From Desulfobulbaceae bacterium BRH_c16a (GTDB lineage Bacteria > Desulfobacterota > Desulfobulbia > Desulfobulbales > Desulfocapsaceae), in the NCBI GenBank assembly GCA_000961725.1, contig LADS01000037.1:118185-182184 (forward strand): DNA of 64,000 nt, in the 5' to 3' direction. Positions 1-64,000 of this stretch are shown here, piece after piece. Numbering within the stretch: position 1 is the first letter of the stretch; every line of letters begins with the position of its first letter. The position numbers and the translations under genes are program-made. The notes under the pieces are model-generated. The model ran no database searches. It was given only the letters and a program-made list of their open reading frames with translations, and had not been told where the DNA came from.

Positions 1-185
1 GCATGAGAGAGTACCATATTTGTCAATATTTTGGGATCAACGGGCAAAACCCGGTTCTTTTCTTCAGCCTCCTTCCGTTTCCCCTGAAAGAGACCGCAGT
101 CCAGCAAAATATTGTCATGGTCCGTCGTCAGAGTGTGAAACGAACCGGTTACCTCACGTGTTGCTCCGTAAAATGTGACGTGCAT
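1..185 (-). CDS. Metallo-beta-lactamase-fold / beta-CASP RNase-like protein, N-terminal fragment
   Basis: Reading the minus strand from an ATG at 185 gives an open frame that runs off the window edge (about 61 residues). It starts MHVTFYGATREVTGS and continues with DCGLFQG, the usual opening of MBL-fold proteins with the RMMBL/beta-CASP RNA-processing architecture; the metal-binding HxHxDH motif would lie outside the window. A strong ribosome site (GAGGAG) precedes the ATG. It lies 47 bp downstream of the Trm5-like gene on the same strand, so co-transcription and an RNA-metabolism theme are plausible. Family assignment rests on the N-terminus only. Confidence 0.7.
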   Translation of the reverse strand, partial: MHVTFYGATREVTGSFHTLTTDHDNILLDCGLFQGKRKEAEEKNRVLPVDPKILTNMVLSH

Positions 186-232
186 ACCTGCTCCTCATGT
201 TTTTTCTTTGCTTTTACCAGTTATCAGCGCTC

Positions 233-1060
233 TCAGCTAACCCTGGCATCAATGCATATCCGGAATATCCGGGGGGCGCAATGGCCGCATCGAGTGATTA
301 CGGCAGAATCGACAACCCGCATTTGATCCCGGCAGGCGTCCAAAATTTTTCCTATCGAGAGTTCGAAGGATTCCTTCGGCTGCAGATCATAAAAATGCAG
401 CCAGCCCTGCGGTTTGAGCACCTTGACAGCCCACGGCAAAAAAGCCGCTGCCATCCTCGGCAGCGGCATGATCACCCGATCGAAACAACGGCCGGCCTGA
501 GCAGCCAGCACATCGCCCGCATCGCCACGATACAGCTCGATATTGTCGAGCTGTTTGTTTTTTCGGAGATTTTCCAGGGCATACCGGTGGGCTTCCGGAT
601 TCTTCTCTATTCCGGCTATGGTCAGAGCCCGGCTGAAGCGGGAGATAACAAGGGGATATGGAGCCACCCCGGAAAAAAGCACCAGCACTTCCTCGCCCTC
701 CTGGACAAGAGAAGCAATGCGGCGCCGTTCATGCCCGCTTCGCACAGAATAATAAACTGTCTCCGGATTGAGGCGCAGCCGTATCCCGAACTCCTTGACT
801 TCCGTCTCTTTTCTCTTTTCGCCGGCAAGAATTGTCAAAGGGATGGTCCTGAACTCACCACCGTAATTCCCGGCTCTTTTGGCCACCACCTTGATGTTTT
901 TGTTGGCTGCCAGCAAGACCTCGGCAATTATCCGCTCTTTTGCCCGAAGGCTCTCCGGAACAATGATAATGGCAATATCTCCAACCACATCATAACTTCC
1001 GACAAATGATTGTACTTCCTTTTCAGTCAATACCCCCTGAAGGGCCTGCTTCAACCTCAT
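233..1060 (-). CDS. Trm5/TYW2-like class I SAM-dependent tRNA methyltransferase
   Basis: A protein of about 275 residues with the layout of archaeal/eukaryotic Trm5 (COG2520): an N-terminal RNA-binding part, then a Rossmann methyltransferase domain. Visible motifs include NPETVYYS, then EEVLVLFSGVAPYPLVI (SAM-binding loop), IEKNPEA, and MPLPRMAAAFL in the place of the family's NLP/NPP catalytic-loop motif. Trm5 makes m1G37 in tRNA; bacteria normally use the unrelated TrmD, so the actual substrate here is uncertain. Start: the frame begins with two GTG codons followed by ATG; I chose the ATG at 1060 because GGGAG lies eight bases upstream of it. It precedes the beta-CASP gene on the same strand. 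Confidence 0.72.
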   Translation of the reverse strand: MRLKQALQGVLTEKEVQSFVGSYDVVGDIAIIIVPESLRAKERIIAEVLLAANKNIKVVAKRAGNYGGEFRTIPLTILAGEKRKETEVKEFGIRLRLNPETVYYSVRSGHERRRIASLVQEGEEVLVLFSGVAPYPLVISRFSRALTIAGIEKNPEAHRYALENLRKNKQLDNIELYRGDAGDVLAAQAGRCFDRVIMPLPRMAAAFLPWAVKVLKPQGWLHFYDLQPKESFELSIGKILDACRDQMRVVDSAVITRCGHCAPRIFRICIDARVS

Positions 1061-1186
1061 CACCACAACTCCCGCATCCTTTTAATCGGGGCCCTGCCAA
1101 AAAAACAGCGTCAGGGAAAGTATTCTTTCCCTGACGCTGCACGAGGCGAAACTCAATCAGAAAATTGTATAAAGAGTAAGATGATC

Positions 1187-1296
1187 AGTGCCTTACAGAT
1201 TATTTGCCGTTCACAGGAAACAAGAAAACAATCTGTTGAAAGGCACTTATCCCCCACAAGGGGGGACTGAAAAGAGTACCCCCTTGTGGGGTGTTA
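1187..1296 (-). repeat. Two-hairpin intergenic repeat, copy A (3' of cold-shock gene)
   Basis: Read on the minus strand, the element begins at the TAA stop of the cold-shock gene and folds into two hairpins. The first has CCCCACAAGGGGG pairing with CCCCCTTGTGGGG (about 1249-1290). The second has an outer stem AGTGCCTT (1187-1194) / AAGGCACT (1240-1247) and an inner stem ACAGATT (1195-1201) / AATCTGT (1230-1236). The first 56 bases match the copy after nuoH with about five differences. It may act as a terminator or mRNA stabiliser, although no long T-tract follows it. Confidence 0.8.
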
Positions 1297-1494
1297 GAGT
1301 TTCACAACATTTTCCGCTGCCGGACCTTTTTCCCCCTGAACGATATCGAACTTCACTCTCTGGCCCTCCTCAAGGGATTTGAAACCCTCCCCTTTGATCG
1401 CCGAATGATGCACGAAGACATCCTTGCCGCCATCCTGCTCAATAAAACCAAACCCCTTAGAATTATTAAACCACTTGACTTTCCCTTCTGCCAT
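1294..1494 (-). CDS. csp: Cold-shock domain protein (CspA family)
   Basis: A 66-residue single-domain cold-shock protein. Both RNA-binding motifs are present: KGFGFI (RNP1) and DVFVHHSAI (RNP2), preceded by GKVKWFN. It binds single-stranded RNA/DNA and acts as an RNA chaperone. I chose the ATG at 1494 rather than the upstream in-frame ATG because AAAGGAG lies just ahead of it and the protein then has the normal family start (MAEGKVKWF). It is monocistronic, with a predicted promoter about 75 bp upstream and a two-hairpin repeat directly at its stop codon. Confidence 0.95.
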
Positions 1495-1566
1495 GGCACG
1501 ACTCCTTTGGCACATTATGCAATTTTGACTTTCCCGCGGTCTGCGAAAAAGTCACCCGAATACTCC

Positions 1567-1596
1567 TATATACTCGTATCCAGAGAAAATATTCAA
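1567..1596 (-). promoter_or_regulatory. Putative sigma-70-type promoter of the cold-shock gene
   Basis: On the minus strand, TTGAAT (1596-1591) and TATATA (1572-1567) are separated by 18 bp. This would give a leader of about 65-70 nt before the ATG. The rest of 1495-1803 holds no gene that I can support; the plus-strand promoter of nfnA must also lie there but no clear match is visible. Confidence 0.35.
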
Positions 1597-1803
1597 ATAA
1601 AAAGTGCAAGCCGATGCATTTGCCCGATGAATCTGGGGATCTTGAAGAAATCATTCATCCGGCTGCCGGGCTTTTGCATGAATCCGACAATAGAGGTTGA
1701 TTTAGTTACGAGTTTATGCTTACTTAATGAGGCAAAAATCTCGCAACAATAAAATATTTTTACCTGTGAAATTGAATGGTTTTTTTTATTACCTGGAGGG
1801 AAA

Positions 1804-2641
1804 AATGTTCAAGATCGTAAGACGCGAAGAAATGTCCCAAGGCACCGTGATCCTCAATGAAATTGAGGCTCCGTTGATTGCCCGAAAAGCCAAACCCGGC
1901 CAATTCGTCATTCTCAAAGCCAACGAGGATGGTGAACGAATTCCCCTGACTATGGCAGAAACCGATGCCGCCAAAGGTACCATTACCATCATCTACATGG
2001 TTGTCGGAAAATCGACGGCTCTCTTTAAAGACCTCCAGGTCGGTGACGGCTATCAGGACGTCATCGGTCCTCTGGGCAAGGCCACCCACCTCGAGAAAGT
2101 CGGCAAAGTGGTCTGTGTCGGCGGTGGAACGGGGGTTGCGGTACTCCATCCGATCACCCGCGGACTGAAGGAAATAGGCAACGAAGTAGTATGTATCATC
2201 GGTTCCCGCAATAAAGGTCTGCTGATAATGGAAGAGCATATGAAAGCCGCCTCGCATGATCTGCGCATATGTACCGACGACGGCTCCTACGGCCACCACG
2301 GTTTTGTCACCGATGTCCTGAAGGACGTGCTCAAGGAAGGCGATATCAAGCTGGTTGTGGCAATCGGTCCCGTTCCCATGATGAAAGCGGTCAGTAACAT
2401 CACCCGGGAATATAACGTTGAAACGATGGTGAGTCTCAACCCGATCATGGTCGACGGCACCGGAATGTGCGGCGGCTGCCGGGTCACAGTCGGCGGAGAG
2501 ACAAAATTCGCCTGTGTCGATGGACCTGAATTCGACGGCCATAAAGTCGATTATGACGAACTGATGCTGAGACTTCGGGCATATCAGGAAGACGAACGCA
2601 AATCCCATCAACACTACTGCACTATCCGCGATGCTCGATAA
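1804..2641 (+). CDS. nfnA: NfnA-like ferredoxin-NADP+ reductase subunit alpha
   Basis: A 279-residue FAD/NAD-binding protein of the sulfide dehydrogenase/NfnA (dihydroorotate dehydrogenase electron-transfer, PyrK-like) family. An N-terminal FAD beta-barrel carries RIPLTMAE. The NAD-binding segment has GGGTGVAVLHPI, and the C-terminal [2Fe-2S] site has the cysteine cluster MCGGCRVTVGG with a final Cys in FACVDGPEFDGH. With NfnB it forms the electron-bifurcating NADH-dependent reduced ferredoxin:NADP+ oxidoreductase in the cytoplasm. Start chosen at the ATG after GGAGGG; an upstream in-frame ATG would add 25 unrelated residues. nfnB follows after 83 bp. Confidence 0.9.
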
Positions 2642-2724
2642 CGCCCGGAGAACCTGGACCTAGAGCATTGTTGACAATTTGTTGATTCATTATATCGCTC
2701 AGTCGATTTTCTACGGAGGACATT

Positions 2725-4137
2725 ATGTCGGAAACAGCAACTAAAAAAACGCAGATATCCAGGGTCGCCATGCCCGAGCAGGAGCCAAAGGTCAGGGCTC
2801 GCAACTTCCTCGAGGTCCCGACCGGCTATACGGTCAAAATGGCCCAGGAGGAGGCGAGCAGGTGTCTGCAATGCAAGAAGCCCGGTTGTGTTGCGGGCTG
2901 CCCCGTCGGGGTAGACATTCCCGGCTTTATCGACCTTATCGCCCAGGGTGACATGACCGGAGCAATTCGCAATCTGTGGAGCAAAAATGCCCTGCCTGCG
3001 GTCTGTGGCCGGGTTTGCCCGCAGGAGAGCCAATGTGAAGGAAAATGTATCGTCGGCAAAAAAGGAGAGCCGGTCGCCATCGGCAACCTCGAGCGGTTCT
3101 GCGCCGATTACGAAAGAGAAAACGGCACCGGCGAATTGCCGCCAAAAGCTCCCCCTACCGGCAAAAAGATAGCGGTTGTAGGTTCCGGACCATCAGGACT
3201 TACCGTTGCCGGCGATCTCATCGTCAAGGGCCACGAGGTGACGATATTCGAGGCCTTCCACAAGGCAGGCGGTGTTCTGGTCTACGGCATTCCCGAGTTT
3301 CGTCTGCCGAAAGCAATTGTCGCCCAGGAAGTCAATTTTCTCGAACGGCTCGGGGTGAAGATCCAGGTCAATGCGGTGGTCGGCAGGACGGTTTCCCTCG
3401 ATGAACTCTCTGCAGAGGGTTTTGACGCCATCTATGTCGGGGTTGGCGCAGGTCTGCCAAAATTCATGAATATTCCCGGCGAAAACTATGTCGGCATCCT
3501 CTCCGCCAACGAATATCTTACCCGGGCCAATCTTATGAAGGCCTACAAATATCCGGAGGTCGATACCCCCATTCCTCTTGGCAAGAACGTGGTCGTTCTC
3601 GGGGCCGGTAACGTGGCCATGGATTCCGCCCGTACGGCGATGCGTCTCGGCGCGGAAAGCGTGAAAATCGTCTATCGAAGATCCCGTGACGAAATGCCCG
3701 CCCGTCAGGCGGAAATTCACCACGCCGAAGAAGAAGGGATCGAGCTGTTCCTGCTCACCAATCCTACCCGTTACATCGGCAATGAAAACGGCCGACTGAC
3801 CGGCATGGAATGCCTGCGTATGGAACTTGGCGAACCCGATGCATCCGGCAGACGACGTCCTGTTCCGGTAAAAGGGTCCGAGTTCGAGATAGCCTGCGAT
3901 CTCTGTATCGTTGCCGTAGGCTCCGGCGCCAATCCTCTGCTTACCAGCGAAACCCCGGATATGAAGCTGAACAGATGGGGAAATGTCGTGGCCGACGAGA
4001 AGACCGGCAAAACAACCAAGAAAGCAGTCTGGGCCGGCGGCGACATCGTCACGGGAGCGGCTACCGTTATCCTGGCCATGGGAGCCGGCCGACAGGCCGC
4101 AGATTCAATCCATGAGTATCTGACCCTCGGCTGGTAA
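2725..4137 (+). CDS. nfnB: NfnB-like NADPH-binding flavoprotein (GltD-type)
   Basis: A 470-residue homolog of the glutamate synthase small subunit and of NfnB/SudA. The N-terminal cysteine-rich region (about residues 45-112) carries the ligands of two [4Fe-4S] clusters: CLQCKKPGCVAGCPVG and CGRVCPQESQCEGKC. The FAD Rossmann motif VVGSGPSGLTVAGD sits near residue 152, and a second nucleotide motif VVLGAGNVAMDSARTA near 290 binds NADPH. Because it sits beside nfnA and no glutamate synthase large subunit is present, I read the pair as the bifurcating Nfn transhydrogenase and not GltD. Good ribosome site ACGGAGGA; an intrinsic terminator follows. Confidence 0.9.
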   Translation: MSETATKKTQISRVAMPEQEPKVRARNFLEVPTGYTVKMAQEEASRCLQCKKPGCVAGCPVGVDIPGFIDLIAQGDMTGAIRNLWSKNALPAVCGRVCPQESQCEGKCIVGKKGEPVAIGNLERFCADYERENGTGELPPKAPPTGKKIAVVGSGPSGLTVAGDLIVKGHEVTIFEAFHKAGGVLVYGIPEFRLPKAIVAQEVNFLERLGVKIQVNAVVGRTVSLDELSAEGFDAIYVGVGAGLPKFMNIPGENYVGILSANEYLTRANLMKAYKYPEVDTPIPLGKNVVVLGAGNVAMDSARTAMRLGAESVKIVYRRSRDEMPARQAEIHHAEEEGIELFLLTNPTRYIGNENGRLTGMECLRMELGEPDASGRRRPVPVKGSEFEIACDLCIVAVGSGANPLLTSETPDMKLNRWGNVVADEKTGKTTKKAVWAGGDIVTGAATVILAMGAGRQAADSIHEYLTLGW

Positions 4138-4176
4138 AAAAGTCGCAACCGCAAACCCTTTCTACAACATCAAAGA

Positions 4177-4207
4177 CCCCGTCGGCCATGAGCCGGCGGG
4201 GTTTTTT
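4177..4207 (+). terminator. Intrinsic terminator of nfnAB
   Basis: A 10-bp GC-rich stem CCCCGTCGGC / GCCGGCGGGG (one G-U pair) with a 5-base loop is followed by TTTTTT. It sits 40 bp after the nfnB stop. Confidence 0.9.
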
Positions 4208-4799
4208 CTTACATGGCCTCCTGTTCGTCGTTCAGTCTGCATAACTCCCCCCTATTCATAAAGGTCCCTGATCATCAACTTCAGTCAAATGAATAGTTGC
4301 CAGCATCCTGATATCTCACCGATGTTTCGATATTATCAGGAATCGCTGCCGTCGACGCAGAGAGACATTTCTTTTCTAAATTGCAAAAGGTTACCCCTTC
4401 CGCAGGCGGTTACGCTGTGCGTACTAGGCGTGTTGGATGGGGAAATTTGCAACAATTCGGAAGGAATGAAGAGAATCGACTAGGAATTCTTGACATCTTC
4501 CTGTATTTGCGGCTTAATCAATAGGTGGCCCGATTGACTGCAAACTGTGCTAAAACCGTTGCACAGGACTTATCGGGCACACATTGCGCCCGTCAAAGCA
4601 CAACGTGCACATCAGGTTCATAATTTTTCGCACAATTTCCTCGCAGAAATTCGCTTAAGTAACCGTTTGATAAGGAAAATATTTTCTTGACATAGATTGG
4701 AGACGCCTGTTAATGAATGGGTGTTCATAATTGCATTGCAAATGAGGTGTGTGCCGTTTACCGGTCCACATGGTATGGAAAAAAGCAGCGAAAGGGGAA
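4208..4799. promoter_or_regulatory. Non-coding region upstream of the nuo operon
   Basis: About 590 bp with no convincing gene; short open frames here lack family features. Two TTGACA hexamers are visible, at 4490-4495 and 4687-4692. The second is followed after 17 bp by TTAATG (4710-4715), a plausible promoter about 85 bp before nuoA. A small inverted repeat CGGGC/GCCCG lies near 4575-4593. The length suggests regulation, but I recognise no known riboswitch. Confidence 0.4.
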
Positions 4800-4802
4800 A
4801 TG

Positions 4803-5162
4803 ATGTCTACAGAACTGGTTCTCTCGGCGGCGGCTTTAATCGGTATCGCCGCTCTTGTTCCCTGCCTGATGATTCTGACCGCGGTTTTCGGTCCCCGGTC
4901 TAAGGGGGATATCAAAAACACGGCCTACGAAAGTGGCATAGGTCCTATTATCGGAGGAGTTGACCAGAAGTTCAGTGTCAAATTTTATCTCCTCGCAATA
5001 CTCTTTTTGATCTTCGACATTGAGGCTGTATTCATGTACCCATGGGCCGTCGCTGTCCGTGAACTCGGCTGGTTCGGCTTTACCGAAATGGTGGTTTTCA
5101 TGCTGCTGCTTCTCACTGGACTCATATATATTCTCAAGAAAGAGGTGCTCAATTGGCGTTAG
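4803..5162 (+). CDS. nuoA: NADH-quinone oxidoreductase subunit A
   Basis: A 119-residue membrane subunit of complex I with three predicted transmembrane helices. Family motifs are KNTAYESGIGP, KFSVKFYLLAILFLIFDIEAVF and YPWAV. Two adjacent ATG codons (4800 and 4803) are possible starts; AGGGG lies closer to the ideal distance from 4803. First gene of the nuo series; its end overlaps the nuoB start by 10 bp, which implies translational coupling. Confidence 0.95.
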   Translation: MSTELVLSAAALIGIAALVPCLMILTAVFGPRSKGDIKNTAYESGIGPIIGGVDQKFSVKFYLLAILFLIFDIEAVFMYPWAVAVRELGWFGFTEMVVFMLLLLTGLIYILKKEVLNWR

Positions 5163-5665
5163 GATTAGAAGCAAGCCTCGGCAACACTGTCATTACCACC
5201 AAGCTTGATGAAGTCATCAACTGGGGTCGGCAATATTCATTGTGGCCATTCGTCTTTGGAACCGCCTGCTGCGCTATCGAATTCATGAGTGCGGCGGCAA
5301 GCCAGCACGACATCTCCCGATTCGGCGCGGAAGTAGTCAGATTTTCTCCCCGCCAGGCCGATCTTCTGCTGGTCTGCGGCACCGTCACCTATAAACAGGC
5401 GCCTATCCTGAAACGTATCTATGAGCAGATGCCCGACCCTAAATGGGTGGTTGCCATGGGTGCCTGTGCAAGCTCCGGCGGAATATACGACAACTACTGT
5501 ACCGTTCAGGGTATCGATGAGATCATTCCCGTGGACGTGTATATCTCAGGCTGTCCGCCACGACCGGAAGCTGTTCTGGATGCGCTGATAAGAATCCAGA
5601 ACCAGATAAAAAGCGAGAGCGTACTGAAAGACCGCCATAAAGACTTTAAAGGGATTCTCGACTGA
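5153..5665 (+). CDS. nuoB: NADH-quinone oxidoreductase subunit B
   Basis: A 170-residue peripheral-arm subunit that holds the N2 [4Fe-4S] cluster next to the quinone site. Cluster ligands are seen in GTACCAIEFM (adjacent cysteines), MGACASSGG and SGCPPRPEA. The start is TTG, inside the end of nuoA and preceded by AGAGGTG; no ATG start is available that keeps the conserved N-terminus. One base separates its stop from nuoCD. Confidence 0.95.
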   Translation: MALGLEASLGNTVITTKLDEVINWGRQYSLWPFVFGTACCAIEFMSAAASQHDISRFGAEVVRFSPRQADLLLVCGTVTYKQAPILKRIYEQMPDPKWVVAMGACASSGGIYDNYCTVQGIDEIIPVDVYISGCPPRPEAVLDALIRIQNQIKSESVLKDRHKDFKGILD

Positions 5666-5666
5666 T

Positions 5667-7382
5667 ATGAATGCGACGGCTCTAGAAAAAATCCAAGCCG
5701 CTTTTCCAGACGCGACCTGCAAAGCTGTTCTGGATACGGTGGTTATCGATGTTCAGCCCGAAAATCTGGAGAAAACTCTATCCCGGCTGAAAAATGATGC
5801 TGCATTCAACTGCGGTCTCATGGTTGATGTCACCGCGATCGATTATCTCGACTACCCGCACAAGCAGGCAGCCAGATTCTTCGTGGTCTACACTCTCCGC
5901 AACTGGCAGGATAATCTCCTGGTGCAGGTACGTACCCCGGTCGTCGATCCCGACGAGGGCATTCACACTGCGACACACCTGTGGGACTCGGCGAAGTGGG
6001 GCGAAAGGGAGGTCTATGACCAGTATGGCATCAAGTTTCAGGGCCATCCCGATTTGAGGAGAATACTCAATCACTGGCAGTTTGAAGGACATCCGCTGCG
6101 CAAGGATTATCCAATTGAAAAAAGGCAGATCTGTTATCAGACCGACAGCCTTGAAAAAGAGATCCGAACGAGGTTGCTGGAAAAGGGTGTGAATGAATCC
6201 ACCATGCAGGACATCAACACCGAGATCATGTTTCTCAACCTCGGGCCCTCCCATCCCGCCACCCACGGCGCTATCCGCATTCTCGCCGCGCTTGACGGCG
6301 AAACTATCCTGGCCAACGTCAATGAGATTGGATATCTGCATCGGGGCTTTGAGAAAACATCGGAAAATAGGACTTACAATCAGATAGTTCCTTTGACCGA
6401 CCGGTTGAATTACTGCTCGTCGATGATCAATAATATCGCCTATGCCAAGGCAGTCGAATCGTGGCTCGGCGTTGAAATCACCGAACGTGCCAGGTTCATG
6501 CGGGTGGTCCTCACCGAGTTCTACCGGGTCCTTGACCATCTGGTCTGTCTTGCCGCTGCTTTGGTTGATATGGGTGGTCTCACCAATTACTGGTACCTCT
6601 ACAACGAGAAAGAGGCCGCCTACGATCTGATCAGCCGTCTCACCGGAGCACGACTGACCAGCACCTTCACGCGGATCGGCGGGATGTATCGCGATTTCTA
6701 TGAAGGCTGGGAAGAGGATCTGGAAATCCAGCTTCGTGGTATTGAAAAGGGTATTGGCGATGCGCTGAAACTGGTCGAGACCAATCGCATTGTCCACGAT
6801 AGAACACAGGGTGTCTGTGTAGTCTCGGCTGAAACCGCTCTCAGCTATGGTTTTACCGGCCCCGTTCTCCGAGCCAGCGGTGTTCCTTTTGACCTGCGAA
6901 AAGATGCCCCCTACTACAACTATGAATCCTTTGACTTCGAGGTACCTGTTGGCACAAATGGTGATGTCTACGACCGTTTTATGATTCGTTTTCACGAGAT
7001 GGCTCAATCCATCCGCATCATTCGACAGGCTATGAAACATATCCCTGCGGGATCGGTCAATGTTAAGGATTCCCAGATATGTCTCCCGCCCAAACAGCAG
7101 GTCTATAACAATATTGAAGGGTTAGCCAACCACTTTAAACTTGTTTTTGAGGGAGTGAAGACCCCTCCGGGTGAATGGTATGACTCCTATGAGGCAGCTA
7201 ACGGTGAGCTGGGATTCCATTTTGTCTCTGACGGGTCGGGCAGACCTTACAAACTGAAGGTTAGACCACCGTGTTTCTATACCATGGGAGGTTTTCATAA
7301 AATGGTTGAAGGTAACATGATTGCGGATGCCGTCATCAACCTGAGCTGTATCAATATAATTGGCGGGGAGTTGGACAGATGA
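5667..7382 (+). CDS. nuoCD: Fused NADH-quinone oxidoreductase subunit C/D
   Basis: 571 residues. The N-terminal part (about 1-165) is the NuoC/30-kDa domain, with WGEREVYDQYGIKFQGHPDLRR and a GHPLRKDYP motif. The part from about 185 is NuoD/49-kDa, with LNLGPSHPATHG and the C-terminal INLSCINIIGGELDR. NuoD forms the quinone pocket together with NuoB. The C/D fusion is also known from enterobacteria. The last codons overlap the nuoE ATG (ATGA). Confidence 0.95.
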   Translation: MNATALEKIQAAFPDATCKAVLDTVVIDVQPENLEKTLSRLKNDAAFNCGLMVDVTAIDYLDYPHKQAARFFVVYTLRNWQDNLLVQVRTPVVDPDEGIHTATHLWDSAKWGEREVYDQYGIKFQGHPDLRRILNHWQFEGHPLRKDYPIEKRQICYQTDSLEKEIRTRLLEKGVNESTMQDINTEIMFLNLGPSHPATHGAIRILAALDGETILANVNEIGYLHRGFEKTSENRTYNQIVPLTDRLNYCSSMINNIAYAKAVESWLGVEITERARFMRVVLTEFYRVLDHLVCLAAALVDMGGLTNYWYLYNEKEAAYDLISRLTGARLTSTFTRIGGMYRDFYEGWEEDLEIQLRGIEKGIGDALKLVETNRIVHDRTQGVCVVSAETALSYGFTGPVLRASGVPFDLRKDAPYYNYESFDFEVPVGTNGDVYDRFMIRFHEMAQSIRIIRQAMKHIPAGSVNVKDSQICLPPKQQVYNNIEGLANHFKLVFEGVKTPPGEWYDSYEAANGELGFHFVSDGSGRPYKLKVRPPCFYTMGGFHKMVEGNMIADAVINLSCINIIGGELDR

Positions 7383-7885
7383 GCGATCGTTCACAACTGA
7401 TTTCTGCTGGTAAACCATTCCAGTATGACAAAAAAAGGGATGCTGAATTCGAGAGGCTTGTCAAACGATATCCCAGCCGGGAATCGATGATCCTTCCAGC
7501 CCTCTGGCTGATCCAGGAACAGGAAGGCTGGATAAGCCAGGAAGCTATTGCTTATGTCGCCGATCGAATCGGTACTTTCGCCAGCAAGGTCTATGAAGCA
7601 GTTACGTTCTACACCATGTACCAGCTTCACCCGATGGGCAGAAATCATATCTGTGTCTGCCGCACCCTTTCCTGCTGGCTGCGTGGAAAACAGGAAATTG
7701 TCGATTACCTGAAAACCGAGGTCGGCATCATTCCCGGCCAGATCAGCGAAGACGGCAAGTTCAGTCTGGAAGAGGTTGAGTGCTTGGGTCACTGCGGTAC
7801 CGCCCCGGTAGTCCAGGTCAACGGCGAATTCTACGAGAACATGGACGTAGACAAGCTGAAATCGCTGCTGGCCACATTGAAATAA
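7379..7885 (+). CDS. nuoE: NADH-quinone oxidoreductase subunit E
   Basis: A 168-residue thioredoxin-fold [2Fe-2S] subunit (24-kDa family). Cluster ligands lie in CVCRTLSCWLRG and ECLGHCGTAPVVQVNG. Upstream residues LPALWLIQEQEGWIS and VTFYTMYQLHPMG are typical of NuoE. Part of the NADH-input module with NuoF and NuoG, which shows that this complex takes NADH and not only ferredoxin or F420. Confidence 0.95.
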   Translation: MSDRSQLISAGKPFQYDKKRDAEFERLVKRYPSRESMILPALWLIQEQEGWISQEAIAYVADRIGTFASKVYEAVTFYTMYQLHPMGRNHICVCRTLSCWLRGKQEIVDYLKTEVGIIPGQISEDGKFSLEEVECLGHCGTAPVVQVNGEFYENMDVDKLKSLLATLK

Positions 7886-7899
7886 GGAGGCGTGCGGAT

Positions 7900-9180
7900 A
7901 TGGAAGTGAAGATTCTCAGTGCCAAGTTCGATATTAAAAACGCCCATAAAATAAAAGTTGCGCAAAAACACGGTGCCTATGCCACTCTCGACAAGCTTTT
8001 CTCCATGAAGCCCGAGGATGTCATCGAAGAAGTCAAGAACAGCGGGCTCAGGGGAAGAGGCGGGGCCGGCTTTCCGGCCGGAGTGAAATGGAGTTTTCTG
8101 CCAAAAAATACCGGCAAACCGGTATATCTGGCGGTCAACTCCGACGAATCCGAACCGGCAACCTTTAAGGATCGGTATATTCTCGTCAAGGATCCGCATA
8201 TGCTGATCGAAGGCATCATTATCTGCAGTTATGCGATCGGCTCCCATGACACCTATATTTACATCCGTGGCGAATATACTACCCAGGTTAAAGCCCTCCA
8301 GGCAGCCATCGACGAGGCCTACGCCGCGGGATTTCTCGGCGATAAGGTAGCCGGACGCGATTTTCAATTAAACGTCACGGTCCACCGCGGGGCAGGCGCC
8401 TATGTCTGCGGCGAAGAGACAGCGCTGCTTGAATCGATCGAAGGCAGGAAAGGCCAGCCGCGCAGCAAGCCGCCCTTCCCTGCAGTGGCCGGTCTCTATG
8501 GCTGTCCGACGATTATCAACAACGTTCAGAGTATCGCATCCCTGCCCTTCATCATTGAAAAAGGCGCAGACGCCTACAAGGCCTACGGTACTGAAAAAAG
8601 CACGGGAACCCACCTGTTCGGCATTTCCGGCCACGTCGAGAGACCCGGCATGTACGAATTGCCCCTTGGCTTGCCGCTCCTCGAGGTTATCGATAAAGTC
8701 GCCGGCGGAGTCTGGAAGGGCAGGAAGCTGAAAGGCGTTATTCCGGGCGGAAGTTCTACGCCGGTGCTGCTCCCCGAGGAGGCGAAGACGGTAACCCTCG
8801 ATTACGAGTCGATGGCCGCCCATAAGACCATGTTCGGTTCGGGCGGCATCGTGGTGCTGGATGAGACGGTCGATATCGTTCATCTCGTCAAGAATCTCAT
8901 CGATTTCTATCACCATGAGTCATGTGGCCAGTGCACTCCCTGCCGGGAGGGTCTTGGCTGGATGTTGAAGATCATCAAAAAAATAGTGCGCGGCGAAGGC
9001 AGCATCGACGAGCTCAACCTGCTGCGAGAGCTCTGCGACAATATCGAGATGAAAACAGTCTGCGTCTTGTCGGCAGCCTGCACCATGCCGGTGCGCAGCT
9101 ATCTGGATAAGTTCAGGCACGAGTTTGAGGCGTATGTCACAAAAGATGCCTCTTTAGCAGTACAAGCGAAACAGGAATAG
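7900..9180 (+). CDS. nuoF: NADH-quinone oxidoreductase subunit F (NADH/FMN site)
   Basis: 426 residues. FMN/NADH-binding motif GLRGRGGAGFPAGVKW is near residue 50. YVCGEETALLESIEG follows near 170. The [4Fe-4S] N3 cluster motif ESCGQCTPCREG is near 340, with a fourth Cys further on. I chose the ATG at 7900, nine bases after AAGGAGG; the frame is open further upstream, but that extension lies inside nuoE and is not family-like. Confidence 0.95.
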   Translation: MEVKILSAKFDIKNAHKIKVAQKHGAYATLDKLFSMKPEDVIEEVKNSGLRGRGGAGFPAGVKWSFLPKNTGKPVYLAVNSDESEPATFKDRYILVKDPHMLIEGIIICSYAIGSHDTYIYIRGEYTTQVKALQAAIDEAYAAGFLGDKVAGRDFQLNVTVHRGAGAYVCGEETALLESIEGRKGQPRSKPPFPAVAGLYGCPTIINNVQSIASLPFIIEKGADAYKAYGTEKSTGTHLFGISGHVERPGMYELPLGLPLLEVIDKVAGGVWKGRKLKGVIPGGSSTPVLLPEEAKTVTLDYESMAAHKTMFGSGGIVVLDETVDIVHLVKNLIDFYHHESCGQCTPCREGLGWMLKIIKKIVRGEGSIDELNLLRELCDNIEMKTVCVLSAACTMPVRSYLDKFRHEFEAYVTKDASLAVQAKQE

Positions 9181-9188
9181 GGCAACCC

Positions 9189-10751
9189 ATGGCTGATAAG
9201 GTTAAACTTTTCGTAAACGGTATCGAGGTCGAAGTCGAAGCAGGGAAAAACCTGATCGACGCCATCGGTGCCGTCGGCATCGAGATTCCTCACCTCTGCT
9301 ATCATCCGGCACTCGGAGCGGACGGCAACTGCCGGATGTGTCTGGTCGGCATAGAAGACGGCAGGCCGCCGTTGGTCCCGGCATGCAAAACCCCCGCCCA
9401 GGCCGGCATGAAGGTATTGCTGAACGCCGAGCATATCAAAAAAATTCAGCATGATGTGATGGAATTCGAGCTGATCAATCATCCTATCGACTGCCCTATT
9501 TGCGATCAGGCCGGCGAATGTAAGCTCCAGGACTACTACATGAGCTACGATCAGCGGGAAAGCAGGATGACCGTTCCGCAGGTGGTGAAAAACAAGAAGA
9601 TGGATTACGGCTGCGGAGTGGTCCACGACCAGGAACGCTGCGTGGTCTGCGGACGTTGCGTGCGCTTCTGCCGCCAAATCACCAAGACCGGCGAACTCGG
9701 CATAATCAACCGAACCGACGATGCGAGGGTGGCCATCTTCCCGGGCCGCCCCCTGAACAACCGCTATGCTCTCAATGTAGTCGATATTTGCCCGGTCGGG
9801 GCGATGACCAGCAGGGATTTCAGGTTCAAGCAGCGGGTCTGGTTTCTCGAGAAGGATCCAGGCATCTGCCACGGCTGCGCCAAAGGCTGTAATATTTACA
9901 TTGATCATAACCGGCCGAAATACCAGGACGATATCATCTACCGCTTCCGCCCCCGCCTGAACAATCAGGTGAACGGCTACTTTATATGCGATGAAGGGCG
10001 GCTCAGTTACAAAAAGGAGAACGACGGTCGACTGTTCGATGGCCGAATCGGCGATCAGGTGCGATCCCTGCAGGATGTCCTTGCTGCCTGCGTCAAAGAG
10101 ATTCAACGTGCGGCAAAAACCCTCATCCTTCTTTCTCCCGACTGCTCGCTTGAACAGATGGTTGGCGTGAAGGCTCTTGCCGAAAAAATCGGGGCAACTC
10201 TCTCAGGGTACAGCGACGGATATATTAAAGAAGGTGATGGCGACGGCTACCTGATCCAGGATGATAAATCGGCAAACCGGGCCGGCCTTGCCCTGCTCGG
10301 AATCGACTGCGCCAAAGAAGCGTTTGAGAAGGCGGTTCAGGATGCCCAGCTGCTTCTCAATTTCAACAACAATCTCGGCCTTTCCTACAACGACAGTGAG
10401 CTCGGCAAGTTGCTGAAAGATACCAGAACGATTGCTATAACCACTCACGACGACAAGGTGACGGCACTGGCCGACTGGGCAGTGCCGGTTGCCTCTTTCT
10501 CGGAATACGGCGGGAGCATCGTCAACTGTGACAATATCCTGCAGACGTTTCGCAAGGCAGTAACCAAAAACAATGACCTTGCCGATATCGGGACAATCGC
10601 TGCCATGCTCGGCAGCCCTCTCCAGAGTAACGGGGAAAGATATGCCGAGCTGCGTAAATTCATCAGTGCACTGAAGGGCATTGAACCTGAAAATATCCCG
10701 GCCGAGGGATTGAAATTAAACGAGAGCGAGGCTGCCAATGTCACTGCTTGA
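9189..10751 (+). CDS. nuoG: NADH-quinone oxidoreductase subunit G, short form
   Basis: 520 residues. The N-terminus is a [2Fe-2S] ferredoxin domain (CYHPALGADGNCRMC plus a later Cys), followed by the His/Cys-ligated cluster region with CPICDQAGECKLQDY. Next comes the cluster region CVVCGRCVRFC, then the 4Fe-4S site CHGCAKGCNIYID. The molybdopterin-like C-terminal domain is much shorter than in E. coli NuoG (about 900 residues), so only a remnant remains after residue 300. The gene overlaps nuoH by 14 bp. Confidence 0.93.
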   Translation: MADKVKLFVNGIEVEVEAGKNLIDAIGAVGIEIPHLCYHPALGADGNCRMCLVGIEDGRPPLVPACKTPAQAGMKVLLNAEHIKKIQHDVMEFELINHPIDCPICDQAGECKLQDYYMSYDQRESRMTVPQVVKNKKMDYGCGVVHDQERCVVCGRCVRFCRQITKTGELGIINRTDDARVAIFPGRPLNNRYALNVVDICPVGAMTSRDFRFKQRVWFLEKDPGICHGCAKGCNIYIDHNRPKYQDDIIYRFRPRLNNQVNGYFICDEGRLSYKKENDGRLFDGRIGDQVRSLQDVLAACVKEIQRAAKTLILLSPDCSLEQMVGVKALAEKIGATLSGYSDGYIKEGDGDGYLIQDDKSANRAGLALLGIDCAKEAFEKAVQDAQLLLNFNNNLGLSYNDSELGKLLKDTRTIAITTHDDKVTALADWAVPVASFSEYGGSIVNCDNILQTFRKAVTKNNDLADIGTIAAMLGSPLQSNGERYAELRKFISALKGIEPENIPAEGLKLNESEAANVTA

Positions 10752-12024
10752 TACTGTAATGATTATCGTTCGAGTCGCCTTCAGCGCTTTCGTTCCGCTC
10801 TGCTTCATTGCGGTCTGCGTCTGGATGGAAAGGAGAGGAGCCGGTTACTTCCAGGACCGTTCCGGCCCGAACCGTGCCAACATCTTCGGTTTCAGAGCAG
10901 CCGGGTTGGTCCAGAACCTTGCCGACGCAGTGAAACTCATTTTCAAGGAAGATATTATCTCCGGCCATATCAAACACAAGTTCTATTTTGTCCTGGCTCC
11001 GGTGATCGTATTCTTTACGGCGCTCGTTTCCTTTGCAGTTGTTCCCTTTGCCGACACCCTTGTTCTCGGCGGCAAGAGCTATATCATGCAGGGCATACCA
11101 TTTGATCTCGGTATCCTCTGGTTCCTCGCCCTCGCCGGGTTCGGCGTCTACGGCATCATCCTTGCCGGCTGGTCGTCGACCAATAAATACGGGGTGCTGG
11201 GAGGTCTGCGCTCCGCCGCCCAGGTGATCAGCTACGAGATCCCCATGGGCCTGGCTATCGTCAGCATTCTTGTTGTCTACGGCACGGTGAACCTGAACGA
11301 AATGGCCCAATTTCAAGGCCAGCTGCTGTTCGGCTTCATTCCCATGTGGGGGGCGATTTTACAGCCGCTCGGCATGGTCATCTTCATTATCGCCGCATTT
11401 GCCGAAACCAACCGTACCCCGTTTGATCTTGCCGAAGGCGAGAGTGAACTGGTTGCCGGCTTCCATGTCGAATACAGTGCCATGAAGTTTGCAGTGTTCT
11501 TCATGGGGGAATATGTCGCCATGTTCGTCTCGAGTGCAATAATTGTCACCCTGTTCTTCGGTGGCTATCAGGTTCCGTTTCTGTCCACTGCCACCCTGAT
11601 TAATGGTGCCAAACCGGTGGCTTTCCTGCTCATGGTTATCCTGCCGGTCGCCATGTACTATTTTGCCGGATGGATCAGGAGAAGCAATGTCAGCCATTAT
11701 CCCCGGGAAAACGATCCCCGGGTGTTCGAAGCCAACATCTATATCAAATGCTTCTGGGCCCTGGTGATATTCATCGAACTGGTGCTGCTCGCCATTCTCG
11801 TCAGCGAGTCGGGCGGCGCGACAGCTCATATTTTTGTGGCCTTGCTCCAGGTATGCACTTTCCTGCTGAAAGTAACCATGATGATCTTTGTCTATATCTG
11901 GGTACGCTGGACCTTGCCCCGTTTTCGCTATGACCAGCTACAGAAATTGGGATGGCAGATGCTCCTACCTTTGGCACTTCTGAACATCTTCATTACAAGC
12001 GCAGTTGTCGTGGCGTTGAGCTAA
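10738..12024 (+). CDS. nuoH: NADH-quinone oxidoreductase subunit H
   Basis: A 428-residue membrane subunit at the junction of the peripheral and membrane arms. Signature segments: ERRGAGYFQDRSGPNR near residue 32, LRSAAQVISYEIPMGL near 158, and AFAETNRTPFDLAEGESELVAGF near 220. It is longer than E. coli NuoH (325 residues), with an extra hydrophobic C-terminal region. A two-hairpin repeat starts exactly at its TAA stop and separates it from nuoI. Confidence 0.95.
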   Translation: MSLLDTVMIIVRVAFSAFVPLCFIAVCVWMERRGAGYFQDRSGPNRANIFGFRAAGLVQNLADAVKLIFKEDIISGHIKHKFYFVLAPVIVFFTALVSFAVVPFADTLVLGGKSYIMQGIPFDLGILWFLALAGFGVYGIILAGWSSTNKYGVLGGLRSAAQVISYEIPMGLAIVSILVVYGTVNLNEMAQFQGQLLFGFIPMWGAILQPLGMVIFIIAAFAETNRTPFDLAEGESELVAGFHVEYSAMKFAVFFMGEYVAMFVSSAIIVTLFFGGYQVPFLSTATLINGAKPVAFLLMVILPVAMYYFAGWIRRSNVSHYPRENDPRVFEANIYIKCFWALVIFIELVLLAILVSESGGATAHIFVALLQVCTFLLKVTMMIFVYIWVRWTLPRFRYDQLQKLGWQMLLPLALLNIFITSAVVVALS

Positions 12025-12121
12025 CACCCCACAAGAGGGTACTATTTCCAGTCCCCCCTTGAGGGGGATAAGTACCTTCACGAAATTCATTCTAAAACAA
12101 GAAATGAATTTCTAAGGTACT
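12022..12121 (+). repeat. Two-hairpin intergenic repeat, copy B (between nuoH and nuoI)
   Basis: It begins with the TAA stop of nuoH. Hairpin 1 pairs CCCCACAAGAGGG with CCCCCTTGAGGGG imperfectly. Hairpin 2 has the outer stem AGTACCTT (12071-12078) / AAGGTACT (12114-12121) and the inner stem GAAATTCATT (12082-12091) / AATGAATTTC (12103-12112). The outer stem differs from copy A by a compensatory change (TA pair against GC pair). The element ends just ahead of the nuoI ribosome site, inside an operon, so it may tune relative expression of the two halves of nuo. Confidence 0.85.
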
Positions 12122-12134
12122 CAAGGAGGATGCT

Positions 12135-12659
12135 ATGGGTGCAAAAGTAAAAAACATCGATCGGAAAGGATCGAGTCTGGAAGAACGGATCTACCTGATT
12201 GAAATATTCAAAGGAATGGCCACTACTTTTGGCCATTTTTTCAGAAATCTTCTCGATAATAGAAGACTGTATGTTCGCCACTATCCTGAAGTGCAGCCGG
12301 AGATACCGGTGCGCTGGCGCGGACGCCATCGTTTGACCAGCCATGCCGATGGCACGGTGAAATGTGTGGCCTGTTTCATGTGCCAGACCAATTGCCCGGC
12401 CAACTGCATCATGATCGAGGCCGGCGAACGCTATGACGGCAAGACGGAAAAAATGCCGGTGAAATTCAATATCGATCTGCTTGAGTGCATTTACTGCGGC
12501 TATTGCGTTGAAGCATGTCCCGTCGATGCAATTCGCATGGATACAGGGATCTTCTCAGTTATTGACAACAACAGGGAATCCTTCGTTGTGGGGCTTGAAG
12601 AGTTGCTAAAAACTCCGGGAGCCTTTTCCGAAGAAGAATATAAAAAAGGGGGCGCTTGA
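12135..12659 (+). CDS. nuoI: NADH-quinone oxidoreductase subunit I
   Basis: A 174-residue ferredoxin-like subunit with two [4Fe-4S] clusters that hand electrons to NuoB. Motifs: CVACFMCQTNCPANCI and CIYCGYCVEACPVDAI. The N-terminal helix region (EIFKGMATTFGHFF) matches membrane-associated NuoI. Strong ribosome site AAGGAGG. The 110-bp gap from nuoH, filled by a structured repeat, is the largest inside the nuo operon. Confidence 0.95.
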   Translation: MGAKVKNIDRKGSSLEERIYLIEIFKGMATTFGHFFRNLLDNRRLYVRHYPEVQPEIPVRWRGRHRLTSHADGTVKCVACFMCQTNCPANCIMIEAGERYDGKTEKMPVKFNIDLLECIYCGYCVEACPVDAIRMDTGIFSVIDNNRESFVVGLEELLKTPGAFSEEEYKKGGA

Positions 12660-12663
12660 TATC

Positions 12664-13173
12664 ATGTTTGCCGAGGGTTTATTTATCGGGTTTTCAGTGC
12701 TGTCGGTTCTTGGCGCCTTGGGGCTGGTTCTCTTTCGCCACCCGATGAACGGAGCGATGAGTCTTATCGTGACCATGATTTCATTGGCAGGGCTGTATGC
12801 TCTGCTCTCAGCCAAGCTGATTTTTGCACTGCAGCTCATCGTGTATGCCGGGGCGATCATGTCCCTCATCATCTTTATCATCATGTTCCTTAATATTCAG
12901 GAAAGTGACCTGCCTGAGGAGAAGGGCAGATTGACCTACCTCATCGGCGGTTCGGTCGTCATCATCCCCATTACACTTTTCCTGATAAAAGTAGTGAAGA
13001 GCATCCCCAACGCGGAAGCGACAATTGTCGGCAACGGCTTTGGCGGTGTGAAAGAAGTGGGACTGGTGCTCTACCAGGACTGGCTTCTTCCTTTCGAAAT
13101 TGTTTCGATTCTCCTGCTTGTGGCGCTCATCGGAGCAGTCGTTCTGGCAGGTAAGAGGAGGGTGATCAAGTGA
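12664..13173 (+). CDS. nuoJ: NADH-quinone oxidoreductase subunit J
   Basis: A 169-residue membrane subunit with about five transmembrane helices. Characteristic segments are [25 protein letters not shown] and [21 protein letters not shown]. Its stop overlaps the GTG start of nuoK by 4 bp (GTGA). Confidence 0.93.
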
Positions 13174-13466
13174 TCCAGAATTATCTTATTCTCAGTGTCA
13201 TTCTCTTTTCTCTTGGAATCCTTGGGGTTATTTCCAGGCGGAATGTGTTTACGGTCTTTATGTCGATCGAACTGATGCTCAATGCGGCAAATCTCGCTTT
13301 TCTCGCCTTTTCCCGGCTGCACGAAAGCATGGACGGTCATGTCCTGGTCATGATGGTAATGGCTGTCGCCGCAGCGGAAGCCGCATTGGCTCTTGCGGTG
13401 GTAATTCTGCTTCACAAGCATAAAGGCAAATTGGATACCAACGTATTCAGCCTGTTAAAAGGGTGA
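13170..13466 (+). CDS. nuoK: NADH-quinone oxidoreductase subunit K
   Basis: A 98-residue MnhC/NuoK antiporter-like membrane subunit with three helices. Conserved segments: [18 protein letters not shown] with the proton-path glutamate, and [18 protein letters not shown] with the second one. The start codon is GTG, overlapping nuoJ and preceded by GAGGG. Confidence 0.93.
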
Positions 13467-13470
13467 TCTC

Positions 13471-15384
13471 ATGGAACATACAGCAACATATCTCGGCTTG
13501 ATACCCCTGTTTCCGCTCATAGGTGCAGTAGTTATCGGGCTTCTACACATGTTCACCTGCAAAAAAGAACCGCTGCCCGAGAAGTTCTACGGCGCCCTGG
13601 CCTGCATCGGCCCTCTTCTCTCATTCTTTCTTGCAGTCGTCGTTTTCGTTCAGTTGAAAGGGATGGAGCCGGAAGACCGATTTCTCGTCCATAACGTTTT
13701 CACCTGGTTTGCCGTCGGCGACCTGCATATCGATATGGGCTTTCTCGCCGATCCACTCAGTTCCCTGATGCTGCTGTTTGTCACCTTCATCGGCTCATTG
13801 ATTCATATCTATTCAATCGGCTATATGTCTGCCGACAAGAATTTCGGTAAATTCTTCTCCTACATGAATCTCTTTCTCGGCTCGATGCTGATTCTCGTGC
13901 TCGGCAGCGGGCCGGTCGTCATGTTTGTCGGCTGGGAAGGTGTCGGCCTCTGTTCCTATCTGCTGATCAGTTACTACAGCGAAGATACCGATAACGTGCT
14001 GGCCGGCAACAAGGCTTTCATCGTCAACCGGATCGGTGACCTTGGCTTTGTCCTTGGCATCTCGTTTTTATTCTGGGCCATCGGTGCCGGCGGCTTTGAT
14101 TATCTGTCTCTAAGAGCCAACGCTCCCGCCCTGACCCCTGCCATCGGGATTGCCGTCTGTCTGCTGCTCTTTATCGGCGCCTGCGGTAAATCAGCCCAGA
14201 TTCCTCTCTATGTCTGGCTGCCGGATGCCATGGCAGGCCCTACTCCGGTATCCGCCCTGATCCATGCCGCCACCATGGTTACTGCCGGTGTCTATATGGT
14301 TGCCCGGTTTAGTTTTCTGTATGCCGATTACCCGATAGCCGGTTCAGTCGTTGCCTGGGTTGGTATCCTGACTGCGCTTCTCGCCGCCATTTTCGGCATG
14401 TTTCAAAAGGACATCAAAAAGATTCTTGCCTACTCGACGGTAAGCCAGCTCGGTTACATGTTTGCAGGTGTAGGCGTCGCCGCCTATTCCGCCGGGATCT
14501 TCCATGTTTTCACCCACGCTTTCTTCAAGGCTCTGCTCTTCCTCGGAGCCGGTTCGGTTATCTACGCTCTGCACCACGAGCAGAATATCTGGAAGATGGG
14601 AGGACTGAAAGATAAGCTGCCGACAACATATAAGACTATGCTCATCGGTGCCTTGGCACTTGCCGGCTTTCCACTCTTTTCGGGTTTTTTCAGCAAGGAT
14701 GAAATACTCTTCTCCGCACTCGCCACCGGCCATATCGGAATCTGGATGATCGGGGTCTTTGTTGCAGCAATGACTGCATATTATACATTCCGCATGATAT
14801 TTCTGGTATTCCATGGAAAACCACGCGACCAAAAGTCCTACGACCATGCCCACGAACCACCTCCAGTGATGACTGTTCCACTCATAATTCTGGCAGTTGG
14901 GGCAGCTTTTGCCGGCGTGCTGAATCTCCCTGGGATCTTTGGCGGCAACCTCAAGGTTTCTCAATGGCTCGCGCCAAGTCTGATCGAGCATCATCCGCAT
15001 ATGAGCCTTGGCTATGAGTTCCTAGCTATGGCTGCCAGCGTGGTGGCGGTCGTAATAGGTATCTATATTGCGTTTAAAAAATTCGGCCAGGGTGCGGAAG
15101 AACCGGAATTCACAGGTTTTGCCAAGTTCGGTTACTACAAGTTTTATGTCGACGAAATCTACAATGCGGTTTTTGTGCAGCCCTACAAAGGTTTCGGTTC
15201 GGTTATCTCGAGATTTCTCGAGCCCAATGTCACCGATAGCCATGTCAAATTCTCGGCGTGGCTCTATCGGAAAGCGGGAAATGCTTTCAAGGTATTTCAG
15301 GTCGGCTATGTTCGGGTCTATGCAATCTACATGGTTATAGGGCTGAGTGTTATGAGCCTGTTCTTATCTCAATCGATCAATTAG
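13471..15384 (+). CDS. nuoL: NADH-quinone oxidoreductase subunit L
   Basis: A 637-residue antiporter-like proton-pumping subunit at the distal end of the membrane arm. Motifs: MFVGWEGVGLCSYLLISYY near residue 152, PLYVWLPDAMAGPTPVSALIHAATMVTAGVYM cut across 247-280 (key Lys, Glu and His in this helix group), and KKILAYSTVSQLGYMFAGVG near 312. The C-terminal lateral helix is present. GTGATCTC precedes the ATG five bases after the nuoK stop. Confidence 0.95.
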   Translation: MEHTATYLGLIPLFPLIGAVVIGLLHMFTCKKEPLPEKFYGALACIGPLLSFFLAVVVFVQLKGMEPEDRFLVHNVFTWFAVGDLHIDMGFLADPLSSLMLLFVTFIGSLIHIYSIGYMSADKNFGKFFSYMNLFLGSMLILVLGSGPVVMFVGWEGVGLCSYLLISYYSEDTDNVLAGNKAFIVNRIGDLGFVLGISFLFWAIGAGGFDYLSLRANAPALTPAIGIAVCLLLFIGACGKSAQIPLYVWLPDAMAGPTPVSALIHAATMVTAGVYMVARFSFLYADYPIAGSVVAWVGILTALLAAIFGMFQKDIKKILAYSTVSQLGYMFAGVGVAAYSAGIFHVFTHAFFKALLFLGAGSVIYALHHEQNIWKMGGLKDKLPTTYKTMLIGALALAGFPLFSGFFSKDEILFSALATGHIGIWMIGVFVAAMTAYYTFRMIFLVFHGKPRDQKSYDHAHEPPPVMTVPLIILAVGAAFAGVLNLPGIFGGNLKVSQWLAPSLIEHHPHMSLGYEFLAMAASVVAVVIGIYIAFKKFGQGAEEPEFTGFAKFGYYKFYVDEIYNAVFVQPYKGFGSVISRFLEPNVTDSHVKFSAWLYRKAGNAFKVFQVGYVRVYAIYMVIGLSVMSLFLSQSIN

Positions 15385-15397
15385 GTAAGGTGGAAGA

Positions 15398-16921
15398 ATG
15401 TTCGAATATGCCCTTTCAGTCATGATCTTTCTGCCAATCCTCGCCGGGCTGGCCTTGCTTCTGATGCCCTTCAGCAAAGGAGGGGCTCGGGTTGCAGGCT
15501 TTATCGTCTCGGTGGTGGTTCTCTTTCTCGGAATAGAATTGTTTATCGGTTTTTCCGGGGCAGGACCAATGGAATATGTTGAAAGCAGGCCCTGGATCGA
15601 GTCTCTGGGGATTAGCTACAGCCTTGGCGTAGATGGGATCAGTCTCCTCGTCCTCATGGCCGGGTCGATTCTGTTTCCCATGGTTTTCTCCCTTTTTGCC
15701 CCTCGCTCGAAAGGCTATTACGGCAACCTGCTTATAGCTCAGGGTGCCATGGTTGGGGCCATTTGTGCTACCGACCTGGTGCTTTTTTACATCTTCTGGG
15801 AAATCATGCTGCTGCCGATCTTCTTCATGATAGGTCTCTACGGCGGGCCGAACCGTTTGCCGGCAACCCTGAAGATCACTCTTTATACCATCGCCGGCTC
15901 TCTGCTGATGCTGGCAGGGATAGTATACGTCGGCGTGAGCTACCACAGTCAATTCGGCGAGTGGACCTTCGATATTGTCCAGTTAAGCCGTCTCAACCTT
16001 GGCGGTGGTTTTGCTATCCTCGCATTTCTGATGTTTATGATAGCTTTCGCCATCAAGATTCCCCTCTTCCCTTTTCATACCTGGTTGCCGGACGCCTATA
16101 CCGAGGCACCCAGCTCAACCACCTTCGTGCTCTCGGCGATTATGGCGAAGATCGGGGTGTACGGGGTTATCCGTTTCGTCGTTCCGGTTTTTGAAGTGGA
16201 ATTCGCCAGATTCGCGATTCTCTTTTCGCTGGCCGGTGTCACCGGCATGATGTACTGCGGGCTGGCAGCCATCGCCCAGAAGGACATGAAGAGGTTGCTG
16301 GCTTTTTCATCCGCATCTCATATGGGCATCATCGCGCTTGGAGTTTTCTGCATGAACGTACAGGCCCTGACCGGTTCGCTCTTTCAGATTGCCGCCCATG
16401 CTACCAGCACCGGGGTCCTGTTCCTCTTTATCGGCTTGATGGAGGAACGGATGCAGACCAGAAACATCGCCGATCTCGGGGGCATTGCCTATCGCGCCCC
16501 GATTTTCGCGACATTTTTTGCCATTGCCATGCTTGCATCCGTCGGCTTGCCGGGCACCAGTGGTTTTATCGGCGAGTTCCTCATCATTCTCGGTGCCATT
16601 AAATTCAACGCTTTTATAGGTTTTCTTGCCGGCACATCGCTGATCATCGGTGTCTGTTACATGCTCTGGATGTTCCAGCGGGTTTTCTTTGAAAAATCGA
16701 ATGATCGGACCGAAGATTTCAAAGACCTGAACGTCACAGAGGCACTGACTTTCCTGCCGGTAATTTTGCTTATTCTGGCTATGGGAATCTTCCCCCAGCC
16801 ATTTATCAAGAAGATTGAGCCAACCGCTCAGCTGCAGATTGCTCAGGTCACCGCCTCGACCCAAAGTCAGCTTGCCGATAAAACAGTGCTCAGTTCAGAC
16901 CATAATACTCAAAAGAATTAG
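15398..16921 (+). CDS. nuoM: NADH-quinone oxidoreductase subunit M
   Basis: A 507-residue antiporter-like proton-pumping subunit. Signature regions: FYIFWEIMLLPIFFMIGLYGG near residue 128, KIPLFPFHTWLPDAYTEAPSS near 215 and KDMKRLLAFSSASHMGI near 295. About 14 transmembrane helices are expected. Follows nuoL after 13 bp. Confidence 0.95.
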   Translation: MFEYALSVMIFLPILAGLALLLMPFSKGGARVAGFIVSVVVLFLGIELFIGFSGAGPMEYVESRPWIESLGISYSLGVDGISLLVLMAGSILFPMVFSLFAPRSKGYYGNLLIAQGAMVGAICATDLVLFYIFWEIMLLPIFFMIGLYGGPNRLPATLKITLYTIAGSLLMLAGIVYVGVSYHSQFGEWTFDIVQLSRLNLGGGFAILAFLMFMIAFAIKIPLFPFHTWLPDAYTEAPSSTTFVLSAIMAKIGVYGVIRFVVPVFEVEFARFAILFSLAGVTGMMYCGLAAIAQKDMKRLLAFSSASHMGIIALGVFCMNVQALTGSLFQIAAHATSTGVLFLFIGLMEERMQTRNIADLGGIAYRAPIFATFFAIAMLASVGLPGTSGFIGEFLIILGAIKFNAFIGFLAGTSLIIGVCYMLWMFQRVFFEKSNDRTEDFKDLNVTEALTFLPVILLILAMGIFPQPFIKKIEPTAQLQIAQVTASTQSQLADKTVLSSDHNTQKN

Positions 16922-16935
16922 GCAGGGTAACCATT

Positions 16936-18345
16936 ATGAATGATTTTTTGTCATTGCTCCCACTTATCATCATCGGTTCAGGTGCCATCCTGCTGATGCT
17001 TGTCTCTGCTTTTGAAAAATGGCGAATGGAGACTGCCTCGTACATCGGCATGGGCTTCATTGCCGCGGCATTCTTTATGCAGCTTTTCGTCACCAACATC
17101 GGAGAGACTGTTCTTTTTAAGACAATTTTCAACGGAATGCTGGTCTCGAGCAGCTTCACCACCACGGCTGGGCTGATTATCCTCGCCTGTGGTTTTTTTA
17201 CCGTCATGAACACCAACACCTACTTCAGGGTCAACATTTTCAGCACCCTGGAATTTTATCCTATCTTGATGTTTGCTCTCTGCGGGATGCTGCTTCTCAC
17301 CATGTCTCAGGAATTGATTACGGCTTTCATTGCCATCGAAATCATGTCCCTGGCCATCTATATTCTCGTCGGATATGATCGCTCGAGTATCACCGGCACC
17401 GAGGCAATTTTAAAGTATCTGATGCTCGGTGCTTTTGCCGGAGCATTTTTCGCAATGGGCACAGCCCTTATCTACGGCGGCGTCGGCAGCACGAAATTTG
17501 CAGCAATCGGGGCCTATTACGCGACTCATCCCGCCAATACGCCACTACTCATCGGTGGGGCCTTTTTCATTCTCGTCGCTTTCTTCTTTAAAATTGCCGC
17601 CTTCCCCTTCCATGCATGGGTAATCGACGTCTATGACGGCGCAACGACACCTGTCACCGGGCTTATGGCAACGGCACTGAAGGCTGCCGTTTTCACCGTC
17701 TTTGCCAACTTTCTCGCTATCAATAGCGGCATGCACGGCAGTTGGATGACTTTCCTCTTTTATGTCGCAGTCTTCACCATGTTCGGCGGCAACCTGATCG
17801 CAATAGGTCAGAACAACCTGAAAAGGATGCTGGCAGCGTCCGGTATAGTTCATTCCGGCTATCTGCTCATTGCCTTGGTGGCAATCAGTTCGGACAATTT
17901 TACCGGCAGCGTCATCGGCTACTATCTGGCAGCCTATGCCGCGGGTACCCTTGGCATGTTTGCCGCGCTTTCATATCTTGGCGGTGAAGGTGAAAAAAGA
18001 AAGACTTTCGAAGACTTCAAAGGGCTGGCCAAGGTCAGGCCATATTCTGCCGCGGCAATTACCGTCTTTCTGCTCTCCATGGCAGGAATCCCGCCGACTG
18101 CCGGTTTCATGGGAAAATTCTATATTATCACCAGCGCAATTACCGCAGGGCAGACGGTTCTTGCCGTCCTCGGCATCGTCAGCAGTATTCTTTCGATGTG
18201 GTACTACCTGCGGCTCATTATCGCCATGTATTTTCATGACGCTGCAGAGAGCTTTGAAACGAAAGGATCATTCTTTGCGACCGCCAGCACCTTTATCCTG
18301 GTGTTTTGCGTGTTCGCCATTGGTATTTATCCGATAGTCATTTAA
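16936..18345 (+). CDS. nuoN: NADH-quinone oxidoreductase subunit N
   Basis: A 469-residue antiporter-like proton-pumping subunit. Signature regions: ITAFIAIEIMSLAIYILVGYDR near residue 130, FKIAAFPFHAWVIDVYDGATTPVTG near 216, and NNLKRMLAASGIVHSGYLLIAL near 293. Last subunit of the complex I series; the CBS-domain gene follows after 89 bp on the same strand. Confidence 0.95.
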   Translation: MNDFLSLLPLIIIGSGAILLMLVSAFEKWRMETASYIGMGFIAAAFFMQLFVTNIGETVLFKTIFNGMLVSSSFTTTAGLIILACGFFTVMNTNTYFRVNIFSTLEFYPILMFALCGMLLLTMSQELITAFIAIEIMSLAIYILVGYDRSSITGTEAILKYLMLGAFAGAFFAMGTALIYGGVGSTKFAAIGAYYATHPANTPLLIGGAFFILVAFFFKIAAFPFHAWVIDVYDGATTPVTGLMATALKAAVFTVFANFLAINSGMHGSWMTFLFYVAVFTMFGGNLIAIGQNNLKRMLAASGIVHSGYLLIALVAISSDNFTGSVIGYYLAAYAAGTLGMFAALSYLGGEGEKRKTFEDFKGLAKVRPYSAAAITVFLLSMAGIPPTAGFMGKFYIITSAITAGQTVLAVLGIVSSILSMWYYLRLIIAMYFHDAAESFETKGSFFATASTFILVFCVFAIGIYPIVI

Positions 18346-18434
18346 TAGAGCCAACCTTCAACACCACAAAAACTCATCTGAACAGATCGATTGCCGTCGC
18401 ACTGTCAGATACTCAAAATCGGGGAGCCTATACT

Positions 18435-18875
18435 ATGAAAGTAAAAGACATTCTGGCGGTAAAAGGCAGCAGGGTTGTCACTGTTGAAAGGAGCACACCG
18501 GTTCTTGACGCCATGGCTGTTTTTTCAGCCAATCGGGTCGGCTCCCTGCTCGTGGTTGATAAGGATGAAAAAATCCTCGGCATTATTGCCGCCCGGGACG
18601 TTCTCATGGCTGTCATCAAACATCTTGAGCAAATCAAGACTTTGCCCGTCGACCAGATAATGACCACCAATATTATCGTCGGCACCGAGGACGACAGTAT
18701 CGATTATCTTCAGGCGATCATGACGGAAAATAGAATACGCCACGTTCCGATTATCGAGGGCGGGAAATTGAAAGGACTGGTCTCCATCGGCGACGTGGTC
18801 AAGGCTCTCATGAAGGAAAAAGATGTCGAGAACAAGTATCTCAAAGATTATATCGCCGATAAATATCCAGGGTGA
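18435..18875 (+). CDS. Tandem CBS-domain protein
   Basis: 146 residues consisting of two CBS domains, about 1-62 and 72-135 (DILAVKGSRVVTVERSTP ... VGSLLVVDKDEKILGIIAARDVL, then IMTTNIIVGTEDD ... RIRHVPIIEGGKLKGLVSIGDVVKALM). Such stand-alone pairs bind adenine nucleotides and act as energy sensors; no effector domain is present. I chose the ATG at 18435, after GGGGAG, where the protein gains the normal CBS start MKVKDIL. Its position at the end of nuo could mean co-expression. Confidence 0.85.
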   Translation: MKVKDILAVKGSRVVTVERSTPVLDAMAVFSANRVGSLLVVDKDEKILGIIAARDVLMAVIKHLEQIKTLPVDQIMTTNIIVGTEDDSIDYLQAIMTENRIRHVPIIEGGKLKGLVSIGDVVKALMKEKDVENKYLKDYIADKYPG

Positions 18876-18952
18876 TCGATTACTGCTTGGGAACCGGTAA
18901 TTTGCCGTTTCTTCCACAAATTATCGATGCTTGCCACAGCGACCTTAAAACG

Positions 18953-18989
18953 AAGCTATCACCGGCACCAGTGCCGGTAATAGCTTTCT
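18953..18989. terminator. Hairpin between convergent genes
   Basis: Near-perfect inverted repeat AAGCTATCACCGGCA / TGCCGGTAATAGCTT around a 4-base loop, followed by a short T-rich run. It lies between the CBS gene (plus) and the TyrR-like regulator (minus) and could terminate both. Confidence 0.7.
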
Positions 18990-19027
18990 CCCCAACAGAT
19001 TGATCCTCATCGTCCAATTCTCTTTCA

Positions 19028-20659
19028 TCATCCGTGCTGACGGAAAGTTTTCGCTTTATTCCACTGACTTGATTTACTTCGACAATCTAACTGATATTTC
19101 TCGATTTTTTTCAATAATGCGGTATGAGAAAGGCGGAGCTTTCTTGCTGCCTCCCTGATGCTCGACGTCGAATTCAGGGTCAAGAGCAGGATTTCCATCT
19201 CGTAACTGCCCATAAGCTCTTTCAGTGCGATCGTGCCGACCTTGGCTATCTCCGGGTGGTTGTGTCCTGCGGTTTCATGGCTGAGCAGAATGGATTCCAC
19301 TCCAATGTCCTCGGAATCACTCAAGACCGCGGCCCGTTCAATAACATTTTTCAACTCCCTGACGTTTCCCGGCCATGAATGATCGTATAATTTTTTCATT
19401 GCACCGCCACTGATCGTCTGTTCGGCCTTGCCGAGTTTGAGATTGAACTGCCGTAAAAAACTCTGGGCCATAAGCGGTATATCCATCAGGCGTTCTTTCA
19501 AGGGCGGTATCTGGATGGTCAGGACATTGATGCGATAGAAAAGATCTTCCCGAAATCGATTATCCTTGACCATCTCCTTGAGATTTTTGTTTGTTGCGGT
19601 AATCACCCTGGCCTTTACCGGAACCTCTTCAAACCCGCCGATCCGCCGCACATGGTTATCCTGCAATACCCGAAGAATTTTGGCCTGAGTACCCGGCGGC
19701 ATGTCGCCGATTTCATCCAGGAAGATCGTGCCGTCACCGGCTGCTTCGAAGAGTCCGGCCTTCCCCTTCTTCCTGGCGTCGGTAAAGGCCCCATCGACAT
19801 AGCCGAAAAGCTCGCTTTCAATGAGTTGCTCCGGCAATGCCGCACAGTTGATAGGAATGAAAGGTCCCGTTCGCCCACTTTCAAAATGAATAGCCCTGGC
19901 GAACAGCTCCTTGCCGGTCCCGCTCTCGCCGGTGATCGAGACGATAGTCCCGGTCTCGGCGATTTTCCTGGCGAAGGTGATGAGATTGATGATCGCCGGA
20001 TTCTTTCCGATGAAATCGTCAAAGGTTACCGCGAGAGGTGTTGAAACCGCATCGACCATTTCTTTCACTTCCCGCAGATTTTTCATGAGAAGCACGGCAC
20101 CGACAAAGTTACCCTGCGAATCATGGATCGGTTTGGCTGAGCCGTAGAACTCCACCCTGCCCGTCCCGGTCACGACCAGTTTTCGTCTGCTGACCGGTAT
20201 CCGCTTTTCGACGCACTCCAGCAGTATTGAGTCCATGGGACTGATTTCACCGAGATGCCGGCCTATGATGTTTTCATAAACCTGGTCGAGAATTCGGCAG
20301 GCTACGCAATTTATCGTATTGACTATCCCGGCCGAATCGACCGAGATAATCCCTTCGCTCATCCCGTCAAACAGGGTACGGAACCATTTCTGCCGCTTTT
20401 CCTGCGGCAGCCTTTGCAGCTCGTCCTGGCTCACAAGTCCAGGCAGAGTTGAAAAAAGCGAAAACAGCGACTGTTTATCAAAACTATGTTCCGTTTTCTC
20501 GATCTCAATCGAGATAGTCGCCAACCCGTCTTTCGGTTCTACCTCCATGGTGACGATATTGAGGCCTTGGTTGGTCATCAATCTGGTAATATCGAAAACA
20601 ATCCCGATGCGGTCTTTAAAAAGCAGCTGAAGTTTCAGATTTTCTGCCACGTGATTCAC
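19028..20659 (-). CDS. TyrR-like regulator: ACT-PAS-AAA+-HTH
   Basis: 543 residues. An ACT domain (about 8-75) is followed by a PAS domain (about 95-195). The AAA+ sigma-54-interaction domain has Walker A GESGTGKE at 244-251 and Walker B FLDEIGD around 313-319. A C-terminal Fis-type HTH is near 490-530 (SIREAARKLRLSHTALLKKI). The loop that contacts sigma-54, normally GAFTGA, reads GAFTDA at 290-295. E. coli TyrR also departs from GAFTGA and works with sigma-70. ACT domains bind amino acids, and ilvBN lies immediately upstream on the same strand, so control of amino-acid genes is a reasonable guess. Confidence 0.85.
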   Translation of the reverse strand: MNHVAENLKLQLLFKDRIGIVFDITRLMTNQGLNIVTMEVEPKDGLATISIEIEKTEHSFDKQSLFSLFSTLPGLVSQDELQRLPQEKRQKWFRTLFDGMSEGIISVDSAGIVNTINCVACRILDQVYENIIGRHLGEISPMDSILLECVEKRIPVSRRKLVVTGTGRVEFYGSAKPIHDSQGNFVGAVLLMKNLREVKEMVDAVSTPLAVTFDDFIGKNPAIINLITFARKIAETGTIVSITGESGTGKELFARAIHFESGRTGPFIPINCAALPEQLIESELFGYVDGAFTDARKKGKAGLFEAAGDGTIFLDEIGDMPPGTQAKILRVLQDNHVRRIGGFEEVPVKARVITATNKNLKEMVKDNRFREDLFYRINVLTIQIPPLKERLMDIPLMAQSFLRQFNLKLGKAEQTISGGAMKKLYDHSWPGNVRELKNVIERAAVLSDSEDIGVESILLSHETAGHNHPEIAKVGTIALKELMGSYEMEILLLTLNSTSSIREAARKLRLSHTALLKKIEKYQLDCRSKSSQWNKAKTFRQHG

Positions 20660-20841
20660 CTGATGAGTAAGTTACCTGACTGACATCGCATTAAGGGATC
20701 GATCTTCCTGCGAGATTGCTCAAACGCAACAGCAAATTTACTCCTGTCGGTCGGAAAACACGAGGCTAATCTCGACTCTCAGAAAATACTGCAATTGAGA
20801 ACACAAGGCACCTCACTTCCGATTGTTTTCACCTGCCGCTT

Positions 20842-21162
20842 TTATTTGACATAGGCAGAGAGGCTGGCAAACACCTCATGTCCCGCATCGTGTCTGACAA
20901 CACTCTGTACATCCGGAAGCTTCTGCACCTGTTTAATTACTTGCTCCAGCTTCTGTCCCTCATTCACCTGCAGCCACATCCGGCTGCTCTCGCCGGAGGC
21001 GATGGGTACACAGACGATCCCCTCCAGATTGTAGGCCCGGCGGGAAAACAACCCGCAGATATGCGACATCACCCCGGGATGGTTGTTGACTGTCAGCTCG
21101 AGAACCATTGTTGCGGGACCGGCGCCGATCGCCTTTTTCTCAACATTTACATTTTTCTGCAT
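20842..21162 (-). CDS. ilvN: Acetolactate synthase small (regulatory) subunit
   Basis: 106 residues, a single ACT domain (LELTVNNHPGVMSHICGLFSRRAYNLEGIVCVPI). It confers valine feedback inhibition on, and stimulates, the large subunit in branched-chain amino-acid synthesis. The short form matches E. coli IlvN (about 96 residues) and not the longer IlvH. The ATG at 21162 follows GGGAGG and lies inside the end of ilvB (23-bp overlap), implying translational coupling. Confidence 0.93.
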   Translation of the reverse strand: MQKNVNVEKKAIGAGPATMVLELTVNNHPGVMSHICGLFSRRAYNLEGIVCVPIASGESSRMWLQVNEGQKLEQVIKQVQKLPDVQSVVRHDAGHEVFASLSAYVK

Positions 21163-22831
21163 TGTTGCCTCCCAGCATAATACTGTTTGAAGCCCCCGGC
21201 GGAACCATTGGATACACCTCTTCCTCTTTAGCAATGGGGATATTAACAAGACAAGGTCCATTGACGGCAAAGACCTGTTCGAGCAGTTCAGCAAGATTGC
21301 AGCCGGGCACGGCATTGAATGCCGTCATGCCAAAGCCCCTGGCAATAGCTGCAAAATCAATATCGATCCGAAAATCGGAGGCAAAATACTGCTTCCCGTA
21401 GAACAGGTTCTGCTGCTGCCGGACCAAGCCCAGGGAATTATTGTTCATAACAATAATCTTGACGTTTGCCTGCTGCTCGACCGCCGTTGCGAGTTCCTGG
21501 ATATTCATCTGCAGGCTGCCGTCGCCGGAAAACAAAACAACCTGCCGCTCCGGAAAAGCAAGAGCCGCACCGATTGCCGCCGGCAAGCCAAATCCCATGG
21601 TTCCCAATCCTCCGGAAGTAAGCAGCTGACGCGGCCGGTTGAAAGGGTACACCTGGGCCGTCCACATCTGGTGCTTGCCGACATCGGTTGCGACAAAACA
21701 ATCCTCCCCCAGAAGCTCCGCGGTCTTAAGGATCAAACCGTAAGGTTTGTCGGGAATGGTAGCCTCGGGTGAAGTCATTGGATACATTTCCTGCAATACT
21801 TCTATCCGGGCACGCCAGATCTTTCGTGCATTCGACTGGATATGGGGCAACAGCGACCGAAGGGATTCCTTGACATCGCCGACCAATCCGATATGGGCGG
21901 TCTTGAGCTTCGATACCTCGCTCGGGTCGATATCCATGTGAATAATATTTGCCGAGGGACAGAATTCTACGATTTTTCCGGTCGCCCGATCATCAAATCT
22001 GGCCCCGGCGGCAATAAACAGGTCACAATCCTGCAAGGCCATATTGGTCGACCGCGCTGCGTGCATGCCAAGCATGCCAAGAGACAAAGAATGATCTGCC
22101 GGCAAACTCCCCAAACCCATGAGAGTCATGGTGGTCGGCAGGGCGGCCTTTTCGATAATCGCCCTGGCCTCCAAGGCCGCCCCGGCATGGATAATTCCTC
22201 CGCCGAGACAAAGGATCGGCCGTTTCGCCCGGTTAATCAATACTGCCGCCTCCTGCAACATCGTCTGGCTCGCTACCTGGGGTTCCCGGCGTCGTCCCGG
22301 CTCCGGCCATTCGGTGAACGAGATCGTCGCCGTCTGGATATCCTTCGGCACATCGATCAACACCGGCCCGGGTCTGCCGGAGAGAGCCAGTTCAAAGGCA
22401 GTGGGAACGATCTTCAGCAGTTCGCCTACCGACCGAACAAGATAGTTATGTTTGGTTATCGGAATCGACATACCATAGGTATCGACCTCCTGAAAGGCAT
22501 CGGTGCCGATCAGCGAGGAAGGCACCTGACCGGTTATGCAGATAACCGGGATGGAATCGAGAAAAGCATCGGCAATGGCAGTGAGGACATTGGTTGCCCC
22601 CGGGCCGGAAGTAGCAAAACAGACGCCGGCTTCGCCGGTCGCTCGGGCAATCCCCTGGGCTAAAAATCCTGCGCCCTGCTCGTGTCGGCAAAGAACATGG
22701 TTGATTGATGCAGAGCCGGACAACGCGTCGTACAAAGGCAGATTTGCTCCGCCCGGTATCCCGGCAATCATCGTAATGCCCTGGCGTTCGAGCAGCTTGA
22801 TGATGAGTTGCGCCCCATTCATGGTGTACAT
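21140..22831 (-). CDS. ilvB: Acetolactate synthase large (catalytic) subunit
   Basis: 563 residues, a TPP-dependent enzyme that condenses pyruvate to acetolactate (or with 2-oxobutyrate to acetohydroxybutyrate). The N-terminal TPP half carries GIPGGANLPLYDAL with HEQGAGFLAQGIAR, whose Glu is the cofactor-activating residue. The central FAD domain has IHMDIDPSEVSK. The C-terminal TPP half has GDGSLQMNIQELATAVEQ (Mg-TPP binding motif) followed by IVMNNNSLGLVRQQQ. AGGAGG precedes the ATG. It sits behind a leader peptide and attenuator and overlaps ilvN. Confidence 0.96.
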   Translation of the reverse strand: MYTMNGAQLIIKLLERQGITMIAGIPGGANLPLYDALSGSASINHVLCRHEQGAGFLAQGIARATGEAGVCFATSGPGATNVLTAIADAFLDSIPVICITGQVPSSLIGTDAFQEVDTYGMSIPITKHNYLVRSVGELLKIVPTAFELALSGRPGPVLIDVPKDIQTATISFTEWPEPGRRREPQVASQTMLQEAAVLINRAKRPILCLGGGIIHAGAALEARAIIEKAALPTTMTLMGLGSLPADHSLSLGMLGMHAARSTNMALQDCDLFIAAGARFDDRATGKIVEFCPSANIIHMDIDPSEVSKLKTAHIGLVGDVKESLRSLLPHIQSNARKIWRARIEVLQEMYPMTSPEATIPDKPYGLILKTAELLGEDCFVATDVGKHQMWTAQVYPFNRPRQLLTSGGLGTMGFGLPAAIGAALAFPERQVVLFSGDGSLQMNIQELATAVEQQANVKIIVMNNNSLGLVRQQQNLFYGKQYFASDFRIDIDFAAIARGFGMTAFNAVPGCNLAELLEQVFAVNGPCLVNIPIAKEEEVYPMVPPGASNSIMLGGNNAEKCKC

Positions 22832-22884
22832 AGGTTCCTCCTGTCGATAGTGGTGGTTAAATTGTCGGCGACAGGAGCGGGGGC

Positions 22885-22920
22885 ATAAAAAAACCCCCGC
22901 CGGCGAAGCGCCGACAGGGG
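22885..22920 (-). terminator. Attenuator terminator of the ilvBN leader
   Basis: On the minus strand CCCCTGTCGGCGC and its GC-rich partner GCCGGCGGGGG form a stem around a TTC loop, followed by TTTTTTT. It lies 32 bp after the leader-peptide stop and about 50 bp before ilvB. An alternative pairing between the end of the leader (GAAGGCG and GAGGGG near 22948-22970) and the 5' arm of this stem is possible, as needed for antitermination. Confidence 0.88.
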
Positions 22921-22952
22921 TTAATATTTATTATTTTATATTCTTTATCCCC

Positions 22953-23054
22953 TCATGGCACTCCGCCTTCGACCTTTCGGACCACGACCACCACACTCAA
23001 TACGAGTGCCACGCTTAGAATAAGGCTGCCGATGATCGCTGAAAGTGAATGCAT
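22953..23054 (-). CDS. ilvL: ilvBN leader peptide (transcription attenuation)
   Basis: A 33-codon frame encodes a peptide with the run LILSVALVLSVVVVVRKV: nine valines, five leucines and three isoleucines in the whole peptide, with five consecutive valine codons. It is followed by a strong intrinsic terminator ahead of ilvB. This is the arrangement of E. coli ivbL/ilvL: ribosome stalling at Val/Leu/Ile codons during starvation favours the antiterminator. The ribosome site is weak. Too short for usual gene finders but strongly supported by composition and position. Confidence 0.9.
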   Translation of the reverse strand: MHSLSAIIGSLILSVALVLSVVVVVRKVEGGVP

Positions 23055-23096
23055 TGTTGCTATGAACAGGTTGAATTTTTATGAGCTATTTTCTCA

Positions 23097-23125
23097 TGGT
23101 TAGCAAAATCATCTGGTTGTGTCAA
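23097..23125 (-). promoter_or_regulatory. Putative sigma-70 promoter of the ilv leader transcript
   Basis: On the minus strand TTGACA (23125-23120) is separated by 17 bp from TAACCA (23102-23097). The -35 box is perfect and the -10 is weak. Transcription would start about 35-40 nt before the leader ATG at 23054, a sensible spacing for an attenuated operon. Confidence 0.55.
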
Positions 23126-23365
23126 GAAGAACAATCCACAGCTGTCTTTTGGGCTACCCCCAACAGTAAATAAAAATAAACCAGGCGATGCACCCCATAG
23201 CCCTGCTGCTCAGTCAAGTCTTTCGTTAATGATTTAATTCCAATGCCGATCTTCAAACGGGAAGAAGGGGCAAGTAGGAATACCACTGTACACTTGGCGC
23301 GGTCGCCCGATTCTGCTAACCTCGTCCAGATTCATCTCCTGCCAATGGGATGCCAGCCTGGCAGT

Positions 23366-23506
23366 CTACCGAGCGCAAACAAGACCGCCGACCCGCTCTT
23401 CCAGTTCGAGGGCAATGTCCAGCAGCGGGTCTGATATCTTCAGGGTGAGGAGTACTTCGTGACAGGTTTTCTTGATGATCGTCCGGGCCCAAACAGTACA
23501 CGGCAT
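23366..23506 (-). CDS. Small hypothetical protein, doubtful
   Basis: A 46-residue frame starts 12 bp after the stop of the membrane-protein gene upstream and has a coding-like composition (TIIKKTCHEVLLTLK, then DIALELEERVG). No ribosome site stands out and I recognise no family. It may be a real small gene or the remnant of a longer one. The rest of 23126-23518 holds nothing else that I can support. Confidence 0.25.
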   Translation of the reverse strand: MPCTVWARTIIKKTCHEVLLTLKISDPLLDIALELEERVGGLVCAR

Positions 23507-23518
23507 CAAATTGAAGCG

Positions 23519-24832
23519 CTATTTTGCTTCCAGTTGCACGGGGGGTACCCCTATTTGAACAATAGGACGGAAATTGGTGTTACCCAGTTGAAGTAGTATG
23601 CCTTTATTTTCAACAAGATCGAGCTTTTCGGTGTCGTAGACCAGCTGCAGAAATTCCGGCAATTGCGGCATGATGGGAGCAGAACGCTTGGCGGGGTGCA
23701 GGCTGTTGTCCCGATATATAAACAGCAGAACAAGCACGGCGACGACCAAGCCGCCATGGTAGAATCCCTTCCGGATCGACAACAATCTGTCAGCGGTAAA
23801 AAGCAGAAAAATAAGCCAGAAAAACTGGGCAATGACCAGGTAACAAGGAAGAATGCGCAGGGAGATCATATATTTTTTGCTTAAAAAAAGTGCGGCAAGA
23901 CTGCTGTTTATGAGAACCAAGAGGATGCATGCGATTTTCAGGTAGAAGGGATCTCGCCGAAAGATCACAACAATACCGACCAGAAACAGGATGGAAAGGA
24001 TGAGCTTCCTGGGGCCGAAAGGGCCTCTCATTTCCATGAAAAAGACCTTGGCCACCAGCGTTTCAATCCATACTTGATGTATCTCCGGTTTCCACAGGTT
24101 GCGCAGCAGAATCATATTTTCGGAGACCGAAAGCGTATAGAGGATAACGATGATCGTGAGGGCAGCCAGGAGTCTGGTCTTGCCCTTGAAGAAAAGAATG
24201 AAGCAGAGGGAAAAAGGGACAATCAACACTGAATATGGTCCCGACCAGATCAGCAGCGACAACATTGCAAAGAGCATAATATTTGCTCGTCTGGTTTTGA
24301 GCGGCTCCCAGAAAAGCAAACAGATCAGGAGGATAACAAGCACGTAGATCTGGTAGGTCAATGTTATGTAATAAAAAAGGTGATTCAGGCCGGAAAGGCC
24401 AAGGAGAAAAGGAGCGATGAAAAGAAGATAGCGGTTTTTCAGAAGTCCCGTGCAGGGTACAACCATGACGGTTATGACAGCAAAAACCGTTGCCAGAGCG
24501 AGATACATGGTCGGTTGCAGTCTGACATCTATTTTCGCAATAAAAAAAGCAAGAAGATTATTGAGAATATTATGATATCCGTTGGGTGCATGGAGGATTG
24601 CTGAGAATTCCCTGGTATTCCCGTAAAAATAGTTGAAATAGTGGCTGTTGTCCTCGACGTACAGACCTGGAAGAGCATAATTTGGCCAAGAGCGCCACAC
24701 TATGACTCCTAAACAACAGACAAAACTGGCAAAAATGAGCCATCGGTTTTCTCGCCATAAACTCTGTCTGTGAAGCGTATACACCTCGCGTCCTTGAAAA
24801 AAATCTCCCCACCGGGGTAAAGAACTTTTCAT
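23519..24832 (-). CDS. Polytopic membrane protein, GT-C-like candidate (paralog 1)
   Basis: 437 residues with about 11 hydrophobic helices and a soluble C-terminal tail of about 50 residues. It is clearly paralogous to the protein at 35617-36957; shared stretches include PGLYxED near residue 55, NGYxNxxNNL near 85, NRYLLFIxPxLLGLSGLNHL and LIWSGPYSVLxVP. An acidic pair in the first external loop is typical of GT-C glycosyltransferases (which use lipid-linked sugars), but the family is not recognised with certainty. Surrounding glycosyltransferases support a surface-glycan role. Confidence 0.6.
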   Translation of the reverse strand: MKSSLPRWGDFFQGREVYTLHRQSLWRENRWLIFASFVCCLGVIVWRSWPNYALPGLYVEDNSHYFNYFYGNTREFSAILHAPNGYHNILNNLLAFFIAKIDVRLQPTMYLALATVFAVITVMVVPCTGLLKNRYLLFIAPFLLGLSGLNHLFYYITLTYQIYVLVILLICLLFWEPLKTRRANIMLFAMLSLLIWSGPYSVLIVPFSLCFILFFKGKTRLLAALTIIVILYTLSVSENMILLRNLWKPEIHQVWIETLVAKVFFMEMRGPFGPRKLILSILFLVGIVVIFRRDPFYLKIACILLVLINSSLAALFLSKKYMISLRILPCYLVIAQFFWLIFLLFTADRLLSIRKGFYHGGLVVAVLVLLFIYRDNSLHPAKRSAPIMPQLPEFLQLVYDTEKLDLVENKGILLQLGNTNFRPIVQIGVPPVQLEAK

Positions 24833-24849
24833 GATGGCATTCGGCTTTT

Positions 24850-24912
24850 AGAACCTTAGAAATTCTTTCTTGTTTTTTGAAAAGAATTTGGTGCCCCCTT
24901 GAGGGGCTTAGA
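24850..24912 (-). repeat. Two-hairpin repeat, partial copy C, plus nearby palindrome
   Basis: The segment ACCTTAGAAATTC...TTTCTTGTTTT matches the complement of the second hairpin of the nuoH-nuoI copy. It keeps an inner stem AAATTCTTT / AAAGAATTT in which both arms differ in a matched way from AAATTCATT / AATGAATTT of that copy. CCCCCTTGAGGGG follows, but the outer stem is lost. A second palindrome, CTGTTAGAAA / TTTCTAACAG, lies at 24940-24965. These occupy the 331-bp gap between divergent genes (24833-25163), which otherwise contains only a weak promoter-like TTGAGA-17-TAAGTT near 25059. Confidence 0.6.
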
Positions 24913-25163
24913 ATTTCAAAATTGTAAAGGTGTGTCTTTCTGTTAGAAAAATCTCTTTCTAACAGTTTCTCTGCAGTCATACAATATTTTTTAATTTCAG
25001 ACAGCTGTCATTGAACCTCAATCCCCAGCACTACGGTACCGGGCGTAAATAATTCACTTGAGACAACAGGGAAAAAAGGCTAAGTTATCGCTCGTATTGA
25101 AAATACACATGGAATATCCAATCTTTTCAAGATTATTTTTCCATCAACATTTCATAATCACCG

Positions 25164-25865
25164 ATGCCGTCACATCAATTAAAAGATAGAATTGATATTA
25201 TCGTCCCCGTTTTTAACGAAGAAGAAATACTGCCCGAATTTCATCGACGACTCTGCGCTCTCGGGCTTCCCCTCAATATTGTCTACATAGATAACTGCTC
25301 CAGTGACAACTCGGTTGCCATAATTTCTTCCTTTACCGACGTGACATTAATTCGTCATGATCGCAATGAAGGATATGGAGCTTCCTTGCTGGATGGCATC
25401 GCCGGATCGAGCAATGACAAGATCATCATTATCGACGCCGATTGCGAATACCCGCCGGAAGCGATACCGGAATTGGTTGAACGTCTCGACTCGGCAGACG
25501 TCGTGTACACCAGTCGATTTGTTGACGGTAAAAACACTTTCATGCCCTACACCAAACGACTCGGCAATCAAATAATTTCTCGTCTTTTCAATATCCTCTA
25601 CCACCAGCAGGTTACTGATCTCTATACAGGCTGCAAAGGCCTGCGGAGAAATGTGATCAAAGGTGTAGATCTCAAATGTAAAGGATTTGAACATGTCCTG
25701 GAACTTGGGGTTAAGCTCGCGGTAAAGAATATTCAGATAGAGGAAATCGGAGTGGACTTCACCCCCCGCCATACAGGGGTTGCGAAAATGCAGCACCTGA
25801 CGGAAACAGCAAAGTATTTCTATCTTATCTTTTTTTATTACTTCACGTTAAAATCACATGCCTAA
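25164..25865 (+). CDS. Family 2 glycosyltransferase (DPM1-like)
   Basis: 233 residues with a GT-A fold: DIIVPVFNEEEILPEFHRRL at the N-terminus, NCSSDNS, and the metal-binding acidic motif IIIDADCEYPPEAIPEL near residue 92. YTGCKGLRRNVI is in the acceptor region. Resembles polyprenyl-phosphate sugar transferases such as dolichol-phosphate mannose synthase, so it may make a lipid-linked sugar donor for GT-C enzymes nearby. Its end overlaps the next gene by 8 bp. Confidence 0.85.
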   Translation: MPSHQLKDRIDIIVPVFNEEEILPEFHRRLCALGLPLNIVYIDNCSSDNSVAIISSFTDVTLIRHDRNEGYGASLLDGIAGSSNDKIIIIDADCEYPPEAIPELVERLDSADVVYTSRFVDGKNTFMPYTKRLGNQIISRLFNILYHQQVTDLYTGCKGLRRNVIKGVDLKCKGFEHVLELGVKLAVKNIQIEEIGVDFTPRHTGVAKMQHLTETAKYFYLIFFYYFTLKSHA

Positions 25866-27300
25866 GTATATCGGAATCATTCCAGCAGCAGGAAAAGGGA
25901 TGAGGGCACGGCCATACACCGAAGAAGTGCCGAAAGGTATGCTGCATATCAATGGCCGGCCGAACCTCGAGCGCATTGTCTGCCAGATGCGTGATGAGCT
26001 TGATATAACTGAAATAAAAATTGTTGTCGGCTATCTCTCTTCGGTAATTAAGAATTACTTCAAAGACGGCTCCCGTTTTGGCGTCCGGATAACCTATATT
26101 GAAAACAATGAGCTGGATAAGGGACTGGCATGGTCGATTCTTCTAGCCGGCAGAGACGTTCAGACTCCCTGCTGCGTCATGCTCAGCGACGAGTGCTATA
26201 TCGGTTCCAATCATAGGGATTTGCTGAGTTTCCCCAATGAAGAAGGCATTGCCGCCTGTACCATTATGAAAGCTGAGGATAGTCGGTTGATTAAACGCAA
26301 CTATTCGGTACGAAGAAACGGCAATCGTGCAATACGACTTTTAGAGAAACCAAAGGTTCTGGAAAACAACCTGCTCGGCCTGGGAACCTTTATCCTGAAT
26401 CCCGCCTTTTTCTCCGAACTCTCGAAAGCCTTTGCACTTTCACCCTCTTACGTTGAATTCGTCACATTTATAGATAAACTTTGTGATGAAAAGCCCGGGG
26501 TGCTGTGTTTTGAAATGCAGGGTACCTATGTCAATATCAATGACCGGGACAGTCTCAACCTCGCCCGTTATTACGAAAGAAGCACGAGCTTTAATGAGAC
26601 GAGTATCGGTTTACTGTTGTATTCTGAAGGGGTTGAAGAGAACATCGCTTTTACCATCCAGCGCTACCGGAGGAATACGGCTGTGTCATCAATCAGCGTT
26701 GTTCTTCCCCATGACAATGTGATTGAAGAGAAAATACGGTCCTGCGGAGTAAATGCCATTGTCTGTTCAAAAAATGTCACTCTCTACGGGGAAAAACTAA
26801 AATATGCCCTCGACCGTCTTGAAGAGGATATAATCATCCTGGCCGAAGCCGAATATGCCTACCCGGAGCACGACATCAATAAGCTTCTGGAATATATAAA
26901 AGAAGCCGACATGGTGACCGGCACCAGAACCACCCGGCAACTGATAGAGCAGGGTTCGACCATGCGCGGTCTGGTGCGGCTGGCCAATATCGCCTTAGCC
27001 AAGCTCATCGAGTTGCTCTGGTGGCGCAGAGAGGTACGAGTCTCCGATGTCGGCTGTACCTTCCGGGCGATGTGGCGCAGTTGCTATATGGACATTCGGC
27101 ACCGGCTGGTCGCACGCGGACCTGAACTTCTCGCCGAGATGGTTGTGGAAATTATGCGTGATCGCAAAAGACTGATTGAGATTCCGGTAAATTACTATAA
27201 TTGCAGTGAAGCAATGAACAGGAAATACCGGAATCGCAAAACGTTTTTTAGAATTCTGACAATGCTCGCAAAGAAACGCTGGTCCGATAAGTACAATTAA
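25858..27300 (+). CDS. Nucleotidyltransferase fused to a glycosyltransferase-like domain
   Basis: 480 residues. The N-terminal part (about 1-235) is a sugar-phosphate nucleotidyltransferase: IIPAAGKGMRARPYTEEVPKGML is the nucleotide-binding signature and a VMLSDECY segment is the metal site region. The C-terminal part (about 245-480) resembles a GT2-type domain: IIILAEAEYAYPEHDINKLLEYI, then DMVTGTRTTRQ and VSDVGCTFRAMWRSCY. The combination suggests one polypeptide that activates a sugar and transfers it, or binds the product of the preceding gene. Translationally coupled to the upstream glycosyltransferase. Its stop is one base away from the convergent stop of the repeat protein. Confidence 0.75.
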   Translation: MPKYIGIIPAAGKGMRARPYTEEVPKGMLHINGRPNLERIVCQMRDELDITEIKIVVGYLSSVIKNYFKDGSRFGVRITYIENNELDKGLAWSILLAGRDVQTPCCVMLSDECYIGSNHRDLLSFPNEEGIAACTIMKAEDSRLIKRNYSVRRNGNRAIRLLEKPKVLENNLLGLGTFILNPAFFSELSKAFALSPSYVEFVTFIDKLCDEKPGVLCFEMQGTYVNINDRDSLNLARYYERSTSFNETSIGLLLYSEGVEENIAFTIQRYRRNTAVSSISVVLPHDNVIEEKIRSCGVNAIVCSKNVTLYGEKLKYALDRLEEDIIILAEAEYAYPEHDINKLLEYIKEADMVTGTRTTRQLIEQGSTMRGLVRLANIALAKLIELLWWRREVRVSDVGCTFRAMWRSCYMDIRHRLVARGPELLAEMVVEIMRDRKRLIEIPVNYYNCSEAMNRKYRNRKTFFRILTMLAKKRWSDKYN

Positions 27301-27301
27301 A

Positions 27302-30300
27302 CTACTTGATGATGACCGAGTTCTTGTTTGAGACCTGCCCTCCTGTCGCGATGTTGATATTTTGACCAAAGCTGAGAGGGGATTTAACATCATTTACTAC
27401 AATCCCCGAACCTGAATATACGGAGGCATTGCCGATACTCCCGCTGTTTACTGCGACGGTGCCGGAGTTGGCCTGTGCGCCGCTTCCTAAAGCTAGATTG
27501 AGTGCCCCGCCCCGCACGTTGGTGGTTACACTTCCGACGCTGGCATTTCGAACCACCGTTGCCCCCATATTGGCTTCGGTATTGCTCCCTGCAGCCAGAT
27601 TGACAGCCCCGGCTCCGACCGAATTCGAAACACTGCCCCGAACTTCCGCATTTTTCAGTTCAGTGGCGCCCTGGTTGGCATGAGCTCCCCCGCCGAGTGC
27701 GAGGTTGACACCGGCGCCACTTACCTTATTCGTAATACTTCCAGCGACTTTGCTGTTTTCCGCCTTCACCGCCGCCTGATTGGCGACCGCACCGCTTCCT
27801 AAAGCAAGATTCACACCAACCCCTGTCACCGTATTGGTGATGTTGCCACCCACCTTGGTATTCTTCAGGGAGGCCGCCGCCTGATTTGCTTCGGCTCCGC
27901 TGCCCAGGGCAAGGTTGACCGCCGCACCGGCCACTGTATTCTTAACGTTGCCGCCGACGGTGCTCGACTCCATTTTCACCGCACCCTGATTGGCCTTGGC
28001 ATTATTGCCAAGCGCCAGGTTGACTGCGCCGCCCGCAACCGTATTCACCGCTCCGCCCTTCAAGGTAGAGTTCTTCAAGCTTGCGGCACCCTGATTGGCC
28101 TCGACATTATTGCCGAGCGCCAGATTGACTGCACCGCCGGCTACAGTGTTGACAGTCGTGCCACCGAGTGTAGAATTCTCCATACTCACCGCTGCCTGAT
28201 TGGCCTTGGCCTTATTGCCCAAAGCCAGGTTGACGGCTGCACCGGCTGCCGTGTTGACAACCGTACCCTTCACCGTCGAATTCTTCATGTTGATCGCCGC
28301 CTGATTGGCTTCCACCTGATTGCCGAGAGCAAGGTTGACTCCGGCTCCGGCTACGGTGTTGATCGCGGTACCTTCCAGCGTCGAATTCTTCATGCTCACT
28401 GCCGCCTGATTGGCCTCCACCTTGTTGCCAAGGGCAAGGTTGACTCCGGCACCGGCCACGGTGTTGACCACTGTACCTTTCAAGGTCGAATCCTTCATGC
28501 TTACCGCCGCCTGGTTGGCATCTATCTGGTTGCCAAGCGCCAGGTTTACTCCGGCTCCGGCCACCGTATTGACCACTGTACCTTCCACCGTCGAATTTTT
28601 CATGCTCACCGCCGCCTGGTTGGCATCTATCTGGTTGCCAAGCGCCAGGTTTACTCCGGCTCCGGCCACCGTATTGACCACTGTACCTTTAATATTGGAT
28701 TGTTCTGCAACTAAAGCCGCCTGGTTGGCTTCGATCTGATTGCCAAGCGCGAGGTTCACCGCTCCACCGATCGCGCTGTTGACAACGGTGCCGTCTACAT
28801 TCGTGCCCTGAGCACTGACCGCGGCCTGATTTGCCTTAATCTGATTACCCAAAGCCAGGTTCACCGAACCACCGCCGACGGTGTTGATTACGGCACCTTT
28901 GATCCCGGTATTTTTTGCCTTGACTGCAGCTTGATTCGCTTCAATCTGATTACCGATACCGACATTGACTGCGCCCAGTCCTATTCCGGTATTGACTACG
29001 GCACCTTCAACTTTGCTCTTGTCGAGTATTGAACTCGCCTGATTGACATTGACGTTGTTGCCGATACCCGCATTGACCAGGCTATGACCTCCGGCGGTAT
29101 TGACCACAGCGCCGCTGACCGTTGTCTCCGACAGCTTGGTGCTCGCCTGATTGGCCTCCACTCGATTCCCAATCGCCGCATTTACCACATTCAACCCGAC
29201 AGCGGTATTGACAACGGCGCCTGTTACCTCGGAGTCCTTCATGATGGTCGAGGTCTGGCTGGCCGAGGTCTCGTTGCCGATCGCCGCATTTACAGCGTTT
29301 TGCGCTATCGAAGTATTGACAACGGCACCTTCAATTTTGCTGTCTTTGGTTTTAACAGCCACCTGATTGGCCTCGCTCCGGTTGCCGATCGCCGCGTTTA
29401 CCACATTTTGTCCGGCCATGGTATTGACGACAGCGCCTTTCACCTCGGTGCCTTTGAGGATCGTTGCCCCTTGAGTCGCGGAAGTTTCATTGCCGATGGC
29501 CGCATTCACTGCGTTCTGGGAAATGGCTGTATTCACAACAGCACCGGTAACCTTGGATCTGTCGAGGACGATTGACGACTGGGTCGCATCGGTTTTGTTG
29601 CCGATCGCGACATTCACCATATTCTGACCGGCGGCGGTATTGATAGTGGCTCCCTTCAGCTCGGAGTCCTTCATAATGGTCGATGACTGGGTGGCCGTGC
29701 TCTGATTGCCGATGGCAGCGTTTATCGCATTCTGGGTTACCGAAGTATTAATAACCGCTCCCGTCACCTTGGAGCGCTCCAGATCGATTGAGGACTGGGT
29801 GGCGTGGGTCTTATTGCCGATAGCCACATTCACCGCATTCTGGCCGGCGGCAGTATTGACCGTCACGCCTTTTACCTCAGAATTCTTGATGACGGTGGAA
29901 GCCTGGGTGGCCGAACTCTCGTTGCCGATCGCAGCGTTCACCGAATTCTGGACCGCCGAAGTGTTGATCACCGCCCCCTTGACCTTGCTGTCTTCGATCC
30001 GGATAACACCCTGATCGGCTGTAGTCTTGTTGCCGATGGCCACATTCACTGCATTCTGCCCGGTCATGGTATTGATTGTCGCCCCGTCGACCTCCGACCT
30101 CTTGATGATGGTCGAAGCCTGTGCTGCCTCGACTTCATTGCCGATCGCCGCATTTACCGCGGTCTGTACGGTAGAAGTATTGATAACGGCACCGCGAACC
30201 TGACTGTCCTCTATCCTCACCACATCCTGATCGGCCACAGCCTGGCTGCCGATTGCTACATTCACCCTGGTCTGTCCGGCCGAAGTGTTGATAACGGCGC

Positions 30301-31390
30301 CACTGACTTCAGATCCTTTTATTATGGTGGATGCCTGGGTGGCGGCATTCTCGTTGCCGATTGCAGCATTGACCAGGTTTTTGGAAGCGGAGGTGTTGAT
30401 TACCGCCCCATTGATCGTGCTCCCCTCCGCCCTGATAACCGACTGCTCGGCGGTGTTCTTGTTGCCGATTGCCACATTGACGGCATTGTCGTTCAAGGTC
30501 GTATTGACGGTCACACCGTTAACGGTTGAGTCTTTCAGGAGAGTGGAGGCCTGATTGGCGGTATTGTCTTTGCCGATTGCGGCATTGACAAGATTTTTTG
30601 CCTTGACCGCATTAATGACAGCACCATTGATAGTGCTGTCGGAGGATTGAATCGAAGCCTGGTTGGCGGTGTTCTTATCGCCTATTGCCACATTGACCAG
30701 GTTATCCGCCTTGACGGCATTGATGAGAGCGCCATTGACCTTGCTGCCCTGCAAGGTTACCGACGACTGGTTGGCCACATTTTCATTGCCGATTGCTGCA
30801 TTGACGCTGGTCTTGGTATCGGCGGTGTTGACCACTACCCCGTTAATCTTCGAGTCTTCGGCTGTGATGGAGTTTTGACTGGCGATATTTTTGTTGCCGA
30901 TCGCCGCATTGACTAAAGTGTCGCCTTTGGAATTGTTGACCACAACTCCGTTGACATCTGTTTTCTCAAGGGATATCGAAGACTGGTTGGCAATGTTCTC
31001 TTTGCCGATCGCAACATTTACCTCGGTCTTGGTGTTTGCCTTATTGGTGACTACACCGTTTATAGTGCCTCCACTTGCGATTATGGAATCCTGGTTTGCC
31101 TGATTGCGATCGCCGATCGCCACGTTGACACTCGGATCGTTTCGCACGTCGTTGACAACCGCGCCTTTGACATTGACATTTTTGAGATCTATTGAGGATT
31201 GACGTGCCTTATTGTCCTGTCCTATGGCAACGTTTACGTCCCTTTCGATCTTGGTCGGAATGTTGAGAACAGCTCCTTTGATGTTCGATTCGGCAAATGC
31301 ATGGGAGGACGTCACCAACAACGAAGTTAAACCTATTGCAGCCCCTAAAATCTTGCCCTTGAATTCACTCGAGAAGGATATCGGCAACAT
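27302..31390 (-). CDS. Giant secreted repeat protein (about 36 repeats of 35-36 residues)
   Basis: About 1,362 residues. An N-terminal Sec signal is visible (hydrophobic core GAAIGLTSLLVTSS, cleavage near AFA-E). The rest is tandem repeats with the frame VxGAVxNT...VNxAIGNxxxAxQxS; repeats 1-22 have 36 residues with an AIGN core, repeats 23-36 have 35 residues with LALGN. In repeats 6-17, NVAIG and NAAIG units alternate, giving a 72-residue super-repeat. There is no Cys or Trp, almost no aromatic residue in the repeats, and Asn, Gln and Gly fall in register, as in beta-solenoids and amyloid-like proteins. No autotransporter barrel, LPXTG or other anchor is visible. A GTG lies four codons upstream; I prefer the ATG at 31390. 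Function unknown; an adhesin, surface layer or matrix fibre is an inference. Confidence 0.8.
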   Translation of the reverse strand: MLPISFSSEFKGKILGAAIGLTSLLVTSSHAFAESNIKGAVLNIPTKIERDVNVAIGQDNKARQSSIDLKNVNVKGAVVNDVRNDPSVNVAIGDRNQANQDSIIASGGTINGVVTNKANTKTEVNVAIGKENIANQSSISLEKTDVNGVVVNNSKGDTLVNAAIGNKNIASQNSITAEDSKINGVVVNTADTKTSVNAAIGNENVANQSSVTLQGSKVNGALINAVKADNLVNVAIGDKNTANQASIQSSDSTINGAVINAVKAKNLVNAAIGKDNTANQASTLLKDSTVNGVTVNTTLNDNAVNVAIGNKNTAEQSVIRAEGSTINGAVINTSASKNLVNAAIGNENAATQASTIIKGSEVSGAVINTSAGQTRVNVAIGSQAVADQDVVRIEDSQVRGAVINTSTVQTAVNAAIGNEVEAAQASTIIKRSEVDGATINTMTGQNAVNVAIGNKTTADQGVIRIEDSKVKGAVINTSAVQNSVNAAIGNESSATQASTVIKNSEVKGVTVNTAAGQNAVNVAIGNKTHATQSSIDLERSKVTGAVINTSVTQNAINAAIGNQSTATQSSTIMKDSELKGATINTAAGQNMVNVAIGNKTDATQSSIVLDRSKVTGAVVNTAISQNAVNAAIGNETSATQGATILKGTEVKGAVVNTMAGQNVVNAAIGNRSEANQVAVKTKDSKIEGAVVNTSIAQNAVNAAIGNETSASQTSTIMKDSEVTGAVVNTAVGLNVVNAAIGNRVEANQASTKLSETTVSGAVVNTAGGHSLVNAGIGNNVNVNQASSILDKSKVEGAVVNTGIGLGAVNVGIGNQIEANQAAVKAKNTGIKGAVINTVGGGSVNLALGNQIKANQAAVSAQGTNVDGTVVNSAIGGAVNLALGNQIEANQAALVAEQSNIKGTVVNTVAGAGVNLALGNQIDANQAAVSMKNSTVEGTVVNTVAGAGVNLALGNQIDANQAAVSMKDSTLKGTVVNTVAGAGVNLALGNKVEANQAAVSMKNSTLEGTAINTVAGAGVNLALGNQVEANQAAINMKNSTVKGTVVNTAAGAAVNLALGNKAKANQAAVSMENSTLGGTTVNTVAGGAVNLALGNNVEANQGAASLKNSTLKGGAVNTVAGGAVNLALGNNAKANQGAVKMESSTVGGNVKNTVAGAAVNLALGSGAEANQAAASLKNTKVGGNITNTVTGVGVNLALGSGAVANQAAVKAENSKVAGSITNKVSGAGVNLALGGGAHANQGATELKNAEVRGSVSNSVGAGAVNLAAGSNTEANMGATVVRNASVGSVTTNVRGGALNLALGSGAQANSGTVAVNSGSIGNASVYSGSGIVVNDVKSPLSFGQNINIATGGQVSNKNSVIIK

Positions 31391-31473
31391 AATATCACCC
31401 ACTTTTTGTCAGATTTTCGCGCGCTTGGAAGGAAGTACAATTCGCTCCTGAACTTATACATTAAACCACATTA

Positions 31474-31502
31474 ATTATAGATCATCCCCCCCCTCAAAGC
31501 AA
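31474..31502 (-). promoter_or_regulatory. Predicted promoter of the repeat protein, with G8 tract in the spacer
   Basis: On the minus strand TTGCTT (31502-31497), a 17-bp spacer and a perfect TATAAT (31479-31474) lie about 75-85 bp before the start codon. Eight of the 17 spacer bases are consecutive G residues. Slippage in such a tract would change the -35/-10 distance. Confidence 0.6.
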
Positions 31503-31596
31503 GCCGCGACGGACAAAATCGGAGCGTGCGGTATAATTTTTTAAACCGGCCAGCCATTCCATCCTTTTTCAAACCATCCAAATTCACATATTATTA

Positions 31597-31626
31597 TTGA
31601 CATATTCTGTGGATAAGCGCTATTTT
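31597..31626 (+). promoter_or_regulatory. Putative promoter of the O-acetylation genes
   Basis: TTGACA (31597-31602), 18 bp, TATTTT (31621-31626). It would give a leader of about 185 nt before the MBOAT gene. It is divergent from the repeat-protein promoter, with about 95 bp between the two -35 boxes. Together they account for the 31391-31816 gap; nothing else is recognisable in it. Confidence 0.45.
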
Positions 31627-31816
31627 GCCGGTGGCAGACCTGAAAGTGCCGACCAGGAACTATTGTGGCTGACCGCACAGGGTGAAAAAGCTCTTATCTT
31701 GATGCATTTCTTAACACTATCGACCCGTGTAATTTGATAAGGGCTCTTTCCGTTGAGCACTCTCCGGGATCGGTCAAAATTCAACTGAATGTCTTAGCAC
31801 ACTCTCATTTTTTTCT

Positions 31817-33253
31817 ATGGTATTCAGTTCATTGTTCTTTCTGTTTTGCTTTCTTCCCATCGTTCTCGTCTCGTACTTTGTAATTCCCGAAAAACTGCGC
31901 AATTTGTATCTGCTGCTGGCAAGCCTTTTTTTTTACGCCTGGGGTGAAGGCCTGTATGTTCTGCTGATGCTGTTTGTTATCATCCTGAACTACGTCATCG
32001 GTATCTCTTTCGACAAAAGAACCGCAAACACCCGCAGACGGCTGTTGCTGATTGGCATCGGGATCAACCTCATTCCTTTGCTGTTCTATAAATATTCCGC
32101 TTTTTTTCTCGAGAACATCGGCAAAATTTTCGAGGGGGCAACGGACCTTGCCCTTTCACCGAATGCGATCCACCTGCCCCTGGGCATCTCCTTTTTTACC
32201 TTTCAAGCCATGTCTTACCTGATCGACACCTACAGGGGATCGACATGTTCGCAAAAAAATCCTATAAATTTAGGTCTTTATATCGCCGTATTTCCGCAAC
32301 TCATCGCCGGTCCGATCGTCAGGTATCATGATATATCCAGACAGATCAATGAGCGGAGGATCTCCCTCGACGATTTCTCCCTCGGCGTTGAGCGCTTTAT
32401 TATCGGTCTTGCCAAAAAAGTCCTTCTGGCAAACCCTCTTGGCCAGATGGCGGATACAGTCTTCAGCATGCCGACGTCTGAACTCAGCACTCTCGCCGTC
32501 TGGATAGGTGCCGTCAGCTATACACTCCAGATCTACTATGATTTCTCCGGGTACTCCGACATGGCCATCGGCCTTGGGCGAATGTTCGGCTTTACCTTCC
32601 TCGAAAATTTCAACTTCCCCTATGTGTCCAGATCGATCCAGGAGTTCTGGCGAAGGTGGCATATATCTCTCTCGAACTGGTTCAGGGATTATCTCTACAT
32701 CCCACTGGGAGGCAACAGAAAAGGGCCGCGCAGGACCATCATCAACCTTTTCATTGTTTTTTTCCTCTGTGGACTCTGGCATGGGGCGAGCTGGAATTTT
32801 ATCTTCTGGGGGCTCTTCCACGGCTTTTTCCTGTCCATCGAACGGGGCCGATGGGGAAGCATGCTGCAACGGGCTCCGAGATTTTTCCGCCATGGCTATG
32901 TTCTTCTGGTGGTCCTTGTCGGCTGGATTTTTTTCAGGGCGGAAACCTTTACCCAGGGTGTGAATTTAGTAGGCATACTCTTCGGCGACCAGACAACAAC
33001 CCTTCTGCCCTATGCGGTGATGATGCGCCTGAACGTACTGTTCTATATAACCTTGGGAAGTGCCATTTTCTTTATGGCTCCTACCATGCCGTGTCTCTAT
33101 GAAAAAGCCGGACAAACAGCGTTTGGCGTTCTTTTAAGGAAATTTCGAGTGCAATATCTCGTTCGCCTGTTGTGCCTCTGCTCGGTTTTCATGCTGGCCC
33201 TGGCATCTCTTGCAAGCGGTGTATACAACCCGTTTATCTATTTCCGGTTTTAA
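31817..33253 (+). CDS. MBOAT-family O-acyltransferase (AlgI-like)
   Basis: 478 residues, polytopic (about 10-12 helices). Motifs of the AlgI/DltB branch: LPLGISFFTFQAMSYLIDTYRG near residue 113, QLIAGPIVRYHDI near 158, and FLCGLWHGASWNFIFWGLFHG near 315 with the catalytic histidine in LWHG. It moves an acyl group, usually acetyl, across the inner membrane for attachment to an exopolysaccharide. The AlgJ/AlgX-like partner follows directly, the normal pairing. Confidence 0.9.
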   Translation: MVFSSLFFLFCFLPIVLVSYFVIPEKLRNLYLLLASLFFYAWGEGLYVLLMLFVIILNYVIGISFDKRTANTRRRLLLIGIGINLIPLLFYKYSAFFLENIGKIFEGATDLALSPNAIHLPLGISFFTFQAMSYLIDTYRGSTCSQKNPINLGLYIAVFPQLIAGPIVRYHDISRQINERRISLDDFSLGVERFIIGLAKKVLLANPLGQMADTVFSMPTSELSTLAVWIGAVSYTLQIYYDFSGYSDMAIGLGRMFGFTFLENFNFPYVSRSIQEFWRRWHISLSNWFRDYLYIPLGGNRKGPRRTIINLFIVFFLCGLWHGASWNFIFWGLFHGFFLSIERGRWGSMLQRAPRFFRHGYVLLVVLVGWIFFRAETFTQGVNLVGILFGDQTTTLLPYAVMMRLNVLFYITLGSAIFFMAPTMPCLYEKAGQTAFGVLLRKFRVQYLVRLLCLCSVFMLALASLASGVYNPFIYFRF

Positions 33254-33265
33254 TTGGTTCAAGCA

Positions 33266-34831
33266 ATGAGAACGATTTCTTCATATCTTCTTTCTCTCCT
33301 CTTTCTGGTTGCGATTGGCACACCGCTGGCTGTAATGCAATTTTCCGATGAGGAAACAGTCTCCTTGACCGAAAAAAGGAAATTGGCCGAAAAACCGTCA
33401 CTCCATCTTTCCCTCCAGTCGTTGGGGTCGTTTCCGCAGGAGTATGAAAACTACTTTAACGATCACTTTGGTCTGCGCAGCAAGCTCGTCTACGTGTACA
33501 ATGCCCTTTTTGTCACCTTCTTCCAGACTTCACCTAAATCACACACGGTTATCGGCAAGGACAAATGGCTTTTTCTGGCGGCGGAGCATGTGATAACCGA
33601 TTTCATGGGGATGTATCCCTTCGATGACAATAAACTCCATCACTGGAAACAGGTTTTGCACGACAGGGAAGAATGGCTTGCCGACCAGGGCATTCAATAC
33701 CTTTTCATTCCAGCTCCTAATAAAGTGATGATCTACCCGGAATATCTCCCGAACCGGATTTTTAAAAAACGGGGGACAACCAATCTGGAACAGTTTCTTG
33801 ACCATCTCGCAAAGCCCCCATCCTTTACCAACGTTCTTGACCTGCGTCAGCCACTCCTGGACGCAAAAAAAGAAAATCAGCTGTACCACAAGGGGGACAC
33901 CCACTGGAATTTTGACGGGGCCTATGTTGGCTATGTCTCAATAATTGAGGCCATTCGCCAGTGGTTTCCGGAGTTCACTCCGATCCCGAAAGAACACCTC
34001 GTCAGGACGTTTGAAAAAATGAGCGGCGACCTGACCTACACCTTGAATCTTGCGGAGATGTATGCCGAAGACATTTCGATACTCACACTTCCCGAAGCGG
34101 AAAAGCTTATCCAGTATCAAAATTTTGCTGGTCACCCTCAGCCCGACACTCCATTTCAGAAATTTCGCCGTGGAGTCCTTTTCACCAATGAGAATCCTTC
34201 CAGGCAGCGCACCGCGGTATTTATATCGGATTCCTTCGGGAGTGCCCTGAGAAATTTCCTGGCTCCCCATTTCAAGAGGATTATCTTCGTGAAGGATGCT
34301 CGTTTTGAAGACATGAAGAGGCTTATAGAAATTGAAAAACCGGATATTGTCCTCGATTTGAACGTGGCTCGGGGCCTCTATGTGGCTTTAGGGGAAAACA
34401 TTGAAATTCGCGATTACGTTCTACACAAGCATCACGCCGAACGCCGGATCGTTCTTGACATCAACCAGGAGAACCTAAAGAAAAGGCTTAGTCATTCAAG
34501 CCAGGTCGATCTCGACAGCGAAAAAATACTTCGGGCCAGTGGCGGCGATCCGCAGCTCTATTTCGATCTGCCCAGCCAAGCATCAAGCGGAATACTCAAT
34601 ATTTACTGCCAGATATCCAGTCCGATGGACACACTGTTCAAGCTCTATTATCAGACAGCCGATCACAAGTTCTATTCTGAGGCAAAAAAAGTGTTCCACA
34701 ACCTCAGGAAAGGAACAAACTCCTTTTACCTTCGAATCTATGAACCGATACTTTTAGACAAACTTCGTCTTGATCCCGGAGAACACCCAGGTGAATACAG
34801 TCTTGAGCGGTTCACAATTTCTTCAGAATAA
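33266..34831 (+). CDS. AlgJ/AlgX-like SGNH-type acetyltransferase, periplasmic
   Basis: About 521 residues: an N-terminal membrane anchor (YLLSLLFLVAIGTPLAVM), then an SGNH-like domain with VIGKDKWLF, FIPAPNKVMIYPEYLP, the DTHWN motif (Asp-His pair) near residue 212 and FISDSFGSALRNF holding the nucleophile serine. The last 110 residues form a beta-sandwich-like extension (PQLYFDLPSQASSG ... LRLDPGEHPGEY). Probable receiver of acetyl groups from the MBOAT protein and transfer to a polysaccharide. Start: the frame opens at a TTG; I prefer the ATG four codons later, though neither has a clear ribosome site. Confidence 0.8.
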   Translation: MRTISSYLLSLLFLVAIGTPLAVMQFSDEETVSLTEKRKLAEKPSLHLSLQSLGSFPQEYENYFNDHFGLRSKLVYVYNALFVTFFQTSPKSHTVIGKDKWLFLAAEHVITDFMGMYPFDDNKLHHWKQVLHDREEWLADQGIQYLFIPAPNKVMIYPEYLPNRIFKKRGTTNLEQFLDHLAKPPSFTNVLDLRQPLLDAKKENQLYHKGDTHWNFDGAYVGYVSIIEAIRQWFPEFTPIPKEHLVRTFEKMSGDLTYTLNLAEMYAEDISILTLPEAEKLIQYQNFAGHPQPDTPFQKFRRGVLFTNENPSRQRTAVFISDSFGSALRNFLAPHFKRIIFVKDARFEDMKRLIEIEKPDIVLDLNVARGLYVALGENIEIRDYVLHKHHAERRIVLDINQENLKKRLSHSSQVDLDSEKILRASGGDPQLYFDLPSQASSGILNIYCQISSPMDTLFKLYYQTADHKFYSEAKKVFHNLRKGTNSFYLRIYEPILLDKLRLDPGEHPGEYSLERFTISSE

Positions 34832-34865
34832 AAAATTCTCAGATCCCTGCCATTTGGATGGCCGT

Positions 34866-35099
34866 TCACTTTTTCAGGAACGGTTTTTCAATGTATGTAT
34901 AGGTAAGGGTACTCAACAAAAAAGTGAGGAGAAGGGTGAAAAGGAAATTATTGGTTCGACTCAGCGGATGCCCCAGATAATCGACGGCAATCACTTTGAC
35001 CACTTTGAGGCATATCGGGTGCAGAAGATAGAAGCTGTAGCTCACCGTACCGAAGAGGCGTAAGGGCAGGGCGCTCATAAGTTTCCCGAACATGTGCAT
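34866..35099 (-). pseudogene. Acyltransferase-3 (OafA-like) C-terminal remnant
   Basis: 77 residues corresponding only to the last two or three helices of a family of about 350-400 residues: GTVSYSFYLLHPICLKVV and TLTYTYIEKPF, the typical acyltransferase-3 ending. The catalytic N-terminal part is missing. The frame starts directly after the stop of another fragment, so this looks like the leftover of a deletion. Confidence 0.75.
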
Positions 35100-35378
35100 T
35101 CAGAGCATTCGGTTTACTTTTTTTTCTTCCTGGAACGATGTATTCCGTAAGCTGCTGGAATAATACATCAGGGCGACAGAGTCATTGTCACTCTCCATAT
35201 CTACCAGGACTTTGGCGATCGAAGAGAGGGCAAAGATGTCTATCAACTTGTAAACTATGATAAAAATGACGAAGGCAAGGCCGAACCGGACTATTACCCG
35301 CTCGACGTGGGTCGACCGGCAGAGACGATTCAACCTCCGGGAAGTTGCGCACTCCGTGGGTTTCTGTAGAATTCTCAT
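35100..35378 (-). pseudogene. Truncated membrane/beta-sandwich protein remnant
   Basis: 92 residues with one membrane helix (VRFGLAFVIFIIVYKLIDIFAL) followed by the first strands of a beta-sandwich like that at the end of the AlgJ/AlgX-like protein nearby (VALMYYSSSL). It stops abruptly at the junction with the acyltransferase fragment. Probably the N-terminus of a larger surface-polysaccharide protein. The remainder of 34832-35616 contains no other supportable gene. Confidence 0.5.
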
Positions 35379-35616
35379 TGGGCAAATTCATCTTAGAAAT
35401 ATAACCAAAAAAGAGTGTACTATGACATGCTCGCACCTTGCCGTCCGGCACTCAAAACGTACTGCATCCCCCGACCGGCATAGAGAACACTATTTAACAG
35501 TATTTTTCAATCGATCTCCTCGACACCGGTAGATTGCCTATGAGCCGGGATGAATGAGGCGTTGGAGTTCCAGAGATGTCCAAATCTAACAACTACCTAA
35601 ATAAAAGGCTTACGGT

Positions 35617-36957
35617 ATGAAACAGATTACGCCGCATTTCACCAGATACCTGCAGAACAGGAGCAGCTATTTTTTACAGGCGGGGGAAGCGGTAAATCCC
35701 GAAAGAAATGCTCTTTCTCTCGGCCTCATATTTTTTACGGCAATCCTGGTGCTGCGCTCCTGGGAAAATTTTTCACAGCCTGGTCTCTACGCCGAGGATT
35801 CTATTCACTACTTCAATTTCTATTATGGCAATATTCGAACGCTGGGCGATATCTTTCAGCATCCTAACGGATATTATAACTTGTTCAACAATCTGGCTGC
35901 CTATCTTACGGCAAAGGCGGATGTCGGACTGCATCCTTTGATCTACCAGTCGGTCTGCATATGTTTCTGCATTCTCACCGTTACGGCATTTTCTCTATCC
36001 GGCCTGATCACCAACAGATATCTTTTATTTATCAGCCCATTGCTGCTCGGCCTTTCCGGTCTCAACCATCTCTACTACTACATCTCCCTGACCTTTCAGA
36101 TGTACGTCGTGGTCCTGATGCTCCTCGTTATCATGCTCTGGAGGAGAAGAGCCCCCGCCGCTGTTCAACTGCTGCTCTTTGTATTTATGGGTTTTCTCAT
36201 CTGGTCGGGCCCCTACTCGGTACTGGTTGTGCCTGTAGCTCTTGCCTTTATCTTTTTCTTCCATGACAAGACACTACAGACTGTCGGCCTGCTGCTGATT
36301 GCCATTGCGTATACTCTCTCGGTTACCAAGAGCACTATCATGCTGGAAAATATCCTCAATCCCGATATCCTGCTGCTGTGGGGTTCCACTCTGGTGACTG
36401 AGGTCTTTTTCATGGGATTCAAGGATTCGATCAACGCCGAAAAACTGATTCTTGTTGCCGTGACCTTTCTTACTGTATTTTTTGCCTTGCGAGGGGACAG
36501 GTTTTACCTGAAAACGGCGATACTCTTCCTGATTATTATAATCGCCTCCTTTGCTCCTTTATTACTGAGCAAAAAATATCTTCTTTACCAGACTATCTAT
36601 CCCTGTCATCTGGTTATTGCGCAATTTTTCTGGCTGGTTTTTGTCCTTGTTACCGCCGACAGGCTTCTGGCTCGATGGCCGGCCCTGCAACATCCTGGCG
36701 GTGGTGCGCTTATTGTCGTATTTGCAATATTTATTCTTGCCGACAACATCGAACACCAGGACAAGCGGAAGGTACCTGTTCTTGCTGCCATGCCGCGATT
36801 TCTGGAGAAAGTAAAAGAAGCGGAAAATATGGGCCTAGCCGAAGAAGGCAGAAAGATGATCATTTCCACCAACGGCACAAGCATATTCAAAGCTGCCGCC
36901 ATTGTCGGGGACCGATCAAAAAATGCCACGCTCGTTGACCGGATTCATGTGCAGTAG
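35617..36957 (+). CDS. Polytopic membrane protein, GT-C-like candidate (paralog 2)
   Basis: 446 residues, about 11 helices, paralogous over the full length to the protein at 23519-24832. Shared features: PGLYAED near residue 58, IHYFNFYYGN, HPNGYYNLFNNL, NRYLLFISPLLLGLSGLNHL, FLIWSGPYSVLVVP and SKKYLLYQTIYPCHLVIAQFFWL. A soluble tail of about 55 residues follows the last helix. The Glu-Asp pair in the first loop would fit a GT-C enzyme. The two copies lie on opposite strands, 11 kb apart, enclosing the repeat protein and O-acetylation genes. Confidence 0.6.
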   Translation: MKQITPHFTRYLQNRSSYFLQAGEAVNPERNALSLGLIFFTAILVLRSWENFSQPGLYAEDSIHYFNFYYGNIRTLGDIFQHPNGYYNLFNNLAAYLTAKADVGLHPLIYQSVCICFCILTVTAFSLSGLITNRYLLFISPLLLGLSGLNHLYYYISLTFQMYVVVLMLLVIMLWRRRAPAAVQLLLFVFMGFLIWSGPYSVLVVPVALAFIFFFHDKTLQTVGLLLIAIAYTLSVTKSTIMLENILNPDILLLWGSTLVTEVFFMGFKDSINAEKLILVAVTFLTVFFALRGDRFYLKTAILFLIIIIASFAPLLLSKKYLLYQTIYPCHLVIAQFFWLVFVLVTADRLLARWPALQHPGGGALIVVFAIFILADNIEHQDKRKVPVLAAMPRFLEKVKEAENMGLAEEGRKMIISTNGTSIFKAAAIVGDRSKNATLVDRIHVQ

Positions 36958-37002
36958 AGACCTCTCCTCTGCCGCAATGGAAAGATATGTGACGGCGCAG
37001 CG

Positions 37003-38523
37003 TCAGCTCTGGAGATTACACTCGTCCGTGATAATTTCCGATTTCCTGCTGGAAGATTCGACAGCCGAAGCCAGCAGATAATCGAGAGAAGTCGGCGGAG
37101 AGACGAAGAGGACGAACTGAAAGCTAAACAGAGACTTTCGCATACGGATCAAACCGCGATGCAGACCGGTAAGAGCGCTGATCAGGCCGCCCGAAGAAAA
37201 AATTGCCGAATAGGGAATGGGGAGTCCAACTACTTTTTTTACGGTAAAACCATTCTGGGTTAGCATCTTCTTCACAGAACGGAGAGTGAAAAAGTGAAGA
37301 GCGTTCAGATTGACGATTCCTCTCCGGGTATAGCTGAAACGGCCAAAGAACAGCAGCAGCCTGTTCACCAGAAAGCCTACATTGGCAACAGTGACACAAA
37401 TTTTTAAATCCGGAGAAAACCGGCTTATTTCTGCAAGTTTTGCAATTACTTCCTCCGGATTCTGAGAGATCCCCGAATCATCGAGCAAAAAGATATAATC
37501 GTAGGGGTGTGCTTCTCCAAGTTCTTCCTTGAAGATGTTTGTGTTTATCGTGTTGATGGTGTAGCCGGCGTCCTGCAGGCGCTCCCTCAAACGCTCCACC
37601 CCTCTGCCGACGAAAAGGATGCGGGAACCGGGAGCTATCTTCTCGGAAAGTAGAGCGTCATAGTACAAACTCTCCGAAAGACTTTCTTCGCTCTGCTCCT
37701 CAAGTGGTTTGCAGTCGAATTTGGGATCATAAAAAATGTGAAAGGGTTGTACCTTGGCTAAAAGAGTTGCCTTGAAAACATCCCAGGCGTATTTCATGCC
37801 GTTGACGTGGCATATCTCGTCGCCGTAAAAAGTTGGGATGTGCAGCTCCTTGATACGCAGTTTGGCAAAGATCAACTGGATGATTATCTCGGTGTCGAAG
37901 TGGAAGTCGTTGCTGTTTTTTTGAAAGGGGATCTTTCGCAGAGCGTCTATGGCATATAGCCGGTAGCCGCTATGAAATTCGCTCAGCTTCGAGCCGAGCA
38001 TCCAGTTCTGGAAGGTGGTGAGTGTCTTGTTACCGGCGTATTTATAAAGCGGCATGCCTCCTTTGAGGGCTGACCGTTTTTCTATCATTCTTGAACCGAA
38101 AACCACATCCGCCTGGCCCGTGGCAAGAACATCGACCAGTTCAGGCAGACATTCCGGGGCGTATTGACCGTCACCATGTACCAGTGCCACCCAGTCGAAG
38201 TTCTGCTCCAAAGCGAAGTGAAAGCCAATTTTCTGGTTGCCGCCGTACCCCTGGTTCACCGGATTGTAGAGCACAGTAAGTTTAAAAGAGATTTTTTTCG
38301 CTCTCCCGACCAGCTCGCTTCTTCGGAAGGTGTCATCCTGGGAGGAATCATCGATGATCAGCACTTCTACTTCATAAAGAGTATGAAGTTGTTCCGGAAT
38401 GCGCTGGAGGACCGATTCGATTGTCTTTTCCGCATTATAGGCCACGATGAAAATGAGCAGTCGGCCACGCTTGCCGGATGCGGCAGTTTGGTCACGGTTG
38501 CGGACGGAGTGTTGTTCCTGCAT
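37003..38523 (-). CDS. Family 2 glycosyltransferase with C-terminal methyltransferase-like domain
   Basis: About 506 residues from the ATG at 38523 (the frame is open to a TTG at 38622, but those extra residues are not family-like; no good ribosome site exists for either). The N-terminal GT-A domain has IFIVAYNAEKTIESVLQRIPE, IIDDSSQDDT, VHGDGQYAPECLPEL (DxD-type motif) and FHSGYRLYAIDALRKIPF. The C-terminal half resembles a degenerate type-11 methyltransferase (GSRILFVGRGVERLRERL ... YDYIFLLDDSG). Probably acts on a surface glycan; convergent with paralog 2. Confidence 0.78.
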   Translation of the reverse strand: MQEQHSVRNRDQTAASGKRGRLLIFIVAYNAEKTIESVLQRIPEQLHTLYEVEVLIIDDSSQDDTFRRSELVGRAKKISFKLTVLYNPVNQGYGGNQKIGFHFALEQNFDWVALVHGDGQYAPECLPELVDVLATGQADVVFGSRMIEKRSALKGGMPLYKYAGNKTLTTFQNWMLGSKLSEFHSGYRLYAIDALRKIPFQKNSNDFHFDTEIIIQLIFAKLRIKELHIPTFYGDEICHVNGMKYAWDVFKATLLAKVQPFHIFYDPKFDCKPLEEQSEESLSESLYYDALLSEKIAPGSRILFVGRGVERLRERLQDAGYTINTINTNIFKEELGEAHPYDYIFLLDDSGISQNPEEVIAKLAEISRFSPDLKICVTVANVGFLVNRLLLFFGRFSYTRRGIVNLNALHFFTLRSVKKMLTQNGFTVKKVVGLPIPYSAIFSSGGLISALTGLHRGLIRMRKSLFSFQFVLFVSPPTSLDYLLASAVESSSRKSEIITDECNLQS

Positions 38524-38705
38524 AACGGTATATAGATGTATTCTGTATATGGAGCCCAAACCCGCCTTATCGGCAAGATCCGGTGAGAAGTCTAGAACAG
38601 CCAGAGAGCGGTAATATACCAATCATTGAAATGTAATGCACATACAAATAAAGGTAAAAACATCACTCCAATTCATCTGGAGACAATTAAAAATCAACTA
38701 TGATT

Positions 38706-40700
38706 TCATGCAAATATAGGAGTTTTTGAGTCACTGTGTTCCCGACGCTCGGCAAACCGGTGGAAGTGCTCGCGGGCCTCTGCCGAGCCGATAATCGCCA
38801 CCAGGTCATTCAGTTGAAAGCGGAAGCCTACTTCCGGATTCGGCACCAGCTGCCCGTCGCGGATTATGCCTACGACCGACGCACCGGTCGCCTTGCGTAT
38901 CTCCGCTTCACCGATACTTCGGCCAAGCAGCTTGTTTTTTACCTCCAGCCGTACCCACTGCAGATCGAAACACTGTTCCGCTGCGCGCATCTGGCCAAGA
39001 GTCCTGTATTCTTCACTTTCCGCCAAACCTGGCGCCAGAAGGTGCTGGCGCATGGCTTCCGTTTGCCGTTGAATTTCAGGAGCAGGGATGCGGAGATGGA
39101 GCAGGGCCTGCCTGGTAATCTCGAGACTCGCCTCAAACTCCGGATAGACCAGATCGGTGACGCCGAGTTCCTTGAAAATCACAAAAAAGGCTGGGTCGGC
39201 AATCCGTGAAACAACCCTGATCCCCTTATTCACCTTGCAGGCATGTTCAATGATCGCCCGAGCTACAACGATGCCGGGCGTTGTAACTATCAGCAGTGAA
39301 GCGTCGCCCATCGACAGGGCCTCCTGCACTACCTCATGGCTGCCGTCGCCATACACCACAGGATAGCCGGCCGCTCTCGCCTGATCGACGCGGTGCTGAT
39401 CAAGCTCCACCAGGACAAATGAGGTGGAAAGTCTTGCAAGAACCGAGGCGACCTGCATTCCGACCCGACCTCCACCGACAATCACCACATGGTCCCGCAG
39501 CCCCTCGTCGGGGAAATTGATAAGCTCCAGGGTTTCCCCGCGAAACCACTTCTTTTTCCACGCATAGACACGGGCGGTCTGGCCCGATAACAACGGAGTC
39601 ATGACCATTGTCACCACAGCTACCGTTAAAAGGAGGCTGAACAGTTCATGGTCGATGGAGCCGGTGCTTACCCCTACTCTTGCGAGCACAAAAGAAAATT
39701 CGCCAATCTGAAATAATCCGAGCGCCACCGCCAGGGGAATGACATTCCGGTAGCGGAAAACCCAGGCAAGCACGCCGAAAATGAGTCCTTTCCCGAGGCA
39801 TACCAGCACCACCAGGGCCAGTACCTGTCCCAGATGGTCGAGCAGAAACATGGGGTCGAGCAGCATGCCGACCGAGGCAAAGAACAGCAGGCCGAAAAGG
39901 TCGCGCAGGGGGATGATGTCGCTAAGAGCCTGGTGACCGTAATCGGACTCACTGAGAACCATGCCGGCGACAAAGGCCCCTAAAGCAAAACTGAGCCCTA
40001 CCAGATATGTAGCATAGCCTACTCCGAGACCGATCGCGGTAATGGCAAGCAGAAACAGTTCCCGGGAACCCAGCTTGGCAATATGCCGCAACAGGATCGG
40101 CAGCAGTTTGGTGCCCAGCAAGAGCATGGTCGCCAGAAACAGTACCGCCTTGATGCCGGCAATTCCCAGAGTGCCAAGACCTGCCGCCGGATCGTTCATT
40201 TGCGGCAGAATAATCATCAGGGGCACAACTGCCAGATCCTGGACAATGAGCATGCCGATCATCACCTTGCTCGACAAGGTGCCGAGCCAGCCCTGGTTCA
40301 TCAGGGTTTTAAGGATCACCATGGTCGAAGAAAGACTGATCAAACCACCGAACCACAGGGAGGGCAACCAGCTCCACCCCATAAGCCGGCCTATGCCGAA
40401 TCCCAGGGCGATGGTGAGAATGATCTGGATCGGTGTGCCGATCAGGGCGATATATCTGACTGGCTTCAGATCCTTGAGGGAAAATTCCAGGCCGAGGGCA
40501 AAGAGGAGAAGCGCCACCCCGATTTCGGCCAGCAGTTCGATATCATGGCTTTCCACTATGGTCAAGCCACCGGTGTACGGCCCCAGAATGACGCCGGCCA
40601 GCAGATAACCCAGGATAAGGGGTTGGCGCAAACGCTGCATCAACAGACCACAGAAGAAGGCGGTAACTATGAGAACAATAATGTCGGCGGCGATTCCCAT
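38706..40700 (-). CDS. CPA2-family cation:proton antiporter (Kef/YbaL type)
   Basis: 664 residues: an N-terminal Na+/H+ exchanger domain of about 12-13 helices (to about residue 385, [28 protein letters not shown]), a Rossmann TrkA-N domain ([21 protein letters not shown] near 405) and a TrkA-C domain near 575-650. Members exchange K+ or Na+ for protons, regulated by nucleotides. It stands alone; the C-terminus ([14 protein letters not shown]) shows no further domain. Confidence 0.9.
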
Positions 40701-41003
40701 TTTTTCTTATCTTGAAATGAAGAGTATTAACGTTTTGTTTGCAGAACAATCTGACCAGCTGCTTACAGAGTTCAAAGAACGGGATTTTACCATACTCTGG
40801 ATGCTTTGCTTAACAACAAAAACCGTTCCGGAGGTCAATTTTTTAAAGAGAGGGCCTGGCGTTCTTTTCTCATTTTTTCAGATTATCTTTTCCGGCTGCC
40901 ATGCCCAGCCCCTTGTCAAAGAGACACATGTGAGTTAGGTTTTTTCTTGCTTTCCGCATCTTGAAACGAGGTTTCTGCTCAGGGACAAAGGAGGTACCTG
41001 ACC
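40701..41003. other. Intergenic region, nothing recognised
   Basis: About 300 bp between the divergent antiporter gene and the DUF1540 gene. A ribosome site (AAAGGAGG at about 40987-40994) belongs to the latter. No terminator, repeat or convincing small gene seen. Confidence 0.4.
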
Positions 41004-41294
41004 ATGATGGAAATGCCCAAAGTAACTGCTTGCGAAGTTTCACAATGCGCATACAACGCTAACAAGGCCTGTCACGCAATGGCAATCACAATAGGAGATA
41101 TCTCCAACCGGCCGAAATGCGATACGTTTTTTCAAACCTCCATCCACGGCGGTGTCAAGGAAACCACCGCCGGTGTCGGCGCCTGTAAGATTTCGGAATG
41201 CAACTACAATGAAGAATTAGAGTGCTCCGCAGCAAATATCAAAGTCGGCATGAAGAGCGGAACTGCTGAGTGCCTGACGTTTACTAAGCGTTAA
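41004..41294 (+). CDS. DUF1540-type cysteine-rich small protein
   Basis: 96 residues in two similar halves, each with the pattern of DUF1540: CEVSQCAYNANKACHA...KCDTF and CKISECNYNEELECSA...ECLTF. The eight cysteines probably form two small metal (Zn or Fe) sites; function unknown. Good ribosome site AAAGGAGG; ATG at 41004 or 41007. Followed after 113 bp by a small membrane protein on the same strand. Confidence 0.8.
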   Translation: MMEMPKVTACEVSQCAYNANKACHAMAITIGDISNRPKCDTFFQTSIHGGVKETTAGVGACKISECNYNEELECSAANIKVGMKSGTAECLTFTKR

Positions 41295-41407
41295 CCAAAT
41301 TCTCATCCCAAGGAGCAGAAACCTCTCAAGTTGCCAGAAGTTCAAGATAGAGGGTGATTGTATCCGTAGACACAGTATGTTCACATCCCAATAACAGGAG
41401 TTTTTCA

Positions 41408-41665
41408 ATGGCAGATCAAAAAGCCGGAACCGCAGCCACCATTGCCATCATCGCCGCAATAGGCAGTGTTATTCTCACCTTAACCGGCAGCCCGGTATGG
41501 GGTCTTATCATAGCCGTACTGGCCATCGTCTCAGGCATCTTCGGAGTGCTGATGTCCGCTTCACCCAAGATTGGCGGTGGTCTGATCAGTACCCTGGCCA
41601 TCATTTTTGGTGTATTGGATGTCGGTCTCGCGGTCCTGGGGTTAATCGGAATTCTGATTTTTTGA
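41408..41665 (+). CDS. Small three-helix membrane protein
   Basis: 85 residues, nearly all hydrophobic after a short polar start: helices near 8-26, 30-48 and 58-84, with glycine-rich turns. ATG preceded by ACAGGAG. No family recognised; a stress-related or spacer membrane protein is possible but unsupported. Confidence 0.65.
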   Translation: MADQKAGTAATIAIIAAIGSVILTLTGSPVWGLIIAVLAIVSGIFGVLMSASPKIGGGLISTLAIIFGVLDVGLAVLGLIGILIF

Positions 41666-41734
41666 TTCCGATACCTGCGTAAATTCAATAAAGACCGTGT
41701 TGCTGGAGAAATCCGGTATATCCCGACGGGATTT

Positions 41735-42685
41735 TTACCCGGAAAGGGGTGACAAAGAAAGTGATAACGCCGCCACTTTGCAGAATGACACGCACAGGCC
41801 GCAACCGCTGCAGCGTGTGCTGATAAACAATAATTTTTTTTCGGCACCGGAACCGTGAATCCGGAGTGCCCCCGTCGGACAGATTCCGGTACAGAGGGGA
41901 CAACCGGTGCAGGATGGGCTTGTGGAGAGTTGATGGGTGCAGAGGGTCAGGAGGTGCGCCTGGCTCTCGACATCGGCAGATGCAATGGCTTTTTCGATGA
42001 TTTTAACTTTGACCGGAATCCTCCGGCCGGATGTTTTCGGCTGAGGTGTGGCGCGGAACTCCAGGCGGTCACGGGCAAAGGTCGCCAGGCTGGAACGCAA
42101 TCCAGCCAGAAAAGATCTTCTGTCGGCCGTATCTTCCCCTCTTTCCAACTCCATGTCTTCGGAGACCGAAAATCCGGCAGTTAAAAATTCCGCAGCGACG
42201 CCCTGCACCCGTCTCAAGGTTTGCAAAAACCGGGCGGCTGCCTCCTTGTTTTCACACTCTGAGCAACCGTAAAGATTGAAAGCTATCGACGAACATTTGC
42301 TCATGCCAAGCGCTAAAAGGGATTCCTCGGCAAAAATAGCCAGGCATGGGACGGCAATTTCTTCAACCGACAGCTGTTTTTTCCTTATACAGGAGATCAC
42401 CAGCCTTTTGCCGGCGGATTCCTGGGATGTCCGCAGGACCTCCTCCAGATCACATTGCGTAACCAGGGCCTCGCTCGGACAAACCGCCCCGCAGGCCATG
42501 CAACCGGTACATTTCTTCAGGTCCAGTTGAAGCTGCCGATCTACAAAAGAAAGCGCGCCGGATGCGCAGACATCCAGGCACAACTGACAGTTACAGGTAT
42601 TCAGGCGACGGCGCAAACATCTTTCCTGCATCAATTCAACCGCCGGCGGCGATTCTATTCGGAGGGGATTCAGGAAAGACAGCAT
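41735..42685 (-). CDS. Polyferredoxin-like [4Fe-4S] protein of the reductase operon
   Basis: 316 residues with four cysteine clusters. N-terminal: CNCQLCLDVCASGAL and CTGCMACGAVCPSEAL; C-terminal: CTGCPLCTGICPTGAL and CSGCGLCVSFCKVAAL. The middle 170 residues hold scattered cysteines (SCIRKKQLS, YGCSECENKEA). No signal peptide, so cytoplasmic. It starts directly after the torD stop and is the last gene of the operon. It may insert or deliver Fe-S clusters or carry electrons; role inferred from position only. Confidence 0.75.
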   Translation of the reverse strand: MLSFLNPLRIESPPAVELMQERCLRRRLNTCNCQLCLDVCASGALSFVDRQLQLDLKKCTGCMACGAVCPSEALVTQCDLEEVLRTSQESAGKRLVISCIRKKQLSVEEIAVPCLAIFAEESLLALGMSKCSSIAFNLYGCSECENKEAAARFLQTLRRVQGVAAEFLTAGFSVSEDMELERGEDTADRRSFLAGLRSSLATFARDRLEFRATPQPKTSGRRIPVKVKIIEKAIASADVESQAHLLTLCTHQLSTSPSCTGCPLCTGICPTGALRIHGSGAEKKLLFISTRCSGCGLCVSFCKVAALSLSLSPLSG

Positions 42686-43342
42686 CTACGTGGTGATTTC
42701 GGCCAGAGGGATTTCGGCACCGGCTGAAAACAGCTGGTCGCAGCCGACCATGAATTCGCCGAGACAGTCGGACAGAGACCGGTAGAAAGAATTTGCAGTG
42801 CCGGAACGAATCGAGCGACAGAATTCAAAAATCCATGGCTTCAGATACGTGGAAAAAAACCGGATCTGCCTTTGTCGATATTCTGCCGCCTCATCCGCCT
42901 GTCCATCTTCCATGGCCGATGCTTCCCGGCTGGCCAGATAATACATGAACTCAAGCTCTATCAAGACATGATCGGCGGGCTCCCCGACATCAACCGCCAA
43001 TCCGGCATCCTGATAGAAGCGCAGGACGCCCAAGGTTGAATCACCCATGACACGGCGACCTTTGTCCATATAAACGGAGCCATAAGGAGCGGCGAGCAAT
43101 TCGAACGGCCCGATAAAAAGGGCGGCATAATCGACAGTCAGCCGATCCTGCTCGATATCCTGCAGGGCAAGCTGCATGTTGGACGCTGCCTTGGCTGATT
43201 CCGGGGCAAGCTCACGCAACACTGTCTCGAGGTTTTCGCAGACCCTTTCCTCGATCAGGAGATTTTTATCGGGTTCATACAAACAGGCTGCCAACAATTT
43301 AAAACAGTCACTGCGAAGATTCGGCTCGATACGGCTGTTCAT
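42686..43342 (-). CDS. TorD/DmsD-family chaperone
   Basis: 218 residues, all-helical TorD-like protein: FKLLAACLYEPDKNLL near the N-terminus, DYAALFIGPFELLAAPYGSVYMDKGRRVMGDST (read in two parts, near residues 75-108), and ELEFMYYLASREA. It binds the Tat signal of molybdoenzymes and helps cofactor loading in the cytoplasm. Start at the ATG at 43342, after AAGGTGGG. Its client is presumably the reductase two genes upstream. Confidence 0.88.
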   Translation of the reverse strand: MNSRIEPNLRSDCFKLLAACLYEPDKNLLIEERVCENLETVLRELAPESAKAASNMQLALQDIEQDRLTVDYAALFIGPFELLAAPYGSVYMDKGRRVMGDSTLGVLRFYQDAGLAVDVGEPADHVLIELEFMYYLASREASAMEDGQADEAAEYRQRQIRFFSTYLKPWIFEFCRSIRSGTANSFYRSLSDCLGEFMVGCDQLFSAGAEIPLAEITT

Positions 43343-43367
43343 TCTTATCCCACCTTCTGGTGTTATG

Positions 43368-43402
43368 GAGCGCGCCATGCCGGCTATCGGCATGGCGCGC
43401 TC
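43368..43402 (-). other. Strong intercistronic hairpin
   Basis: A perfect 15-bp stem (GAGCGCGCCATGCCG / CGGCATGGCGCGCTC) with a 5-base loop lies between the Fe-S subunit gene and torD. No T-run follows, so RNA stabilisation, processing or partial attenuation is more likely than full termination; it could keep structural subunits more abundant than the chaperone. Confidence 0.75.
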
Positions 43403-43420
43403 CCGGTTTCGACAAAGTCC

Positions 43421-44185
43421 CTATCTCGAGGCGTATTCGCGGATGTAGTACACGTTCGGCTTGGTCCCTGCCTCAGGCTGCAGGACAAAATGCTTATGCA
43501 TCTTCAACAGCTTCGCCACTTCGCTGCCGGGATCGTTGATGTCACCGACAATTCTCGCGCCGGAAGGGCAGGAGATCACGCAGTAGGGTAGCTCGCCGTT
43601 CTTCATACGATGATCGCAGAAGATACATTTTTCCACAATATTATCCCGCCGCACCGCCTCATAGTCGGGATGGAGGTATGCTGTTTTATGGGGAGTGACA
43701 GCGCCGGTTTTCGCCGCCATTTCCGATCCTGAAGAGGTCATTCCTTTTATCAGTTCGGTCTTGTCGGTATAGAACGGCTGCGTAGGAGCCCCCTCCTCGT
43801 TATAGCTGATAACGCTGTATTCGCCCGATGCACCGTCCCGGCTTACCTCACTCATACTGTATGGGCAGGCATCCTGGCAGGCGCGGCAGCCGATGCACCG
43901 CTCGTCATTGTGCATGGTGATGCCGTCCGGCGTCTTGTACATTGCCTTAGGCTCGACCGGACAGGCCTCGACACAGGGCGCATCGCTGCAGTGGTTGCAA
44001 AGCACCGGCAGGGTACGGTATGTGGTATTCGGAAATTTTCCTTTGGTTTCGTGAATATAATCCGCCCAGTTATGGGTCTGGCCGCTCTGCCTCAGGGCAG
44101 TGTTGTTTTCGGTCTTGCAGGCCAGGGCGCAACTGCCGCACCCCACACATTTCCGCAGATCTATCACCATCGCGTATTGCGTCAT
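43421..44185 (-). CDS. Molybdoenzyme Fe-S electron-transfer subunit (ArrB/PhsB/PsrB type)
   Basis: 254 residues with four ferredoxin-like motifs: CVGCGSCALACKTEN, CNHCSDAPCVEACP, CIGCRACQDACPYSM and CIFCDHRMKNGELPYCVISCP. Transfers electrons to or from the catalytic subunit in the periplasm; it has no export signal of its own and would be co-exported with the Tat substrate. No NrfD-like membrane subunit gene accompanies it. Confidence 0.9.
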   Translation of the reverse strand: MTQYAMVIDLRKCVGCGSCALACKTENNTALRQSGQTHNWADYIHETKGKFPNTTYRTLPVLCNHCSDAPCVEACPVEPKAMYKTPDGITMHNDERCIGCRACQDACPYSMSEVSRDGASGEYSVISYNEEGAPTQPFYTDKTELIKGMTSSGSEMAAKTGAVTPHKTAYLHPDYEAVRRDNIVEKCIFCDHRMKNGELPYCVISCPSGARIVGDINDPGSEVAKLLKMHKHFVLQPEAGTKPNVYYIREYASR

Positions 44186-44205
44186 GATTCAGTTCTCCTC
44201 TCGCC

Positions 44206-46800
44206 TTAAATTCTTTCTATTTTTACGCCGGTGAAACCGCCGTTGCGTACATTGCCGCCACTCAGCCGTTCGGTATCAAAAGGCATAAGGGTATTGTTGT
44301 TGCCGCCACGCGGCGTGCCCTTGGCGAAGTCCTCGCAGGCTACCTTGCCATAGGCCCAGTGTCCCTGGCCGAATGCTTTCGCCACCGTGCCCGGCCGTAT
44401 TCCTTCCCAGAGACGGGCGGTGCACTCGATAGTGCCGGCAACCGAGGTCACTCTAATGGCGTCGCCGTCTTTCAGGCCAAGCTTACCGGCGTCTGCTGGG
44501 TTGATCTGGAGCACGTCCTGATGGCCGACATCACCCGGATCGACATGCTTGAATTCGTAATACCAGGGCGCATTCTGGCTGCGGCCCTCGCGGTTTAGCC
44601 GCGATTTATAATCGATAAAGGTGAACGGGTACTCCTTCTCGCTGCCGTAGCGGAAGGGCGGCTCGTAATGGGGGACGAAGGCCAGTTCGCCCTGCGCCGT
44701 ATAATTACAGGTGGTGAGGATGTCATCAACTGTGGTTTTGTGTTTTTCAGCGTGCTGGGTCAACGCCTTTTTCAGTGTCTCACTGTAGAATTCGAACTTA
44801 TGGGAGACAGTGCCCTTGGTGGATTTCTTGCCGTCTTTTTCTTCATCCTTGCCAAACTTGCCGCCCCAGCGGGATTTGTAAGGCTGCGGGTCGGAGTTCC
44901 ACATGCCTCGCTCCTTGAATTCCGCCCAGCCGCCGATCTTGTCGCCGCCGACATCCTTGCCGTTCCACATATCCTGGGTGTAGTACTTCACCGCATATTC
45001 GGTGAACTCTTTGGAATTGGTTGCCATCTTGCCCGTTTCCGGATCCTTGAATTCATTTTTCAAGAAATCGATCAGGTTCGGAAAGCCCCGTTCGGCGAAT
45101 TTCTCACCGAGCATCCAGGGGAACTCGGTTTCGTCGTTGATTACCTGCCAGAGCGGCTCGACCACCGGCTGCAACAGGGTACACTGGGCGTACCGGTTCT
45201 GTTTCTGTTTCACCCAGCACAGTTTTTCGAACTTGGCCTGGGCACCGGGCAGGACGATGTCCGCATACTGGGTCATCTCCGCTGCGTTGGTGGTGATGTG
45301 GACGAAAAAGGGGATTTTTTCCATTGCCTTCTCCCAGCGCTCAGCGCCTGTACAGGAAAAGACGAAGTTGTTCATATATCCAACTGCAACCTTAATCTCG
45401 TAAGGATCGGCATCGAGGATACCTGTCGCTACATTGTTGGTGATTACGCCGCCCCCCGACTTGCCGGTATTGAGGGCCGGATAGCCTTTGGTGCCGCGCT
45501 GGTCGATCTTCTTCATTTTGCCCTGCTTCTTGGCCATCTCATCCAGGTAGGCATCGAGCTTCGGCATAGACTTAGTCGGGACCTTGTTTGACTGCAGAGT
45601 GCCGCCGACATTATCGACACTGCCAACCAGGCCGTTCAAGGCATTGACCGCCATGGCGCTATAGCTGCCTCGCACCTGCATAGCGGCACCAGGACCCATC
45701 CAGACGGCGACATGCGGCGCTGCCGCTCCCATGCCCCGCGCCACCCGGATGATCTGTTCGGCCGGAACCTTGGTGATCTCGGCCGCCTTGGCCGGGGTCA
45801 TATCCTTTACCGCAAGGTTCCACCATTGAACGACACCATGCGATTCTTTCTCGGCAAAAGCCGCCTCGTCTACCGTAGCACCGGCAATAAAGAGGTTTTT
45901 GCCGTCTTTGAAGTCACCGACGAACTCCTTGAACCACAGCCCTTCGGCGAGAATCACGTGGGCAATGGCCAAGGCAAGAGCGCCGTCTGTACCGGGCAAC
46001 AAAGGCAGCCATTCCTGGGCTTTTGCCCCGGTATTGTTCAGTTTCGGATCGACCACCGCGACGGTGGCCCTATCAATGACATCGCCCAGCCGCTTGATCA
46101 TGGCCGGCACCATCCGGTTGGAACTGACCGGATCGCAGCCCCAGACCAGGAGGTATTTGGCATTGTCGATGTCGTAGTCGCGGTAGCCCCAGGTGCCTTC
46201 AGTGTAGTACGCCCCAAAGTTTTCTCCTTCGGCGCAGATGGAACTATGCGAGATGTTGTTGGGTGAACCGAAGATTTTGGTCACGCCGTCATAAATGAGA
46301 TCACGCATGTAGGTGTAACGGCCGCGCATCAGCATGTATTTTTCCGGCTCACCCGCCTTTCTCAACTCCATCATCTTGTCGGCGATGGTATCGAAGGCCT
46401 CGTCCCAGCTGATAGGCACGAATCCGGGATCGACACCACGGCCCTTTTGCGGATTGGTGCGCTTCATCGGCACCTTCACTCGATCAGGGTCGTAAACCTG
46501 TTGCAGGGAGAGATGTCCTCTTGGACAAACCTTGCCGTCATTTTGTTTGGAATATCTGTTGCCTCGAACTTTGACCGCTCTGCCATCCTGAACGAAAATC
46601 TCGACCGGACACCAGGTAGTACATCCCTGACAGGTGCTGGGCTTCCATTCTCCTGGAAGCTCGCCGATCTTACCCCCGTCACCCTTGCCGGCGGCCAATG
46701 CGTTCATCTCCGGCGTTTTTGCACCACCGCAGCTGCCTAAAATCGCAGTTGTTCCCGCAACCATTGATAATTTCAGAAAATCTCTCCGTTTGATCCGCAT
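44206..46800 (-). CDS. Tat-exported molybdopterin oxidoreductase, ArrA/PhsA/PsrA-like
   Basis: 864 residues. Tat signal RRDFLK (5-10), and the h-region ends in LGSC, a lipobox-like site (Cys24). The [4Fe-4S] ligands are C57, C60, C64 and C92. SHSSIC places the probable Mo-ligand cysteine at about 189. The whole sequence resembles ArrA-type respiratory arsenate reductases, including RGRY (R161), H185, S186 and Y206 equivalents, but the Lys expected five residues after the Mo-Cys in ArrA is Asn194; this comparison is from memory. Substrate (arsenate, arsenite, polysulfide, thiosulfate, tetrathionate) is therefore open. ATG at 46800 chosen because GAGGAGG precedes it; GTG lies two codons upstream. 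Driven by a sigma-54 promoter. Confidence 0.85.
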   Translation of the reverse strand: MRIKRRDFLKLSMVAGTTAILGSCGGAKTPEMNALAAGKGDGGKIGELPGEWKPSTCQGCTTWCPVEIFVQDGRAVKVRGNRYSKQNDGKVCPRGHLSLQQVYDPDRVKVPMKRTNPQKGRGVDPGFVPISWDEAFDTIADKMMELRKAGEPEKYMLMRGRYTYMRDLIYDGVTKIFGSPNNISHSSICAEGENFGAYYTEGTWGYRDYDIDNAKYLLVWGCDPVSSNRMVPAMIKRLGDVIDRATVAVVDPKLNNTGAKAQEWLPLLPGTDGALALAIAHVILAEGLWFKEFVGDFKDGKNLFIAGATVDEAAFAEKESHGVVQWWNLAVKDMTPAKAAEITKVPAEQIIRVARGMGAAAPHVAVWMGPGAAMQVRGSYSAMAVNALNGLVGSVDNVGGTLQSNKVPTKSMPKLDAYLDEMAKKQGKMKKIDQRGTKGYPALNTGKSGGGVITNNVATGILDADPYEIKVAVGYMNNFVFSCTGAERWEKAMEKIPFFVHITTNAAEMTQYADIVLPGAQAKFEKLCWVKQKQNRYAQCTLLQPVVEPLWQVINDETEFPWMLGEKFAERGFPNLIDFLKNEFKDPETGKMATNSKEFTEYAVKYYTQDMWNGKDVGGDKIGGWAEFKERGMWNSDPQPYKSRWGGKFGKDEEKDGKKSTKGTVSHKFEFYSETLKKALTQHAEKHKTTVDDILTTCNYTAQGELAFVPHYEPPFRYGSEKEYPFTFIDYKSRLNREGRSQNAPWYYEFKHVDPGDVGHQDVLQINPADAGKLGLKDGDAIRVTSVAGTIECTARLWEGIRPGTVAKAFGQGHWAYGKVACEDFAKGTPRGGNNNTLMPFDTERLSGGNVRNGGFTGVKIERI

Positions 46801-46863
46801 GGACACCTCCTCATTTTTTTTTCTTGAATCGATTACTCGCCGGTCACTTCTGATATGACAAAA

Positions 46864-46879
46864 AGCATATTCCGTGCCA
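46864..46879 (-). promoter_or_regulatory. Sigma-54 promoter of the reductase operon
   Basis: On the minus strand TGGCAC-N5-ATGCT matches the -24/-12 consensus (TGGCAC-N5-TTGCW) with one difference. It lies about 65 bp before the start codon of the catalytic subunit. The NtrC-type regulator encoded just upstream is the obvious activator. Confidence 0.8.
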
Positions 46880-46961
46880 TGCCTAAATATCGTCCGATTG
46901 TTTCAGAATCGTAACAATTCCTGCAATTATTCCTGCACAACACGTTCGAGATCAATGAGTT

Positions 46962-47085
46962 GTCACACCCTCTGGAATGACAGGGTGACGAAAATGCAGG
47001 CGATTCTTTAAAAAAAGAAATAGATCATGGCAATCAGTAGGTTAAGGCGTTATCGATCAGGACCGGTGTTACCACTATGTAACAC
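46962..47085. promoter_or_regulatory. Candidate enhancer palindromes upstream of the sigma-54 promoter
   Basis: Two inverted repeats lie 80-210 bp upstream of the -24 box: GTCACACCCT...AGGGTGAC (46962-46989, one mismatch/bulge) and a perfect GTGTTAC-N6-GTAACAC (47066-47085). This is the usual location for activator sites of NtrC-type regulators. The first could also be a weak terminator for the regulator gene. Confidence 0.5.
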
Positions 47086-47125
47086 TCGAAGTTCTACTAC
47101 TTTTGAAGCATACGCTGTATGCAGC

Positions 47126-48472
47126 TTAAAGGTCAAGGTGATGGGCGTTAATTTTTTCCCACAATGTCTTTCTGCTGATCCCAAGGATTTCCGCTGCTTT
47201 TGAGCGGTTTCCCTTGGTGAGTTGCACAATGCTGACGATATGATTCCTTTCCGCTTCAGCGGTTATTTCCTGAAGCGACGCCAAAGAAGTCTTTACCGGA
47301 CGGGTCTTGGCGATATGCGAAGGCAGTTCGGACAGCCGGATGCTTTTATCGTTGGCCAGGGCGATGCAGCGCTCCACCACATTGAGCAATTCCCGGACGT
47401 TCCCCGGAAAATGATAGTTCATCAGGGCCTGGATGGCTTCTGCGGAAAATTTCACATTGGTTCCCATCCGATCCCCCAGTCGTCTGGTAAAAGCATCGAC
47501 CAACAGCGGGATATCCTCCTTTCTCTTGCGCAACGGCGGCAGAACCACCGGAATAACATTGAGACGGTAATATAAGTCCTCGCGAAACCTGCCTTTTTTA
47601 ACCTCCTCCACCAGGTCCTTATTGGTGGCGGCGATAATCCGGACGTCCACCTTTACCGAGCCGGTGGAACCGAGCCGTTCAAAGGTCCTCTCTTCAAGAA
47701 CACGCAGAATTTTGGTCTGGGTAAGGAGCGGCAGATCGCCGATTTCGTCGAGGAAGATGGTACCGCCATCGGCGAGGTCGAAGCGGCCGGGTTTTCTCGC
47801 TCCGGCTCCGGTAAACGCACCTTTTTCATAGCCGAACAGCTCGCTCTCGATCAATTCGGCGGGGAGCGCCGCGCAGTTGACGCGGATGATCGCTTTGTCT
47901 TTTCTGGCACTGTTATAATGGACGGTTGAGGCAATGAGTTCCTTACCGGTTCCCGATTCGCCGAGAACCAGGACCGTCGACTCGGTCCTGCTCACCTTGC
48001 CGAGGAGGGCAAAGACCGCCTGCATCGCCTTGCTCTCGCCGATGATATTCGGGGCGCCGTAATAGCTGCTGAGTTCTTTTTTCAGCCGGATGTTTTCCTC
48101 GGTGATCGACTGAACCTCCAAGGCCTTGGCAACGGTTACCAGCAGCTCGTCAAGGTCGAACGGTTTGGTTATATAATCGAAGGCGCCGGACCGGATGGCC
48201 GAAACTGCGTCTTTGATACTGCCGTAGGCGGTCATCATGATCACCGGAGTGAGCGGCGAATCGGCCAGGCTCCTGCGCAGGATATCCACCCCGCTTGCCC
48301 CGGGCAGGCGAATATCGGTTATCACCAGCGAAAAATCCCCCTCGCCCAGGGCAGCAAGGGCCTCGTTGCCGTCAGCTACGGCAAATACGATATATCCTTC
48401 AGCCTTCAGAGCGTCGGTCAGGGAAATACGCAGGATTTTTTCATCCTCGACAATCAGAATACTTCTACTCAT
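47126..48472 (-). CDS. NtrC-family sigma-54-dependent response regulator
   Basis: 448 residues: receiver domain (phosphorylation site D53 in ITDIRLPGAS), AAA+ domain with Walker A GESGTGKE near 170, an intact GAFTGA loop, Walker B FLDEIGD, arginine finger region FREDLYYRL, and a C-terminal Fis-type HTH (NRSKAAEILGISRKTLWEKI). Its start overlaps the kinase stop by 4 bp (ATGA). Expected to activate the -24/-12 promoter ahead of the reductase genes. Confidence 0.93.
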   Translation of the reverse strand: MSRSILIVEDEKILRISLTDALKAEGYIVFAVADGNEALAALGEGDFSLVITDIRLPGASGVDILRRSLADSPLTPVIMMTAYGSIKDAVSAIRSGAFDYITKPFDLDELLVTVAKALEVQSITEENIRLKKELSSYYGAPNIIGESKAMQAVFALLGKVSRTESTVLVLGESGTGKELIASTVHYNSARKDKAIIRVNCAALPAELIESELFGYEKGAFTGAGARKPGRFDLADGGTIFLDEIGDLPLLTQTKILRVLEERTFERLGSTGSVKVDVRIIAATNKDLVEEVKKGRFREDLYYRLNVIPVVLPPLRKRKEDIPLLVDAFTRRLGDRMGTNVKFSAEAIQALMNYHFPGNVRELLNVVERCIALANDKSIRLSELPSHIAKTRPVKTSLASLQEITAEAERNHIVSIVQLTKGNRSKAAEILGISRKTLWEKINAHHLDL

Positions 48473-49914
48473 GCTTCCTCCGGCAAATGGATCGACACCT
48501 TCGTGCCGATATTTTCGAGACTTTCCAGATTGATATGGCCGCGGTATTTCTTTACCAGTTCATAGGTCATCCACATTCCGAGGCCGGTGCCCTCACCGGC
48601 CTTTTTGGTGGAGTAAAAAAGGTCGAAGACCTGGTCAAGCCGGTCCTGGGGGATACCCGTTCCGGTATCCTTTATGTCGATTTCAACCTGGGCCTCGTTG
48701 CGTGCGGCGGTTACCTCCAGGGTTCCTCCCATCTCCATCGCCTGAATGGAATTCAGCATGGTGTTCAGAAACATCTCCTCGAGATCGTGGGGGGCGACCG
48801 GAATAACAAGATCGTCGGCAACCTCCTGAACATAGGAAATGGACTGTTTTTTCATACGGTAATCGAGGAATTTCAGGACCCGGGAGAGCACCGCGGCCAC
48901 TTCGGACCGTTTCTCCTCGCCATCACGCCGGCCGGCCGTCCATAACAGCTGGCCGACGGTCTTTTCGATGCTTTCCAGCCCCTCCATGATCAATTCGAGA
49001 TAATTGTGGCGAAAGACAGGATCTTCACCCTGCTTCTGCAGAAGCCGGACACAGTTGAACAACCCGCCCAGCGGGTTGTTGATTCGATGGGCGACGCTTG
49101 AGGAAAGCACACCGAGGGTGGCGAGTTTTTCCGACTGCAGGAGCTTTTCGTGGGCAAGTTTCATCTCCTCGTTGGCCTGGCGTATCCTCCGGACCATATC
49201 GTTATAGCTTTCCGCCAGACGGGACAGTTCGTCGCTGCCGGCAACAGGGATGGTCTTTTCCACCATCTCCACCTCCACCTCGCCCATGGCCTGGGCCAGA
49301 TCGATCACCGGTTTGATAAATCTCCGGCTGAGAAAATAGATGAGTATGAACAGGAAACAGAGAGCCAGGAGGGAAAGTGACACGATCTGGACAATCATCG
49401 CCCTGATGTCCCTTTCGACACCTTCAAGAGAAAGGGAAAATTGCAGGACTCCCCAGTGCTTGCCTTCGATAGAAAGCGGTGCAGTAAACTCCAGGGCATC
49501 GCTGCCTGCAGCATCCGTGATTTTTTGCGTCATAATCTTATCGGAGCGCTGGGCCTCCTCGATCAGGGGTCCGCTGTAGCGCTTGCCGAATTCGCCGAAA
49601 TCGCTGTGCGAAATGACGCGCAGCGAAGTATCGAGCACTGCCACATACCTGAGGTCGAGTTCGCGGTGCTGGTACAATTCCCGCACGTAATTATCGATCA
49701 GCCCGCCTTCCTCGATCAGACCGAGCTTTTCGTAAATAAGTTCGTTAATAATCAGCGCACTCACCGTCCGGGCCAGCATGAGCCCTTGTTTTTCGCTGGC
49801 CTGCAGGAGCGCCGACCGGGTCTTGGCCGCAGCCAGAAAACTGATCACGGCAGTGAGCAGCAAGACGGCGAGAAAAGCCACGATAATGAATTTTTTCTGC
49901 AGCGACAATTTCAT
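48469..49914 (-). CDS. Membrane sensor histidine kinase (HAMP)
   Basis: 481 residues. Two membrane helices (about 9-30 and 173-195) enclose a periplasmic sensor domain of about 140 residues. A HAMP domain (196-250) follows, then a dimerisation/phosphoacceptor region with VAHRINNPLGG (His276), and an ATPase domain with NSIQAMEMGG (N box), DTGTGIPQD (G1) and GTGLGMWM (G2). Cognate partner of the NtrC-type regulator; the binding protein encoded upstream may pass its signal to this kinase. Confidence 0.92.
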   Translation of the reverse strand: MKLSLQKKFIIVAFLAVLLLTAVISFLAAAKTRSALLQASEKQGLMLARTVSALIINELIYEKLGLIEEGGLIDNYVRELYQHRELDLRYVAVLDTSLRVISHSDFGEFGKRYSGPLIEEAQRSDKIMTQKITDAAGSDALEFTAPLSIEGKHWGVLQFSLSLEGVERDIRAMIVQIVSLSLLALCFLFILIYFLSRRFIKPVIDLAQAMGEVEVEMVEKTIPVAGSDELSRLAESYNDMVRRIRQANEEMKLAHEKLLQSEKLATLGVLSSSVAHRINNPLGGLFNCVRLLQKQGEDPVFRHNYLELIMEGLESIEKTVGQLLWTAGRRDGEEKRSEVAAVLSRVLKFLDYRMKKQSISYVQEVADDLVIPVAPHDLEEMFLNTMLNSIQAMEMGGTLEVTAARNEAQVEIDIKDTGTGIPQDRLDQVFDLFYSTKKAGEGTGLGMWMTYELVKKYRGHINLESLENIGTKVSIHLPEEA

Positions 49915-49927
49915 ACTATCCCCTTGG

Positions 49928-51643
49928 TCAAAAAGAAACCTTGGGATGACAGGCCTTCCCGCAGGTCAACGGAACATCGTTTATCATCCTCCGGATACCT
50001 GCATAATCGGCATCGGAGGCGGCGACGAAACCACCCTGCAGATCGGGATCGAGTTTCTCAAGCACCTTCCTGCCTTCTTCATTCTCCGAGAGTGCAAGCA
50101 AGGCCTGTTGTACTTTTCGCGCCAGCAGATACGGCGCCTTCGGGGAAACGACCACGGGTCCCGTCGGAATCGGGTCGGAAGTGGCGATGATCCTCAGGCC
50201 GTGCGGCTGGTAGCGCAGGGCGGTGGATAAACTGATTGCGCCCGCATCGAATTCGCCGCTGATAATCTTCTTGGCTACCGTATCGTTATAGCCGTAATTG
50301 CGGTATTCATCGAGATTCTCAAGATGAATGCCGGCCCAGGCCAACATATAGCGTGGAATCAGATTGCCCGAGGTCGACCAGAGCGCGCCGAAGGCAAATT
50401 TTTTATCGACCAGCTGAGAGAGTTCGGTGATTCCGCCATCGATATCGGAAACGATGACGGTGCGAAAAAAGGTCTCCCCCCTGGCGGTTTTCGATCTGGC
50501 CAGGGGCGGGGCATCAAATTTTTTATAGGCATCGAGATAGGTAAGCGGACCAAGGAGGGCAAAGAGGATCTTGCCCTTGCCGAGGCTGTCGACAACATCC
50601 TGATACGTCTTCTCCAGATGCAACTCGATTTTTTGACCCGTGCTTCTACTCAGATAATCGACCAGGGGCTGGTACTGCCCGTAGGCAGTCACTGGGTTAT
50701 CCTTGGGAAGAACCCCGAAATAGACGACTCCGTCATCCCGGCCGGGAGAATCGGCTGGTTGTCCCGGTTGAGTCTCCACGGCAATCAGGCTATTGTCGAT
50801 GAAGGTGCTCATAGCCCTGATCGGATCGTAATTGCTGTCCGGCACCTCGACGAAACGTTCGATCCGCATCGCATCGAGGATCTGCTTTCCTGTCGGGTCG
50901 TCATGCATTTTCAGGAATATATCGCGCATGGCCTGTTTCAGCCGGGGATCGATCCCCGGCGGCACGACAACGGGCGGGATGCCGAACTGCGGTGAACGTT
51001 TGATGATACGGGTCTGGGCCGCATACGGTGAATCGGTTGCCGCCATATAATCATAGACGATTGAATCGACCGCGGCGGCGTCTGCCCGATTCTTCGCAAC
51101 TATTTCAACCGATTTATTGTGACTGTAGCTGTACAGAAAGGAACTGAAAAAACTCTCCGGCGTTTCGTTTCGTTGAGCGAGCAGAAAAGCGGGATATAAT
51201 CGTCCGGAATTGGATTTCGGGTCGACAAAGACGAAGGACTTGCCGCGCAGCTGTTCGAAAGTTTCAATGCCGCTGTCCTTATGGACAATTATATTGGAAT
51301 GATAATACACGGCATTGTTCACTTGCGGCGCAACCAGGAGTTCGACGCCGAACTTCTTCTTGTCGAGAACATAGGGGGAGGAACAGATGAAGGCGACATC
51401 AAGCCGGCCCTCTTCAAGCAAGACGTCGATTTCATCGTAGGTGGTGCGGTGTACCATCTCCGCAGGCATTCCAAGTTTAAGGCCAAGATACTCCACCGCC
51501 TGCTGATAATATTTAACCGCACTGACTGGAGTAATCATACTTGCGACTCCGGCTCGCAGTGTTTCCGCGGCCATCGCCTGCGTGCCGAATGTCGTCGACA
51601 GAGTCAGCAGTATTGCCAGGGCAAAAAACCTTTGATGTGTCAT
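49928..51643 (-). CDS. Periplasmic protein with two PhnD-like binding domains and a C-terminal CX3CH
   Basis: 571 residues. Signal peptide cleaved near AMA-A (26). Domain 1 (about 28-275): LRAGVASMITPVSAVKYYQQ, RLDVAFICSSPYVL, LRGKSFVFVDPKSNSG. Domain 2 (about 295-555): YFGVLPKDNPVTAYGQYQPLVDYL, KILFALLGPLTYLDA, KFAFGALWSTSGN. Both match phosphonate/phosphite-type substrate-binding proteins, but no ABC transporter genes are present. The tail is TCGKACHPK, a CX3CH sequence (C561, C565, H566) that could bind heme or metal. Placement with a kinase and sigma-54 regulator recalls the ArxX-S-R and AioX-S-R sensing systems. Confidence 0.85.
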   Translation of the reverse strand: MTHQRFFALAILLTLSTTFGTQAMAAETLRAGVASMITPVSAVKYYQQAVEYLGLKLGMPAEMVHRTTYDEIDVLLEEGRLDVAFICSSPYVLDKKKFGVELLVAPQVNNAVYYHSNIIVHKDSGIETFEQLRGKSFVFVDPKSNSGRLYPAFLLAQRNETPESFFSSFLYSYSHNKSVEIVAKNRADAAAVDSIVYDYMAATDSPYAAQTRIIKRSPQFGIPPVVVPPGIDPRLKQAMRDIFLKMHDDPTGKQILDAMRIERFVEVPDSNYDPIRAMSTFIDNSLIAVETQPGQPADSPGRDDGVVYFGVLPKDNPVTAYGQYQPLVDYLSRSTGQKIELHLEKTYQDVVDSLGKGKILFALLGPLTYLDAYKKFDAPPLARSKTARGETFFRTVIVSDIDGGITELSQLVDKKFAFGALWSTSGNLIPRYMLAWAGIHLENLDEYRNYGYNDTVAKKIISGEFDAGAISLSTALRYQPHGLRIIATSDPIPTGPVVVSPKAPYLLARKVQQALLALSENEEGRKVLEKLDPDLQGGFVAASDADYAGIRRMINDVPLTCGKACHPKVSF

Positions 51644-51699
51644 CGCGACCTCATATGAGTTTGACCTTGAAAGAGCAGCTTTGGTTCTTGCAAGGATTG

Positions 51700-51751
51700 G
51701 TCCATGTAGTGGACAAGGTAATTATACACCATTTATTCCATTTTCTTTCAA
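51700..51751 (-). promoter_or_regulatory. Putative promoter and operator-like palindrome of the sensing operon
   Basis: On the minus strand a perfect TATAAT (51726-51721) has TTGAAA 19 bp upstream. A 15-bp palindrome GTCCA-TGTAG-TGGAC (51700-51714) falls around the expected transcription start, where a repressor could act. Confidence 0.4.
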
Positions 51752-51919
51752 TGTGATGTTTCAAAAAAGTAACACTCCTGAAGGCCGGCCGGAAAAGGGC
51801 AATGGGCGCACGCCTTGATACTCCGAGTTAAAAATGAGCAATCGACGACAATCGTTGTTATCATGGTGCCTTGCACCCGAACTCATTAACACGTTATCTT
51901 TCAGGAGGGCCGTCCGCCC

Positions 51920-52720
51920 ATGATCTATTTTGATGCCCACGTTCATATTCAGGACAATTATTCGATCGATGTTCTGTTCGACAGCGCCAGACGCAACTTT
52001 TCCCGGCAGATGCAGCAATATTCTCCCGACCGGCCGGCTGCATTTTTCCTTCTCCTGGCCGAGGCGAAAAATTCCAATTATTATGCAGAGCTAAAAAAGG
52101 AGGCCGAGATCCACCGGTACCTTTCTCCGGGAGGATGGCAAGTCGCCGCGACGCCGGAACCGGAATCGCTGCTTCTGACCCGTGATGACTGGCCGGCAGG
52201 CAGGCTTTTTCTGGTTGCCGGTCGCCAGCTTGTGAGTGTAGAAAAACTTGAAGTGCTCGCTCTGGCTACTTCCGCCAGAATAGCCGACCACCAGGCACTG
52301 CCTGAGATGGTCGAGGCTGTACGGAGTCGGAAGGGCCTGGCCGTGCTGCCTTGGGGTGCTGGCAAGTGGCTTGGCAAAAGGGGAAAAATCATCGAAAGAT
52401 TCCTGGCGACGGCCTCAGCCGAGGGACTGTTTGTCGGAGACAATGGCGGTCGTCCATCATTTTGGCCCACGCCCCGACCTTTCATCGCTGCCGATACTCG
52501 TGGGATCAAACTGCTTCCCGGCAGCGATCCCCTCCCCCTGCCGGAGGAGGAATTACGGGTGGGAAGTTGCGGCGGTCGACTGGAGGGAAATTGTTCAAAC
52601 GATTGTCCGGCGGCTGAACTCAGGAAGCTGCTCACCACTCAGTCCCAAAAAATCATTCCTTTCGGCAGACGACTGGGCACTTGGCAGTTTGTAAGAAACC
52701 AACTGGCACTGCGCCTGTAA
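51920..52720 (+). CDS. PHP-like metal-dependent hydrolase, uncharacterised
   Basis: 266 residues. The N-terminal DAHVHIQ (H7, H9) is the first metal motif of PHP/amidohydrolase-type TIM barrels. Later segments VLPWGAGKW, FVGDNGGRPSFW and LLPGSDPLPLPEEE are consistent with loops of such a fold (the last Asp in a GSDP motif could be a metal ligand). A cluster of cysteines (VGSCGGRLEGNCSNDC) near 220-235 is unusual. Monocistronic, divergent from the sensing operon. Substrate unknown. Confidence 0.55.
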   Translation: MIYFDAHVHIQDNYSIDVLFDSARRNFSRQMQQYSPDRPAAFFLLLAEAKNSNYYAELKKEAEIHRYLSPGGWQVAATPEPESLLLTRDDWPAGRLFLVAGRQLVSVEKLEVLALATSARIADHQALPEMVEAVRSRKGLAVLPWGAGKWLGKRGKIIERFLATASAEGLFVGDNGGRPSFWPTPRPFIAADTRGIKLLPGSDPLPLPEEELRVGSCGGRLEGNCSNDCPAAELRKLLTTQSQKIIPFGRRLGTWQFVRNQLALRL

Positions 52721-52752
52721 GATCACCATCGTCAGGGGCTTTACCTCGGGGT

Positions 52753-52903
52753 ACTAGTGTCTGTCCAGAAATGAGATATTTTGTTCTAAATCGAGGCGTT
52801 CGATAAATTTAACCGCAGGCATATAGTTGATATTCCGAGGATTAAATTTTGAGAGCAACGAAGAGTTAGGGCAAAATAGCCATTTATGGACGGACACTAA
52901 CTA
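52753..52903 (+). repeat. 151-bp terminal-inverted-repeat element, copy 1
   Basis: A non-coding 151-bp sequence with imperfect terminal inverted repeats of about 30 bp (TAGTGTCTGTCCA at one end, TGGACGGACACTA at the other). It is nearly identical (three differences) to the sequence at 56257-56407 in opposite orientation. It starts at the stop codon of the PagL-like gene and lies between convergent genes. Features fit a MITE; a TA duplication is possible but not certain. Confidence 0.88.
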
Positions 52904-53434
52904 AAACGAATAGGATAATATGATATTGTGCATGTTCAAGCCGTTATTGTGTTCGTAAATCCCGGCGTTGGACTGGTGAAGGTAGACATACCCGACGTTC
53001 CAGTGCTGTCCCAGCAGAAACTGAATGCCGATTTTGGAAGCGAGCAGGAACTCCCCTCCCAGATCCTGGTCGCCGAATTTGGTTTCGCCGAACATAAAAC
53101 CAGCACCAAAACCGACAATGCCATTGACGCGGGGGTGAGGGCTGAGAATCATTTGCGGCATGGCAAAAATCCTGCCCCCTTCATCACTGTCACCGCCTTT
53201 TTCCCTCAGCATCGCCGCGCCAACCTCGACGGCAGACAATACCTGGAAACCCGAATCGAATTCTTTCTTGAACGGCAATGGCTGCCGGACAAACACCTCA
53301 TACTGTTGGAGGTCGGTGTTGTCCCGGAATTCCTGCCCGAACCCAACGCCTACCTCTGTCGACATCGCAGGATTTGCTGTTAAGGCACAAGCGCAGAATA
53401 TAGAGGAAAAAAGGAAAGTATGTATCGTTTTCAT
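52901..53434 (-). CDS. PagL-like lipid A 3-O-deacylase / acyloxyacyl hydrolase family
   Basis: 177 residues with a signal peptide (cleavage near PAMS-T) and an eight-stranded outer-membrane barrel pattern ending in the typical terminal Phe (ILSYSF). The catalytic region YLHQSNAG supplies His153 and Ser155 of the His-Ser dyad. The third catalytic residue of Pseudomonas PagL (Glu, 12 after Ser) is Asn167 here, a variation that I believe occurs in related proteins. It would remodel lipid A in the outer membrane, which shows the cell is Gram-negative. Confidence 0.75.
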   Translation of the reverse strand: MKTIHTFLFSSIFCACALTANPAMSTEVGVGFGQEFRDNTDLQQYEVFVRQPLPFKKEFDSGFQVLSAVEVGAAMLREKGGDSDEGGRIFAMPQMILSPHPRVNGIVGFGAGFMFGETKFGDQDLGGEFLLASKIGIQFLLGQHWNVGYVYLHQSNAGIYEHNNGLNMHNIILSYSF

Positions 53435-53685
53435 AATTTTTGCCGATTATTGTAGTGTGAGTAACGCCGGTCGTTGTTTGTCGGAAATTTTTTTGTTTTT
53501 AACGTAGTGTTCTGCAATTTCAGGAGAACCTTTTAATTCCAGCCATAATCCTGACACAGAAATTACTCCATTGGAAGCCGCCGCACAAGAGAAAATATGC
53601 CTTTTCTACTTCTTCTTTTTCTCTGCAACCAGGTAATGCGATGAATCCTTGCAATTCGCGGCAAAATGTTAAAGATTGAAATCCC

Positions 53686-54510
53686 ATGAACGGCTCGATA
53701 TCAAAAGATGTCATTTTTCTTGCTTTGCTTTACCTGGGATGCTGCCTCCTGGTCGTTGCCTATGTGAATTTTTACCCGCTCTATGAACATCTGGTGCAAC
53801 ATCTCGGTCGCAGTTTCATTTCCTACGCTTCCTATGTTCCATTGGTCCTGATGCTGTTGTCAGGCTCCACCCTCTTTACCCTCAGCCCCTTCCCGGTAAA
53901 ATGGCGTTGGCTTCTTCCCGGGATAATGCTCTGCATCGCCGCCCTCTTTATCCCGGACTCGGCAATTGCCGTCAAGCGGATCCACGTCACCGAGTACCTT
54001 CTTCTTTCCTTGCTGGCCCGGTATATCATGTCCCACCGTCTGACCGGCGGGCCCTTACTGCTCTTTTCTTCACTCTTTCCTGCTGTTCTCGGCATTCATG
54101 ATGAATTTCTCCAGGGCATCCATCCATCACGGACATACGGCCTCAGGGATATGCTGGTCAACGCGGTTGCCGCAACCGGCGGCAGCTTCGTCTGGCACAG
54201 CCTCGCCCTTTTCACCGCCAATTACCGCAAGTCGACTCCCGGTGGAAAGGCGGGAACGGTTCATCTTCTTTATCTTTGCTGGTTAGCCGTTGCCATTCTG
54301 GCTATGGTTGTGCCGCTGCCGGCTTACCGCAATAGCCCTATACCCTTCTGGCCCTGCCTGCCTCTTATGGCTGCTATTGTCTTCTGGGTCTGCCTTCTTC
54401 GGCAGGACGATTCAAAACTCAGTCATGGCATCAAGGCTGTCAGTGCTGCAGCCTTTCTGTTGCTCATCTATCCGATTGTGATCAATAGCGGGCAGATTTC
54501 TTTCTTTTAA
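53686..54510 (+). CDS. VanZ-like membrane protein
   Basis: 274 residues with about eight membrane helices. The VanZ signature is near residue 140: HDEFLQGIHPSRTYGLRDMLVNA, with the conserved Asp-Glu, Gln, Arg, Asp and Asn. VanZ-like proteins have no settled biochemical role; the founding member gives low-level teicoplanin resistance. It lies between the PagL-like and CoA-transferase genes and inside the pair of 151-bp repeats. Confidence 0.8.
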   Translation: MNGSISKDVIFLALLYLGCCLLVVAYVNFYPLYEHLVQHLGRSFISYASYVPLVLMLLSGSTLFTLSPFPVKWRWLLPGIMLCIAALFIPDSAIAVKRIHVTEYLLLSLLARYIMSHRLTGGPLLLFSSLFPAVLGIHDEFLQGIHPSRTYGLRDMLVNAVAATGGSFVWHSLALFTANYRKSTPGGKAGTVHLLYLCWLAVAILAMVVPLPAYRNSPIPFWPCLPLMAAIVFWVCLLRQDDSKLSHGIKAVSAAAFLLLIYPIVINSGQISFF

Positions 54511-54633
54511 AAGCACAAAATGTACTGCTGGCATTTTTCTTGCTTAAAGCGTAGTAGCCATTACCGCAGTCGCCGATGATTCCAGTATCGCCGGTAATCC
54601 TGCTTATTCAATCTTCTACCGACAAAAATACTC

Positions 54634-56259
54634 ATGGAAAACTCATCCGCAAGCAAGAAGCAGCCAGCAATACAACAAAAAAAATCCCCTGCCGCGCACC
54701 AGCGAAAGAACAAAATTGTAACTGCGGATGAAGCTATATCCTTTATCCGGAATGGCGATACCGTTGCCACCGGCGGCTTTGTCGGTATCGGTTTCCCCGA
54801 GCAACTGGCGGTTGCCCTTGAGAATCACTTTCTCGAGCACGCCAGCCCGCGGAATCTGACATTTGTCTATGCCGCCGGTCAAGGCGACGGGAAGGACCGT
54901 GGCCTTAATCACATGGGCCATCTCGGTCTGGTTCGCCGGGTCGTCGGCGGGCATTGGGGACTGGTCCCCAGATTCCAGAAACTGGCCCTGGAAAACAAGA
55001 TCGAAGGCTACAACCTGCCGCAGGGGGTCATCTCCCATCTCTATCGCGACATAGCGGCGAAAAAGCCCAGGACTATCACCACTGTCGGCCTCGGGACCTT
55101 TGTCGATCCTCTCCTTGGCGGCGGAAAAATCAATGCTATTACGACAGAAGACCTGGTAGAACGGATCCAGTTCGACGGCAACGACTATCTCGCCTATAAA
55201 ACTTTCCCGATCCATGTTGCTTTTCTGCGCGGGACGACAGCGGATACCGACGGCAATATCACCATGGAACGGGAGGCACTTACTCTTGAGGCGCTGGCCA
55301 TCGCCACCGCCGCCCACAACTCGGGCGGCATCGTCATTGTCCAGGTGGAACGGGTGGCCGAACGCGGCACGCTGAATGCCCGCCAGGTGAAAATCCCCGG
55401 CATTCTGGTCGACTATGTGGTCGTCTCAACCCCTGAATACCACTGGCAGACCTTCGGGACCCAGTATAATCCGTCCTACAGCTGCGAAATTAAAATCCCG
55501 ATGCAGTCCCTGCCGAAAATTGAAATGAGCGACCGCAAAATCATCGCCAGGCGGGCGGTTTTCGAACTGACTGCAGACAGTATTGTCAACCTTGGCATCG
55601 GCATGCCTGAAGGGATATCCAATGTAGCGAATGAAGAGGACATTCTCGATTTTTTCACCCTTACGGCCGAACCGGGTGTCATCGGCGGTCTGCCGGCCGG
55701 CGGTCTCAATTTCGGTGCGGCTCTTAACACCGATGCCCTGGTCGACCAGCCGTCCCAGTTCGATTTTTACGATGGCGGCGGTCTCGACCTGGCCTTTCTC
55801 GGGCTCGCCCAGGCCGATCGACACGGCAATCTCAACGTCAGCAAGTTCGGCACACGACTGGCAGGAGCCGGTGGCTTTATCAATATCAGCCAGAATGCCA
55901 AGAAGGTGGTGTTCGTCGGGACTTTTACCGCCGGCGGCCTGAAGATTTCAGTGGCCGATGAGAAGCTGACGATAAAACAGGAAGGCACCGTAAAGAAATT
56001 CATCGATCATGTCGAACATGTGACTTTTTCCGGCCCATATGCCATTGCCAAGGGCCAGACCGTGCTCTATATCACCGAACGATGCGTCTTTATGCTTACC
56101 GAAGAGGGGCTTGAACTGACGGAAATCGCTCCCGGTATCGATCTGGAACACGACATCCTCCGCCACATGGATTTTCCTCCGGTCATCAAAAGCTCTCTCC
56201 GGTTGATGGATGCCCGGATCTTCAATCCCGAGCCAATGGGCCTGCTCGACAGGTTTTAG
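54634..56259 (+). CDS. Family I CoA-transferase, propionate CoA-transferase-like
   Basis: 541 residues, both halves of a family I CoA-transferase in one chain (about 25-300 and 310-530). The C-terminal half has [15 protein letters not shown] and [13 protein letters not shown], whose Glu346 is the probable catalytic residue that forms the CoA thioester. Length and fused order match propionate CoA-transferase / YdiF. It moves CoA between short-chain acids. The N-terminal 25 residues are Ser/Lys/Gln-rich. Close to a TRAP carboxylate transporter, so activation of the imported acid is plausible. A 151-bp repeat begins at its stop codon. Confidence 0.88.
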
Positions 56260-56407
56260 TTAGTGTCTGTCCATAAATGGCTATTTTGCCCTAACTCTTC
56301 GTTGCTCTCAAAATTTAATCCTCGGAATATCAACTATATGCCTGCGGTTGAATTTATCGAGCGCCTCGATTTAGAACAAAATATCTCATTTCTGGACAGA
56401 CACTAGT
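56257..56407 (-). repeat. 151-bp terminal-inverted-repeat element, copy 2
   Basis: Inverted, nearly identical copy of the element at 52753-52903. It starts at the TAG of the CoA-transferase gene (shared TTTTAGTTAGTGTC with the end of the PagL-like gene) and fills the gap to the convergent sigma-54 activator gene. No open frame inside. Confidence 0.88.
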
Positions 56408-56424
56408 TATCTGTATCTATTTTG

Positions 56425-57840
56425 CTACAGAGGATCCCGGTCGTGCAACGGCAGACCGTGCTTTTTCATCTTCTTGTATAAGAGCGTCCGGTGAATACCC
56501 AGCACAGCAGCGGCCTGAGCCTTGTTGTTCCCGGTTTTTTCCAGGGCTGCGCGGATTGCCGCTTTTTCCGCTTGAGCCTGGATATCGCGAATCCGTGGAA
56601 CATCGGTGGTATGCCCGGCAAGAATAGACCCCCTGGGGACAAAAGGCAGGTCGGCGATCTGGATCATGTCTCCCCGCATAGCCAGCAGGGCGCGTTCGAG
56701 AACATTTGAAAGTTCACGGACATTGCCCTGCCAGTGATGAGCGATGAGGGCGGCCATGGCCTCGGAACCGATGCTGATCGCAGGGCAGCCATTGCTCTGC
56801 GCCAATTTGGCCAGCAGGTGATTAGCCAAAGGGGCTACATCTTCCGGCCTCTCCCGCAGCGGTGGGATGCCGAGCGAAATGACATTCAGCCGGTAAAAGA
56901 GATCCTGGCGAAAGCGGCCTCTGGCAATCAGGGCCTCCAGGTCCTGATTGGTGGCCGCAATAAGCCTGAAATCGGAACGGATGAGTTTATTTCCACCCAC
57001 CCGCTCAAAGCACTTCTCTTCCAGCACCCGTAATAACTTCGGCTGCATTTCGAGAGGGAGATCGCCAATTTCATCAAGAAATATCGTGCCATTATCGGCG
57101 ATCTCGAATTTTCCCGGCTTGCCGGTCGACAGGGCGCCGGTGAAGGCCCCACGGTCATAGCCAAACAGTTCGGATTCGAGCAGATCCTTAGGGATTGCCG
57201 CACAGTTGATCTGAATGAAGGGATGCAGCTTCCTTGGTCCGGCGTGGTGAATGGCCTGGGCAAAGAGCTCCTTGCCGGTCCCGCTTTCGCCGGTAATGAG
57301 GACCGGAGAGGTATTGGCAGCGGCGGTCAGCGCCTGCTGCTTCAACAGGGCGATGGCCGCACTTACGCCGATTATGCTGGCAAAAGTGTAGCGGGTCGAG
57401 CGCAGGTTCATCAGTTCTTTCTCATAGCGTCTCACCTTTGTTTCAAGAGAATGGAGTTTGCCCGAGAGTTTTACCACCTCGCTGATATCTTGAAACATGA
57501 CGAGCCCGAAAACGGCAATGACGCGGCCTTTCTTTTTAATCGGAATCCGGTGCACTACAATATTCTGCCCCCTGATCATCTGAATCTGGTTAATCTCGGG
57601 AACCCCGGTCTGGCCGACAATATGCATCCGGGTATTTTCCACAACCTCGGAACAATGCCGGCCTATGCTCTTCTCTATTTCGATCCCGAGAAAGTCGGCA
57701 TAGGGCTTGTTTAAATGAGCAACGGTACCATCGGCAGAGGTGACCATGGCACCACTCGGGAGATTATTGAAAATCAGTTGAAAAAGTTCCAGCTGTTCCT
57801 GCATTGCGAGGATATCTGCTTGTTGCGACTTCCCTTCCAT
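56425..57840 (-). CDS. PAS-AAA+-HTH sigma-54-dependent activator
   Basis: 471 residues from the ATG at 57840 (AAGGAG upstream; an upstream in-frame ATG lacks a ribosome site). PAS domain about 15-130, a short coiled-coil (LHSLETKVRRYEKELMNL), AAA+ domain with GESGTGKE, an intact GAFTGA and FLDEIGD, then an HTH (NNKAQAAAVLGIHRTLLYKKM). No receiver domain, so the signal is sensed by the PAS domain. Divergent from the TRAP genes, whose promoter is a near-consensus -24/-12 site. Confidence 0.9.
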   Translation of the reverse strand: MEGKSQQADILAMQEQLELFQLIFNNLPSGAMVTSADGTVAHLNKPYADFLGIEIEKSIGRHCSEVVENTRMHIVGQTGVPEINQIQMIRGQNIVVHRIPIKKKGRVIAVFGLVMFQDISEVVKLSGKLHSLETKVRRYEKELMNLRSTRYTFASIIGVSAAIALLKQQALTAAANTSPVLITGESGTGKELFAQAIHHAGPRKLHPFIQINCAAIPKDLLESELFGYDRGAFTGALSTGKPGKFEIADNGTIFLDEIGDLPLEMQPKLLRVLEEKCFERVGGNKLIRSDFRLIAATNQDLEALIARGRFRQDLFYRLNVISLGIPPLRERPEDVAPLANHLLAKLAQSNGCPAISIGSEAMAALIAHHWQGNVRELSNVLERALLAMRGDMIQIADLPFVPRGSILAGHTTDVPRIRDIQAQAEKAAIRAALEKTGNNKAQAAAVLGIHRTLLYKKMKKHGLPLHDRDPL

Positions 57841-58426
57841 AAGCACTCCTTGACCAGATGCATCGCCCTGACCGAAAATCCCCGGGAGAGACCTCATGGT
57901 TCTTCCAGATTACCAATCTCTCAACAACATGTAGCTATACTGATACATATCATGTCGCCGATTGTCTACATAAATGGCAGGATTTTCTCAGGGAAAATTG
58001 CATCAGGCACCTTTGATCCTTCCGTTTCCAACTGGAAACAACGGTTGTCCGGTAAATCAGACAGCTCTGCCATATCGATACCGGCGCATTGAGGATCGGC
58101 ATTGGTAAACATTTCAGGAATTGCGGTTTTTTTCTGGACTTTTCCGACAATGAGAAAGGCACTCGGAGACAAACGGCAAGAAGATAAAGAATAACGCCGA
58201 ACACAGGTCCTTTTTTTCGGACTCGTTATGTTTTTGCCTATTTTTCAGGCGCGTATGATACTTTCAGCTTAGTAATTCAATAAAAAATTGTCATTTTTTC
58301 GGATAAAAAAGGAAAAGAAGGTCCAAATTTTCGTACTGCCCATCCTATCGGCTCCTGCCGAAAGAATTCCTAAATTTTTATTCTTTTAATTTACCATACT
58401 TACACACTGTTACACAAAACAGAAAC
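57841..58426. other. Long non-coding region between activator and TRAP genes
   Basis: About 590 bp without a supportable gene. It should contain the activator's own promoter and the enhancer sites for the sigma-54 promoter, but no clear palindrome stands out; the 3' part (58240-58400) is very AT-rich. Confidence 0.4.
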
Positions 58427-58442
58427 TGGCACGCCGATTGCT
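58427..58442 (+). promoter_or_regulatory. Sigma-54 promoter of the TRAP operon
   Basis: TGGCAC-GCCGA-TTGCT fits the -24/-12 consensus exactly. It lies about 135 bp before the dctP-type start codon and opposite the divergent sigma-54 activator gene. Confidence 0.9.
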
Positions 58443-58574
58443 TTCTCTCCATTGTCGATACAACTTTGTCACCATAGACGCTTGTGTTCGATATCGCTGA
58501 TGCAGTATATTATTTCTATTGATCATGCCAGACGACCTGGCGCTAAACCCAACCACTTCTTTGGAGGAGGAATC

Positions 58575-59735
58575 ATGAGGAAAAACTGGATCACCACAGG
58601 TGCTCTTGCCTTGGCCCTGTCGCTTGCCGTCACGACCGGTCAGGCGGCCGAAAAGCGTGAAAAATTCGGTGTTGACAAACGCCATGAGGCTGTCAAGAAA
58701 GAATTGCGCACCATCAAGCCAAGCACAGAGACCTTCAAATGGAAGATGGTTATGCCCTGGAGCAAAGGCCTGTTGTTCTATGATATGGCACAGCATTTTG
58801 CCGACTCCGTTGCCCTTGCCTCCGGTGGCCGACTCGATATCAAAGTGTTCTCCGCCGGCGAACTGGTAGGAGCCATGGAGTCTTTCGACGCTGTAAGCAA
58901 AGGTTCAGCCGAAGTCGGCCATGACTGGCCGGGATACTGGATGGGCAAGGACCAGAACTTCGTTTCTTTTGCCTCCGTACCGTTCGGACTCGATACCGAA
59001 GGCTACAATATCTGGCTCTATGAGCGCGGCGGTCTTGAGCAGATGCAGGAACTCTACGGAAAATTCAATCTCTTTGTTCTGCCCGGCGGCAACGGCGGCC
59101 AGGAGATGGGCTTCTTCTCCAACAAGAAGGCCACCACCATGGAAGATTTCAAGGGAATGCGCGTCCGTACCCCAGGCTGGTACATGGACATCATGACCAA
59201 ACTCGGCGCCTCCGTCACCCCGCTGCCAGGCGGCGAGGTCTACCTTGCGCTTGAGCGCGGAGTTATCGATGCTGCCGAATTCAGCAGCCCGGCAATAAAC
59301 TACCCGATGGGCTTTGACCAGATCACCAAATTCGTCATTGAGCCGGGTATCCATCAACCCTCCGTACAGTGTTCGTTCTTCTTTAACAAAGATGCCTACG
59401 ACAAACTTCCGGCCGACCTGAAATACATCATCGATATCGCCGCGAAGGAGACTCAGCTGTGGTCTACCGCATGGCAGGAGCAGTTGAACATCGAGGCAAT
59501 CAAACTGTTCAAAGAGAAGGTTGAGTTTGTCAAGATGGACGATGAAGCCATCACCAATTTCGCCAAAGTAACCAAAGAGTATCTTGAGGAATTAAAGGGT
59601 AAATATCCGAACGTCAAGGTTACCCTCGACTCCCAGGAGCAGTTTAAAAAAGATTTTGCCGAGTGGCGTGAAATCAGAAGCGGCCTGACCCCCTGGCCGA
59701 TCGATGACTTCATCAACGGCAAACGTATGCAGTAA
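58575..59735 (+). CDS. dctP: TRAP transporter substrate-binding protein (DctP/TakP type)
   Basis: 386 residues. Signal peptide (TTGALALALSLAVTTGQAA) and DctP fold: KMVMPWSKGLLFYDMAQHFADSV, then FSAGELVGAMESFDAVSKG. The conserved arginine segment is GMRVRTPGWYMDIMTKLGA, and ALERGVIDAAEFSSPAINYPMGF follows. The latter resembles TakP-like 2-oxoacid binders. ATG chosen after GGAGGAGG. The solute is presumably a carboxylate. Confidence 0.92.
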   Translation: MRKNWITTGALALALSLAVTTGQAAEKREKFGVDKRHEAVKKELRTIKPSTETFKWKMVMPWSKGLLFYDMAQHFADSVALASGGRLDIKVFSAGELVGAMESFDAVSKGSAEVGHDWPGYWMGKDQNFVSFASVPFGLDTEGYNIWLYERGGLEQMQELYGKFNLFVLPGGNGGQEMGFFSNKKATTMEDFKGMRVRTPGWYMDIMTKLGASVTPLPGGEVYLALERGVIDAAEFSSPAINYPMGFDQITKFVIEPGIHQPSVQCSFFFNKDAYDKLPADLKYIIDIAAKETQLWSTAWQEQLNIEAIKLFKEKVEFVKMDDEAITNFAKVTKEYLEELKGKYPNVKVTLDSQEQFKKDFAEWREIRSGLTPWPIDDFINGKRMQ

Positions 59736-59746
59736 ATAGCATTGCA

Positions 59747-59778
59747 ACGGCGGGAGCCAACTGCTCCCGCCGTTTTTC
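59747..59778 (+). terminator. Intercistronic terminator between dctP and dctQ
   Basis: Perfect 10-bp stem ACGGCGGGAG / CTCCCGCCGT with a 7-base loop and TTTTT. Placed 12 bp after the binding-protein stop, it would let that protein be made in excess over the membrane subunits. Confidence 0.88.
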
Positions 59779-59815
59779 TTGATTGAACCACCTCTGTTTG
59801 AAAAAAGGATACGTC

Positions 59816-60313
59816 ATGCAGACAATCTCCCGGGCGATTGATGCCCTGAATGAAAAAATCGGCTTGTACAGCGCCTACCTCATCCTGCCGCTCATTGGGG
59901 TGGTCATGTATGAAGTAGTCATGCGCAAAGTTTTTAATGCCCCGACCTCCTGGGGATTCGAGATGACCGTCTTTTTGTATGGTATTCATTTTATGCTCGC
60001 TCTGGGTGATACCCACCGGGTTAACGGTCATGTACAAATCGATATCTTCGAGGCACGGCTGAAACCATTGAATCGGACCAGGTTGCGGATCATCACCAAT
60101 ATTTTCCTGTTCATCCCAACCATGGGCTGTCTGACGATCTGGTCGATCAAATACGCGATCACCTCATGGGGCATGCTCGAACTTGCATCGTCGTCCTGGG
60201 CCCCGGCCATCTACCCCTACAAGACGGTCATGGCTATCGGCTTTGTCCTCTTTTTTCTGGCAGGCGTTTCGAAGTTGCTTCAGGACTTCAGCAGTCTGCG
60301 CTCTTCCAAATAA
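59816..60313 (+). CDS. dctQ: TRAP transporter small membrane subunit
   Basis: 165 residues with four helices (YLILPLIGVVMYEVVMRKVF, FEMTVFLYGIHFMLALGDTHR, ITNIFLFIPTMGCLTIWSI, TVMAIGFVLFFLAGVSKLL), including the MRKVFNAPTSWGFE pattern of the DctQ family. ATG at 59816 after AAAGGAT. Confidence 0.9.
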   Translation: MQTISRAIDALNEKIGLYSAYLILPLIGVVMYEVVMRKVFNAPTSWGFEMTVFLYGIHFMLALGDTHRVNGHVQIDIFEARLKPLNRTRLRIITNIFLFIPTMGCLTIWSIKYAITSWGMLELASSSWAPAIYPYKTVMAIGFVLFFLAGVSKLLQDFSSLRSSK

Positions 60314-60337
60314 CAGCCCGCTAGGAGAAAAACGAAT

Positions 60338-61675
60338 ATGAGTCCAGAAGTTTTGACAATCCTGATGTTCGGCACCCTGATAGTGCTTATCGTTTTGGGT
60401 CATCCCCTGGCGGTGACACTGGCTGCCACCGCCACACTTTATGGTCTGATCGACAACGGCTTCAACGTTCCAGCTCTGCTCGATTTATTCACCAATAACA
60501 ACTGGGGTAACTTCACCAACTACACCCTGGTTTCCGTTCCGTTGTTTATCTTCATGGCCCAGGTGCTCGACCGCTCGAAGGTCTCCGAATCCCTGTTTGA
60601 CGCTTTGTATATCGTTCTCGGAGGATTGCGCGGCGGCCTCGGTCTGGCGGTCATCGTCGTATCGACGGTCTTTGCCGCAACCACCGGCATCGTCGGCGCC
60701 TCGGTTGTTGCGATGAGCCTCATGGCCGGTCCGGTCCTGTTGCAGCGGGGGTATGAGAAGGGTTTGGCTGCCGGCCTCATCTGCTCTTCCGGAACTCTCG
60801 GCATCCTCATTCCGCCGAGCATCATGCTTGTCGTCTATGGCGGCCTCACCGGCCTGAAGGAGACTTCGGTAGGTAATCTCTTCGCTGCCGCCATCCTGCC
60901 CGGCCTTTTGCTGTCAGGCCTCTATATGACATACGTCGCCATCCGGTGCGGCATCAATCCGAAACTCGGCCCGCCGATTCCTGTCGCCGACAGGACCTCG
61001 ACTTTCGGCCAGAAGTTCATGATGACCATTACCAGTTTTGTCCCGCCCTTTGGTCTGATCCTGGCCGTAATGGGCAGTATTCTAGCCGGTATCGCCACCC
61101 CGACCGAGGCTGCGGCGCTCGGTGCCACGGGTGCCTTGATTCTGGCAATATTTAAACGTTCATGCACCTGGACGATGATCAGCGGCTCGGCTATTTCCAC
61201 CGCCCGCACCACCGCGATGGTTATGGCATTGTTTATCGGCGGCAAGGTGTTCAGCGTGGTATTCTTAAGTATGGGCGGCGGCGACGTCGTTGAAGAACTG
61301 CTGCTCGGCTTCACCAACAGATATGTAGCGCTGGGGATCATGATGCTGATCATCTTCATCCTCGGCATGTTCATCGACTGGGCGGCTATCCTTCTGGTTA
61401 CCGTACCAATTTTTACCCCGATCGCCGTCCTTCTTGATTTTGATCCTTTATGGTTTGCGATGCTGATCTGCGTCAACCTGCAGACTTCCTTCCTGACTCC
61501 GCCATTCGGCTACTCCCTCTTCTACTTTAAAGGAGCCGCGCCGCCGGAGTACAGCATCGGCGATGTCTATAGGGGAATTATTCCGTTTGTCGGGCTACAG
61601 GCTTTGGCGATTGTATTGCTGATCGTCTTCCCGCAGATCATCACCTATCTGCCTTCGGTCTTCTTCGGCAGCTAA
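60338..61675 (+). CDS. dctM: TRAP transporter large membrane subunit
   Basis: 445 residues, about 12 helices, DctM family: LVSVPLFIFMAQVLDRSKVSE, TTGIVGASVVAMSLMAGPV, SSGTLGILIPPSIMLVVYG and LQTSFLTPPFGYSLFYFKG near the C-terminus. Ion-coupled carboxylate import with DctP and DctQ. Confidence 0.93.
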   Translation: MSPEVLTILMFGTLIVLIVLGHPLAVTLAATATLYGLIDNGFNVPALLDLFTNNNWGNFTNYTLVSVPLFIFMAQVLDRSKVSESLFDALYIVLGGLRGGLGLAVIVVSTVFAATTGIVGASVVAMSLMAGPVLLQRGYEKGLAAGLICSSGTLGILIPPSIMLVVYGGLTGLKETSVGNLFAAAILPGLLLSGLYMTYVAIRCGINPKLGPPIPVADRTSTFGQKFMMTITSFVPPFGLILAVMGSILAGIATPTEAAALGATGALILAIFKRSCTWTMISGSAISTARTTAMVMALFIGGKVFSVVFLSMGGGDVVEELLLGFTNRYVALGIMMLIIFILGMFIDWAAILLVTVPIFTPIAVLLDFDPLWFAMLICVNLQTSFLTPPFGYSLFYFKGAAPPEYSIGDVYRGIIPFVGLQALAIVLLIVFPQIITYLPSVFFGS

Positions 61676-61717
61676 ATGATTCGTTTAGCTGTGATCTACG
61701 TTTAGGAGGGAACAATT

Positions 61718-62227
61718 ATGCTGCCTAAAATCGAGACAATTCTTTACACCACCGGCCTCGGCCCAGGCGCACCCTATGTCTTCCGGCATGCCCTGGCCCT
61801 GGCCCGTCAGTACCAGGCAAGGATAGTGGTCGTGCATGCCATCGAGCCGCTCTCCGCTTTCGGTCAGAGCCTCGTTGAGCAGTATATTTCTCACGATGAT
61901 TCGGAAGCGATGCATAGAAAGGCCCAGGAGACCGTCAAGACCCAGATCCAGGGACGGATAGAGCAACTCTGCGCCAAGGAGTGCAGCGTGGCCACCGAGT
62001 GCCAAAACCTGGTCGACTCTATCCAGGTCATCGAAGGCTATCCGGCCCAGGTCATCCTGGATAAGGCCAAAGACTGCTCGGCCGATCTGATCGTCATGGG
62101 TTCGCACAGCCGTTCCATGATCGGCGAGGTGGTGCTCGGCAGCACCACCCGCAAGGTCCTGCACAGCGCCATTATGCCGGTCTTTGTAATCAGAATTCCG
62201 GAAGGATACACAGAAGAACTCGTATAA
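61718..62227 (+). CDS. Universal stress protein (UspA family)
   Basis: 169 residues. The nucleotide-binding motif GSHSRSMIGEVVLGSTTRKVLHSA is near residue 127, following DLIVMGSH. N-terminal strand ILYTTGLGPGAPYVFRHALALA. UspA genes often follow TRAP operons (TeaD-like) and may modulate the transporter with ATP. Ribosome site TAGGAGG. Confidence 0.9.
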   Translation: MLPKIETILYTTGLGPGAPYVFRHALALARQYQARIVVVHAIEPLSAFGQSLVEQYISHDDSEAMHRKAQETVKTQIQGRIEQLCAKECSVATECQNLVDSIQVIEGYPAQVILDKAKDCSADLIVMGSHSRSMIGEVVLGSTTRKVLHSAIMPVFVIRIPEGYTEELV

Positions 62228-62254
62228 CCGGCCGCCCCCCCCCTGCCCGCCTGC

Positions 62255-62287
62255 CCCTCTCCACACGGCATCAGCTGTGTGGAGAGG
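62255..62287. terminator. Hairpin between convergent genes
   Basis: 12-bp stem CCCTCTCCACAC / GTGTGGAGAGGG with a short loop lies between the stress-protein gene and the convergent epimerase gene. No T-run on either side, so termination strength is uncertain. Confidence 0.55.
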
Positions 62288-62346
62288 GAGCGGACTGTCG
62301 GCAAAACACCTAAGAGGTCCGAGAATAGCAATTTTCTCTCAGTCCC

Positions 62347-63327
62347 CTACAGCAAACCCTGCGCCTTATACCACTCGGCCGTTCTGGATAACCCTTCGTG
62401 CAGGCCGTACCTGGGGCTGTAGCCCAGCAGCCTTTTTGCCTTGCCGATATCAAAAGACCTGCTCTTTGTGAAAAAATCGACCCTCCTCCGGTAGATCGGC
62501 GGTTCGATGCCGAGAGGGATACAGATCTTTTCACAGAGCGAACCGGCAAGCTGAAAAGGCAGGGCGGGAATATGGACTTTGGTTTCCGGCCGGCCGGTGA
62601 TTCTGGAAATTGTCGTGAGCAGGTCGTCGAGAATCATATTCTCTTCGCCGCCGATGATAAACACCTCGCCGATGGCCGCCCGAACCTCCGAAGCCAAAAT
62701 AAAACCCTGTACCAGATCGTCGATATAGACCATATGGTAAAAGATCCTGCCGGTGCCGATGACCGGAGTGATCCTCTTTACCGCCAGCTTGAAAAGTTTC
62801 AGGAGCCGCATATCGCCGGGACCGTAAATTGCCGTCGGCCTGACGACCGACAGCGCCACACCGTTTTTCGCTGCAAATTCACGGGCCAGCAGTTCCCCTT
62901 CCAGTTTTGTTCGTTGGTAAATATCGGCGGGAGCATAAGGAGACTCCTCGGTTGCCGGCGGCACCTTCACATCGCCATGCACGCCTACCGTGCTGCAGTG
63001 GACAAACCTTTCGACAGTATATTTTACCGCAGCTTCCAGCAGATGCCTGGTTCCCTCGACATGAATATCGTGGTAATCCTGATCGACTGAAGAGGCCGAT
63101 CGAAACATCGCAGCGATATTGAAGATTTTTCCCACTCCGGCAACCGCTTTGTCCACCGCCGCCCGGTCTCTGATATCCCCTTCGTGTATCTCCAGGGCCG
63201 GATTCTGGTCAAGCGCCACGCGCGATCTGCTGCGCACCAGCAATCGTACCTGATGCCCGTCCTGCAGGAGCTTCTTGCTAAGATTGTGGCCGGTAAATCC
63301 CGTGCCTCCTGTTACCAGTATTTTCAT
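62347..63327 (-). CDS. NAD-dependent epimerase/dehydratase (extended SDR)
   Basis: 326 residues. Rossmann motif VTGGTGFTGHNLSKKLL (GxxGxxG) at the N-terminus, EGDIRD, and FNIAAM. The catalytic YxxxK is in YQRTKLEGE near residue 142, with VRPTAIYGPGD following. Most similar in layout to HpnA/dihydroflavonol-reductase-like SDRs or sugar epimerases; exact substrate unknown. Its ATG overlaps the end of the upstream glycosyltransferase gene by 4 bp. Confidence 0.85.
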   Translation of the reverse strand: MKILVTGGTGFTGHNLSKKLLQDGHQVRLLVRSRSRVALDQNPALEIHEGDIRDRAAVDKAVAGVGKIFNIAAMFRSASSVDQDYHDIHVEGTRHLLEAAVKYTVERFVHCSTVGVHGDVKVPPATEESPYAPADIYQRTKLEGELLAREFAAKNGVALSVVRPTAIYGPGDMRLLKLFKLAVKRITPVIGTGRIFYHMVYIDDLVQGFILASEVRAAIGEVFIIGGEENMILDDLLTTISRITGRPETKVHIPALPFQLAGSLCEKICIPLGIEPPIYRRRVDFFTKSRSFDIGKAKRLLGYSPRYGLHEGLSRTAEWYKAQGLL

Positions 63328-64000
63328 GGATCCTTCCTTGGTTCAGAAAAAGGTCGCGCCGTTTCCGGCAATGCCGCGGATACCCTGTCGTAAAAATGGG
63401 TCAATTTCATCCTGAAGGCTTTAAGTGAATAGTTTTCCCTGGCAATCTCCCGTCCTTTTTGCCCCAAAGCCAGGCAGCCATTCGGATCGGCCAGGAGCTT
63501 TACCATTCCGGCCGCCATACTCTCCCTGGTCGGCTCTACAATACAGGCAAAACTCTCGTCAAGTACCTGGGTATGAGTGGGAAGATTGGTTGCCAGAACC
63601 GCCTTGCCGGAATCGAGGTAGGAATACAATTTCATCGGCGTATTGTTACCCTGAATCCGTGGCGAGAGTAAGATATCCGCCTGGGCGAGAAAATGCCCGA
63701 GCATGCCGACCGGCCTGGGACCGCAGAAGAAAGTATTATCGGCGATCTCAAGAGCCGCGGCCTTTTTTTGGTAAGCGGCGATAGTTTCTTCAGTCCCGCC
63801 GATGATGACCAGATTGCCCCGGCAACCCTGGCCGAGCGCAAGCTGGAAGCTTTCGAGGAGCAGATCGATCCCCTGATATCTTTCCAGATTGCCGACATAC
63901 AGCATGATCGGTCCGGAAATGCAGTATTGCTCAGACATCAACTCGTCCGAAGAAACATCCTCGCCGAGCAGACTGATATCCTCGAGGCGAACCACGAGTT
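63324..64000 (-). CDS. Family 4 glycosyltransferase, C-terminal part
   Basis: The frame is open to the window edge (at least 224 residues). GT-B C-terminal domain: MLYVGNLERYQGIDLLLESF, LVIIGGTEETI, FCGPRPVGMLGHFLAQADILLSPR and the donor-binding region NTPMKLYSYLDSGKAVLAT. The N-terminal acceptor domain lies outside the window. Coupled to the epimerase gene, suggesting a glycan or lipid-sugar pathway. Confidence 0.88.
   Translation of the reverse strand, partial: LVVRLEDISLLGEDVSSDELMSEQYCISGPIMLYVGNLERYQGIDLLLESFQLALGQGCRGNLVIIGGTEETIAAYQKKAAALEIADNTFFCGPRPVGMLGHFLAQADILLSPRIQGNNTPMKLYSYLDSGKAVLATNLPTHTQVLDESFACIVEPTRESMAAGMVKLLADPNGCLALGQKGREIARENYSLKAFRMKLTHFYDRVSAALPETARPFSEPRKDP

Follow-up and report, generated by a model that had tools for sequence, protein, structure and literature searches.

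The window, a 64,000-nucleotide stretch of DNA, carries a giant repeat gene on its minus strand, running from 31390 to 27302 and read as an open reading frame (ORF) with a product of 1362 amino acids. The host is an uncultured bacterium, a relative of sulfate reducers. The gene (27302..31390, stop included) was delimited by ORF, repeat and codon analysis; it starts with ATG at 31390, with GTG at 31402 as a possible alternative, and its stop codon ends at 27302. Judged by eye from the translation, residues 1-33 (31292..31390) read as a putative Sec signal peptide, likely cleaved after AFA. Next comes an N-terminal segment, ESNIKGAVLNIPTKIERD (residues 34-51, 31238..31291), a degenerate first unit. 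This piece precedes 36 units, which repeat analysis orders into 21 units of 36 residues with an alternating 72-residue super-repeat (residues 52-807, 28970..31237), 13 units of 35 residues (residues 808-1262, 27605..28969) and one unit of 34 residues (residues 1263-1296, 27503..27604). The final unit runs into a conserved C-terminal tail that ends in GIVVNDVKSPLSFGQNINIATGGQVSNKNSVIIK (residues 1297-1362, 27305..27502).

This count agrees with the original prediction of about 36 repeats behind a signal peptide, and repeat analysis likewise recovers its two sub-families, AIGN (36 residues) and LALGN (35 residues). At lags of 72 and 36 residues the autocorrelation of the part beyond residue 33 is 0.387 and 0.335, respectively, against a maximum of 0.132 over all lags up to 119 in 200 shuffles. 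The 72-residue super-repeat that had also been proposed stands in the 36-residue section, where mean unit identity is 0.615 at the two-unit lag versus 0.512 at the one-unit lag (a difference reached in 0 of 5000 unit-order shuffles), but not in the 35-residue section, where 1628 of 5000 shuffles reach the difference. The composition is strongly biased, free of Cys and Trp and, beyond residue 33, with a single Phe and a single Tyr, as had been noted. Compared with the orthologue at locus L009 over 1284 aligned codons, the gene differs at 0.202, 0.156 and 0.555 of codon positions 1, 2 and 3, respectively, and at 0.589 of four-fold sites, a pattern that points to purifying selection and therefore to a real gene. 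A promoter scan upstream, which gave five sigma-70-like sites, all on the plus strand and none on the minus strand, and no terminator, is uninformative for the giant gene.

The giant matches no curlin profile and no profile of a known adhesin, in line with what had been claimed for it. No Pfam family reaches its cut-off (Endonuclease_5, at E 0.12, scores 12.5 bits where 23.4 are required and counts as noise), and NCBIfam gives zero matches at E up to 10. Pfam and NCBIfam (E up to 10) find no YadA-type C-terminal anchor of trimeric autotransporters in the giant, Pfam finds no TPS domain of two-partner secretion in it, and no TpsB-type domain appears at E 0.001 in seven window proteins nearby. 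A characterised adhesin or ice-binding family, named in the original prediction as counter-evidence, was sought in Pfam, NCBIfam and the PDB, and none matched the giant. The best PDB matches, with E values down to 2.9e-4 in one search and 2.5e-5 in another, are to designed pentatricopeptide proteins and were rejected as an artefact of the common 35-residue period: those designs consist of 35-residue helical repeats, and the units of the giant are rich in Val, Asn and Gly. Weaker PDB matches (E 0.05 and above) include the pentapeptide-repeat protein NP275-NP276 (E 0.087), which has a beta-helix fold. In other proteins of the repeat (R) family, Pfam matches to YajR_YAM, CsgE, TMEM65, LBP_C, FBO_C and Glug were taken as artefacts of composition or period, as were G-patch_2 (42.8 bits versus 26) and Biotin_lipoyl (22.9 versus 22.1), even though these two exceed their cut-offs. 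By profile evidence the R family is not curlin: PF07012 curlin repeats (about 23 amino acids) were not found in the giant's own genome, Curlin_rpt matches occur in one of 57 relatives, and the R profile scores 0.1% against four curlins (like the hhalign percentages given below for G, F and L, a value for a single-pair comparison and not database-wide).

Giants with the common conserved tail comprise 11 proteins in nine genomes, a set chosen from loci already read and partly for length. The tail pattern is present in all 11, and the segment at residues 34-51 is alike by eye in eight and not in those of L073 and L136; the displayed part of the L125 protein ends too early to judge. The wider R family reaches into other genera and families, extends from a two-unit protein of 93 amino acids to giants of more than 1800, and includes fusions of 35/36-residue units with a subtilase and with a FecR domain. 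The giant's own genome holds 13 R matches, spread over the window and six further contigs.

Both in relatives and elsewhere in this genome, on a different contig, R genes belong to a conserved cassette whose other members are A, a small secreted protein; G, a lipoprotein; L, an LPP20-like protein; and F, a small membrane-anchored protein. A survey of the neighbours of homologues, a step the original prediction had proposed, places this CsgG-like cassette contiguous with the giant gene in six of the nine giant-bearing genomes. The earlier remark that no secretion gene is adjacent is thus accurate within the window but misleading, given those six genomes and the copy in the host itself, which lies at L016 beside an R paralogue; the single G of this genome is on contig C16, and the window giant is on a different contig. 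Among 17 places with G, 15 have L, 13 have R, 12 have A and 11 have F, contig ends and missed short ORFs being scored as absences. In a larger set of 49 G places, 28 have R no more than 5 kb away, and in 22 of these the distance is at most 1 kb; at least one of the scored absences, L122, does have an R there. Outside the order, R adjoins G at three of five places, namely G343 (where R is 93 amino acids long, with two units), G628 and G572, with A also beside them at G343 and G628; G390 has no R units beside G, and G480 begins at G. Across 257 genomes of the order, 27 carry both R and G, three R only, 17 G only and 210 neither (Fisher p 9e-22), and the corresponding counts by genus are 12, 1, 5 and 51 (p 8e-9), although these p values are overstated because the genomes are related. 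Three genomes have R with no G detected: G005, which is 93% complete, has several R matches, and G001 (84% complete) and G227 have one each.

On profile comparison, G is a remote homologue of CsgG. With hhalign it scores 96.5% over 242 columns against 17 CsgG-family proteins, compared with at most 2.2% for 11 control families, and 85.9% over 236 columns against E. coli CsgG alone. Among 17 G proteins, Pfam CsgG matches four weakly (best E 0.0041; one of them scores 13.4 bits, below the cut-off of 20.8) and the NCBIfam HfaB model (NF037935) matches three weakly (best E 0.014). PF03783 at E 0.001 reports other genes of the host genome and not G, and a PDB search with the G profile, taken to E 10, retrieves no CsgG chain. 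G proteins have a peptidoglycan-binding domain (PG_binding_1 in nine of 17, best E 4.4e-5), a long linker of Gln, Ala and Pro, and a C-terminus that is conserved. The first ideas that F is CsgF and that L is CsgE are unsupported, at 8.2% and 0.1%, respectively, in comparisons whose Csg side consisted of two sequences only and which had no positive control. Pfam CsgF gives E 0.098 on one F protein, and F may bear a remote likeness to CsgF. The C-terminus of A resembles a repeat half-unit only suggestively: a score of at least 2 bits is reached by ten of 21 related A proteins and by 19 of 420 shuffled copies, the best shuffled score (7.3) comes close to the best real score (8.4), and profile comparison gives 4.7%.

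Pores of the CsgG type are known from the curli system and, by similarity, from the Caulobacter holdfast anchor. Curli (type VIII secretion; csgBAC-csgDEFG) likewise has a CsgG-family lipoprotein gene next to genes for secreted repeat proteins that are rich in Asn, Gln and Gly and vary greatly in length (PMC3521004, PMC10192328). The R cassette differs from curli in its units of 35-36 residues, compared with about 23 in curlin, which give no curlin profile match; in having no recognised CsgE or CsgF homologue; in the domain, linker and C-terminus of G described above; and in A and L, which are unlike the Csg proteins compared. A canonical csg locus, found in one relative (G027), looks different from the cassette. 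In Caulobacter, the CsgG-like HfaB is needed for surface display of HfaA and HfaD, which both hold the holdfast polysaccharide (PMC6707917). That system shares with the cassette a CsgG-like lipoprotein with non-curlin surface clients, and its gene set differs as far as compared. FapC, like the giant, has imperfect repeats rich in Asn and Gln; in FapC each forms one beta-solenoid layer, and they are almost invariably three in number, unlike the 36 units of the giant (PMC12822426). The PDB searches returned no FapC chain among their matches, in a PDB copy that may hold none. Neisseria MafA, an outer-membrane lipoprotein described as an exporter and compared with CsgG, may be comparable to G; its known client is of another kind than R, and a homologue is reported in Desulfobulbus elongatus (PMC7738311).

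Since the R genes of relatives adjoin a seemingly undescribed cousin of the curli exporter, the giant probably helps to build a novel type of bacterial surface fibre. We favour, with reasonable confidence, its being a very large structural subunit in a curli-like system of the CsgG type that would export proteins and form surface fibres in Desulfobulbales and in some other Desulfobacterota. Weighing against this reading are the weak or missing matches of G to CsgG in Pfam and the PDB, the low scores of F, L and R against CsgF, CsgE and curlin, the three genomes with R and no detected G, the 17 with G and no detected R, the separate contigs of the window giant and G, the possible alternative exporter next to some cassettes, and, outside the order, the lack of R units beside G at G390. 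The original prediction of an undescribed system is supported by the CsgG-like cassette of the relatives, and no description of the R-A-G-L-F system was found in the open-access literature, subscription papers lying outside the scope of the search. Sec would deliver the giant into the periplasm, and the lipoprotein G would conduct it, unfolded, across the outer membrane. Outside the cell, the 35/36-residue Asn/Gly/Val units would pile into a beta-solenoid, and giants and shorter R proteins could together build a fibre or coat. A may act as cap, nucleator or anchor, and L and F would be accessory parts. Near the window giant, Pfam identifies two family 2 glycosyltransferases, a nucleotidyltransferase, an MBOAT protein and an AlgX-like protein; its position away from the cassette, amid such exopolysaccharide-type genes, fits a role in the matrix.

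These neighbours would also suit a system in which R proteins exported by G tether exopolysaccharide to the cell and do not form free fibres, a possibility that we hold doubtful and for which HfaB offers the precedent. The weak HfaB profile match in three G proteins agrees with it; the lack of any NCBIfam match in the giant and of any Hfa match at 0.1 in four R-containing proteins does not. The two readings overlap, sharing the pore and differing in end use, so their probabilities are not mutually exclusive. It is unlikely that the giant is instead a long secreted adhesin or matrix protein, a stand-alone beta-solenoid leaving by another route such as a MacAB/TolC-like set, with G only anchoring it or serving other clients. 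Genes for TolC, HlyD and an ABC ATPase do follow the cassette in L009, L016, L062 and L065, and for TolC in L066, Pfam recognises OEP and HlyD domains at L016 and MacB_PCD at L009, and G005 has R proteins with no G detected; however, this TolC-like set was seen at five of 17 G places read, where some flanks were too short for a verdict, whereas R is found next to G in several families of the order and also beyond it.

Much less probable is membership of a known surface class, be it trimeric autotransporter, two-partner secretion exoprotein, ice-binding protein or classical curlin. Short motifs do recall curlins and YadA heads, and the FecR-fused paralogue gives a weak Hexapep match (E 0.05), but the searches of the giant support none of these classes and the curlin results argue directly against the last. 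That the gene is a repeat-driven spurious ORF or functionless low-complexity drift is barely credible: its biased composition would suit such an artefact, and the low rate of second-position change relative to four-fold sites, together with the R relatives in other genera and families, speaks against it.

If the surface-fibre reading is true, type VIII-like secretion would extend to non-curlin clients, a peptidoglycan-binding pore protein and giant solenoid-like subunits, and uncultured Desulfobacterota would gain a candidate matrix fibre. A more tentative extension is a separate CsgG-dependent export class, in which the 35/36-residue unit would act as a portable export-and-assembly module, one pore would serve many clients, and enzymes or sensors fused to the unit could enter the surface fibre. 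R proteins range from two to dozens of units and thereby offer a test set for client passage and assembly by CsgG-type pores.

The giant is encoded on the minus strand, from 31390 to 27302, and its 1362 residues comprise 36 repeat units: 21 are 36 residues long, 13 have 35 and one has 34, while the final unit carries the tail. It contains neither Cys nor Trp and has two aromatic residues after residue 33, bearing out the original prediction of a genuine repeat protein. In the 36-residue section, identity is 0.615 between alternate units versus 0.512 between neighbours, a difference that none of 5000 shuffles reached. This alternation is a 72-residue super-repeat, as had been proposed; in the 35-residue section the same test found no alternate-unit likeness. 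The gene differs from its orthologue at locus L009 by 0.589 at four-fold sites and 0.156 at second codon positions, so the protein is under selective constraint. The same tail ends all 11 giants compared (nine genomes), and a segment following the signal peptide is common to eight of them, as judged by eye; both parts may serve as signals for export or capping.

Pfam and NCBIfam gave the giant no match above cut-off, and its top PDB matches, designed 35-residue helical repeats, were judged an artefact of the period. The short members of its repeat family (R) had no match in PDB. Consistent with the predicted undescribed fibre or adhesin, the giant matched no known adhesin or ice-binding family in these three databases. 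One R protein (L070:9653-10693, genome G042) exceeds the cut-off of Pfam G-patch_2 at 42.8 bits, presumably a repeat artefact.

The relevance of the giant is explained by its surroundings in relatives. A survey of its homologs' neighbours uncovered a cassette of R, a small secreted protein that appears acidic by eye (A), a CsgG-like lipoprotein (G), an LPP20-like protein (L) and a small protein whose N-terminus has a hydrophobic stretch (F). At 17 G places, L is found at 15, R at 13, A at 12 and F at 11, some absences being contig ends. Gene order varies: giant, short R, A, G, L, F at L009; short R, A, G, L, F, giant at L064; and G, L, F, giant, short R, A at L010. The giant had been thought to lack an adjacent secretion gene. 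This holds within the window, where A, G, L and F profiles found nothing at E 0.001, leaving the giant as sole cassette member, flanked by genes for a nucleotidyltransferase and an MBOAT protein, but not in those three relatives. In the giant's own genome, all five cassette genes, with a short R, are present on another contig, C16 (locus L016), where the single G found lies. In another family of the order, the places read combine A, G and F with an R of ~200 aa; L was not detected there. TolC/HlyD/ABC sets lie downstream of the cassette at L009:20702-24709 (with a MacB-like permease), L016:14209-17795, L062 and L065. In the window, exopolysaccharide-type genes are flanked by two membrane proteins (23519-24832 and 35617-36957) that were judged by eye to be polytopic and alike and that have no Pfam match at 0.001.

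G is a remote CsgG homologue, as judged from profile comparison. An hhalign comparison of 40 G proteins against 17 CsgG-family proteins (E. coli CsgG and 16 of 25 Pfam-hit loci from relatives) gave 96.5% over 242 columns, versus 2.2% at most for 11 other families; against E. coli CsgG alone the G profile gave 85.9%. The lipoprotein Cys regions coincide in an alignment of a smaller set. Simpler searches detect little of this: Pfam CsgG matches four of 17 G members (best E 0.0041), NCBIfam HfaB weakly matches three, a PF03783 search of the own genome at E 0.001 missed G, and the G profile returned no CsgG chain from PDB. Downstream of the CsgG-like part comes a PG_binding_1 domain, matched in nine of the 17 (best E 4.4e-5), then a variable linker and, in 16, a conserved end with a terminal Trp; in genome G343, TPR repeats replace this end.

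R and G co-occur across 257 genomes of Desulfobulbales (both 27, R only 3, G only 17, neither 210; p 9e-22) and by genus (12, 1, 5 and 51, respectively; p 8e-9), although these p values overstate independence, the genomes being related. R lies within 5 kb of G at at least 28 of 49 G places. The three genomes with R in which G was not found (G005, G001, G227) count against the link. G occurs in 11 of 395 genomes drawn from the phylum. Outside the order, R adjoins G at three of five places fetched (G343, with a 93-aa R of two units, G628 and G572), with A present in the first two; the G480 place begins at G, so R cannot be read there, and in G390 small secreted proteins without recognised R units stand beside G.

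The giant's own genome, assembled to 6.5 Mb in 72 contigs (completeness 96.6%, contamination 6.0%), carries R matches on six further contigs. They include proteins of 849, 393, 338 and 255 aa, a contig-end piece, and fusions to a subtilase and to a FecR domain. Among 57 genomes searched as relatives, its own included, 15 match the giant at E 0.001; the named records are metagenome assemblies labelled Desulfobulbaceae bacterium or Deltaproteobacteria bacterium. The subtilase fusion (L017:7982-9928, contig C35; Peptidase_S8, E 3.6e-28) adjoins two genes named by eye, one resembling a sigma factor and the other a putative anti-sigma factor, a trio seen in four genomes (L017, L060, L063, L076). 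In the FecR protein (L019:6718-7587, contig C26; E 3.9e-12), the FecR domain precedes about two units. Repeat proteins of ~560 aa in G006 (L140:3757-5427) and G003 (L141:4124-5806) share the C-terminus IMNSVVSGVE.., and matches of similar frame length occur in G001, G005 and G009.

A Sec signal, recognised by eye, would bring the giant to the periplasm, and G, by its remote homology, is the likely outer-membrane pore. From the Asn/Gly/Val pattern and the period, a beta-solenoid is the probable fold of the stacked units. Rungs of such solenoids are spaced ~0.48 nm apart; at one rung per unit, 36 units would be ~17 nm long. A fibre or coat may then form, by analogy with curli and the functional amyloid Fap (PMC10192328, PMC12822426). 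The R/G system may resemble curli in how it works, yet it is distinct from curli: tests for curlin repeats were negative, and the Csg alignments, which were shallow, revealed neither CsgE nor CsgF. Close to it in logic is the Caulobacter holdfast anchor (Hfa), in which, according to PMC6707917, a CsgG-like lipoprotein has other clients; among the repeat proteins tested, none matched Hfa profiles. On these grounds we call the R/G system a new variant of CsgG-type secretion. Distant G paralogues (L123:11973-13363, G034; L129:4184-6102, G196) adjoin secreted proteins built from repeats of a different kind, which suggests further client classes for this pore family.
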